DNA of 35,149 nt from a virus. The stretch is taken from positions 1 to 35,149 of IMG/VR virus record IMGVR_UViG_3300022540_000681; one strand, written 5' to 3'. The position numbers and the translations under genes are program-made. Positions 1 to 35,149 of the stretch are shown here, one piece after another. Position 1 is the stretch's first letter; every line of letters starts with the position of its first letter. The notes under the pieces are model-generated. The model made no database searches. It saw only the letters and a list, made by a program, of their open reading frames with translations, and was not told the origin of the DNA.

Positions 1-16
1 CGGTTACGGTGACGGT
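1..16. repeat. Left copy of terminal 16-bp direct repeat
   Basis: The first 16 bases, CGGTTACGGTGACGGT, are identical to the last 16 of the window (35134-35149), and again to 19-34. Overlapping the two ends restores a reading frame, so this reads as the overlap of a circular or circularly permuted assembly rather than a biological terminal repeat. Confidence 0.9.
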
Positions 17-37
17 TCCGGTTACGGTGACGGTTGA
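1..37 (+). CDS. C-terminal end of Gly/Tyr/Asp-tail small protein (junction-spanning)
   Basis: Reading from base 2 gives GYGDGSGYGDG, then TGA at 35-37 and TAA directly after. This is the missing C-terminus of the small ORF that starts at 35087 and runs off the right end. Closing the contig at the shared 16 bases keeps the frame and gives a 27-residue protein. Such Gly/Tyr/Asp runs are seen at the C-termini of small phage proteins; their function is not known to me. Confidence 0.65.
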   Translation, partial: GYGDGSGYGDG

Positions 38-46
38 TAACTAATA

Positions 47-75
47 ATACTATCCGGCTAACTACCGGATAGTAT
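47..75 (+). terminator. Perfect 11-bp inverted repeat, probable terminator or processing hairpin
   Basis: ATACTATCCGG at 47-57 pairs perfectly with CCGGATAGTAT at 65-75 around a 7-base loop. There is no clear U-run after it, so intrinsic termination would be weak; it could also be an mRNA stability hairpin or an operator. It separates the junction-spanning gene from the gene at 96. Confidence 0.5.
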
Positions 76-95
76 CTAATTAAGGAGAATGAACA

Positions 96-380
96 GTGGA
101 TAACTTAAGAGAGGATTATATAAAATCATTAGAAGGGTTTTTAATAAAAGTTGCTTTAAGATTTAATACTCTTCCAGACTTTACAGATCCTAAAAATGGT
201 AACGAACATTTGTTTAAAAAAATAGATGAAATAGAAAAACAGATAGATTCATACAAAGAAATATGTTCTGAATACATTCCATCAGATAAATTAGATGAGG
301 CAAACAAAGCTGTAATTTTGTTGATTAAAGGGGATGTAGAATCGATTGGAAGAGAACTTTTAAATAAAAAAGAGTCATAA
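96..380 (+). CDS. Hypothetical phage protein, 94 aa
   Basis: The function is not recognised. The protein is charged and probably mostly helical, with a Lys/Glu/Ile-rich middle and no membrane segment or clear motif. GTG at 96 is chosen because AGGAG lies 8 bases upstream; the ATG at 89 in another frame stops after four codons. The next gene has a nearly identical ribosome binding region (TAAGGAGAATGAA), so the two look co-transcribed in a small accessory cassette at 96-765. Confidence 0.65.
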   Translation: MDNLREDYIKSLEGFLIKVALRFNTLPDFTDPKNGNEHLFKKIDEIEKQIDSYKEICSEYIPSDKLDEANKAVILLIKGDVESIGRELLNKKES

Positions 381-404
381 CAACAATAATTAAGGAGAAT
401 GAAT

Positions 405-599
405 ATGAGAGTATTTTTAACAAGTGACACAAAAGAACATATGTGTGATAGTTGCACATTAAATGTACCAGAATGTAGCCCATATATTATTGATTTCGGG
501 AATGGTTTTGGTAATGATAATGTAATAAAATGCAGTGCTTATACTGGAAAATGCAGCGAAACAATCACAATTACAAATGAAATAGTTACAAAAGGTTGA
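405..599 (+). CDS. Small cysteine-rich protein, possible zinc binder, 64 aa
   Basis: It has CDSC near residues 14-17, a further Cys about eight residues on, and later KCSAYTGKC, five cysteines in all, as in a small zinc-binding or disulfide-linked fold. No family is recognised. The ATG at 399 overlaps the end of the AGGAG and cannot be served by it; ATG 405 has seven bases of spacing and is the better start. It sits between two other small genes with the same style of ribosome binding site. Confidence 0.6.
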   Translation: MRVFLTSDTKEHMCDSCTLNVPECSPYIIDFGNGFGNDNVIKCSAYTGKCSETITITNEIVTKG

Positions 600-627
600 T
601 TTAACAAACAATAAATAAGGAGAGTGT

Positions 628-765
628 ATGTCAGAACCAGATTTTAGTGATGCAGATTATGATCAATATGATCATGAAATGTCAGATAACAATGAATATG
701 ATGAGATGGTCAGAAAGATGGAATCAGATGATCCATTATCAATAGCAATAGCAGATTCAGAATAA
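628..765 (+). CDS. Highly acidic small protein, 45 aa
   Basis: It begins MSEPDFSDADYDQYDHEMSD and is dominated by Asp, Glu and Tyr with hardly any basic residues. TAAGGAGAG precedes the ATG, and an intrinsic terminator follows the stop by seven bases, so it is the last gene of the 96-765 cassette. Phages often carry small acidic proteins that mimic DNA or bind host proteins; that role is only a guess from composition. Confidence 0.6.
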   Translation: MSEPDFSDADYDQYDHEMSDNNEYDEMVRKMESDDPLSIAIADSE

Positions 766-772
766 CTTACTG

Positions 773-796
773 ATCCGGTGCAATGCCGGATTTTTT
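773..796 (+). terminator. Intrinsic terminator after the 96-765 cassette
   Basis: ATCCGG (773-778) pairs with CCGGAT (786-791) around a 7-base loop, followed at once by a run of six T (791-796). It separates the rightward cassette from the convergent nuclease gene that ends at 800. Confidence 0.85.
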
Positions 797-799
797 GGT

Positions 800-1270
800 C
801 TAAATAAATAACTGAAGCTGTTTATTTAAAAGTTTTTCCTTTAATCCTAATATCCTCATACAACCCAATTGAGCAAGTCTATATTTTTCTGAATTAGTCC
901 ATTTTCTATGACTCTTGTTCAATTGCGGCCCTCTTATTCTATCAATCCAATATCTATCATTTGCTCTGTATACAGAAATTAAACCCGCTCTTTCTGGTAT
1001 CTCAGTCAATGCAAAATCTTTCAACTTCTCAGGAACAGCAAACCATAAATATTTTATCATATCACTTTCATGCTTATGTAATTTCTCTTTATCCTTTTTA
1101 AGATCTGCTTTAGAAACTTTAATTTCAATTTCCGTAGCATATCCAGATTTAGACAATATAAGAATATCAGCTTCATGGTTAAAGAAAGACCAGGAGATAT
1201 TTGGGACAATTATATTCTGTCTTATATCGAAGTACTTCATAATAGCTATTTCCATTTCAATTGTTTTCAT
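800..1270 (-). CDS. PD-(D/E)XK nuclease-like protein (MmcB-type), 156 aa
   Basis: Probably a DNA-repair or accessory endonuclease. The nuclease core is visible: E33 and D35 in HEADILIL, then E47-I-E49-I-K51 in YATEIEIKVSK, the E-x-K strand with a following basic helix. This arrangement resembles the MmcB-type proteins of the PD-(D/E)XK superfamily; the rest of the protein is not diagnostic. It is a lone leftward gene among rightward ones, with GGGGAG before its ATG and its own likely promoter at 1294-1321, as expected of an independently acquired module. The exact substrate is unknown. Confidence 0.6.
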   Translation of the reverse strand: MKTIEMEIAIMKYFDIRQNIIVPNISWSFFNHEADILILSKSGYATEIEIKVSKADLKKDKEKLHKHESDMIKYLWFAVPEKLKDFALTEIPERAGLISVYRANDRYWIDRIRGPQLNKSHRKWTNSEKYRLAQLGCMRILGLKEKLLNKQLQLFI

Positions 1271-1293
1271 ATTCTCCCCTTTATAATAAACCT

Positions 1294-1321
1294 ATTATAA
1301 CCCCGTTTGTCATATACCCAA
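1294..1321 (-). promoter_or_regulatory. Promoter for the leftward nuclease gene
   Basis: On the minus strand, TATAAT (1294-1299) lies 16 bases after TTGGGT (1316-1321). The -10 is perfect and the -35 weak. The gene's ATG is about 24 bases downstream behind GGGGAG. Confidence 0.45.
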
Positions 1322-1516
1322 CGAGCAACTTAATACATAAGCCAGTATCAGTTATCCTATTTCCATCTGCCCCAACGGATGGATAGGCGGCTGATTGTTA
1401 TTATCAACCCTGCAGTTTTTATGTCTAATGATTGACTGCTTTCATCATGACTAAATATCCAACAAATTAAAGGCTTCTGGCTTTACGGTTACCTGTTATT
1501 CTGAGTACGTCAGACT

Positions 1517-1545
1517 CTTACAAGACACGATATTGTCTCTATAAT
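1517..1545 (+). promoter_or_regulatory. Promoter for rightward early operon
   Basis: CTTACA (1517-1522), a 17-base spacer and a perfect TATAAT (1540-1545). It would give a leader of about 200 bases before the gene at 1752. Confidence 0.5.
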
Positions 1546-1691
1546 GTCCTCTACTAGTGTTTTTACTATGAATTATTATGTGATGTATGTGTTTATATGT
1601 GTGTTTTGTGTGAAGATATATCCCCTCCATCCCTATAACCCAATTGTCAATAACAGATATATAACAAATAAATAATAATAAGTAACAAAGA

Positions 1692-1719
1692 TTGATAAAA
1701 GAGTTGCATAAAATAACAT
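1692..1719 (+). promoter_or_regulatory. Second promoter close to the early operon
   Basis: TTGATA (1692-1697), a 16-base spacer and TAACAT (1714-1719), about 33 bases before the ATG at 1752. Both boxes are reasonable matches to sigma70 consensus. Confidence 0.4.
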
Positions 1720-1751
1720 GAAGTGTTAAACTGTCTTCAGGTGGTAAGAAA

Positions 1752-1913
1752 ATGACAATAATCAAAGAAATAAGAGAAAATAGAAATAATAATGAATCGG
1801 CTATACAGGCGGGAGTTTATAAGGAAGATGACGGTTCTTATTCGTGGATTACTTATACAAAATCAGGGAATTGCAAAAAACTTGCAACTGCAATGAAAAG
1901 GATAGGTTCATGA
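1752..1913 (+). CDS. Small hypothetical protein, 53 aa
   Basis: First gene of the early rightward operon; AGGTGG precedes the ATG. The second half (YKEDDGSYSWITYTKSGNCK, then a Lys-rich helix) looks like a compact strand-strand-helix, a pattern I have seen in short phage proteins of unknown function. Its TGA overlaps the next ATG in an ATGA, so the two are translationally coupled. Confidence 0.65.
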   Translation: MTIIKEIRENRNNNESAIQAGVYKEDDGSYSWITYTKSGNCKKLATAMKRIGS

Positions 1914-2125
1914 ATTTCAATGAAGCACTTTTGATAAGGGATTGTATAAACTATTGGTTGGAAGAACCAGGCTATGAATTAGAACAGTACGAAATTGATA
2001 ATGCAAAACCAATCTTGGGAAAATACGAGAATATAGTTGAAGAACATATTAATATGGCTGGAGCTATGGATATTTTATTTGGAATCAGTAAACCATCCCC
2101 TACGGGGGGAATAAATAAACAATAA
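1910..2125 (+). CDS. Hypothetical phage protein, 71 aa
   Basis: Begins MNFNEALLIRDCINYWLE and is acidic and helical with no recognised family. ATG 1910 is preferred over the in-frame ATG 1844, because 1844 lies inside the preceding gene and has no ribosome binding site, while 1910 follows AAAGGATAGG and forms the ATGA overlap. Confidence 0.6.
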   Translation: MNFNEALLIRDCINYWLEEPGYELEQYEIDNAKPILGKYENIVEEHINMAGAMDILFGISKPSPTGGINKQ

Positions 2126-2134
2126 GGTGGTGCT

Positions 2135-2254
2135 ATGTTTGGATACATAATCAAGCTCAATAAAGAGATAACATCTTTTTACACAAAACGGTTCTGGTAT
2201 GATCGGGTTGTCAGAAATGGCAAGGAAACTATTTTCTTGAAAAAAGTGAAGTAA
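2135..2254 (+). CDS. Small basic protein, 39 aa
   Basis: Starts MFGYIIKLNKEITSFYTKRF after AAGGTGG, ten bases from the previous stop. It is Lys/Arg/aromatic-rich and ends in KKVK. No family is recognised. A GC-rich hairpin lies seven bases after its stop. Confidence 0.55.
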   Translation: MFGYIIKLNKEITSFYTKRFWYDRVVRNGKETIFLKKVK

Positions 2255-2260
2255 AAAAAT

Positions 2261-2279
2261 CCCCGGCGGTGAACCGGGG
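2261..2279 (-). terminator. GC hairpin oriented as a minus-strand terminator
   Basis: CCCCGG (2261-2266) pairs with CCGGGG (2274-2279). On the plus strand no T-run follows. On the minus strand the hairpin is followed by a run of seven T, so it would stop leftward transcription, although no leftward gene lies to its right nearby. It may protect the early operon from antisense transcripts, or simply be an mRNA hairpin. Confidence 0.45.
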
Positions 2280-2352
2280 CTGTGAGACATTGCGTCCCAC
2301 GGTGGTAAAGTTAAATACTATACTGAGATGATAATAAAAGCAAGGTGGTACT

Positions 2353-2982
2353 ATGAAAGAATTGATTGCAATACAAAACGGATTGAAAGCACCGAAAGGG
2401 CAGAAAAACACATTCGGGAACTATAATTATAGATCCTGCGAAGACATTCTTGAGGCAGTAAAGCCGTTATGCAAAGAACATAATTGCTTACTGACAATCT
2501 CTGATGAAATGATAATGTTAGGAGACCGATTTTATATCAAAGCTACAGCAACTATCGAGTGTGGCGACATAGCACGTCAATCAAATGCGTATGCAAGAGA
2601 ATCGGAAAGCAAGAAGGGTATGGATTCGGCGCAAATAACCGGCTCAGCTTCTAGCTATGCCCGCAAATACGCTCTAAATGGACTTTTTTGTATAGATGAC
2701 ACCAAAGACGCTGACGCTATGGATAATACAGCACAGCACGCAGAGAAGACAAAGAAGCAACCATTTAATGAATATAAGAAAGCTGATAATAAAATAATGA
2801 CATCATTCCAGAAATCAACTCTAAAAGATCAGATTGTAACCCTTGAAAAGATAGGTTCGGGATCATGTCAGAAAGCTATTACAGGAATTGACGAATTATT
2901 AGGCCATGAAATTGTTACTTTTGAAAGTGCATCACACCTTATTAATCGGGTAAAAAAGACGATAGAAAAGGAACAGGGATAA
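2353..2982 (+). CDS. erf: ERF-family single-strand annealing protein
   Basis: Single-strand DNA annealing protein for phage recombination and genome circularisation, acting with host or phage nucleases. The ERF core is clear: an N-terminal segment with FGNYNYRSCEDIL (residues 21-33), a beta-rich middle, and the hallmark GSASSYARKYALNGLF (97-112) followed by acidic IDDTKDAD. The C-terminal third is Lys-rich and variable, as usual in the family. The length of 209 aa fits. AAGGTGG precedes the ATG. An HNH nuclease and a replication protein follow in the same operon, the usual recombination-replication setting. Confidence 0.88.
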   Translation: MKELIAIQNGLKAPKGQKNTFGNYNYRSCEDILEAVKPLCKEHNCLLTISDEMIMLGDRFYIKATATIECGDIARQSNAYARESESKKGMDSAQITGSASSYARKYALNGLFCIDDTKDADAMDNTAQHAEKTKKQPFNEYKKADNKIMTSFQKSTLKDQIVTLEKIGSGSCQKAITGIDELLGHEIVTFESASHLINRVKKTIEKEQG

Positions 2983-3141
2983 ATGAGTACAGATTACAGA
3001 TTAGAATTAGTTGAATTATCTGATTATTTCCATAATGCAGAAAGGAAACATATTATTAATATTCTTGGAAGTGGAACAGATGAAGAAATAGAAAGTTTAG
3101 TATATGAATGTAATGCTAAATTAGATGGGAGATCAAAATGA
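2983..3141 (+). CDS. Small acidic hypothetical protein, 52 aa
   Basis: It starts directly after the erf stop codon, and its TGA overlaps the next ATG (ATGA). Glu, Leu and Ile-rich, probably a helical hairpin. The ribosome binding site is AGGGAT inside the end of erf. Function unknown; coupling suggests an accessory role in the recombination block. Confidence 0.6.
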   Translation: MSTDYRLELVELSDYFHNAERKHIINILGSGTDEEIESLVYECNAKLDGRSK

Positions 3142-3368
3142 AATTACCAGATGAAGATAACCCCCGGATCCAGAAAATATTAAATAGCGATGTAACACTT
3201 GAACGGAAATCATATCAAATAGAGGCAATCTATAAATCAAAGATCCCTTACAACAGGAATAGGCAAGGGAGGCAGGAAGAGCCTCTATTAAATCACCATC
3301 AAATAAGAATGGAATTGGAAAAGAGAGGTGATAATTTAACGCCTATAGATATAGATATAGAGCTATGA
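3138..3368 (+). CDS. Hypothetical protein, 76 aa
   Basis: A charged protein rich in Arg, Asn and Gln in the middle (RNRQGRQEEPLLNHHQIRME), which could contact nucleic acid. No recognised family. Overlaps both neighbours by four bases. Its 3' end contains three tandem ATAGAT-like hexamers (about 3344-3360), giving the acidic DIDIEL tail. Confidence 0.55.
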   Translation: MKLPDEDNPRIQKILNSDVTLERKSYQIEAIYKSKIPYNRNRQGRQEEPLLNHHQIRMELEKRGDNLTPIDIDIEL

Positions 3369-3862
3369 AAGCAATCTGTATCGGATTTATAGACGGACAT
3401 TATCAATTTAAATTTGATGGTGAAACGCCGGAAGTTGGGCATAAATATCAGCTTGAATCGTTGCATGATGGAACTGCAGCACAAAATGCTCTATTCCATT
3501 CATTGGTACAATGTTACTACAAATCAGGGCAACACAATGATGATAAAATTGATATGTATACATTCCGGGAGCGTATAAAAAAGAATCTTGGGTGTGGTTT
3601 TGAGTCGTACATTTATATTGAGTCAAACGACGGTGTTCCAAAAATAAAACATGCCAGAAAAATAGAAGATATCCCGGATTATATAAGATCTGACAAGCGG
3701 TATAAAGACAAAATACTTGGAAAGCTCAAGCCATGGAGTTCATATTCTAAGAGCCAGAGAAGAAAAACAATTGATAATCTTATTTCTGAGATGTTGCAAG
3801 TTGAAGTAAAATCACCTGAATTCCAAACCATATTAAAAGGAATAAATTATGAACTTTTATGA
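3365..3862 (+). CDS. Conserved-looking phage recombination-block protein, 165 aa
   Basis: Not assigned to a family. The N-terminus forms beta strands (MKAICIGFIDGHYQFKFDGE). The middle has FHSLVQCYYKSG and a basic segment, and the C-terminus is WSSYSKSQRRKTIDNLISEM, an Arg/Lys-rich helix. Position between an ssDNA annealing protein and an HNH nuclease, with overlaps on both sides, suggests a DNA transaction role, perhaps of the NinB or Orf type. That is inference from context only. Confidence 0.55.
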   Translation: MKAICIGFIDGHYQFKFDGETPEVGHKYQLESLHDGTAAQNALFHSLVQCYYKSGQHNDDKIDMYTFRERIKKNLGCGFESYIYIESNDGVPKIKHARKIEDIPDYIRSDKRYKDKILGKLKPWSSYSKSQRRKTIDNLISEMLQVEVKSPEFQTILKGINYELL

Positions 3863-4166
3863 ACAAGAAAATATACAGGAAATGAAAGCAAGAAAGCTTT
3901 CAGAGCAAAACGGCCGGTGTGCCGGATGTGGCGAATTATTTAAAGTATCCGATAAAATAGAGCTTGCCCACAAAATACCTCAAAGGCGCTGGACAATAAA
4001 GAAATATGGAAAAGAAATTATCCACCACGAACTTAATATGGAGCTCACACACAGCGGAGATTGTAATAGTGCTGTACAAATGTCTCCAAACAAAACTGAG
4101 CTTATAGAGGCTCATGTAGAAGCAATCAGACAAGAAATAACACAGCAAATATTAGATAGGAGATAA
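3849..4166 (+). CDS. HNH endonuclease, 105 aa
   Basis: A small HNH nuclease. CAGC at residues 24-27 forms one zinc knuckle half. LAHKIPQRRW supplies the catalytic-type His (H41). HHELNM, H68 and DCNSAV (71-76) complete the HNH and second metal site. The length is typical for phage HNH proteins of replication blocks. The start overlaps the preceding gene by 14 bases. Unlike the HNH gene at 13829 it uses a normal operon position, so it looks like a resident nuclease rather than a homing insertion. Specificity is unknown. Confidence 0.75.
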   Translation: MNFYEQENIQEMKARKLSEQNGRCAGCGELFKVSDKIELAHKIPQRRWTIKKYGKEIIHHELNMELTHSGDCNSAVQMSPNKTELIEAHVEAIRQEITQQILDRR

Positions 4167-4169
4167 AGA

Positions 4170-4490
4170 ATGCTGAAAAAACAAAATATTTATATGTCCC
4201 CTTCTCCACGATTTACAGCAAGGATCAATTTTATGGGGGAATTTATCGGGCTTGAATCCGGGCAAGCAGAGATTTATGAAAATGGTGATACTCTTTTCTA
4301 TTCCCAGTCAAACATATTACCAGCAGAAAAAGGGTTTAAGAGGTTGGGGTCTCGGAAAGTGTATTCCCCAGAGCATCGGAGCTGTGTCGGGATTCCTGGG
4401 GAATGGTACAAAGAGCATTACAAAGGGATAAATCAAGTAAGGGTTTACTATACTAAAATCGGTTTGTTTGTTAAGCCGTATAAGGATTGA
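4170..4490 (+). CDS. Hypothetical protein, 106 aa
   Basis: AGGAGATAAAGA precedes the ATG. Beta-rich and basic (RFTARINFMGEFIGLESG, then GIPGEWYKEHYKGINQVRVYY), with no membrane segment. Possibly a small OB- or SH3-like fold, but no family is recognised. The stop is one base from the next start. Confidence 0.5.
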   Translation: MLKKQNIYMSPSPRFTARINFMGEFIGLESGQAEIYENGDTLFYSQSNILPAEKGFKRLGSRKVYSPEHRSCVGIPGEWYKEHYKGINQVRVYYTKIGLFVKPYKD

Positions 4491-4491
4491 T

Positions 4492-5043
4492 ATGGAAAAG
4501 AGCAGAAGAGAAGATCTCAAGAGAATAATTGTTGAAAACCTTAAAGGTAATTACTATTGTGATAGAGTCTGGAGTGCTTGGTCTTATGGTACTATGACTG
4601 AAGATGATTTTTCCCCTTCAGAAGAAAGTGATTCAATAGATGATTTTGCAGATGATATATTAACCCTTTTTGAACCGAAATTAGAAATATCCGATATAAA
4701 AGTAATCCTTCGTTATCTAAACGATGCAAAGCGTAAAATGACCGGGAATCAATCACTGACAGGCTACAGAGAGACGACAGCAGTTAAAAGGATGATCAAT
4801 GCCCGACTGAAAGAAAAGTTCTCTGTAGAGGATTTTAAGAAGGTCATTGATCATAAAGCTATTATATGGAAAGGGTCAAAAATGGCTGAATATCTTAGAC
4901 CGTCTACATTATTCTCTGCAACACATTTCTCTGAATATCTATGTGAATCAGAATCATATATTAAGCCTTCAGAATCAAAACCAAATCAAGAAAAAGATAA
5001 ACGGTCCTCTTTTGATAGATTACAGGAGAAATACGGCAGATGA
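4492..5043 (+). CDS. Phage replication protein with Phg_2220-type C-terminal domain
   Basis: Probable replication initiation or helicase-loading factor. Residues from about 60 match the conserved phage C-terminal domain (TIGR02220/PF09524 type): ILRYLNDAKRK, then RMINARLKEKFSVEDFKKVI, KAIIWKGSKMAEYLRPSTLF, and SEYLCE. In relatives this domain follows a winged-helix DNA-binding N-terminus; here the N-terminus is short and acidic, so the DNA-binding half may be reduced. ATG 4492 has AAGGA upstream and is chosen over the in-frame TTG at 4468, which lies inside the previous gene. The 3' end overlaps the zinc-finger protein by four bases. Confidence 0.75.
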   Translation: MEKSRREDLKRIIVENLKGNYYCDRVWSAWSYGTMTEDDFSPSEESDSIDDFADDILTLFEPKLEISDIKVILRYLNDAKRKMTGNQSLTGYRETTAVKRMINARLKEKFSVEDFKKVIDHKAIIWKGSKMAEYLRPSTLFSATHFSEYLCESESYIKPSESKPNQEKDKRSSFDRLQEKYGR

Positions 5044-5723
5044 TGACAAAAGAGATTTTTATATCTGATATGGTATCTACATATAAATCAAAAGATGAAG
5101 ATGTGAATAGTGCTTTTTATGCTCAAATAAGCACCTTTGCCGGGAAATGTAAAGAGCCAAACCTTTCTGATGTATATGACCATATTGTAAGAAAGCATAA
5201 GTTCAATACTCCTTTTAAATTATATCTGGCTTATGATTTTGCAGAAAAAAATAACTTTATGATTGAGGTGGAAAAGAAGAATAAAAAACGTGCTCCGGTA
5301 TGGCTTAAATGTGATAAATGCGGATCCTGTTACTCAAAATTGGGACGGGCATGTCCAGAATGCGGGAATCTTATTTCATCTATCCAAACAGATGAAATCC
5401 TTCCAGATAATTATATTGATGTAAAAGAGGATTGTTTATATTGCACAATATACGGTGATATTAAAAAAAATGGGGATTGGATGACTGCAATTAATTGCGA
5501 GCAGTATGGGAAAAAACAAGACCAATCATGTGGATTTTGCCAGTGTAAAGAATGCTGCAGACAAATGATGATGTATCGGGCAGATCCACAAGGAACAACG
5601 CAAAAATATAAATCAGGGGAGCTGGCTCAACCCTGGTTAACATTTGTTAAGCCTTTAAACGAAACAGTCAAAGAAATGGTTGATAAGATGAAAAAAGGCG
5701 TGAATGTAAATAACACAATGTGA
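5040..5723 (+). CDS. Zinc-finger protein of the replication block, 227 aa
   Basis: The N-terminal 75 residues are helical (ending FKLYLAYDFAEKNNFMIEVE). A four-Cys zinc ribbon follows (KCDKCG about 90-95, RACPECGN about 107-114), then a second Cys cluster (DCLYC, then CGFCQCKECC). This could be a helicase-loader-like or primase-related protein: phage replication proteins often sit directly after Phg_2220-type genes. No catalytic motif is visible. Tandem ATGATG lets initiation occur at 5040 or 5043. Confidence 0.55.
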   Translation: MMTKEIFISDMVSTYKSKDEDVNSAFYAQISTFAGKCKEPNLSDVYDHIVRKHKFNTPFKLYLAYDFAEKNNFMIEVEKKNKKRAPVWLKCDKCGSCYSKLGRACPECGNLISSIQTDEILPDNYIDVKEDCLYCTIYGDIKKNGDWMTAINCEQYGKKQDQSCGFCQCKECCRQMMMYRADPQGTTQKYKSGELAQPWLTFVKPLNETVKEMVDKMKKGVNVNNTM

Positions 5724-5729
5724 TATAAT
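5710..5729 (+). promoter_or_regulatory. Internal extended -10 promoter with ATAACACA motif
   Basis: TGATATAAT supplies an extended -10 (TATAAT at 5724-5729) with no good -35. ATAACACA at 5710-5717 ends six bases before it, the same spacing as at 15929. It would drive the small gene at 5748. Confidence 0.5.
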
Positions 5730-5747
5730 AGAGATAGGTGGTAAAAA

Positions 5748-5906
5748 ATGATAGATAATCAAAAAGAACAAAAAAAATTCGAATCGTTCTGTAAAAGGAA
5801 TGATCTCAACTATGATTTCTCATTTCTTGCCGGAAAAGGGACATATTACCGGAGCTCTGAAACAAACAAAGCTTTTTGTATTTTTAAATGGGCACAGAGT
5901 AAATAA
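5748..5906 (+). CDS. Small hypothetical protein, 52 aa
   Basis: AGGTGG precedes the ATG. The protein (KKFESFCKRNDLNYDFSF, then an aromatic-rich segment and FKWAQSK) resembles short phage proteins with an F-x-x-W-C-x-R / F-K-W-A pattern of unknown function. It is preceded by its own extended -10 promoter and followed by a short AATCC-TGTATA-GGATT hairpin. Confidence 0.6.
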   Translation: MIDNQKEQKKFESFCKRNDLNYDFSFLAGKGTYYRSSETNKAFCIFKWAQSK

Positions 5907-5941
5907 TCCTGTATAGGATTAATATATTATGGAGGTGGCGA

Positions 5942-6208
5942 ATGCAGTCAGAATATTTTATTAAAGGCGAAGTAATTAAAGTTGCAACAATGGCAGCAAA
6001 GGGCGGGACTATGAGGATAACATTTGATGTCCCTCTTATTGATAAAACCGCAACCCTTGCAATGGCACAGAACAAGACGGTGGCTTTGAATATAAGTTTT
6101 GCACAGCATAAAATTGATGAAGCAGCCGGACAGATGGGACTTTTTGATGAAGCCGAAAGAGAAGGCGAACAAGAGGAGGAAGGAAAACAGTTTTTTGGTA
6201 CTAATTAA
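5942..6208 (+). CDS. Hypothetical protein with acidic tail, 88 aa
   Basis: The first 60 residues look like a small beta barrel (EYFIKGEVIKVATMAAKGGT, then strands through ALNISFAQ). The C-terminal 30 are Glu-rich with GLFDEAERE, ending QFFGTN. An acidic tail after a small OB-like body recalls ssDNA-binding proteins, but the body is too short and has no diagnostic motif, so this is a weak suggestion. GGAGGTGG lies just before the ATG. Confidence 0.55.
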   Translation: MQSEYFIKGEVIKVATMAAKGGTMRITFDVPLIDKTATLAMAQNKTVALNISFAQHKIDEAAGQMGLFDEAEREGEQEEEGKQFFGTN

Positions 6209-6215
6209 AACAATC

Positions 6216-6255
6216 ACTGCCAGCCTTTAGGGATGCAATCAAATGCACTGGCAGT
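6216..6255 (+). repeat. 8-bp inverted repeat downstream of the acidic-tail gene
   Basis: ACTGCCAG (6216-6223) is the reverse complement of CTGGCAGT (6248-6255). No T-run follows. It lies between the stop at 6208 and the small ORF at 6265. Confidence 0.4.
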
Positions 6256-6264
6256 ATAGCCCGC

Positions 6265-6390
6265 ATGGGTGAACATTTGGAAAATAGAATTGTTGTTTTA
6301 AACAAACAGGTCTGTATTTCTCATGTTGATGATTCTCCTTGCCGGACTCCAGAAGAGGTTCAGAGTCCGGCATTATTTAAAAGGTGGTAA
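6265..6390 (+). CDS. Possible small protein, 41 aa
   Basis: The frame is open from 6205, and an ATG at 6265 gives MGEHLENRIVVLNKQVCISH and a stop at 6390. No good ribosome binding site is visible before ATG 6265, and two perfect inverted repeats lie in or next to it, so it may instead be a structured non-coding spacer. Two bases separate its stop from the next ATG. Confidence 0.3.
   Translation: MGEHLENRIVVLNKQVCISHVDDSPCRTPEEVQSPALFKRW
6341..6371 (+). terminator. Perfect 9-bp hairpin, possible weak terminator or attenuator
   Basis: GCCGGACTC (6341-6349) pairs with GAGTCCGGC (6363-6371) around 13 bases, followed by ATTATTT. The T-run is weak. It sits 21 bases before the start of the gene at 6393. 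Confidence 0.45.
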
Positions 6391-6392
6391 AA

Positions 6393-6737
6393 ATGAAAAG
6401 ATCAAAAGAAAGACTGGAAGAAATAGATACTTTTCTAAAAGAGAATTACAAGCTGAAAGGCGGCAGATTTTGCGCAGATGGATTAAACGAGAGACTGCCT
6501 TACATATCATCAAGGGTACAGCATATCGGATTAGCCGGAAAAGTTAAGAAACTAGAATCTCCGACAAGGAACGCTATTCTTTCTGGGAAAGTAACAGCAA
6601 AAAACAGAGAGATAGAACATCTATGGGAATTGCTAAGAAAACAGAGAGAATTAAACAGTGAGTTAAGGCTAGAAAATATACGGTTGATAAATGAGAAAGT
6701 AAAAGCGAGACATGAACATGATAAAAATAATTCTTGA
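6393..6737 (+). CDS. Hypothetical basic coiled-coil protein, 114 aa
   Basis: Begins MKRSKERLEEIDTFLKENYK. Residues about 20-50 (FCADGLNERLPYISSRVQHI, then GLAG) look like a helix-turn-helix, followed by a long charged coiled coil to the end. It could be a small DNA-binding oligomer. AAGGTGG precedes ATG 6393. The end overlaps the membrane protein gene at 6712. Confidence 0.55.
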   Translation: MKRSKERLEEIDTFLKENYKLKGGRFCADGLNERLPYISSRVQHIGLAGKVKKLESPTRNAILSGKVTAKNREIEHLWELLRKQRELNSELRLENIRLINEKVKARHEHDKNNS

Positions 6738-6858
6738 ATCGATAATCGTTATACTAAAATCAGAAGGGACATTTAAGAAATTCACGCACGGGTTAACCTG
6801 GGCCGTACTTTCTGTAATTGTTTTGGGTGTAATTGCATGGGTGGTACACCATGGATAA
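6712..6858 (+). CDS. Small single-pass membrane protein, 48 aa
   Basis: MNMIKIILESIIVILKSEG, then a basic stretch and one strong membrane segment (TWAVLSVIVLGVIAWVV), ending VHHG. The start may be 6712 or 6718. Both ATGs lie inside the preceding gene, and the ribosome binding site is weak. Small early membrane proteins in phages often act in exclusion or inhibition of host functions; nothing here proves that. Confidence 0.5.
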   Translation: MNMIKIILESIIVILKSEGTFKKFTHGLTWAVLSVIVLGVIAWVVHHG

Positions 6859-6870
6859 ACGGAGTAAAAA

Positions 6871-7305
6871 ATGAAAAAGATTGATATGCCAGAATATACC
6901 GGAATACAAAGAGATATTATTGGAGCGTTGGAAATGGAAAATGAATCAAAACTTATCCAAGAAAATGAGATAAGAGATTTATCAATGGAGCTATATTATA
7001 GCACCAATATTGGTGAGCCCATTGATCACAATGATTTTACAACAATATTTGAGGAAGGGTATAAATCAGCTCAACAGAAATCTCAAAAACTAATTGACCA
7101 ACTAAATATAAACCTGAGAAAAGTCTCTGAAGGCACAGCCCGTATCTTAGAAAATAGAGATAAGAAGATTAAGAAACAACAGGCAGAGATTGAAGAGTTG
7201 AAGAAAGACTTTAAAAGCATGGAGTTAGCATTTGACGGTAGTCAGTTAATCATCAAAGAACTAGAACAACAGATAAAGGAATTAAACAATGATTTAAGAG
7301 ATTAA
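6871..7305 (+). CDS. Coiled-coil protein, 144 aa
   Basis: Acidic N-terminus, then from about residue 65 a long amphipathic coiled coil with Glu/Lys/Gln heptads (KKQQAEIEELKKDF, then IIKELEQQIKELNN). No catalytic motif. Last gene of the 1752-7305 run; a 220-base AT-rich spacer follows. Possibly a structural or scaffolding partner in replication; function unknown. Confidence 0.6.
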   Translation: MKKIDMPEYTGIQRDIIGALEMENESKLIQENEIRDLSMELYYSTNIGEPIDHNDFTTIFEEGYKSAQQKSQKLIDQLNINLRKVSEGTARILENRDKKIKKQQAEIEELKKDFKSMELAFDGSQLIIKELEQQIKELNNDLRD

Positions 7306-7440
7306 ATACCAGGTTTACATGATAAAGAAACAAATAATGATTGATTTAATCGAGTGGTTAATATCTTAGAAATTCCGCACATTAGACAGCAAAATACAAA
7401 AGCCTTATACTAACATCTGTTAAGTACTTTCCTAAATAAA

Positions 7441-7490
7441 ATAACACAAAAGAGTAAATAAACCCCACATACATAACACAAGAGAGTAAA
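7441..7490 (+). repeat. Pair of 18-bp direct repeats, probable operator
   Basis: ATAACACAAAAGAGTAAA (7441-7458) recurs as ATAACACAAGAGAGTAAA (7473-7490), one mismatch, with start-to-start spacing of 32 bases (three helical turns). They lie directly upstream of the promoter-like TATACT and the gene at 7529. Same-face spacing of two sites fits a cooperatively binding regulator. Confidence 0.6.
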
Positions 7491-7497
7491 AATGTAG

Positions 7498-7509
7498 TAT
7501 ACTTAGTAT
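7498..7509 (+). promoter_or_regulatory. -10 region for the 7529 operon
   Basis: TATACT (7498-7503) and TAGTAT (7504-7509) are possible -10 boxes. No TTGACA-like -35 lies at the right distance; that place is taken by the second 18-bp repeat, which suggests activator-dependent transcription. Confidence 0.4.
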
Positions 7510-7528
7510 AGAAAGTGAGGGAAGAAAG

Positions 7529-7936
7529 ATGGTAAAAAAAATGATTGGTGGACAGAAATTAAGAGATTTAGGATCATCAAGATATACAGATGATGTTGAT
7601 TATCTTATTTTTGACGAATCCGATTCAAGACTTTTTATACATGATTCTGAAGACGATATTGTAAACGCTGCAAATCATCCATTTTATACAGAAATATGGA
7701 ACATGGATTTAAACAGTGATGAAGTATCTCTTCAATCCCTTCTTGATATGTCAGTATTCACATTTGTTCAGCATTGTAAAAATATGAACTTTGACAAAGC
7801 CGATACAAAAGAATTTGACATAAAATTTCTTGTTAGAAAAATGAATGGTGTCTGTAATTTTGATATAGCTAAAAAATATATCGAAGCTGGAGAAATTACA
7901 GAAGTAGAAAAAATTATTGAAAGTGTAAAGTTTTAA
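7529..7936 (+). CDS. Nucleotidyltransferase-like protein, 135 aa
   Basis: The N-terminus contains GSSRYTDDVDYLIFDE (residues 15-30), matching the G-S-x-x-R-x-T-x-D-x-D motif of polymerase-beta-type nucleotidyltransferases. D22 and D24 would be the metal ligands, and D97 in EFDIKFLV lies on a strand suited to the third. A GGQKL segment precedes the motif. The protein is short, like MNT-type antitoxin or modifier enzymes. The substrate is unknown, and the next gene does not look like a HEPN toxin. GAGGGAAG precedes the ATG; the direct repeats upstream suggest dedicated control. Enzyme activity is inference from motif only. Confidence 0.55.
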   Translation: MVKKMIGGQKLRDLGSSRYTDDVDYLIFDESDSRLFIHDSEDDIVNAANHPFYTEIWNMDLNSDEVSLQSLLDMSVFTFVQHCKNMNFDKADTKEFDIKFLVRKMNGVCNFDIAKKYIEAGEITEVEKIIESVKF

Positions 7937-7947
7937 GGAGATTAGAG

Positions 7948-8337
7948 ATGGAAAAATATACAAGAAGTGACGTAATGAAAGTTGCCGCTATGATGGCTAA
8001 AGGGAATTGTGGGAAAACACCTGAGTATTTATCTGAATCATGGGAGTATGTGAAAAATCTTGATTTAATCGAAACAGCTAAAACTTTATATGATTTCGGT
8101 GGGCTGTCTGGATTGTGCGATATTCTTAATTATTTTGATAGCCATATACTTTATGAAGATAAATTTAGTTATTACTGTCTAAATGATTTAACTGGCCTTC
8201 CGATTGAAGGGAAAGAACCCGAAAATGGAACATGTGAAGTATGGAGTTATGACGAAGAATCTATTTTGACATGTGATGGACACACTTTTGATGGTGAAAA
8301 TTGGAAGATATGTTCACGGGAAGAATGGGCAAGTTAA
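7948..8337 (+). CDS. Hypothetical protein, 129 aa
   Basis: AAGGAG precedes the ATG, 11 bases after the nucleotidyltransferase-like gene, so the two are co-transcribed. The first half is helical (RSDVMKVAAMMAKGNC). The second half is acidic with several Cys, Trp and aromatic residues (EVWSYDEESILTCDGHTF, then WKICSREEW), perhaps a small beta domain. No known family. The stop codon overlaps the tRNA-like element at 8337. Confidence 0.5.
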   Translation: MEKYTRSDVMKVAAMMAKGNCGKTPEYLSESWEYVKNLDLIETAKTLYDFGGLSGLCDILNYFDSHILYEDKFSYYCLNDLTGLPIEGKEPENGTCEVWSYDEESILTCDGHTFDGENWKICSREEWAS

Positions 8338-8374
8338 TCCAGAATGGTTTGCCGGTTCGATTCCGGCACTGGAT
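8337..8374 (+). ncRNA. Mini tRNA-like element: acceptor stem plus T-arm only
   Basis: GCCGG-TTCGATT-CCGGC (8351-8367) is a perfect five-pair T-arm with a consensus seven-base T-loop. The 3' strand ACTGGAT (8368-8374) pairs at six of seven positions with ATCCAGA (8337-8343). Only seven bases replace the D and anticodon arms. It may be a tRNA remnant, an att-like scar or a functional minihelix; no T-run makes it a usual terminator. Confidence 0.5.
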
Positions 8375-8420
8375 ATAAATCTTGCAGATGCAGGATAATA
8401 AAAAACATGGAGGTGTCCAG

Positions 8421-8834
8421 ATGGATGCACAGAAAATTGTTAAGACTTTTGAGAGTAGAAAAAATGTTACAAAAAGTACATTAGACGATCTTTATGATGT
8501 TATGAGTTGGATTGAAGAAAAAACAGACAATGTGAATGTAAGGACTAGCATTGATATCAAATTCAGAGCCTCGGAAGCTAATGGTTATGGATCTGGTCCG
8601 AAATGGTCTAGCGAATATTCAAAATTAGAACTTGCCGTAATACACGGAGAATGTGAATTATTTATTATTGATCAATACGACATGAGTAAAAAGTGTGAAA
8701 GGTATATGATCGATTACATAAATCTGTCAGATGTCCAAAAAGCACTTGAGGAATTGTTTTCAACACTGGAAAAGTTTTCTACTCGTGAAGAATCAGCATC
8801 TAAAATTTCAGCAATAGCAGAAATGTTAAAATAA
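8421..8834 (+). CDS. Hypothetical protein, 137 aa
   Basis: GGAGGT six bases upstream fixes the start at 8421, giving MDAQKIVKTFESRKNVTKST. An alpha/beta protein with no recognised motif; the middle (KLELAVIHGECELFIIDQY) is strand-rich and the ends are helical. Third gene behind the 7441-7490 repeats. Confidence 0.55.
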   Translation: MDAQKIVKTFESRKNVTKSTLDDLYDVMSWIEEKTDNVNVRTSIDIKFRASEANGYGSGPKWSSEYSKLELAVIHGECELFIIDQYDMSKKCERYMIDYINLSDVQKALEELFSTLEKFSTREESASKISAIAEMLK

Positions 8835-8844
8835 TCATCTTACA

Positions 8845-8868
8845 GCCGTCTTCATACCTGGAGGCGGT
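8845..8868 (+). terminator. Hairpin, possible terminator
   Basis: GCCGTCTTC (8845-8853) pairs with GGAGGCGGT (8860-8868) using some G-T pairs, followed within a few bases by AATTTTATT. It would end or attenuate the 7529-8834 transcript. Confidence 0.45.
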
Positions 8869-8896
8869 CAGTAATTTTATTATTAAGGGAGACACT

Positions 8897-9109
8897 TTGA
8901 AAGCATCAGAAATAAAAACAACCAGAGGGAAACTGAACCAGCAGGCGTTCTGTGATGAACTGAATAAAATAGCACGATCTATTCTCAACAATCCGCAAGA
9001 AATCACAGTAAGGGCGCTGAGAGCGTATGAATCAGAGTCAGCAACCAACCACAGGAAACCAACTGACTGGGTAAGATTTGTGATTATGCAATATAGAGAC
9101 AGAGAATAA
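8897..9109 (+). CDS. Small helix-turn-helix-like protein, 70 aa
   Basis: TTG at 8897 is used because AAGGGAG lies seven bases upstream and no ATG fits. KLNQQAFCDELNKIARSI, then ITVRALRAYESES resembles a helix-turn-helix of the XRE type (x-Q-x-x-F-x-x-x-L, then T-V-R and Y-E). It is small and unaccompanied, so a DNA-binding regulator is a reasonable but unproven reading. An 11-bp hairpin follows at once. Confidence 0.5.
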   Translation: MKASEIKTTRGKLNQQAFCDELNKIARSILNNPQEITVRALRAYESESATNHRKPTDWVRFVIMQYRDRE

Positions 9110-9135
9110 TTAGACTTTTATACCGTCTAATTATT
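9105..9135 (+). terminator. Perfect 11-bp hairpin ending the early region
   Basis: AATAATTAGAC (9105-9115) pairs with GTCTAATTATT (9125-9135) around nine bases. The 5' arm overlaps the stop codon of the preceding gene. The stem is AT-rich with only a short T-rich tail, so it may be a terminator or an operator; TTAGAC recurs at 9141 as the likely -35. Confidence 0.5.
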
Positions 9136-9140
9136 GTGGA

Positions 9141-9170
9141 TTAGACATACTACTAGAAAAGAGTTAAAAT
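9141..9170 (+). promoter_or_regulatory. Promoter of the packaging operon, possibly leaderless
   Basis: TTAGAC (9141-9146), an 18-base spacer and TAAAAT (9165-9170). The ATG at 9177 is seven bases after the last base of the -10, where transcription should start. Confidence 0.45.
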
Positions 9171-9176
9171 ATAGGA

Positions 9177-9740
9177 ATGATAGAAAATGATATAAAAATG
9201 ATGAAGGACAAAGCAAAGGCAATTAAATATGAGTTCCTTCAGAAATGCAAGATATCAAATATAGAAGATTTGATTGGTAATGAAATAAAACCAAAAACAT
9301 TATACACTATAGTAACGCAAAAAAAAATAACAAGGCATGCATTTACTGAATGGATTATTAAAAACTATGGTGTTATTGATGAAATGTATATATCAACATA
9401 TCGAATGGGAATAAAGGCCGCAAAATTAATAAGCAAACAAATAAAAGACGGTAATATCAAAAAGGTCCATATGGTGCTCTCGCAAAACTATAACATGTTG
9501 CTAGGGCAAAAGGCGTCAGAAATAGAAAATATAATCAAACAAACAAAACATATGAGTTTTTCAACAGCATATAACCATAGCAAAATAACAATTATTAAAA
9601 CATGCAAAAATTTTATAACAATATCAGGATCGGGGAATTATTCCGAAAATGATCATATTGAAGACTACACAATAGTAAATGATAAAGATTTATATGATTT
9701 TCATAAGAGGTGGATAAATGGCACGTCCGAAAAAGTATAA
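9177..9740 (+). CDS. Phospholipase D-like domain protein next to terminase
   Basis: The C-terminal half carries a single PLD-type HxK motif: H134-S-K136 in NHSKITII, then GSGNYSEN (151-158) and IEDYTI with E162, ending in a segment with LYDFHKRWI. This matches the single-motif PLD-like proteins found beside phage terminase genes. Active PLD enzymes need two motifs, so it may dimerise or be non-catalytic. The N-terminal 70 residues are helical and may bind DNA. Its end overlaps the small terminase gene by 23 bases. The AGGA touching the ATG is too close to act as a Shine-Dalgarno. Confidence 0.65.
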   Translation: MIENDIKMMKDKAKAIKYEFLQKCKISNIEDLIGNEIKPKTLYTIVTQKKITRHAFTEWIIKNYGVIDEMYISTYRMGIKAAKLISKQIKDGNIKKVHMVLSQNYNMLLGQKASEIENIIKQTKHMSFSTAYNHSKITIIKTCKNFITISGSGNYSENDHIEDYTIVNDKDLYDFHKRWINGTSEKV

Positions 9741-10065
9741 CCCATTAGAAATATCTAAAATTATCGAGGTTTATACTAAGAATGAAGACATCCCTATATT
9801 TAAAGAAGTCTGTTATTTAAACAAATGGAACTGGAAATATATGTATGAACTTGCAAATACCTGTACCGAGTTATCTGACTCTATAAAAATGCTGATGCAA
9901 AAAAAAGAGGTTCAACTGGAAAAGTTAGGACTCTATAATGTATTAAATAGTTCAGTAGCTATATTTTCTCTTAAGCAGCTCGGGTGGAAAGATAAGCAAG
10001 AGATAGCGCATAGTATTGATGAATCAGTATTAGATAAGCTCCAGAAGTTATATGAAAGCAAATGA
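9718..10065 (+). CDS. terS: Terminase small subunit
   Basis: DNA-recognition subunit of the packaging motor. Begins MARPKKYNPLEISKIIEVYT, typical of small terminases (basic start, then a helix-turn-helix). FSLKQLGWKDKQE near residues 83-95 is the usual N-F-x-L-K-N-x-x-G-W-x-D-K-type segment before the oligomerisation end. 115 aa is in the normal range. AAGAGGTGG precedes the ATG; the stop overlaps the large subunit start. Confidence 0.85.
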   Translation: MARPKKYNPLEISKIIEVYTKNEDIPIFKEVCYLNKWNWKYMYELANTCTELSDSIKMLMQKKEVQLEKLGLYNVLNSSVAIFSLKQLGWKDKQEIAHSIDESVLDKLQKLYESK

Positions 10066-11312
10066 GCATAAAACTATTATCACAGATATTAGATAATCCT
10101 ATCCCGTTTGCTCATACACTCGGATATACAAAACTAAGAGAAGATCTTCACAAAGATTGGATAATCCAAATGCTCTTGATGAAAGAAAATGCTACACTAC
10201 AGGCTCATCGAGGATCATATAAAACTACATGTCTAATTGTTGCTCTTACATTATGGGTAATATCAAAACCAAAAGATAATGTACTATTCCTGAGAAAAAC
10301 GTCAGAAGATGTAAAAGATGTTATCATTTCTGTATCCAGGAACATACAAAAACCAGTGGTACAGACACTGTATAAATCAATCTACGGGATATTTCCGAAC
10401 CCGGTTATAGATAATACAAACGAATACGAGCTATCCTCTTACCAGGGGGCAATGGGTCGACAATTATTAGGAATGGGTCTGAAATCATCAATTACCGGAA
10501 AACATGGTTCTGTTTTTACTGATGATATTGTAACAGTAAAAGACCGGGTGTCTACTGCCGCAAGGGAAGAGACAAAAAGCCAATACAACGAACTAATCAA
10601 TATAGCCTCAGAAGAGAACCACAATATATTCAATACAGGGACTCCGTGGCATAAAGACGATGCTTTCTCAATTATGCCGAAACCCAAGACTCATACAGTC
10701 TATCAAACCGGGATATTAAGCCCTGAAGTTATAGCAGAGAGAAAAGCAGCCATGCCAGGTTCTTTATTTGCTGCTAACTATGAATTAAAACATATAGCAG
10801 ATGGTGATATATTATTCCCAGAGCCTAAATATGGCAAATTCCCGGAAGGGTCGAGGGCGTTAGCTCACATAGATGCTGCATATGGTGGAGAAGATAGGAC
10901 CGCATTAACTATAATTGCAGAAGTTGACGGCAAACTGTACGTTGTCGGCTGGATGATGGAAGGCCACATTGAGAACCATTACAATCAGATAGTGTCTAAA
11001 ATGGAGCGTTTCCAGTGCCATAGTTATGACTGTGAGAATAATGCAGATAAAGGATTCTTGCGAAAAGATCTATCCAGATTAACAAGCATTTCGGGAACCG
11101 GATATCATGAAGGAATGAATAAATACTATAAAATATCTACATATGGGAAAGCACGCTGGAAAGATGTTATATTTGATCTTGAACAAGGTGATCCTGAATA
11201 TATAGCTGAAATAATGGACTATAACGAGAATGCAGGGCATGATGACGCTCCCGATTCGTTTGCTAGTTTAGTAAAAAGGCGATATTATACAAGTGAGCAA
11301 TCATTCCATTAA
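10062..11312 (+). CDS. terL: Terminase large subunit
   Basis: ATPase and nuclease of the DNA packaging motor. Walker A is AHRGSYKTT (48-56), Walker B VFTDD (151-155), and the C-motif region is FNTGTPWHKDD. The RNase H-like nuclease has D271 in AHIDAAYGGEDRTAL, D323 in SYDCENNADKGF, and GHDDAPDSF with D394/D395/D398. The length of 416 aa is that of a compact terminase. It overlaps terS by four bases and is followed by the portal gene 12 bases on. Confidence 0.93.
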   Translation: MSIKLLSQILDNPIPFAHTLGYTKLREDLHKDWIIQMLLMKENATLQAHRGSYKTTCLIVALTLWVISKPKDNVLFLRKTSEDVKDVIISVSRNIQKPVVQTLYKSIYGIFPNPVIDNTNEYELSSYQGAMGRQLLGMGLKSSITGKHGSVFTDDIVTVKDRVSTAAREETKSQYNELINIASEENHNIFNTGTPWHKDDAFSIMPKPKTHTVYQTGILSPEVIAERKAAMPGSLFAANYELKHIADGDILFPEPKYGKFPEGSRALAHIDAAYGGEDRTALTIIAEVDGKLYVVGWMMEGHIENHYNQIVSKMERFQCHSYDCENNADKGFLRKDLSRLTSISGTGYHEGMNKYYKISTYGKARWKDVIFDLEQGDPEYIAEIMDYNENAGHDDAPDSFASLVKRRYYTSEQSFH

Positions 11313-11323
11313 AGGGGTAAATA

Positions 11324-12673
11324 ATGGCTGTAAATAGCAAAGAATTAGATAAATTATATGGTGCGATGAAATCAAAGCGCATGACAATAGCAGAGAATGA
11401 GCGGTATGTCATCGGGAATAATCCTGCGATTCTGGACAAGAAAGCCGGAAAAGCTCCTGACAATAGAATCCCGACACCTTTGGCTAAATCAGCCGTTGAA
11501 GACATGGCCGGATATGCTGGACGGGCCGGGGATGTTAAAACCTCATACGAAGAGGTAGAAGTTAAAGAAGAGGTATCAGCAACTGTTGACCCCTTTATCG
11601 CTTATATGGATGCAATGGACACATACAATAAAGTAGACCTGGAGAATTCAGAACTTTATGAAGAATCGTTAAACCAAGGTGAATCATATGAATTATGGTG
11701 GACTTCTGACAGAAAGAATCTTCCAGGAGGGCTATTAACAGCCGAATACAAAATTGTCCCTAACTCAGAGATATTGCTTAATCATTCAACCGATCTTAAG
11801 AAAGAGCTATTATCAGCTATCCATTTTACAGAGCAGAAAGAGACCATTACAGCAGATATATATTACCCTGAGTTTAAAGAGACATGGATTAAAAAGAAAG
11901 ACTCTGATGTGTGGATGAGGGAAGATGAAGAAACCAGATATCCATATAAAATAGTCCCGGTTAATGTCTTTAGATCAAACCGCCGGTCATTGGCATATTT
12001 TGAAGCAGAGAAAAGCTTGATAGATGCTCATGATGAAGTACTATCAAAATCACTAAATGAGGTAGATCGCTTCAACGCAATGATTATGCTCTTTGGGAAA
12101 AAGGTTACGGATGCATTAGCAAAGAAGCTAAGCGATGGAGAAATAAGCATACTCGACGAATTAGGCGAAGAGGTAAGTCACTGGCCAGAATATCTGCAAA
12201 AAGAGTTCGGAGGGATAAAGGAATTTTACAGTGATTTAATGGATAGGTTTGAAAGATTATTCCACAAATCAATAAAAGACCCGGATATGACAGCCGAAAG
12301 TTTTGCAAATGGTGACCAGTCAGGAATAGCTATTGCATTTAAGCTAATCGGGATGGAATTTAAAGCATCGCAAATACAAACCTATTTTTCGCAAGGATTA
12401 GATAGGAGATTACAACTGTATGGGGACCTGTATAATGCTTCTACTGCATCTATTGCCATTGAAGACTATAAAGCTGTCATTACATCAAAAAGGAACATTC
12501 CGGTAGATGTAAAAGCAAAGGCAGAAATATTACAGCTACTAACAGGAATAATATCAAGAGAATCTGCTATTAAGTTTTTACCGAAAGATTTAATACCGGA
12601 TGCAGAAAAAGAACTTGAATTATTGAAAGGTGAATTGCCGCAAAATACAATAACATTTGATGAGACTGAATAA
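11324..12673 (+). CDS. Portal protein, SPP1 gp6-like
   Basis: Forms the dodecameric ring at the capsid vertex. 449 aa, in the usual position after terL. Features include a short basic start, NRIPTPLAKSAVEDMAGYAG (about 48-67), a beta-rich wing, and C-terminal helices ending FANGDQSGIAIAFKLIGMEF (about 325-345), the stem and wing signature of SPP1 gp6/A118-type portals. The last base of its stop is shared with the next start. Confidence 0.85.
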   Translation: MAVNSKELDKLYGAMKSKRMTIAENERYVIGNNPAILDKKAGKAPDNRIPTPLAKSAVEDMAGYAGRAGDVKTSYEEVEVKEEVSATVDPFIAYMDAMDTYNKVDLENSELYEESLNQGESYELWWTSDRKNLPGGLLTAEYKIVPNSEILLNHSTDLKKELLSAIHFTEQKETITADIYYPEFKETWIKKKDSDVWMREDEETRYPYKIVPVNVFRSNRRSLAYFEAEKSLIDAHDEVLSKSLNEVDRFNAMIMLFGKKVTDALAKKLSDGEISILDELGEEVSHWPEYLQKEFGGIKEFYSDLMDRFERLFHKSIKDPDMTAESFANGDQSGIAIAFKLIGMEFKASQIQTYFSQGLDRRLQLYGDLYNASTASIAIEDYKAVITSKRNIPVDVKAKAEILQLLTGIISRESAIKFLPKDLIPDAEKELELLKGELPQNTITFDETE

Positions 12674-13797
12674 TGGCAGGATCAACACTTGAGGAACTAC
12701 AGGAAATATCAACACAAAGAACTCAGGATTTAATCGGTGCCTGGAACTGGGATAAAGACGGGAATCCTGTTCCAGCCGGGATCTCTAAGAAAATCACAGA
12801 CCAGTATAAAAAAGCATGGCAGGATATAACCAAAGAGCTTGAAGCAATCAGAACGAAGTTTTTAACCGGTGTTAAGCCAGAAGATTATTACAATGAGATC
12901 GTGAAGTTTAACCGTTTAGCCTCCCTCAAATCGCAGATAGCAGCCATATATAACAAAGCTGCAGGAAAAGCAGGATTGCTACAGGTAGAATCATCCACAC
13001 TGGCGATCAGCAATAAATATTATGAAAATATGTATGCTGTTAACTGGTTCTCTGCTGATGCATTCAAGGGAGTTAAAGATTTCCAGTATTTCGCAGTCCT
13101 GAATAAAGCAACTATTGAATCCTCAGTATTAGGCACACCTAAAGTATGGGATAGCCTATCAAAAGCACAAAAGAAAGCCTTAAAACCGTTATTCCCAAAA
13201 CATGGAACTCTTGCTAAAACATTAAATGACAACAGAATAAAAGACCTCTTGAAATTACAGGAAGTTATTACACAAGGATTATTGAAAGGCCAGTCATCTG
13301 TAAAAACTGCAAAAGACTTGCAGAAAGTATTCAAAGATATTGCCTCAGATGTAAAAGAGAGAATGGAAGTATCAGCTTCAAACGCTCTGAGGATAGCCAG
13401 AACAGAGGGCGCAAGAAATATGAACAGCGGAGCGTTTGCCAACACACAGGCCGCTATTGATGCAGGGTTGGAGCTAAAACGGAAAGCAATAGAGACTCTG
13501 GACAATAGAACCCGGGAACAGTCAGCACAAATTGATGGCCAGGAAGTTGAAGGTGATAAGCCTTTTATTTATCCAGGGGGATTAAAAGTTATGATTATAG
13601 GGAATTCTGGAGTAGCAAGGTGGGACATCCAGGATAGGGGACGGTCAATAGACGTAGTTCCAGATACCCCACCAGGGCGGCGAACAGGAAGGAACCCTGT
13701 TACAGGGGAGATTGAAGAGGCAACATATAAGAACTTCAATGACTGGATGAAAACTCACAATTTAAAGTTTAATAAGAGCGGTAGAATCGTTAGTTGA
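12673..13797 (+). CDS. Minor head protein, MuF/SPP1 gp7-like
   Basis: A minor capsid or DNA-ejection protein that travels with the portal. The C-terminal third shows the MuF-type core: ALRIARTEGARNMNSGAF (about 238-255), then TLDNRTREQSAQIDGQ, with basic and proline-rich GRRTGRNP near the end. The N-terminal 200 residues are helical. No toxin domain is fused. Its stop codon lies inside the -35 of the promoter that drives the following HNH gene. Confidence 0.82.
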   Translation: MAGSTLEELQEISTQRTQDLIGAWNWDKDGNPVPAGISKKITDQYKKAWQDITKELEAIRTKFLTGVKPEDYYNEIVKFNRLASLKSQIAAIYNKAAGKAGLLQVESSTLAISNKYYENMYAVNWFSADAFKGVKDFQYFAVLNKATIESSVLGTPKVWDSLSKAQKKALKPLFPKHGTLAKTLNDNRIKDLLKLQEVITQGLLKGQSSVKTAKDLQKVFKDIASDVKERMEVSASNALRIARTEGARNMNSGAFANTQAAIDAGLELKRKAIETLDNRTREQSAQIDGQEVEGDKPFIYPGGLKVMIIGNSGVARWDIQDRGRSIDVVPDTPPGRRTGRNPVTGEIEEATYKNFNDWMKTHNLKFNKSGRIVS

Positions 13798-13822
13798 TAT
13801 GATGTCGTTTATGTCATATAAT
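13794..13822 (+). promoter_or_regulatory. Private promoter of the HNH gene, leaderless type
   Basis: TTGATA (13794-13799), exactly 17 bases, then TATAAT (13817-13822). The ATG at 13829 begins seven bases after the end of the -10, at the expected transcription start. The -35 overlaps the TGA of the MuF-like gene. Confidence 0.65.
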
Positions 13823-13828
13823 ATTGCT

Positions 13829-14473
13829 ATGGATATAAAAGATAGAACAGTAGGAATTACAGAAATTAAATGTAAAGTTTGCCAGGTAGAGCAAAGCGTT
13901 GATAATTACCATATTTTCATATCAAACCATAAACAAGGTGATAGGGAGTATTCTTATAGAAGATATAGGGCTACCTGTAAAAAATGTCAGCAGAAAAGAT
14001 ATAAAAAGTATCATGAGGATTATTACGTAGAGAATAAAGGCCAATATAAAAAAAATGGTGCTAAATGGCATCAAGAGAATAAAGCGAGATTATACCAAAA
14101 AAGAAAAGACAGATTAAAGAATGATGAAGCTTTCAGAATTAAAGAAGATGCCAGGATCGCATTAAGGAAAGCCATTAAATACAAGAAAGGTGATAGGGCT
14201 GTAGTTATAAACAGGCTATTAGGCTGTACAGGAAAGCAAGCTTATGATTACCTTGTATCTATCGGATATGATGAAAAGATCCACACAATTGATCATATAA
14301 TCCCTTATGACTATTTCAATTTTCTCCTGGAAGATCATCAATTAGTTTGTTTTAACTACAGGAATCTACAACCATTAACCAGGGATGCCAATATAAAGAA
14401 ATCAAATCATCTCCAGGAAGGTTGGCAAGAAAAATTAAAATATATTTGTAATGAATTAGGGATACAACTATAA
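13829..14473 (+). CDS. HNH homing-type endonuclease, 214 aa
   Basis: Probable mobile endonuclease inserted between head genes. An N-terminal zinc finger (CKVC at 15-18, CKKC at 50-53) and a very basic helical linker precede the HNH core: HTIDHIIP (152-159, D155-H156), FNYRNLQPL (175-183, N179) and DANIKKSN (186-193). Earlier in-frame ATGs (13799, 13802, 13811) have no ribosome binding site; ATG 13829 sits at the predicted +1 of its own promoter. A strong two-way hairpin follows. Private promoter, leaderless start and position fit a selfish insertion in the late operon. Confidence 0.75.
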   Translation: MDIKDRTVGITEIKCKVCQVEQSVDNYHIFISNHKQGDREYSYRRYRATCKKCQQKRYKKYHEDYYVENKGQYKKNGAKWHQENKARLYQKRKDRLKNDEAFRIKEDARIALRKAIKYKKGDRAVVINRLLGCTGKQAYDYLVSIGYDEKIHTIDHIIPYDYFNFLLEDHQLVCFNYRNLQPLTRDANIKKSNHLQEGWQEKLKYICNELGIQL

Positions 14474-14512
14474 CTATACGGCCTAACTTTTAATAAGTCA
14501 GGCCGTATAGTT
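14472..14512. terminator. 18-bp stem hairpin between convergent operons
   Basis: AACTATACGGCCTAACTT (14472-14489) pairs with AAGTCAGGCCGTATAGTT (14495-14512), one mismatch. It lies between the HNH gene and the convergent leftward operon. There is no long T-run on either side, but the stem is very stable; it probably ends transcription in both directions. Confidence 0.7.
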
Positions 14513-14529
14513 AGTAAGTGATTGGATTA

Positions 14530-14757
14530 TTATGCTATTACGGAATCAGGATCATTAAGAAACTTATCCCCTTCAGTCCTCCATTCACAACCATGCTTTT
14601 CATACATAGTTAAAAGCCAGTATAAAACATTTGCCTGTTCTGCTTCTGATTTATTTTCTATAACTAAGCCTTTACCCCTCAATCTTTCTGCAATCTTTGC
14701 GCAAGTAAAATTAGGCCTACCAAGAATTTCTTTTACAGTATCATCAAAATCAATCAT
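14530..14757 (-). CDS. Conserved small phage protein, 75 aa
   Basis: Last gene of the leftward early operon. AAGGAGAGATAT precedes the ATG at 14757 and rules out longer in-frame starts. LRGKGLVIENKSEAEQANVL, then YWLLTMYEKHGCEW matches a widespread phage family in which a helix with S-E-x-E-Q-A is followed by W-L-L; its function is not established. Confidence 0.7.
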   Translation of the reverse strand: MIDFDDTVKEILGRPNFTCAKIAERLRGKGLVIENKSEAEQANVLYWLLTMYEKHGCEWRTEGDKFLNDPDSVIA

Positions 14758-14783
14758 ATATCTCTCCTTAATAATAGTTAGCT

Positions 14784-14945
14784 CTATAGTTTTATAATAA
14801 ATCCTATCCCAGCAATTAAAACGCCAGTAGTGCACGCTTCAGATGATCCCTCTATATGAGTAAATATCCCAAAAACAGAGATTACAGCTATTGCAACCCC
14901 TAAAGCGATCAAGATAAAGGCAATCACCAATTTAAAGATTCTCAT
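14784..14945 (-). CDS. Small two-pass membrane protein, 53 aa
   Basis: MRIFKLVIAFILIALGVAIA starts a long hydrophobic helix, then a short loop (THIEGSSEACTT) and a second hydrophobic segment (GVLIAGIGFII) ending KL. AAGGAGAGG precedes the ATG. It sits among small early genes rather than in the lysis cassette, so an exclusion or membrane-modifying role is as likely as a holin. Function unknown. Confidence 0.6.
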   Translation of the reverse strand: MRIFKLVIAFILIALGVAIAVISVFGIFTHIEGSSEACTTGVLIAGIGFIIKL

Positions 14946-14979
14946 ATCCTCTCCTTAATCTCTTAGTAGTTAGATTGTA

Positions 14980-15156
14980 TTATTGATTTTTAGTCGGGGC
15001 GTGATCAATATGCCTAATTATATCAAACCCAGAACATTTCTTTGAACATCTAACATCGGTTGCAGTCCACATCGTACCCGTCATCCTTGTACTTAAATGA
15101 TAATATCTGACATCAGCGCCACATTTAGGACATTTTTCTTTTTGTTCTTCACTCAT
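14980..15156 (-). CDS. Small zinc-ribbon protein, 58 aa
   Basis: CPKCG at residues 9-13 and RCSKKCSG (36-43) form a four-Cys zinc site separated by a basic strand region (RYYHLSTRMTGTMWTATDV). AAGGTGG precedes the ATG. Probably binds nucleic acid or a protein partner; no specific family is recognised. Confidence 0.65.
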   Translation of the reverse strand: MSEEQKEKCPKCGADVRYYHLSTRMTGTMWTATDVRCSKKCSGFDIIRHIDHAPTKNQ

Positions 15157-15187
15157 TCTCTACCACCTTATATTTGATAACTAAATA

Positions 15188-15334
15188 CTACTTTTCAATG
15201 TTAAAATCATCGAGATCCTGATTAACTTCTACCAGTTCCACTTCTTTTGATGATAATTTATTAACCAAAGCTTCAATTTCAGATTCAAGACGCTCTTTCT
15301 CATCATGCAATCTGCTCCATCTTTTATTATCCAT
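15188..15334 (-). CDS. Small coiled-coil protein, 48 aa
   Basis: MDNKRWSRLHDEKERLESEI, then heptad repeats with Leu, Val and Glu to DLDDFNIEK, an almost continuous coiled coil. AAAAGGATAA precedes ATG 15334, four bases after the preceding stop. A longer in-frame reading from 15400 lies inside the upstream gene and lacks a ribosome binding site. Confidence 0.65.
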   Translation of the reverse strand: MDNKRWSRLHDEKERLESEIEALVNKLSSKEVELVEVNQDLDDFNIEK

Positions 15335-15338
15335 AATA

Positions 15339-15518
15339 TTATCCTTTTCTCGCATCAATGAGCGCGTCAGCGATTTCGTAAGCCTGTTTAGCCGCATCAC
15401 AATAAGTGTAATAAGTTGTCTTTTTGTCTGAAAGAATCCCTACAGAAATTGCATGACAAGCGAATAGATCCCGTAGAGACATTTTAATCTTTTTTACTTT
15501 AACTTTTCTTGTTTTCAT
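15339..15518 (-). CDS. Conserved small phage protein, 59 aa
   Basis: A basic start (MKTRKVKVKKIKMSLRDLFA), then a helix ending QAYEIADALIDARKG. S-L-R-D-x-F-A near the front and A-Y-E-I-A-D-A at the end is a pattern found in many phage early proteins of unknown function. AAGGAGC precedes the ATG. Confidence 0.7.
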   Translation of the reverse strand: MKTRKVKVKKIKMSLRDLFACHAISVGILSDKKTTYYTYCDAAKQAYEIADALIDARKG

Positions 15519-15532
15519 AATTAGCTCCTTGC

Positions 15533-15799
15533 CTAAACACTACGGCTGTTTTTCTTTGGTTTTTCAAATAATGAATTTTTAGAATCAAGCCATATAGGGG
15601 GTTGTGTATCCCCTGACATTATCCCTATCCATACATGCCCATGAAATAGAAACATTATCCTTTCCCATAGTGAAGTTGTCCACAAACTTATACATGTCCC
15701 ATTCTGGCTATATATCCACAGGCTTGAACATTCTTCATCTGTCATTGTTGGAGGCTTTTTTAATTCAATGGTTGCCTCTTTAAAATGTATTGGTATCAT
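15533..15799 (-). CDS. Conserved phage protein with Trp-rich core, 88 aa
   Basis: First gene of the leftward operon. PTMTDEECSSLWIYSQNGTC, then SLWERIMFLFHGHVWIGI and TQPPIWLD match a widespread phage family (I-P-x-x-F-K-E-A start, M-T-D-E-E-C, W-E-R, V-W-I-G-I-x-S-G-x-T-Q-P-P-x-W-L). The Trp/Phe-rich middle may be a membrane-associated helix. Function is not established. AAAAGGAGAGATT precedes the ATG. Confidence 0.72.
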   Translation of the reverse strand: MIPIHFKEATIELKKPPTMTDEECSSLWIYSQNGTCISLWTTSLWERIMFLFHGHVWIGIMSGDTQPPIWLDSKNSLFEKPKKNSRSV

Positions 15800-15824
15800 A
15801 ATCTCTCCTTTTACTCATTGTTGA

Positions 15825-15847
15825 GTTAATCATTTCAAGTGATTAAC
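15825..15847. repeat. 8-bp inverted repeat in the leftward leader
   Basis: GTTAATCA (15825-15832) and TGATTAAC (15840-15847) are perfect reverse complements around seven bases. It lies between the leftward promoter and its first gene, in the 5' untranslated region, so it may be an operator or an RNA hairpin. Confidence 0.5.
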
Positions 15848-15881
15848 CTTCAAGATGCGATTTAAAATCACACCTAAATAA

Positions 15882-15910
15882 ATTATACAGAATCATGCAT
15901 AAAGTGTCAA
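15882..15910 (-). promoter_or_regulatory. Perfect consensus promoter for the leftward operon
   Basis: On the minus strand, TTGACA (15905-15910), exactly 17 bases, then TATAAT (15882-15887). Every base of both boxes matches consensus, so unregulated it should be very strong. Confidence 0.92.
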
Positions 15911-15923
15911 TAATAACATTGAC
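15906..15923. promoter_or_regulatory. Operator-like inverted repeat covering both -35 boxes
   Basis: GTCAAT (15906-15911) and ATTGAC (15918-15923) are perfect inverted repeats separated by six bases. Each half-site falls in a -35 box of the two divergent promoters, so one bound dimer could block both. Part of the symmetry comes from the TTGACA boxes themselves. Confidence 0.55.
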
Positions 15924-15948
15924 GTGAAATAACACATAACTGTATAAT
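15919..15948 (+). promoter_or_regulatory. Promoter of the Rha-like regulator, leaderless type
   Basis: TTGACG (15919-15924), an 18-base spacer and a perfect TATAAT (15943-15948). The ATG at 15955 is seven bases past the -10. ATAACACA (15929-15936) lies in the spacer, ending six bases before the -10. Confidence 0.8.
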
Positions 15949-15954
15949 CATACT

Positions 15955-16614
15955 ATGAGTGATATAATAAAAGTAGAGAACAAGAAGTGTTTTATTGATT
16001 CTGAGGGTCTGGCATTGTTGGCAGACATAGAAAGAAGATCTATTACAAGATTGATAACTAATCATTATAAGGATCTTGAAGAGTTTGGGGTTATGCGATT
16101 TGAAATCACTAAACCCGAAAAGTCAGGTGGGAGGCCTAAGACTCTGTATATGCTGAATGAACAGCAAGCCACATTACTTACAACCTTTATGAAGAACAGC
16201 GACAAGGTGAAGAAGTTTAAAAAGAAGCTTGTAAAAGAGTTCTTCAAGATGAGGGACTATATTCAGAAACAGGAGATAACAAGAGCAATAGGCATTGAGA
16301 CCCGTAAATCCCTAACCGATGCAGTACAGGAGTCAGGAGAGCCAAAAAGAACACACGGACATGCCTATAGTCTTTATACAAACATGGTTTATGATCTTGT
16401 CGGATTGAAAGATAAACAGAACACATGGAGAGCAGGTCGGAACCAATGTGCATCTGACTACAGCGAAAACTTCAGAGACGATTTAACACCTGATGAATTA
16501 AAACGAGTAGAACAGGCTGAAGCCTTTATTAAACCTCTCCTTGAAATGGATAAACAGTACAAAGAAATCCAGACAATATTAAAGCCTCTCTTTGAAACAA
16601 AGGAGATCAAATGA
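15955..16614 (+). CDS. Rha-family phage regulatory protein, 219 aa
   Basis: Probable phage regulator or antirepressor acting on DNA. The N-terminal domain (residues 1-105) follows the pRha pattern: FIDSEGLALLADIERRSITR, then GRPKTLYMLNEQQATLL and KKLVKEFFKMRDYI. The C-terminal part from GHAYSLYTNMVYDLVGL resembles the variable second domains of these regulators. There is no Shine-Dalgarno; the ATG lies at the predicted +1, so the mRNA looks leaderless. It is divergent from a perfect-consensus promoter with a shared inverted repeat, as expected of a switch regulator. Its stop overlaps the next start. Confidence 0.75.
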   Translation: MSDIIKVENKKCFIDSEGLALLADIERRSITRLITNHYKDLEEFGVMRFEITKPEKSGGRPKTLYMLNEQQATLLTTFMKNSDKVKKFKKKLVKEFFKMRDYIQKQEITRAIGIETRKSLTDAVQESGEPKRTHGHAYSLYTNMVYDLVGLKDKQNTWRAGRNQCASDYSENFRDDLTPDELKRVEQAEAFIKPLLEMDKQYKEIQTILKPLFETKEIK

Positions 16615-16883
16615 AGTATATAGATCCATATTCAAAAATATTAGAATTGACAAAGAACCTATATGTAAAACATCAAAAGATGGACGGCGGGTATCTTGTT
16701 GATACAATGGTGAACTTTTATAAAAGAGAGCTTGCGACAGCTAAATCCGGTATAAACACTTGGGGTGAGAAAACATCGGATTTGCATTGCGGTGAATTAG
16801 CAAAGAAAGAAAAAAAGATTTGCCAACAGCAAGCAAAAATATATAGGGCTATAATTAAAGGGATAAACAGTATACAGAGATAA
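16611..16883 (+). CDS. Hypothetical protein, 90 aa
   Basis: AAGGAG precedes the ATG, which overlaps the regulator's stop. Helical and basic, with Lys-rich AKKEKKICQQQAKIYRAI near the end; possibly a small nucleic-acid-binding or partner protein of the regulator. No family recognised. Confidence 0.6.
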   Translation: MKYIDPYSKILELTKNLYVKHQKMDGGYLVDTMVNFYKRELATAKSGINTWGEKTSDLHCGELAKKEKKICQQQAKIYRAIIKGINSIQR

Positions 16884-16895
16884 AGGATAAATAGA

Positions 16896-17060
16896 ATGAT
16901 AGAAAATAAATGGTACAAATGTGAAGTGGAATTAGCCGCTGGTATTAATGAATCAACAACTATAACAACAATCTTCCAGGCGTTCGGAGAAGATGAAGAA
17001 AGATATTATGATGTTGAAGGTTCAGGATATATGAAAGACCTTTGCAAAATATACAGATAA
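16896..17060 (+). CDS. Hypothetical acidic protein, 54 aa
   Basis: AAAGGAT upstream of the ATG. MIENKWYKCEVELAAGINES starts a small beta-rich protein, ending YMKDLCKIYR. No family recognised. Last gene of the operon: an intrinsic terminator begins 25 bases after the stop. Confidence 0.6.
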   Translation: MIENKWYKCEVELAAGINESTTITTIFQAFGEDEERYYDVEGSGYMKDLCKIYR

Positions 17061-17084
17061 ATAAATTGCACCATATTTACAGAT

Positions 17085-17110
17085 AGCTCCCATAATGGGG
17101 GCTTTTTTTT
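17085..17110 (+). terminator. Intrinsic terminator of the regulator operon
   Basis: AGCTCCC (17085-17091) pairs with GGGGGCT (17097-17103), five-base loop, followed by a run of eight T (17103-17110). It isolates the regulator operon from the late structural genes. Confidence 0.9.
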
Positions 17111-17138
17111 AGTTATAATTGCATGGATTACTTAACTA

Positions 17139-17167
17139 TTGATAACCTAACATACATGTAGTATCAT
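17139..17167 (+). promoter_or_regulatory. Promoter for the scaffold and capsid genes
   Basis: TTGATA (17139-17144), 17 bases, then TATCAT (17162-17167). Each box has five of six consensus bases. The scaffold ATG is about 80 bases downstream. Confidence 0.65.
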
Positions 17168-17247
17168 GGTAAGTATAAAGAATCTTATGTAAAGATAAAA
17201 TATTTTACTGATCCGGGCATGTACTGGAACGGGAAAGGATGAATTAA

Positions 17248-17895
17248 ATGGAAGAATTACTGAAGCTTATCAAAGCTGGATTGAAAGATGGTGCTGATAT
17301 TGCAGCAATTGAAACACTTGTAAAGGGCTTAGATGTACTTGCAGGGGTTAAGACTGTAGAAGAAGCAAAGGAACTTATTGCCAAGACTGATTTATTGAAA
17401 AGTGCAAATGATAGTTTAGTATCTATTGCAGTAAAAAGTCATGATGATAAATTCACAGCTGATAAATTACCGGGTCTGTTAAAAGATGAAAGGGAAAAGA
17501 CCATTAAAGAGGTCAACCCTGAAGAATCAAAAGAACAGAAGATCATTAGAGAGCAGAAAGAGAGAATTGATGCTCTTGAGGCTACAGGGAAACGATCAGT
17601 ATTGAAATCATCATTGCAGGCAAAAGCAAAAGAGCTTGATTATAGCGGTGATGTTGATTTATTTCTGAATCACGGGGATAAAGCTGTTTCTTTACTCGAA
17701 AGTGAGGCAAAGCGGTATAAATCCGCAGTTGATGAGCGTGTAAGTAACGATATAAAGAAGTTGTACGGAGATGCAAAGCCGAAAACGAGCACTGTTGATC
17801 CTGCAAAAACAATTAAACGGTCTGACTTTGAGTCAATGACTATAGACAAACAGAGAGAAATTGCTCTTAGTAAGGACTTTTCTGTTGTCGATTAA
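17248..17895 (+). CDS. Capsid scaffolding protein
   Basis: Directs procapsid assembly and is then removed. Identified by position directly before the coat gene and by its make-up: 215 aa, highly charged, helical, with a central coiled coil (KEQKIIREQKERIDALE about 94-111) and a basic region further on. No protease domain is fused, which fits the P22-like coat next door. AAAGGAT precedes the ATG. Confidence 0.75.
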   Translation: MEELLKLIKAGLKDGADIAAIETLVKGLDVLAGVKTVEEAKELIAKTDLLKSANDSLVSIAVKSHDDKFTADKLPGLLKDEREKTIKEVNPEESKEQKIIREQKERIDALEATGKRSVLKSSLQAKAKELDYSGDVDLFLNHGDKAVSLLESEAKRYKSAVDERVSNDIKKLYGDAKPKTSTVDPAKTIKRSDFESMTIDKQREIALSKDFSVVD

Positions 17896-17908
17896 TAGGA
17901 GCTAACAA

Positions 17909-19066
17909 ATGGCTAATACATTAACAGAGCTTATCGGAACGCTTTATCATGCGTTAGATACAGTATCGAGAGAACTTGTTGGATTTATCCCGGCAGTTCG
18001 TAGAGATTCAGGAATAGAGAGAGCGGCAAAGGGGCAGACTGTTTCTTCTCCTGTTGTACCGTCTTTCGCTGCCGCAGATATTACACCTGGGGCTACTGGG
18101 CCTACCGGAGCAGATCAGACAATCGGAAAGGTTGATTTATCAATATCTAAATCAAGATATGTTCAGTTTTCGTGGAATGGGGAAGAACAGAAAGGACTAG
18201 GGAATAACGATAATCCTTTGGTTAACCCTATTCTTTCAGACCAATTCGCCCAGGCATTTAGAGAATTGACAAACGAGATTGAGGTTGATGTTGCCGGGCT
18301 GTATACAAAAACCTCCAACTCCGTTGGTGCTGCCGGGACATTACCTTTTGCAACTGCAGGTAATTTGTCAGATTTCGCTGGATCTCTTGAGGCTCTTAAT
18401 GTAAACGGTTCTCCTTCTTCAGATCTTCATATGGTGCTTTCAAACGCATCCGCCGGAAGCCTGAGAGGTAAACAGTCTGTCCTATTTAAAGTGAACGAGG
18501 CCGGGACTGATAACATGCTCAGAAACGGAGCACTTGGAAGAATTCAGTCTTTTATGGTTGGAGAATCTAATCAGGTTCCATCTCATACAAAAGGAACAGG
18601 AACTTCTTATACTTCTGATACTGCAGGTTATGCGATTGGGGCTACTTCTATAACTCTGATTACTGGATCAGGAACTATCCTTGCGGGTGATACAATCACA
18701 TTTGCCGGTGATACAACTAAATACGTTGTTAAAACAGGCCTTGCCGCTCCTGGCGTTCTTGTTCTTGCGGGGCCGGGGCTTAAAGTTGCTCTTGCCACTT
18801 CAGCCGTTGCTCTTACTGTTGGGGCCACCTCTACAGGGCAGAACCTTGCATTTGATAGAAACTCTATTGTCCTTGCAACAAGACTTCCTGCCCTTCCGAC
18901 TGAAGGGGATGAGGCACAGGACAGAATGACTATCGTTGATCCTTTTAGTGGTCTTGCGTTTGAAGTTGCTATATACAAGCAGTTTAGACAGGTTACATAC
19001 TTTGTCGGTATTGCCTGGGGTTATGAGATGGTTAAACCGGAACACGCGGTTATACTGTTGAGCTAA
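17909..19066 (+). CDS. Major capsid protein, P22 gp5-like
   Basis: Coat protein of the HK97 fold, P22-like branch. ELIGTLYHALDTVSRELVGF near the N-terminus with AVRRDSG, KVDLSISKSRYVQFSWNGEE (about 72-91) and FRELTNEIEVDVAGLYTK are typical of P22-type coats. Residues about 227-312 form a Gly/Thr-rich beta insertion (GYAIGATSITLITGSGTILA) where P22 has its I-domain. The C-terminus (VDPFSGLAFEVAIYKQFRQV, then YFVGIAWGYEMVKPEHAV) is the conserved end. 385 aa. A clean terminator follows. Confidence 0.87.
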   Translation: MANTLTELIGTLYHALDTVSRELVGFIPAVRRDSGIERAAKGQTVSSPVVPSFAAADITPGATGPTGADQTIGKVDLSISKSRYVQFSWNGEEQKGLGNNDNPLVNPILSDQFAQAFRELTNEIEVDVAGLYTKTSNSVGAAGTLPFATAGNLSDFAGSLEALNVNGSPSSDLHMVLSNASAGSLRGKQSVLFKVNEAGTDNMLRNGALGRIQSFMVGESNQVPSHTKGTGTSYTSDTAGYAIGATSITLITGSGTILAGDTITFAGDTTKYVVKTGLAAPGVLVLAGPGLKVALATSAVALTVGATSTGQNLAFDRNSIVLATRLPALPTEGDEAQDRMTIVDPFSGLAFEVAIYKQFRQVTYFVGIAWGYEMVKPEHAVILLS

Positions 19067-19082
19067 TCAATTTTAAATCATT

Positions 19083-19102
19083 GGAGCCTTCGGGCTCCTT
19101 TT
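19083..19102 (+). terminator. Intrinsic terminator after the coat gene
   Basis: GGAGCC-TTCG-GGCTCC (19083-19098) with an ultra-stable TTCG tetraloop, then TTTT. It probably lowers transcription of the connector genes relative to coat. Confidence 0.88.
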
Positions 19103-19125
19103 GTCAGTTATAGGAGAAATAGAAA

Positions 19126-19311
19126 ATGAGAGTTGAAACGGTCAAAGTTTATAAAGGGAAAGACGTTGTTATTTGCAATAAATCAGATGTAGAGATCTGG
19201 AATGGAAACGGTTATTTTACCTCTTCACAGCAGAAGAAATCAGCAGAAGATGCAAAGCTGAAAAAGGATGCAGAAGCAGCAGAGAAGAAATCAGGTGTAA
19301 CCCATGGATGA
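19126..19311 (+). CDS. Small head-region protein with charged tail, 61 aa
   Basis: The first 35 residues form strands (VETVKVYKGKDVVICNKSDV, then W-N-G-N-G-Y-F). The rest is a Lys/Ala/Glu-rich helix. AGGAG precedes the ATG. Small proteins of this kind sit after coat genes in many phages; possibly a head decoration or cap protein, not shown. Its end overlaps the next gene. Confidence 0.6.
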   Translation: MRVETVKVYKGKDVVICNKSDVEIWNGNGYFTSSQQKKSAEDAKLKKDAEAAEKKSGVTHG

Positions 19312-19426
19312 TAAAAAGAAATCCCAAAAACTCATCGATATGTATCACGGGACAAAACACCATATACAGGTAAGAGAAAGCCTTGTAGAAGATCATAAAA
19401 AATGCGGGTGGAGACTGAAGAAGTAA
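19304..19426 (+). CDS. Small basic protein, 40 aa
   Basis: MDDKKKSQKLIDMYHGTKHH, then VRESLVEDHKKCGWRLKK. Lys/His-rich and helical. AGGTG nine bases upstream of ATG 19304, inside the preceding gene. Between two structural genes, so perhaps a virion or assembly component; unknown. Confidence 0.55.
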   Translation: MDDKKKSQKLIDMYHGTKHHIQVRESLVEDHKKCGWRLKK

Positions 19427-19438
19427 GGAGGTGTAGTT

Positions 19439-19990
19439 GTGGGTTATAATGGTAGTGATATAGACGCTTTTCAGTTATTCAGATTTGCGTCAGACGATGG
19501 ACTTTTGACGGGTGATAAGAGTATCAATAAAAATTATTCTGGTTCAGGGGTCGGTACTAAAGAATATTACATAGAGGCTCAGCCCGGTGAACAAATATTA
19601 GTATACAGACTTTTGGTGCATGTTGTTGATTCAGGTTCTTTTGACTCTGGCAGCTATGGAAATGGAATAACCCTTGCAAATGGTATTGAGTTCTTTTTTG
19701 AAACCGGAGGAATTAAATTGAAGATTGGGAACGGTTTCCCTGTGAAAACAAATGTTGATTGGGGAAGATATTGTTATGACGTTAATATATCAAAATACGG
19801 ATTAGGGAATGAATCATTAGATGCAAGGTGGACATTTGCAAAAGCAGGAGCACCGGTAACGCTTAAAGCAGGTGACAAACTTGGTGTAAGGGTATCTGAT
19901 GATATGTCTGGACTTGTTGACCAAACACTCCTTTTCCAGGGTCTGCATATTGGTACTCCATCACCTTTATTCCAGGAAATATTGACATGA
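19439..19990 (+). CDS. Structural protein, probable head decoration or fibre, 183 aa
   Basis: GTG start behind AAGGAGGTG. A beta-rich, Gly/Asp-rich protein with YYIEAQPGEQILVYRLLVHV (about 43-62) and SGSYGNGITLANGIEFFF, typical of jelly-roll virion surface proteins. No membrane segment. It lies between coat and connector genes. The exact role is inferred from composition and place only. Confidence 0.6.
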   Translation: MGYNGSDIDAFQLFRFASDDGLLTGDKSINKNYSGSGVGTKEYYIEAQPGEQILVYRLLVHVVDSGSFDSGSYGNGITLANGIEFFFETGGIKLKIGNGFPVKTNVDWGRYCYDVNISKYGLGNESLDARWTFAKAGAPVTLKAGDKLGVRVSDDMSGLVDQTLLFQGLHIGTPSPLFQEILT

Positions 19991-20652
19991 AAGTAATAAC
20001 ACTGGCAAAAACAAAAACACTTTTAGGGATATCGGACACTTCACAGGATGCAGTAATAACCGCACAAATACCGATAATCGACTCTAAGGTGAAGGATATC
20101 ACAAATAACAGGTATAACGACCAGATAATAGGTGATGTGACTGTAGACGTCCTGTATGTGCCTGTGTATGGCTTTACTTGTAATGGTGTCAATTATAAAT
20201 ACAGATCCGGTCGTGTTTGGTGTTCAGGAATAAATAACGATTATTTTATTGATGATCTTGAGGAATATTTGAAAGTTGGTCAGCTTATCGAGGGTGAAGG
20301 AATTCCTGCAGAAACCTATATTGATGAGATTTATTACAATAGTGGATCTATTGAGTTTGATGGTGTAACCTATTCAGTCCCGGTAATTAAATTGTCAGTT
20401 GTCCCTACAGAAACCAATGTTTCAGCACAATTATTTATTGGTGTAACTATCGGGATGCAGACAACAATTGCAAAGGGTATACAGTATTTGATTAATCAGA
20501 CTTCGACCAGTTTACCGTCAAATTCTCTTGCTTCAAAGTCTATTCTTGGTGTATCAAAGTCTTTTGCCGGGAAAGATCAAGAGATAGATAATAAATACGG
20601 GATGCCTTCCTGGTTTGTGAAAGCATTTCCACAGTATCAAGGGGGTCACTAA
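19987..20652 (+). CDS. Head-tail connector protein (gp6/gp15-like)
   Basis: Adaptor ring below the portal. The N-terminus VITLAKTKTLLGISDTSQDA, then ITAQIPIIDSKVKDITNN and the C-terminus (helices, then SKSFAGKDQEIDNKYGMPSW) are typical of SPP1 gp15/HK97 gp6-type connectors. A longer middle region (about 50-150, Tyr/Gly/Asp-rich beta) is inserted relative to the usual 100-aa family and makes it 221 aa. Starts within the preceding stop and shares a base with the next start. Confidence 0.72.
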   Translation: MKVITLAKTKTLLGISDTSQDAVITAQIPIIDSKVKDITNNRYNDQIIGDVTVDVLYVPVYGFTCNGVNYKYRSGRVWCSGINNDYFIDDLEEYLKVGQLIEGEGIPAETYIDEIYYNSGSIEFDGVTYSVPVIKLSVVPTETNVSAQLFIGVTIGMQTTIAKGIQYLINQTSTSLPSNSLASKSILGVSKSFAGKDQEIDNKYGMPSWFVKAFPQYQGGH

Positions 20653-21014
20653 TGGCTTTTCTTGATTGTTTTGCAGAAGAGATGCAAACCCCTGTTGTGA
20701 TACAGGGACTTGGTGAGATAACCGGGTTTGATGCAGCAGGGCAACCAGAATATGGTAGTCCTGTTACTAAATTTGACGGTCTTGCCGGATTTGGTCAGTT
20801 ATCAGCAAATGAACAATTTGTGATGGATCGGATAAACAATCCCTCAACACACAAAATAATCCTTGATCCTATAAAAATTACAGGTAACATTCTCCCGGGA
20901 GATACCGCAATAGTCACAAAAAACGGCGTTGAAGAAACATACGATTTATACAATGGGGAGAATGCATTAGATCTCGACGAGGTATTTGTTGTTACAGCGA
21001 GTATAAAAAGATGA
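20652..21014 (+). CDS. Head closure protein (SPP1 gp16-like)
   Basis: Stopper that seals the connector after packaging. 120 aa, beta-rich; position three of the standard connector series. HKIILDPIKITGNILPGDTA, followed by strands and the end FVVTASIKR, fit the head-closure fold. Overlaps both neighbours. Confidence 0.68.
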   Translation: MAFLDCFAEEMQTPVVIQGLGEITGFDAAGQPEYGSPVTKFDGLAGFGQLSANEQFVMDRINNPSTHKIILDPIKITGNILPGDTAIVTKNGVEETYDLYNGENALDLDEVFVVTASIKR

Positions 21015-21355
21015 GCTTTGAAATAAAATCTAAACTAAAGTGGAATGGCTCAATTGCTATGAAAGATTTTGATATTGCAACAACTAAGGCATTGCATGAG
21101 TCTGCAATACTTGTGGAAGGTAAAGCAGTGGAAAAAGTCAATGTCGATACCGGAACTTTAAAGCAGAGTATTACCAGGGCCGTTGATAAAACAAGGGCTT
21201 TCGTTGGAACCCCTACAGAATACGCTCCTTATATTGAGTTTGGAACAAGATTTCACAAAGCATATCCATTTTTAAGACCTGCTTTTTTTACATCAATCAA
21301 AAAAATAAACAGCATATTCAAAAAATTATACAAGGCGGTAAAATACGTTGACTGA
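21011..21355 (+). CDS. Tail completion protein, HK97 gp10-like
   Basis: NVDTGTLKQSITRAV (about 44-58), VGTPTEYAPYIEFGTR (about 66-81) and AYPFLRPAFFTS are the hallmark segments of HK97 gp10-type proteins. 114 aa is the usual size. It overlaps the next gene by eight bases. Confidence 0.87.
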   Translation: MSFEIKSKLKWNGSIAMKDFDIATTKALHESAILVEGKAVEKVNVDTGTLKQSITRAVDKTRAFVGTPTEYAPYIEFGTRFHKAYPFLRPAFFTSIKKINSIFKKLYKAVKYVD

Positions 21356-21743
21356 TTTAGAAGTTGTATTAGCACTGATAAAAGAAGAATCGGCAATCAC
21401 TGATTTACTCGGTAAGTTTAAATCTGGGGGAATAGATTCAATATTTCCGCTCGTATTAATTGGAACATTCCCGGAAGAGCAGACAAATCTACCGGCTATA
21501 TCAATTCGAAGACTTATTACAGATGTTCAGTATGGAGTTGGGACTAGCAATATAACCGTTTCCTGTTATGCTTCCTCAGAAAATGAAAGTCAGAATGTCG
21601 CTAATGCTGTAAATGAGTACTTTAGGGACTCGCAGGGAGGCGTTAGCGGGTTTGTTGCAAGATTCGAGAGTTCTATAACTGGAAGCGTAAACGATCCCGA
21701 CCAGAGCGGTGTAATAGTTGAATTGAGATTAGAATATAGATAA
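21348..21743 (+). CDS. Tail terminator protein (gp17-like)
   Basis: Caps the tail tube and joins it to the head. TTG start at 21348 behind GGCGGT. FPEEQTNLPAISIRRLITDV (about 43-62) followed by TVSCYASSENESQNVANAVN fits the tail terminator family (I-x-V-x-C-Y-A/S with a following helix). 131 aa and position agree. Confidence 0.72.
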   Translation: MTDLEVVLALIKEESAITDLLGKFKSGGIDSIFPLVLIGTFPEEQTNLPAISIRRLITDVQYGVGTSNITVSCYASSENESQNVANAVNEYFRDSQGGVSGFVARFESSITGSVNDPDQSGVIVELRLEYR

Positions 21744-21768
21744 ATATAGAAAAAACAGTTATCATATG

Positions 21769-21787
21769 TATAGTACCCGATATCGGG
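21769..21787. promoter_or_regulatory. TATAGT box and 12-bp palindrome before the tail tube gene
   Basis: TATAGT (21769-21774) is followed by CCCGATATCGGG (21776-21787), a perfect palindrome, then GGAAGGAG and the ATG at 21801. No good -35 is seen. It could be an operator, or an mRNA hairpin placing the ribosome binding site beside a stem. Confidence 0.4.
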
Positions 21788-21800
21788 AAGGAGTTAAAAA

Positions 21801-22685
21801 ATGGGTTTAAATCAAACACAGGTATTAAATGAAAAAACGGTACAAATCGGGTCAGCAGCAATGTTTTATACACTCGATAATTTTGCCTCATTTACTGGGC
21901 TTGGGGCGGCTGACGCTCTTGTAATGACAGAGACTATTGCGCCGCTTGATGGAGAGCCGGATAATGCAGCAAAGCCTGCAAGGGCCGACGGGGTAGCATC
22001 ACAGGAAATCGTAGTAACAGGTAATCTATGGGAAAATGACCCTGTTAAAATAGCTGCTTTACGAGGTGGAATCGATGTTGTCTCACAGACTGCCGGTACT
22101 CCTGTTGTTGGAGCTTCACAGGTTCAGGCATCCGGTGCATGGTTATTTGATGTCCCTTTTGAGATCGAAGGGCAGAACGCAGACGGAACATCACCGTCTA
22201 TAACATCAATTACAGGATCTGTTGACGGTGTTATTGCTACACCTGCTGATTATTCTCTGATTAAAGATGCAAGTACAGGTAAATGGTCAATTATGGTTAT
22301 TGATTCAACAACTGTTACGACAGAGGTCCAGACAATGACTGTGCTGTATGATTATACACCATCAGTAAACACTAAGGTGACTACAGGTGGATTAGTTGCA
22401 GCCGGAAGAGTCGGTATAAGAATGATCAATAGAACTGTTGATAAAGCTGATTCTGTTGTAGCTGCCGAGCTGAGCATTGCCGTCGGGACGCCGTACTATT
22501 ATGTCGCTCAGTATGATATTTTCTATTGCATCGTAAATGCCGGGGAAGTTATCACTTTTAAAAACAAAGATGATACCAGTCCGACTGTAACAGTGCCAAT
22601 TTCGTTGGTTGGTGAGAGTGATCCAGATAGAGCAGATGGAGCAAATCTCCGGGAAACAAACTACTACAATGAAGTGATTGCATAA
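21801..22685 (+). CDS. Major tail tube protein
   Basis: Hexameric tube subunit. 294 aa, beta-rich with Thr, Val and Gly; the usual position between tail terminator and chaperones. The N-terminus LNEKTVQIGSAAMFYTLDNF and the central SITSITGSVDGVIATPADYS followed by TVLYDYTP fit tube proteins with an Ig-like insertion. AAGGAG precedes the ATG and a terminator-like hairpin follows, allowing high expression. Confidence 0.75.
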   Translation: MGLNQTQVLNEKTVQIGSAAMFYTLDNFASFTGLGAADALVMTETIAPLDGEPDNAAKPARADGVASQEIVVTGNLWENDPVKIAALRGGIDVVSQTAGTPVVGASQVQASGAWLFDVPFEIEGQNADGTSPSITSITGSVDGVIATPADYSLIKDASTGKWSIMVIDSTTVTTEVQTMTVLYDYTPSVNTKVTTGGLVAAGRVGIRMINRTVDKADSVVAAELSIAVGTPYYYVAQYDIFYCIVNAGEVITFKNKDDTSPTVTVPISLVGESDPDRADGANLRETNYYNEVIA

Positions 22686-22692
22686 TTAACTA

Positions 22693-22722
22693 CCTCCGGT
22701 ATCTGATGCCGGGGGCATTTTT
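22693..22722 (+). terminator. Terminator or attenuator after the tail tube gene
   Basis: CCTCCGGTA (22693-22701) pairs with TGCCGGGGG (22707-22715), two G-T pairs, loop of five, then CATTTTT. It would reduce read-through into the chaperone and tape measure genes. Confidence 0.75.
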
Positions 22723-22734
22723 AAAGGATAAATA

Positions 22735-23217
22735 ATGGAAGAAGATTTAAAGATATTAATACCAGGAGATAAGTTTTTATCTATCGGGAAAAAGAAGTTT
22801 AAAATCTGGATATCTGCTGAGAGATCGCTGAAAGCTACAGATTTATTTAACAGGATCAGCAAAAAAGGAACTGAAGAAAATAAATCAATAACCACAGATA
22901 TGGATTTTTATATTGCAATGCTTGACGTTGTTTTTTTGCTCATACGTCAGGATTTTAAAATTGTTACTCTATTTGACTGGGTTAAAAGACAGCTGCTGAC
23001 TAAAGATTACATCTTAAAACATATGGATATAAACGCTCTATCCCAATTTATAGATAATGCTCTTGAACCGATAATAGGGACTAAAAAAAAAGAGATGGAA
23101 CGGGAACAGAAAGCGACAGAGGCGATGCTCCTGATAATGGACACAATAACACCAGAAGCATTAGCCAGATTATTACAGAGCTCATTACAAACTGTGGATA
23201 CAAAAAAAGTTATGTGA
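22735..23217 (+). CDS. Tail assembly chaperone, short form (G-like)
   Basis: Chaperone for the tape measure protein. 160 aa, helical and charged, located exactly between the tail tube and tape measure genes. ERSLKATDLFNRISKKGTEE, then MDFYIAMLDVVFLLIRQDF and a C-terminal helix are typical in style. The reading frame ends six bases after an A-AAA-AAA slippery heptamer at 23202-23208, as in lambda gpG and relatives. Confidence 0.75.
   Translation: MEEDLKILIPGDKFLSIGKKKFKIWISAERSLKATDLFNRISKKGTEENKSITTDMDFYIAMLDVVFLLIRQDFKIVTLFDWVKRQLLTKDYILKHMDINALSQFIDNALEPIIGTKKKEMEREQKATEAMLLIMDTITPEALARLLQSSLQTVDTKKVM
23202..23208 (+). promoter_or_regulatory. Programmed -1 frameshift site (G/GT)
   Basis: Seven A in phase ACA-AAA-AAA-GTT. 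A -1 slip reads AGT-TAT-GTG-ATG and enters the frame of the next small ORF, bypassing the TGA at 23215. This is the classical slippery site layout of tail chaperone genes. Confidence 0.75.
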
Positions 23218-23375
23218 TGAAAGAACTGGCCATAGACGAGATAATTTATATGTGGTCAGTGAAGTATAGATATGATCATATTTTACATGGGTTTACTTTT
23301 AAAGATGAAATATCAGATGAAAAGGCAAACAGGACCCTGGATGATTTAAAAGAAAAATATGGAGATTTATTATAA
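23217..23375 (+). CDS. T-domain of the tail chaperone (GT extension), 52 aa
   Basis: An ORF in the -1 frame relative to the G-like gene, ending at the first base of the tape measure start (TAATG). MKELAIDEIIYMWSVKYRYD, then GFTFKDEISDEKANRTLDDL is alpha-helical. No Shine-Dalgarno precedes ATG 23217, which supports production mainly as a fusion to the upstream protein through the slip at 23202-23208, giving a GT product of about 212 aa. Small separate translation is possible. Confidence 0.7.
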   Translation: MKELAIDEIIYMWSVKYRYDHILHGFTFKDEISDEKANRTLDDLKEKYGDLL

Positions 23376-25336
23376 TGGCAGCTGATCTATTAGGCGCAAT
23401 GCGTGTAGAAATTGTAGGTGACAACTCAAAATTAGATAAATCTATTAAAACCTCAAAAGAAAATACAGAGAAATTCGGAAAATCAACGGCTAAACTAGGG
23501 TCAACGCTAGGAAAATTATTTACTGGCATAGGTTTTGCATTAGTTGCAAAAAAATTGTTTGATTTAGGGAAACAGGCCGAAAATCTTTTCCAGATACAGG
23601 AATCAGCAGAAGCAAAATTAGACCAAACTTTAAAAGCCACTGGACACGCCGCTGGACTCACAGCCGATGAATTAAAGGTGATGGCAAGTGAATTGCAAAA
23701 TGTAACGAAAGTAGGGGATGAAGCCACTATCGGAGCGCAAGCATTATTATTGACTTTTAAATCAATCGGTGGTGATGTATTCCCTAGGGCGTTGGAATCG
23801 ATCCTTGATGTCTCGGAAGCAATGGGACAGGATCTTAAGTCGTCTACGATACAAATCGGTAAAGCCTTGAATGATCCTATATCAGGATTAGCTGCATTAT
23901 CCCGGGTTGGAATACAATTTACAGATGTCCAAAAGGATCTTATTAAAGGATTTCAGAATAGTGGAGATCTTGCATCAGCGCAGGGCGTGATACTAGAAGA
24001 ACTTGAAAGTCAATTCGGAGGGGTGGCCAGAGCAGCCGCTTTAACATCAGAAGGTATTGAACAGCAATTAAATAACTCTATTGGAGATCTACAAGAGACC
24101 ATAGGCGGTTTAATATCTGAGGGTATGTCACCATGGAGACAGGAGATAACCGGAACAGTCAATGATATAAACAGGTTAATAAAAACTCAACTGCTACAGA
24201 CAAAAATCACAGCAGGAGAAGCAACAAAAGTTGAGGAGTTAATAAATGCAAAGCAGAAATTATCAGAGGAAGAAAGAGAGTTAGAGAGAAGAAAAACCAC
24301 ATTAGCAATTCGGATTGAAAATCTTAATAATGTTACAGATGTGGAATTGTCACGACAGAGGACAAGCCGCGAAGCACTAGAAAGAAGGATTGCAGCCGAA
24401 AAAGAGTTTATACAAGAGACAGAACTAAAAATAACATCAATTGGTAGAGGGATAGGAACATTAGAAGAGCAGATAATTGCCGAAAAAGAGGCACAGCAAT
24501 CCGTTATTGACCTTGCCACATTAGAAAAAGAAGCGGCTCAAGATAAAATTGAAAATATTGAGGCTGAAGCAGAGGCTGAAGCTGAAGCTCTCGAAAGAAC
24601 AGAAGAAATAAATGATATAAGAAAAGAACTTGAAGAGGAAAGGATTGCTGCACATGAAGCATTATTGATAGAAATCGGAGAGGCGAACGAAGAAGCAGCA
24701 GCAGCCGAAATTGCACTGGCAGAAGAAGTGGCCCAGAGGAAAACAGATCTTGCGTTCCAGTATTCAGAATCAGCACTGGATTTTTTATCTGCTCTGGATA
24801 GTTTTGCGTCAGCAACATCAGAAGCAGAACTGGAAAGGTTGCGAAAAAGCGGAGCAAGTGAAGAAGAGCTAGATAAAAAGAAAAAAGAAATAGCGATAAG
24901 AGAAGCAAAGAGAAAAAAAGCTTTGGGACTTATAGATGTCGGTATAGATACAGCCTCCGCAATCATTGGAATGTTAGCAAACCCCGGAGGGATTCCAGGG
25001 GTTGCCCTGTCTATAGGTGCAGGAATTACAGGAGGGATACAGGCAGCTGCAATTTTAGCAACGCCACTTCCATCGTTTGCGACCGGTGGAATTGTCCCGG
25101 GGACACCATCACGAATAGATAACACTATTGCTAATGTAGCATCGGGTGAACTGATCGCAAATCAGGATCAAAAAGACAGGATGTTAATGGAGTTTTTAAA
25201 CGGTGGAGGTGGAAGCAATGGTGGGACTACTATTATAAATGCTATGATAGATAAGAAAGTATTATTTAAGATAATATTAGATGGATCCAAGCAGGGGAAA
25301 GCGCAATTTGATGCAAGGAGTATAATAAACTCATGA
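23375..25336 (+). CDS. Tail tape measure protein
   Basis: Sets tail length and is ejected with DNA. 653 aa. The N-terminus follows the usual pattern (MRVEIVGDNSKLDKSIKTSK and a hydrophobic segment about 45-65). LKVMASELQNVTKVGDEATI, then QALLLTFKSIGG is the phage tail tape measure core. Residues about 265-450 form a long Glu/Ala coiled coil. A hydrophobic region (about 525-565) precedes FATGGIVPGTPSRIDNTIAN, the common C-terminal signature. At roughly 0.15 nm per residue, a tail near 100 nm is expected. Confidence 0.9.
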   Translation: MAADLLGAMRVEIVGDNSKLDKSIKTSKENTEKFGKSTAKLGSTLGKLFTGIGFALVAKKLFDLGKQAENLFQIQESAEAKLDQTLKATGHAAGLTADELKVMASELQNVTKVGDEATIGAQALLLTFKSIGGDVFPRALESILDVSEAMGQDLKSSTIQIGKALNDPISGLAALSRVGIQFTDVQKDLIKGFQNSGDLASAQGVILEELESQFGGVARAAALTSEGIEQQLNNSIGDLQETIGGLISEGMSPWRQEITGTVNDINRLIKTQLLQTKITAGEATKVEELINAKQKLSEEERELERRKTTLAIRIENLNNVTDVELSRQRTSREALERRIAAEKEFIQETELKITSIGRGIGTLEEQIIAEKEAQQSVIDLATLEKEAAQDKIENIEAEAEAEAEALERTEEINDIRKELEEERIAAHEALLIEIGEANEEAAAAEIALAEEVAQRKTDLAFQYSESALDFLSALDSFASATSEAELERLRKSGASEEELDKKKKEIAIREAKRKKALGLIDVGIDTASAIIGMLANPGGIPGVALSIGAGITGGIQAAAILATPLPSFATGGIVPGTPSRIDNTIANVASGELIANQDQKDRMLMEFLNGGGGSNGGTTIINAMIDKKVLFKIILDGSKQGKAQFDARSIINS

Positions 25337-26076
25337 AAATATTAGGAGATTCAAACATATCAGAGGCGACAATAACGGCTACTAATATAGGATATTCAGG
25401 AGCTACGGATAAGTTAAAAACGTTTGTGCTCTCTAACAATATGAGAACACTTGCAAATAATACAGTAATAGACCTTGATTTTTCAGGTGATGTTCCTGAT
25501 ATGGACACTGTAGCGCTTTGCGGAACGAACCTGACCCCAAGTGCCGTTGTCCAGCTATCATACAGTGACACCGACATAAACAGTCCAGATGCAATTATCA
25601 CCCTTCCATTGTTCAGCACCTTTAATCAGGTGTTTTTGTTGTCTGCATCACTCAATAAAAGATATTGGAGACTAACGATTTCAGACAGTTCATTGAGCGA
25701 GATTCTTATAGGATATATATACGCCGGAGTAGCGCTGGATATTGAATATGTAGAATTCGGTCATAGTCCTGAATTGAGTATGTTCTCGAACCCTTCCGTT
25801 ACTGCGACAGGACAGGGATATGGAAGTAAATTTTATAATGCGTTGCCTGTAGAGTTCACAATGTTAATGAAAATTGACTTGCTCAGATCCTACATGGATA
25901 TATTGCAGGAAAAACAAAATATTGACCCGGTTTTACTGATAGAATATATTGAGTCGTACGATATCGAATTGTATAGACCAAAATATGGGGTTTTGATAAA
26001 CGATAAAACGCCCTATCCATTGACAAGGAATAATTTGACTTATGCGGTATCAGCAAGATTAGAGGAGAGGTTTTAA
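25333..26076 (+). CDS. Distal tail protein-like, 247 aa
   Basis: It follows the tape measure gene with a four-base overlap, the usual place of the distal tail protein. Beta-rich throughout; NKRYWRLTISDSSLSEILIG (about 113-132) recalls a discoidin-like carbohydrate-binding strand pair. No clear Dit family motif, so the assignment rests on position and composition. Confidence 0.55.
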   Translation: MKILGDSNISEATITATNIGYSGATDKLKTFVLSNNMRTLANNTVIDLDFSGDVPDMDTVALCGTNLTPSAVVQLSYSDTDINSPDAIITLPLFSTFNQVFLLSASLNKRYWRLTISDSSLSEILIGYIYAGVALDIEYVEFGHSPELSMFSNPSVTATGQGYGSKFYNALPVEFTMLMKIDLLRSYMDILQEKQNIDPVLLIEYIESYDIELYRPKYGVLINDKTPYPLTRNNLTYAVSARLEERF

Positions 26077-26838
26077 ATGCCATTAGTGAAAATAACAAAC
26101 CCGTCAACAGAGTTTTTAAATAGTTCTGAATGGGGTGATTTCGTCGCACGATCAGATAAGAATCTGGTAGGTCTGGGATTATCTATACCGATATTCTCAC
26201 TTACAAACTGGGATAGTTCGACTACAAAACCGGAAATAGCAGAAGGGTCTATCATAGAAGTCGGCGGTAGTTTGTATCAGGCTGATGCAGATACAGCGCT
26301 CACAGACGAGGGCGGGCTAATTGATGGTACGGTACATATAAAGCTAGTTCCGGCAGGCGGTGGCGCTTCAGTAGTGCCTACTCTTACAAATGATGTAATC
26401 CCGGCATGGGATGCTGTAAAGGCGGGATGGTACGACGGGACTGATAAGTTTCTGCCGTTTGAGATGGATAAAGCAAGTGCTGTTTATACAAACAAAATCG
26501 AACGGTCATACAAAACTAGACCAAATGAATTGTTTACTAAGGTATTAGATATTGGTGTATGGAATATGGATGCAGATAGTAGTTTGTCTGTCACACACGG
26601 ACTTCAAACCAATGCTGAAATAAGAAAAGTTACATGTCTTGTTATAAATGACTTACAGACACATAAATATGATATAGGGCAAATGACTACCTTGACTGGT
26701 GTCGGATCTGGGGGGGTTGGAGCTATTGGCAGCACATCGATAACTTTGCTCAGAACAAACGGGGGAATATTCGATTCTACAAGCTTCTCATCGTCAGTTA
26801 TAAACCGCGGAGTTATGGTTATAGAGTATGAATGTTAA
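26077..26838 (+). CDS. Tail tip or fibre-like protein, 253 aa
   Basis: Starts directly after the previous stop behind AGGAGAGG. The N-terminus (PLVKITNPSTEFLNSSEWGD) is followed by a beta-rich body with EGSIIEVGGSLYQADADTAL (about 58-77), like a small carbohydrate-binding or fibre attachment domain, then a Gly/Ser-rich strand region. Probably a virion tip component contacting the host; family unknown. Its end overlaps a lipoprotein gene in another frame. Confidence 0.55.
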   Translation: MPLVKITNPSTEFLNSSEWGDFVARSDKNLVGLGLSIPIFSLTNWDSSTTKPEIAEGSIIEVGGSLYQADADTALTDEGGLIDGTVHIKLVPAGGGASVVPTLTNDVIPAWDAVKAGWYDGTDKFLPFEMDKASAVYTNKIERSYKTRPNELFTKVLDIGVWNMDADSSLSVTHGLQTNAEIRKVTCLVINDLQTHKYDIGQMTTLTGVGSGGVGAIGSTSITLLRTNGGIFDSTSFSSSVINRGVMVIEYEC

Positions 26839-27004
26839 AATAAAAATAATATTTATCGCGCTTATTAGTTTTCTGATGCTTTCGTGTGAAGGAATTTTGT
26901 GGGACGGATCCACCAGATCAATCGAGAACGAAGAAACCATAATTATAATTACAATAAAAGATCCTATGTGGAATGCATATTTAGAATGGTTGGAGCTACA
27001 ATAA
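26828..27004 (+). CDS. Small phage lipoprotein, 58 aa
   Basis: MNVKIKIIFIALISFLMLSC is a complete type II signal peptide with lipobox LMLSC and Cys20. The mature part (about 39 aa) is acidic with an Ile-run (EETIIIITIKD) and aromatic end (YLEWLELQ). It would be anchored in a membrane facing the periplasm or surface. Placed among tail genes, like lipoproteins that block receptors against superinfection (for example T5 Llp); that role is inference. It starts within the preceding gene. Confidence 0.68.
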   Translation: MNVKIKIIFIALISFLMLSCEGILWDGSTRSIENEETIIIITIKDPMWNAYLEWLELQ

Positions 27005-27007
27005 TAA

Positions 27008-29020
27008 ATGAGAAAAATAAACCTGCTTAAACTAGACATAACAGTCATAAGAGACACTTTTACTACTCATTCAGCAGGAATATATAGTAAAAGAATGTCT
27101 GTACTGTTAACAGAGCGTGATAATTCGCCCGTGACTCTAATCGCAGGTGCTACATGGGATGAAGACCTCCCTGAAGAGCTTTTAGTTATCGGCTCTCTGA
27201 GAGTAAATGAGACTAGATATGTCAAATTAGATAGCATTGCAGACCTGTATATTCTCGATGAAGCATTTTATTATAATTATGATAATCAAACTCTTTATGT
27301 GTCATTGACAGATTACAGAAAAACACTACCAAGCGATGTATATAAAACAGGTGAGACTTTCGGTCTTATTTCAGAAGCACAGTTAAAAGAGATAAACGGT
27401 GTAAAATATCCGATTGACGCTCAATTAGGTGAAACCCCATTAGAGCCACGATTGCAGGATATCTCTGTATCTGAAACTGTTGATGATCAGGAGAACGGCA
27501 TATTCGTATTTGACGAGCTCTCCGCATCTTTTGCTAATGCTGACGGTGAGTTTGACAATTTACGCCGTGATGTGACAGGTAACAATGCACAGTTGTTTAT
27601 TGCTGATTTATCACAGAGTCCCGAGGAAGAGATAGAAACAGGATTTCCATATAAAGATGCCGCCGATGAAGATGATTTTAAATTAGTCCAACAGGGTGTA
27701 ATTGAAGATATATTATATTCAGATCCTGATTCACCGGAGATTAAAGCAGTGGATCCACGATCAGACTGGACTCAAAAGATAAGCACTAATCTGTTAACTG
27801 TAACGGAATTCCCGAATCTACCGGATAAATATATTGATGCCAGAAAGCAACTATGTATTGGACAGGTAAACGGGATCCCATGTATTCCATTGCGAGACAA
27901 TGCAACTGCAGCTGATTTTGATTATCATATCTGTGATACTGCTTATGGAGATATTCAGAGCATTACAGCAGTTTATTTTGACGGACAGTTAGACACCGGA
28001 AGCGGTAAAACAGATGTTGCCCGATATCTGACAAGTGGTGAGTATTCTGTAGATTTAACTACAGGAGTTATTACAATTGAAGATTGTATCAAAGGTAAGG
28101 TCTGGGTATACGGTACATTTACAACCATGTCTGAATCAGTAGAGATAATCACATTTCTACTCGATGAGTTTGCCGGGCTGCCATTTATAGACACTTTCTA
28201 CAATCTCGATGAGATCCAAGACATACAGGATGCCGGATATACAACTCATGTTTTTATCATCACGAAAGGTAAAGAGTTATTTAAGGTCATAGAGCAATTG
28301 GTATTAGAAATCCAAGTTGATTTTTTCCAGCAGGAAGGAATTTATACTATGCGGTTTTCTAATGAATTGAGAGCAGTTACAGAAGAAATCGAAACCTATG
28401 AGTTTATATCAACACCTCCTGCATGGGATAACACCAGAGAAAAGACCATCAAAACGATCGAGGTGCTGTATAATAAAGATTATCGGGAAGATCTGACAGA
28501 TAGGTATTATGATGCCAGTAAAGAATCAGAGGCATTGCTGAATAACAGACGGGCAGAAGACAAGACCTTTGAAGTCAATCTGAATAATCAGGTGCATGTA
28601 GAATTGATATATGATCAGTATTATTCTCGATTTATCAAATTACCGAGAACTGTTACTGTTAATCGCACTATCCCGTTTACAGCGGGATTGACAGATTTTA
28701 TATCGTTCCCGGTTGTCAGGAAAACGATTGATAATGAGAAAGAGATTTTCCCTGATGCACTGTATAAAATAGTAAGCATTAATCGTGTTGAAAATACAGT
28801 CGATGTAGCTTATTTTGAAGATAGTCCGGTTGAACCTGTATTTGTTGCAGGAGTACAATTTACACCTGATGGGTTTAGACAGATAACACCATGGTCTGAA
28901 ACAACATCGTTTGATCAGTTAACAACTACAGGTGAGAAACAGAAAACAACTGCTACAGATCAACAGCAATTGCCGTATGTAATCGGCGGAGAAGTGCAAT
29001 TATTTATAGAAAAGGAGTAG
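27008..29020 (+). CDS. Large tail tip (hub/tail-associated) protein, 670 aa
   Basis: By size and place, the central tail tip or baseplate hub. Beta-rich with many short domains: an N-terminal strand region (ITVIRDTFTTHSAGIYSKRM), an acidic central segment (FPYKDAADEDDFKLVQQGVI), and EIQVDFFQQEGIYTMRFSNE (about 433-452), reminiscent of hub-type folds. No peptidase or lysozyme motif was recognised. GGAG lies just before the ATG, overlapping the end of the lipoprotein gene. Confidence 0.6.
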   Translation: MRKINLLKLDITVIRDTFTTHSAGIYSKRMSVLLTERDNSPVTLIAGATWDEDLPEELLVIGSLRVNETRYVKLDSIADLYILDEAFYYNYDNQTLYVSLTDYRKTLPSDVYKTGETFGLISEAQLKEINGVKYPIDAQLGETPLEPRLQDISVSETVDDQENGIFVFDELSASFANADGEFDNLRRDVTGNNAQLFIADLSQSPEEEIETGFPYKDAADEDDFKLVQQGVIEDILYSDPDSPEIKAVDPRSDWTQKISTNLLTVTEFPNLPDKYIDARKQLCIGQVNGIPCIPLRDNATAADFDYHICDTAYGDIQSITAVYFDGQLDTGSGKTDVARYLTSGEYSVDLTTGVITIEDCIKGKVWVYGTFTTMSESVEIITFLLDEFAGLPFIDTFYNLDEIQDIQDAGYTTHVFIITKGKELFKVIEQLVLEIQVDFFQQEGIYTMRFSNELRAVTEEIETYEFISTPPAWDNTREKTIKTIEVLYNKDYREDLTDRYYDASKESEALLNNRRAEDKTFEVNLNNQVHVELIYDQYYSRFIKLPRTVTVNRTIPFTAGLTDFISFPVVRKTIDNEKEIFPDALYKIVSINRVENTVDVAYFEDSPVEPVFVAGVQFTPDGFRQITPWSETTSFDQLTTTGEKQKTTATDQQQLPYVIGGEVQLFIEKE

Positions 29021-29023
29021 AAT

Positions 29024-29968
29024 ATGGCAGATAAAATAGTCCCTCGAGATTATACAGAAACAGCAGGAGTCCCGGCAGCGGCACGAAAAGAGATATGGAA
29101 CCCGGATACCGGGGTAAACGAATACGTAGAGCATCAAAAAGAATTTGAGGATGGTCTGTATCTCAACTCTTCCCGAATAGCTATGCAGGAATTGACATCA
29201 AATACTATACCATCTGGCGGTGAGTATGTTATTGCCATTATAGATGATTTGAATAACTTTCAAGGAATAAGCGCAGAGTTCATGTGTGAATTTGGAAATT
29301 CTTCATTAGGTTGTGAGCTTGCTTTTGTCAGTTCAAATGTTGCAAAAACCCATGAAAATACAACAATAAAACTTACAAAACCATCAAGTAATAATTTGAC
29401 AGGAAATAGAGTTGTTAGTTTTAAGCTTGCAAAAAATGATTCTTCTGTAACTGCGGGAGCTAAAATATTAGCAATTATAGAAACAAGTGTTACTACATTG
29501 AAATTAACTACTAATATGGATCAAAACGTATCAAGAGATGGTTTAAAAGGGTGCCAGCTTATAGAACCAACAACAACAGACAATACTAAATGTCCTGATG
29601 GTTCAGCAGCCACATTCCTTGAGGCAGGGGCTGAGTTGAGTTTAAACGTAACAAATGTTACTACACCTATATTTATGGGGTATAGGGCAAATAGTGATGA
29701 TATTTTAAATTGCTCTGCAATATGGCCAGAGACTCCGAAGCAAGGAACAAGTCTGACTATAACATTACCGTCAACGAGTTTAATATTTAAAAGTCTAAAT
29801 GAGACAAATAGTGCAATAGTTGCATCGCATACTATAAGCAATTTTAATATAGTTGGGAATATTGTTGAATTTAGAATAAATCAAACTGGTATTTCTACAG
29901 GGATGCTTGATTTTGCTCATGCTTTTGTCCTAATAACTGGTTCAGGATTCAAACTAACAATAACATAA
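29024..29968 (+). CDS. Tail fibre-like protein, 314 aa
   Basis: Probably a receptor-binding or fibre protein. After a conserved-looking start (PRDYTETAGVPAAARKEIWN) it is almost all Thr/Ser/Asn-rich strands (KLTKPSSNNLTGNRVVSFKL, LEAGAELSLNVTNVTT), the composition of beta-stranded fibres. The gene is more T-rich with more Asn/Thr codons than its neighbours, as often in host-range genes that are exchanged. AAAGGAG precedes the ATG. Confidence 0.55.
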   Translation: MADKIVPRDYTETAGVPAAARKEIWNPDTGVNEYVEHQKEFEDGLYLNSSRIAMQELTSNTIPSGGEYVIAIIDDLNNFQGISAEFMCEFGNSSLGCELAFVSSNVAKTHENTTIKLTKPSSNNLTGNRVVSFKLAKNDSSVTAGAKILAIIETSVTTLKLTTNMDQNVSRDGLKGCQLIEPTTTDNTKCPDGSAATFLEAGAELSLNVTNVTTPIFMGYRANSDDILNCSAIWPETPKQGTSLTITLPSTSLIFKSLNETNSAIVASHTISNFNIVGNIVEFRINQTGISTGMLDFAHAFVLITGSGFKLTIT

Positions 29969-29978
29969 GGATAAACAA

Positions 29979-30164
29979 ATGGAAGAAATAATTTATACAT
30001 ACATACTAACAAAAACAGACGGCACGTATCTTGGATGGTCAAAAGCCGAAACAGAAAAATCAGCAGGAGACGGTATGCAATGGCAGGAATGGAATAAACC
30101 ATTACCTGAAGATATTGATACAGCGCAATACAAATATGAAAACGGTGAACTAAAGGCGGTATAA
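29979..30164 (+). CDS. Small tail-fibre-associated protein, 61 aa
   Basis: YTYILTKTDGTYLGWSKAET, then Trp-rich QWQEWNKPLPEDID and a short acidic tail. The L-G-W/Y-S-like strand and the Y-x-Y-x-x-G-E-L-K end resemble small fibre assembly or tip proteins that follow fibre genes in other phages. Assignment tentative. Confidence 0.5.
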   Translation: MEEIIYTYILTKTDGTYLGWSKAETEKSAGDGMQWQEWNKPLPEDIDTAQYKYENGELKAV

Positions 30165-30266
30165 ATGAAATATATTTTAATGCTGCCGATTATCATACCA
30201 TTTTTGATAGTATCGCTTATTGTTATGCTGTTTATACCGGTATCAAATGAAGTGAGGTATCGATGA
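30165..30266 (+). CDS. 33-residue single-pass membrane protein
   Basis: MKYILMLPIIIPFLIVSLIV, then MLFIPVSNEVRYR: one membrane helix with a short basic tail. It starts directly after the previous stop and overlaps the next start (ATGA). It is the first gene of the lysis region and could be a pinholin-type or accessory lysis protein. AAAGGCGG upstream of the ATG serves as ribosome binding site. Confidence 0.55.
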   Translation: MKYILMLPIIIPFLIVSLIVMLFIPVSNEVRYR

Positions 30267-30673
30267 ACTTTGAAGAAAGTATACTGGAGAAAATGGACAA
30301 AATGAATGACAGTCTCGCAACTCTGAATGAGCGTCTTACTGTATTTGAAGGCAGAACTGAAAAAGCTCTTGTTGAATTGTCCGGGAAAATAAAAGGCAAT
30401 CATGAGCTGATTATCACAGATTTAAACAGATATACAGATAAAGACACCTGTGCCACATATCGAGAAAATCACGGAACGAGGGTAAGTGCTGTAGAGGAAA
30501 GATTGATTATTGTGGAGACATTGCTCAAACAACACACATATATGGCTGAGCAGGACAAAAATAATCATTCAGAGGCGTTAATTGCTTGGCTGCCTGATGT
30601 GATTAAAGCTGTCATTGTAATCGGTGGAATATTAGTGGCTTTAGCAAATGGATGGTTAAAATTCGGAGGATAA
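30263..30673 (+). CDS. XhlA-like lysis-cassette membrane protein, 136 aa
   Basis: N-terminal coiled coil (ILEKMDKMNDSLATLNERL), a polar middle, and one C-terminal membrane helix (DVIKAVIVIGGILVALANGW, about 111-130). This resembles hemolysin XhlA-type proteins that assist endolysin release. Located directly before the amidase, two bases apart. A holin-like protein lies two genes downstream. Confidence 0.65.
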   Translation: MNFEESILEKMDKMNDSLATLNERLTVFEGRTEKALVELSGKIKGNHELIITDLNRYTDKDTCATYRENHGTRVSAVEERLIIVETLLKQHTYMAEQDKNNHSEALIAWLPDVIKAVIVIGGILVALANGWLKFGG

Positions 30674-30674
30674 T

Positions 30675-31181
30675 ATGAAAGAGGTTTTGGCTGTAGTTGT
30701 CCATTGGGATGCTGGAATAATAAAAAGCATAAGGGCATTAAAAAAATGGATGACAGAAGAAACAGACCATATGTATCATCGATTCATCAAGGGAACAGAA
30801 GTTGATTACGGTAGATCCACAAATAAAAAGTGTATTGCTGTTGGCGCTCCTGTTTATACTCCATGGGCAATAAAACATTTTGGTAAATACTGCCCTGATT
30901 GGGAACATACAAAAGAGCATCCCCATAATAACAGTCCTAATAATTGTTGTATTGATATTTGTATATTGCATGACTACGAAGACGGTGGATATTCAGATAC
31001 GACAATGCTCACAGCTGCAAGCAATTGCGCTGGTATGCTAAGAGCCTATAATCTGGGAATAGAAGCCTTAGGGACTCACAGTATGATATGTGGGGAAGAT
31101 TACAAGCATTGCCCTAAGGAATTTGTAGAGAAGCCGGAACAATGGGAAAGATTCAAAGATATGGTGAGGCATAATTTATGA
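30675..31181 (+). CDS. Endolysin: N-acetylmuramoyl-L-alanine amidase
   Basis: Cleaves the amide bond between muramic acid and the peptide stem of peptidoglycan. A zinc amidase of the Amidase_2/PGRP type: H10 in VVVHWD, H84 in HPHNNSPNNCCIDICILHD (the substrate-groove segment), H135 in LGTHSMICG and C146 in DYKHCPKEF (zinc ligands H10, H135, C146 by analogy). 168 aa with no cell-wall-binding domain, the compact form usual for phages of diderm hosts. No signal peptide, so it depends on a holin. GGAGG precedes the ATG. Confidence 0.88.
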   Translation: MKEVLAVVVHWDAGIIKSIRALKKWMTEETDHMYHRFIKGTEVDYGRSTNKKCIAVGAPVYTPWAIKHFGKYCPDWEHTKEHPHNNSPNNCCIDICILHDYEDGGYSDTTMLTAASNCAGMLRAYNLGIEALGTHSMICGEDYKHCPKEFVEKPEQWERFKDMVRHNL

Positions 31182-31387
31182 AAAAGATATTTTTAATAGT
31201 AGTGATTTTATTTATCAGTTTCTCACTCTCCGCTCACAGATCTAAAATGAGGTTCTTATCAAGAACATCTGTAATTTATGCAAATGAGAATGCGCCGACT
31301 TTTGAAGAATGGAGACGAACAAGATACAGGAGGCATTCAATGTTTTTAAAATGTTGGAGGAATTATGAAAGAGAAAATGAAAAGTAG
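31178..31387 (+). CDS. Small exported protein of the lysis cassette, 69 aa
   Basis: MKKIFLIVVILFISFSLSAH is a clear signal peptide with a likely cut after LSA. The mature part is strongly basic and aromatic (EEWRRTRYRRHSMFLKCWRN). A small cationic periplasmic protein could act on the envelope during lysis; no known family. Overlaps the amidase stop and the holin-like start. Confidence 0.6.
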   Translation: MKKIFLIVVILFISFSLSAHRSKMRFLSRTSVIYANENAPTFEEWRRTRYRRHSMFLKCWRNYERENEK

Positions 31388-31556
31388 GAAGTTTTGGTTT
31401 AGTGCCTGGGGTGCTGTTTCTGCTAGTGCGGTTATGTTCTTCAGCATATACACCAAATTTGAAGCCAGCTGGATGACCTCGGCATTAGCTCTTTTAATCG
31501 GTATAGTAACGGCTTATGTCGCTATAGGATCAGCAAAAAAGAAAAAGGATGAGTAA
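31365..31556 (+). CDS. Holin-like protein, 63 aa
   Basis: Two membrane segments (FWFSAWGAVSASAVMFFSIY about 10-29, and WMTSALALLIGIVTAYVAIG about 36-55), a positive start and a Lys-rich end (SAKKKKDE): the class II holin layout. GGAGG is three bases before ATG 31365; a second ATG at 31377 could give a shorter form, as in dual-start holins. It lies between the amidase and the spanin-like genes. Confidence 0.75.
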   Translation: MKEKMKSRKFWFSAWGAVSASAVMFFSIYTKFEASWMTSALALLIGIVTAYVAIGSAKKKKDE

Positions 31557-32017
31557 TGAAATGGTTAAAATTAGTATTATTTTTATTATGCTTCTCGCTA
31601 TTTTCTCAGGATGTGCCAGTACTAGAGTTATTGAATCAGCAAGAGATAGGATTAATGAACTTGAGGGCCTTAATGAAGCAGGGACAGCAAGAAACATTGA
31701 GCTTGCAGAACTCCTTGAATCAGAAAGATCAGGAAATGAAGCTATTAGGATTATCGTTGAATCTCAAAAATCAGAAATTGACGGCTATCTTCAATCAGCA
31801 AAAAATAGAACTGAATCGGAAAAACGAATTGCGGAAGGCATCGGAGATATCTTTGTCGATGGAGAAACAGAGCTTGAAGGGGTTATCAGGAGATATTACC
31901 TCCTTAGAGCTTACTTTGAATCTCTGGAAGTTCTGGAGTAAGATATTTATACCTGTATTGATAGCTTTAGTTCTGGCTGTAATTGTTTTGACTATGATAA
32001 TAATTAAGAAAAAATAA
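31556..32017 (+). CDS. Membrane-anchored coiled-coil protein, i-spanin-like (overlapping)
   Basis: MKWLKLVLFLLCFSLFSQDV gives a signal sequence, followed by a Gln/Leu/Lys-rich periplasmic coiled coil, and a C-terminal membrane helix (IFIPVLIALVLAVIVLTMII) with KKK. The helix lies beyond the end of the overlapping lipoprotein gene, so it is not a by-product of that frame. AAGGA six bases before the ATG. Together with 31561-31941 it makes a spanin-like pair linking inner and outer membranes. The C-terminal rather than N-terminal anchor is unusual for Rz. Confidence 0.6.
   Translation: MKWLKLVLFLLCFSLFSQDVPVLELLNQQEIGLMNLRALMKQGQQETLSLQNSLNQKDQEMKLLGLSLNLKNQKLTAIFNQQKIELNRKNELRKASEISLSMEKQSLKGLSGDITSLELTLNLWKFWSKIFIPVLIALVLAVIVLTMIIIKKK
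31561..31941 (+). CDS. Outer-membrane lipoprotein, o-spanin-like (overlapping)
   Basis: MVKISIIFIMLLAIFSGC is a lipoprotein signal with lipobox F-S-G-C; the mature part is a Glu/Ser-rich helix (about 105 aa) ending YFESLEVLE. By place and type it resembles an Rz1-like o-spanin, though much longer than Rz1. An earlier in-frame ATG at 31549 touches the AAGG and is too close to it; 31561 has better spacing. The whole gene lies inside the out-of-frame ORF 31556-32017. Confidence 0.6.
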   Translation: MVKISIIFIMLLAIFSGCASTRVIESARDRINELEGLNEAGTARNIELAELLESERSGNEAIRIIVESQKSEIDGYLQSAKNRTESEKRIAEGIGDIFVDGETELEGVIRRYYLLRAYFESLEVLE

Positions 32018-32018
32018 A

Positions 32019-32069
32019 CCGCCTCTCTGTCCGATGAGGCGGCAAGGATATCAAGATCCAACAGAGAGG
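32019..32069. terminator. Two-way terminator with alternative hairpins
   Basis: CCGCCTC (32019-32025) pairs with GAGGCGG (32036-32042); on the minus strand this is followed by TTTATTTTTTC and ends the leftward operon. The overlapping CCTCTCTGT (32022-32030) instead pairs with ACAGAGAGG (32061-32069), followed by TTAATTCTTTT on the plus strand, ending the lysis operon. Confidence 0.8.
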
Positions 32070-32378
32070 TTAATTCTTTTCCTGTTCATATCTATATTTA
32101 AGCCACTGTTCCCCAATTTCATCACTACAAAACGCGTCAATTATTTGTATCTTTTCGATATCTGAGGACTCATGTAGTTTTTTAACTGCACCTCTAATTG
32201 ACCTCTGAATGAGAAGTGGATAGATACTCTTAACCCACAAATCACAATCTAATTCAAGTTGATCTATTTGTTGTAAGCAAGGTGTTTCTATATAATTGTC
32301 ATCAATAAAATCCCCTTCGTAAAAGTCAAAGTCATCAGCCTTCTCACACATCCATTTAATAAAATCTATATCTATCAT
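32070..32378 (-). CDS. Hypothetical acidic protein, 102 aa
   Basis: Last gene of the leftward operon. Very acidic N-terminal half (KADDFDFYEGDFIDDNYIE), helical C-terminal half ending QWLKYRYEQEKN. No motif recognised. Starts within the end of the RusA-like gene (four-base overlap), so possibly a partner or regulator of it. Confidence 0.55.
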   Translation of the reverse strand: MIDIDFIKWMCEKADDFDFYEGDFIDDNYIETPCLQQIDQLELDCDLWVKSIYPLLIQRSIRGAVKKLHESSDIEKIQIIDAFCSDEIGEQWLKYRYEQEKN

Positions 32379-32800
32379 AAAATAACCTCCACCGTTGCTA
32401 TTACCCTATCTGTTATACATCCATATATTCCATCATCACCACCATGGCAAACATGCATAAAATTATCATCGGGAATATATCCATTTTTTACAAGCCAGTC
32501 ACAAAAAAACTTATCAACGATATCAGTTATATTCCTTGTATCGAATAATCGTTTCATTTTCTTTTCCACAAAATAAGTGATTCTGATTTTCTCTGCTTTG
32601 AATAGTTCTCCCTGAATCGGTTTAAAAAGCTGTTTCATCTGATTATTTACAATAAAGTTTAAATTCCTGTATGTGTTTAGGTTTAGATATTTTCTATTGT
32701 AAGGGGTCCCAGCTGCAAGCCTTTTTTTATTCTTCTCCGATCGTGCTTTCAATGATATTGGAAAATCAATATAAGTAGGTAGGTAGAATGTATATATCAT
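32375..32800 (-). CDS. RusA-like Holliday junction resolvase
   Basis: Probably cuts branched DNA during recombination or before packaging. The C-terminal half has the RusA pattern: RLFDTRNITDIVDKFFCDWL (85-104) with acidic D87, D93 and D96, then NGYIPDDNFMHV (D111/D112), then a closing strand (DRVIATVEVI). The usual D-x-D-N is changed to D-T-R-N, so the catalytic set needs checking. 141 aa fits the family. Overlaps both neighbours. Confidence 0.65.
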   Translation of the reverse strand: MIYTFYLPTYIDFPISLKARSEKNKKRLAAGTPYNRKYLNLNTYRNLNFIVNNQMKQLFKPIQGELFKAEKIRITYFVEKKMKRLFDTRNITDIVDKFFCDWLVKNGYIPDDNFMHVCHGGDDGIYGCITDRVIATVEVIL

Positions 32801-33006
32801 AACAACTCCCGGAATCTCTCTACTTTCATTAAGAATGTATTGGTCCTATAAAACTCTCCGCATTCTCTTTCCTCTAGGAGATTTATTCCAGACGTTCTTT
32901 CAGTGCAAATATATGCAGCGATAGAAACCTTTCCACCCACCTGCATTATTTCGCAAGGCGTATCAATAGGCATCCCTTCAGATAATTCTTTCCATTCATT
33001 ACTCAT
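32797..33006 (-). CDS. Hypothetical protein, 69 aa
   Basis: Starts directly after the preceding stop (TAA-ATG), with GGAG upstream. NEWKELSEGMPIDTPCEIMQ, then VSIAAYICTERTSG looks like a small beta-barrel type phage protein (W-x-x-L and repeated strand pattern as in DUF551-type proteins), but I cannot assign it firmly. Confidence 0.55.
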   Translation of the reverse strand: MSNEWKELSEGMPIDTPCEIMQVGGKVSIAAYICTERTSGINLLEERECGEFYRTNTFLMKVERFRELL

Positions 33007-33339
33007 TTAATTGACTCCTGCCTTATTGTTAAATAACTCCTCCATAAGTTTATCAGCATCATCGAATATTGATTTCCTTAATCCCGGCTTACATCTTGCC
33101 TTCCCTTTGCACATATGCCGTAACAAAACTACTGCTGTAATCTCTTTGATGAAATAATCAATAATTTGCTTTTTATTTTCTGTGAGGTCTTTGTTTGACC
33201 CTTTATATTTAGCTCTATGTTTTTTGCTTCCGATATCAACAAGAAACTGTAATGCCTCAGAAGCTTCTTTTCTGACTTTTAGGATTTCATCTTTAATCTT
33301 CATATTGCTCTGAAATTTTTTAGTTTGTCTTTTATTCAT
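33007..33339 (-). CDS. Basic helical protein, 110 aa
   Basis: Lys/Arg-rich start (MNKRQTKKFQSNMKIKDEIL) and helices throughout, with a Cys pair in MCKGKARCKPG. Probably nucleic-acid binding; no family recognised. Overlaps the upstream small gene by four bases (ATGA). Confidence 0.55.
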   Translation of the reverse strand: MNKRQTKKFQSNMKIKDEILKVRKEASEALQFLVDIGSKKHRAKYKGSNKDLTENKKQIIDYFIKEITAVVLLRHMCKGKARCKPGLRKSIFDDADKLMEELFNNKAGVN

Positions 33340-33470
33340 TTCTTTTTAATCTCCTCTTCCAGAGCTAATACCCTGTCTGTCAATAGTCCGCATACATCAA
33401 CTAGCTCTTTTATTGTTGCTGTCTGTGTTTTCTGAGTGTCTATTATTCCCTGTAATATTTCTTCGTTCAT
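33336..33470 (-). CDS. Small coiled-coil protein, 44 aa
   Basis: MNEEILQGIIDTQKTQTATI, then LLTDRVLALEEEIKKK, an amphipathic helix. AAGGAAGG precedes the ATG, and the stop overlaps the next start, so it is translated with that gene. Function unknown. Confidence 0.6.
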   Translation of the reverse strand: MNEEILQGIIDTQKTQTATIKELVDVCGLLTDRVLALEEEIKKK

Positions 33471-33509
33471 TTTAATTCCTTCCTTTTAAATAGCGAGGAT
33501 TCCCGCAGT

Positions 33510-34091
33510 TTAAACACTAAAGTATTCATCTAAAATCTCAACAGGATAAGAATTCACTTTACCCCATCTTTCATCAGGTATTTTGTGTATTTCAGATCCA
33601 TAAGCACCACAAGTTTTCTTAAGCTCTTTCCCGTGTATAGCCATTTCAGATCTGTTTATCTTCATTCCCTTAATCGCACAATAAGCAGCAAGTGAATAAT
33701 AATCCTCTTTTACAGGTTCGGGTAATGCTGTTTGATTTTTGAACCCTTTGAGCTCAGACATAACAGCAGCCATGAATTTCTGATTAACTTGTTGCTGCTC
33801 TGCCATGAATGTTAAAAGTACATCCATTTGATTAGGTGTGGATACAAGTTCTAATGTTTGAATTGGTTTTCTTGCATTTTCCATGAGGATTCTTACAGCA
33901 TCTTTTGACATTGATCCTGATGTTAAGACTTGCTCAACTTCATCAACAGTCATAACCATTGGACATTTTGTCCTATGTGCCTTCCTTACTTTTTCATTTA
34001 TATCAGGGTTTCTCTCTCCTACCTTTTGAATCCATCTTCTTATTGTTCTTGATTCCTTCCCTGTAAACTCTGCTAATTCTTTAACTGTCAT
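33510..34091 (-). CDS. Phage regulator with antirepressor-type C-terminus, 193 aa
   Basis: Probable DNA-binding developmental regulator. Residues 1-25 (TVKELAEFTGKESRTIRRWI) form a helix-turn-helix of the excisionase/MerR-like kind. A linker with TVDEVEQVL and a helical segment (LLTFMAEQQQVNQKF) follows. The C-terminal 60 residues (YYSLAAYCAIKGMKINRSEM, then DERWGKVNSYPVEILDEYF) match the C-terminal domain often found behind Rha/KilA-type antirepressor modules. It forms an ATGA overlap with the ribbon-helix-helix gene upstream. Confidence 0.65.
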   Translation of the reverse strand: MTVKELAEFTGKESRTIRRWIQKVGERNPDINEKVRKAHRTKCPMVMTVDEVEQVLTSGSMSKDAVRILMENARKPIQTLELVSTPNQMDVLLTFMAEQQQVNQKFMAAVMSELKGFKNQTALPEPVKEDYYSLAAYCAIKGMKINRSEMAIHGKELKKTCGAYGSEIHKIPDERWGKVNSYPVEILDEYFSV

Positions 34092-34234
34092 TTACCCAGC
34101 TCCTTTAAATTATGATTGATCAGCATAATTAAATAGCCACTGACAGACATATTGTAATGATCTGCCGCATCTTTAATTCTAATTTTAAACTCTGGTAAAC
34201 ATCTTACCATTATCGCACTTTCTTTTAATCCCAT
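34088..34234 (-). CDS. Ribbon-helix-helix protein, Arc/CopG-like, 48 aa
   Basis: MGLKESAIMVRCLPEFKIRI gives the beta strand and first helix; AADHYNMSVSGYLIMLINHN gives the turn (MSVSGYL) and second helix of a ribbon-helix-helix. 48 aa is typical of Arc-type repressors. AGAGG precedes the ATG. First gene of the leftward operon and next to its divergent promoters, so self-regulation is likely. Its stop overlaps the next start. Confidence 0.72.
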   Translation of the reverse strand: MGLKESAIMVRCLPEFKIRIKDAADHYNMSVSGYLIMLINHNLKELGK

Positions 34235-34251
34235 AATTACCTCTTAATACG

Positions 34252-34280
34252 ATAATATAACAAAAGTTAATATATTGCAA
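34252..34280 (-). promoter_or_regulatory. Leftward promoter of the regulator/resolvase operon
   Basis: On the minus strand, TTGCAA (34275-34280), 17 bases, TATTAT (34252-34257). The palindrome TATTGCAATA (34273-34282) covers the -35 and may be an operator for the ribbon-helix-helix protein. Confidence 0.7.
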
Positions 34281-34289
34281 TACTTTATA

Positions 34290-34318
34290 TTGACTATTAT
34301 ATGGATATCCCTTAGTAT
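34290..34318 (+). promoter_or_regulatory. Divergent rightward promoter before the structured RNA region
   Basis: TTGACT (34290-34295), 17 bases, TAGTAT (34313-34318). The -35 begins ten bases from the leftward -35, so one bound regulator could act on both. Confidence 0.65.
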
Positions 34319-34362
34319 CTTAATTAGATAGTTGTAGTAGGCTATATAAAAAGGAGGATGAT

Positions 34363-34377
34363 ATGAGAACCCGTTAA
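34363..34377 (+). CDS. Four-codon leader ORF (MRTR)
   Basis: ATG-AGA-ACC-CGT-TAA follows a near-perfect AAGGAGGATGAT, the strongest ribosome binding site in this region, but codes for only four residues. It stands about 40 bases after the predicted transcription start and directly before the structured region, like leader peptides that tie ribosome position to RNA folding. Confidence 0.45.
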   Translation: MRTR

Positions 34378-34501
34378 AGGCGGGAACTGCCGTTTACCTG
34401 TCATGGGTGGCGGTGGTAGCGGCTTGCCAGTTAAGTGAGAGGGGTATTGAAAAATTATACTAAACTGGATAGTGGGACACCGGCGAAACAGGTGCCATTA
34501 A
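34378..34501 (+). ncRNA. Probable structured RNA leader
   Basis: No gene is visible. The stretch is richer in G and C than its surroundings and holds several possible pairings: AACTG with CAGTT around CCG/CGG (about 34385-34432), ACC-TGTCATG-GGT, and GG(A)CACC with GGTGCC near 34475-34497. It matches no riboswitch or ribozyme class I can name. Confidence 0.35.
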
Positions 34502-34679
34502 GCACAGGTGGTGGAATTGGTAGACACTGGTAGTCGGAACCGATCAGGAGAACAGCAAACGGGTTTTCAGGAAATGGGAAATTCACGGTAGTAATTTATT
34601 ATTATATCGTTTGCCATGGTGATTCTCCAACCGAGCCGAAAGGTAAATGATCATGCTCGTTCAATCCGGGCCCTGTGCA
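34502..34679 (+). tRNA. tRNA-like RNA, class II (Leu/Ser type) with about 90-nt insertion
   Basis: Acceptor GCACAGG (34502-34508) pairs perfectly with CCTGTGC (34672-34678), discriminator A79. D-arm: GTG-GAATTGGTAGA-CAC, the tRNA-Leu type. T-arm: GCTCG-TTCAATC-CGGGC (34655-34671), five pairs and a seven-base loop. An anticodon-like arm GGTAG-TCGGAAC-CGATC (34529-34545) has one mismatch and C instead of U at position 33. The part between it and the T-arm is about 109 nt and holds its own stems: GGAGAA with TTCTCC, GCAAACG with CGTTTGC. The normal length is about 87 nt; identity and function are uncertain. Confidence 0.6.
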
Positions 34680-34719
34680 TACTTGATATAATCAAGGGCA
34701 AATATATAAGGTGGTAAGA

Positions 34720-35112
34720 ATGGAAAAAGAAAATGTAATTATGAAGGTTTTGGAAATGTTAATTAACAGCAATGATTCTGTTATTAATAATTCATCAGCA
34801 ATTTTAGAATGCAATTCATCACTAGCAAGTCAGTATGTAGGGGAATTTTGTATTATACGGACATACTCAGCAGGGGTCCATTTTGGAAGAGTTGAACAGG
34901 CTGAAGGAAAAGAAGTTGTATTGTCAGCAGCACGAAGGATCTGGAGTTGGTCTGATAGGTTTACATTAAGTAAAATTGCAGAAGATGGATTAGAAACAGC
35001 AAAAGTTTCTTGTCTTGTTGATAATATTTATTTGTCTGAATCTATTGAAATTCTGCCTGTTTCAGACAAATCGAGGGAGTCTATTTATGCTATTAAAGAA
35101 CATAATTCATAA
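34720..35112 (+). CDS. Conserved phage protein (DUF6948-like), 130 aa
   Basis: YVGEFCIIRTYSAGVHFGRV (about 39-58), EGKEVVLSAARRIWSWSDRF and the end IYLSESIEILPVSDKSRESI match a widespread phage family of unknown function, with invariant-looking R-T-Y-S-A-G-V and A-R-R-I-W segments. AAGGTGG precedes ATG 34720, about 40 bases after the tRNA-like RNA. The next gene, with the Gly/Tyr/Asp tail, starts inside its 3' end; as I recall, this family often has such a neighbour. Confidence 0.72.
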   Translation: MEKENVIMKVLEMLINSNDSVINNSSAILECNSSLASQYVGEFCIIRTYSAGVHFGRVEQAEGKEVVLSAARRIWSWSDRFTLSKIAEDGLETAKVSCLVDNIYLSESIEILPVSDKSRESIYAIKEHNS

Positions 35113-35149
35113 ACAGCGTTCCGGGCACGGTTACGGTTACGGTGACGGT
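35087..35149 (+). CDS. N-terminal part of Gly/Tyr/Asp-tail small protein (junction-spanning)
   Basis: ATG 35087 follows GAGGGAG by seven bases and reads MLLKNIIHKQRSGHGYGYGD, running exactly to the last base. It overlaps the preceding gene out of frame. Joined to base 17 onward of the window across the shared 16 bases, it ends SGYGDG-stop, 27 residues in all. A short basic, hydrophobic head carries a repetitive tail; function unknown. Confidence 0.65.
   Translation, partial: MLLKNIIHKQRSGHGYGYGDG
35134..35149. repeat. Right copy of terminal 16-bp direct repeat
   Basis: CGGTTACGGTGACGGT, identical to bases 1-16 and 19-34. It marks the contig closure point within a short period-18 repeat array. 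Confidence 0.9.

Follow-up and report, generated by a model that had tools for sequence, protein, structure and literature searches.

Why would a phage without tRNA genes carry the frame of a tRNA? The window studied here, a virus record of 35,149 bases analysed over its full length, belongs to a tailed phage; the genes found include those for terminase, portal, minor head and tape measure. The two ends of the window have a glycine-repeat sequence in common and, judging from this sequence, probably join. ARAGORN finds no tRNA gene in the whole 35-kb window. A first, sequence-only reading had described an acceptor, a Leu-type D-arm and a T-arm on the + strand, and all of these elements are present where it placed them:

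34502..34679, + strand: the whole 178-nt tRNA-like RNA (arms by sequence, constrained fold, shuffles and covariance-model alignment)
34502..34508, + strand: acceptor 5′ strand, GCACAGG (7/7 pairs with 34672-34678)
34511..34527, + strand: Leu-type D-arm, GTG 34511-13, loop GAATTGGTAGA, CAC 34525-27 (sequence; blastn matches to tRNA-Leu genes)
34655..34671, + strand: T-arm, GCTCG 34655-59, consensus loop TTCAATC, CGGGC 34667-71 (sequence)
34672..34679, + strand: acceptor 3′ strand, CCTGTGC 34672-34678, followed by A73 at 34679 (sequence)

The T-arm stem has 5 bp, one of which is a T.G pair. CCA is not encoded at the 3′ end, where TAC follows position 34679. The RNA resembles tRNA-Leu in acceptor length (7 bp), D-arm sequence, T-arm with its consensus loop, and A73, but it lacks the regular anticodon arm of a functional tRNA-Leu (a 5-bp stem and a 7-nt loop with U33) and measures 178 nt vs. 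~85 nt, the excess of about 90 nt that had been reported. ARAGORN and Rfam are blind to it. The RNA at 34502-34679 was not detected by ARAGORN, and Rfam at the gathering threshold gave no match, tRNA (RF00005) and tmRNA (RF00023) included. Down to E = 5 neither RF00005 nor any intron family appeared, and matches to snoRNA families at E ~4 were discarded as chance. The third acceptor pair is A-U and not G3-U70, in keeping with the earlier exclusion of a tmRNA.

The arms exceed chance, as had been claimed. When the 35-kb window was shuffled 300 times with its dinucleotides preserved and both strands were searched, the 7-bp acceptor with the 5-bp T-arm occurred 10 times, and the composite with a D-arm at the right distance never occurred (0/300). 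A shorter element (ATCCAG .. GCCGGTTCGATTCCGGC A CTGGAT) lies at 8337-8374 of the window, directly 3′ of an ORF ending at 8337. It is a minihelix of T-arm and acceptor that lacks both the D-arm and the anticodon arm, and it could be either an att core, namely a host tRNA 3′ end, or another tRNA-like element.

The middle of the RNA was modelled as a cloverleaf, that is, a fold with the acceptor, D- and T-arms forced. This fold has -49.0 kcal/mol vs. -50.6 kcal/mol for the unconstrained fold, within 1.6 kcal/mol of the free minimum. Its parts, with one alternative for the anticodon-like arm, are:

34529..34541, + strand: anticodon-like hairpin GGU AGUCGGA ACC with a 3-bp stem (constrained fold, pair probability ~0.7)
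34529-34545, + strand: alternative anticodon-like arm GGUAG UCGGAAC CGAUC with one A.G mismatch (sequence)
34542..34652, + strand: predicted giant variable arm of 111 nt, closed by GAUCA 34542-46/UGAUC 34648-52 (constrained fold, probability 0.58-0.72)
34547..34628, + strand: main branch of the variable arm, outer stem GGAGAA 34547-52/TTCTCC 34623-28 (sequence; pair probability ~0.9)
34555-61/34608-14, + strand: main branch, inner stem GCAAACG/CGTTTGC (sequence; pair probability 0.55-0.58)
34635..34644, + strand: small hairpin GCC GAAA GGU (constrained fold, probability 0.8)

In the constrained fold the variable arm has two branches and is separated from the T-arm by a 2-nt spacer. Beyond the inner stem are two small AU-rich hairpins. 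The GCC GAAA GGU hairpin resembles those in the variable arms of ordinary tRNA-Leu. The two nested perfect stems had been seen before, and stems as good arise in only 7/1000 shuffles of the insert (0.7%). Folding speaks for the model when the arms are forced; left unconstrained, the complete RNA folds just mildly better than shuffles (z -1.26). Given the shuffle and covariance-model results (the latter described below) on one side and this mildly unusual folding energy on the other, the tRNA frame of 34502-34679 is certain and its inner arm only probable. Among the readings offered earlier, a giant variable arm most likely accounts for the expanded middle; both the constrained fold and the same plan in a covarying 157-nt family fit it best. 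U33 is missing in both anticodon-loop readings, as had been noted, with C33 in UCGGAAC and G33 in AGUCGGA. Since neither reading of the anticodon arm has U33 and CCA is unencoded, decoding by the 178-nt RNA is unlikely.

The RNA sits in about 620 bp without an ORF of at least 60 aa, between a divergent regulator gene (start 34091) and a DUF6948 gene (34711-34720). No ORF of at least 60 aa overlaps 34092-34710, and so a protein-coding explanation was not found. The neighbouring features are:

34290..34318, + strand: sigma-70-like promoter candidate, TTGACT, 17 nt, TAGTAT (consensus scan, 9/12)
34345..34501, + strand: structured leader 5′ of the tRNA-like RNA, with an RBS-like AGGAGG and a 4-codon ORF (MRTR) (sequence)
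34711..35112, + strand: DUF6948 protein gene downstream of the RNA, ORF start GTG 34711 (PF22253, E 2.1e-25)

The promoter candidate is weak, as 8 sites in the window score like it vs. 4.4 expected from shuffles. The leader folds with z -1.83, and 10/200 shuffles fold equally well. ATG 34720 is a likelier start of the DUF6948 ORF than GTG 34711; depending on the start, 31-40 nt lie between the RNA 3′ end and the gene. One close relative (G001) shows 99.98% identity across the 20 kb that were compared, but the record is 20 kb long and stops short of the RNA region. Two others have terminases with 82% (G002) and 69% (G004) identity to that of the window phage. Window positions 34138-34326 align with G002 at 74%, after which a different gene follows in G002. 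Neither the tRNA-like RNA nor DUF6948 was found in G002 or G004. Because these close relatives are without them, the RNA and DUF6948 appear to be exchangeable accessory cargo.

Searches for homologues of the RNA came back empty in five close phage relatives, in 50 DUF6948 phages and in 50 further terminase relatives. A blastn against phage records gave short matches only, tRNA-Leu among them. One DNA pattern search with the 5′ half of the RNA returned 0 matches; another returned 10 contigs, of which all but L366 and L369 have ordinary tRNA-Leu genes. The Leu-type RNA of L369 is 116 nt long and stands alone, and ARAGORN finds no tRNA in the 8-kb locus. In L366 (minus strand, match 1708-1728) the anticodon loop of a tRNA-Leu(UAA) is split by an insert of ~660 nt with an HNH endonuclease ORF; the insert is group-I-intron-like, and the related L371 has an intact tRNA. 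The DUF6948 protein of the window, used as a lone query, found no relatives in viral contigs. By these sequence searches, the RNA at 34502-34679 appears to be an orphan.

A similar plan is found in a 157-nt tRNA-Leu-like RNA that is conserved in 50 uncultured viral contigs (alignment A3, model R1). Examples are:

L226:5588-5744, + strand: 157-nt family member
L250:3706-3864, + strand: 157-nt family member
L076:12190-12346, + strand: 157-nt family member
L103:6984-7131, + strand: 157-nt family member

Two-sided compensatory changes occur in 26/42 of the predicted pairs. The plan consists of a Leu-like frame, a D-loop hairpin, an anticodon-like arm that encloses an invariant GTC, and a giant variable arm whose apex, TATGGGTTGACCACAAAGCCGGC, is invariant in nearly all members. 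Rfam, run on five of these loci, does not report the family, and blastn of the 157-nt RNA against 50,697 phage records gave no match. The window RNA has in common with it the tRNA-Leu-like frame, the giant variable arm, the 2-nt spacer before the T-arm, the unencoded CCA and a 7-nt anticodon-like loop (usually without U33 in the family), but it lacks the TATGGGTTGACCACAAAGCCGGC apex and the D-loop hairpin. The alignment of the covariance model R1 to the window RNA spans its full length, with ends falling precisely on 34502 and 34679, and scores 22.3 bits. Membership in the family was rejected, as many ordinary tRNA-Leu genes score higher against R1 (30-50 bits) and the apex is absent.

A scan with a 7-bp acceptor plus T-arm as the signature showed similar over-long RNAs in many phages, mostly within tRNA clusters. 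Many of the tRNA-cluster candidates were artefacts caused by pairing across several tandem tRNAs, and from these clusters only candidates with a D-arm of their own or a conserved core were used. Vibrio phages ValKK3, nt-1, 6E35.1a and D481 encode a tRNA-like RNA of 110-113 nt with a conserved core:

L223:1183-1295 and L372-L374: Vibrio 113-nt tRNA-like RNA of ValKK3-type phages

Its acceptor covaries from AGTCGGG/CCCGACT to GACCGAT/ATCGGTC while the core is kept. It is annotated as tRNA-OTHER in 6E35.1a and overlaps hypothetical proteins in others. Like the window RNA, it is missed by ARAGORN and combines an over-long core with an acceptor, a D-arm and a T-arm that are all intact. Unlike the window RNA, it has another D-arm type, sits in a tRNA region, ends in CCA in one version, and seemingly keeps a GTT anticodon loop with extra bases before the loop. 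In five uncultured phages (L084, L118, L225, L232 and L243) several tRNA-like elements each share the acceptor AGTCAGG..CCTGACT and the T-arm but differ in their cores, which are unrelated and 70-157 nt long; it looks as though a single tRNA-Leu frame had served repeatedly.

In the literature on long or unusual phage tRNA-like RNAs, we found only accounts of T4 RNAC and RNAD (PMC9697503, PMC3014915). RNAC (species 1 RNA, 139 nt) is annotated as a small stable RNA. It is seen on Northern blots and made during infection (PMC9697503); the roles of RNAC and RNAD are unknown (PMC3014915, PMC9697503). RNAC is phage-encoded and over tRNA length like the window RNA, with a T-arm of consensus type and an acceptor-like stem of 7 bp, but it lies in a tRNA cluster and is without a Leu-type D-arm at its 5′ end. 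No sequence similarity was detected between RNAC or RNAD and the window RNA. The window RNA is over-long, has a T-arm and acceptor and no regular anticodon arm, as does RNAC. On the basis of such structural models, RNAC-like over-long phage RNAs would be a kind, not a homology family, with the window RNA as an orphan example.

The position of the RNA next to DUF6948 was compared across other loci. Iodobacter phage PhiPLPE (EU876853) has an unannotated 161-nt RNA with paired acceptor and T-arm at L005:453-613, ~200 nt upstream of DUF6948. Unannotated RNAs also occur near DUF6948 in L187 (105 nt at 781-885, paired acceptor and T-arm, with the direct repeat CCATTCATTTATCATT on its flanks) and in L190/L197 (165 nt, likewise with paired acceptor and T-arm; L190 minus strand, 1953-2117 on the reverse complement), where they lie nearby. 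Among 80 viral-contig loci, none has a tRNA-like RNA directly upstream of DUF6948, and the few nearby include one pair on the opposite strand. DUF6948 is usually inside an operon. We dropped a general link between tRNA-like RNAs and DUF6948, as the RNA is directly upstream in L005 alone of 88 other loci. The neighbour that does recur is an ORF of (Gly-X)n repeats with many Ser, Tyr and Asp residues, found on the same strand in 87/88 loci (0/88 on the opposite strand), mostly right after DUF6948 (window 34711-35149 and 1-38; L142-L221, L002-L009). From this gene order, DUF6948 and the (Gly-X)n ORF seem to form a conserved two-gene module.

How the RNA should be explained depends on how much of a tRNA is left. 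The strongest rival is a decaying tRNA-Leu: a phage gene that took a ~90-nt insertion and is now functionless, its arms surviving as the event was recent. With no homologues found in the contigs, phage records and relatives searched, we regard it as a tentative alternative. The weak folding z and the broken anticodon arm beside a near-perfect Leu D-arm consensus agree with a wreck. The fully paired acceptor and T-arm in a genome without any intact tRNA gene do not, nor do the rarity of the nested stems in shuffled inserts and the existence elsewhere of similar long RNAs conserved with compensatory changes. That no RNA is made and the resemblance is accidental is scarcely credible; the RNA has neither homologues nor covariation support of its own, but against this stand the composite signature, absent from all window shuffles, and the lack of a coding explanation.

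Two further explanations were weighed. If the RNA were a processing or regulatory part of the DUF6948 leader, RNase P and 3′ tRNA processing would cut the transcript there and thereby control how much downstream message is present. The short distance to DUF6948, the structured leader before the RNA and the PhiPLPE arrangement are consistent with this, but the viral-contig loci argue against a general role and an arm of 111 nt is needless for a processing signal; we consider it unlikely. Still less likely is that a small intron of an unknown type splits an otherwise functional tRNA, as suggested in the sequence-only reading. The 5′ and 3′ tRNA halves are indeed well formed, but removing no part of the insert yields, by eye, a good 5-bp anticodon stem with U33. 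The Rfam search to E = 5 shows no intron, and the intron-like insert of L366 is far longer and carries an HNH endonuclease. The earlier dismissal of a group I intron stands, the ~90-nt insert being too short for its core.

We favour, with a probability of about 0.5, a gene for a phage-encoded, non-decoding tRNA-like RNA that combines a tRNA-Leu frame with an expanded middle and acts via a tRNA-binding protein. The acceptor and elbow of tRNAs are recognised by RNase P, 3′ processing enzymes, the CCA-adding enzyme, synthetases and many tRNA-targeting enzymes. Protein binding is the simplest function because the acceptor and elbow are kept, a usable anticodon is missing and an extra arm is present. 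The arms, the missing ORF, the missing U33 and the position between the candidate promoter and the DUF6948 gene are observed directly. From these we propose that the RNA would be transcribed together with the DUF6948 operon, cut by RNase P at 34502 and trimmed at its 3′ end. Host enzymes would then add CCA, and the RNA would be kept as a stable RNA. Its partner could be a protein that recognises tRNAs by elbow and acceptor, for instance a synthetase, a tRNA-targeting defence nuclease, or an enzyme of tRNA processing or modification, and the RNA would occupy or redirect this protein with its extra arm. A decoy or mimic role is possible.

The tRNA-like RNA of the window is genuine, unusual and an orphan, and it belongs as a variant to a kind that is known yet unexplained. 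Its occurrence as a single copy in a 35-kb phage that has no other tRNA genes argues against such RNAs being a mere by-product of tRNA clusters. A bolder and doubtful extension is that phages might encode a large, hardly annotated class of non-decoding tRNA mimics whose variable arms are giant or whose cores are rebuilt, and which would occupy or redirect host proteins that bind tRNA, e.g., tRNA-targeting defence nucleases; the window RNA would then be a member standing alone in a small phage devoid of tRNA genes, and the 157-nt family would be a conserved one. For T4 RNAC and RNAD, listings still give no known role. Should over-long tRNA-like RNAs recur across unrelated phages, in part conserved with many compensatory changes, comparison and deletion could be used to test what they do, and tRNA finders and Rfam would be overlooking an entire kind of phage RNA. 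The side findings, above all the 157-nt family, may be worth more attention than the RNA of the window.
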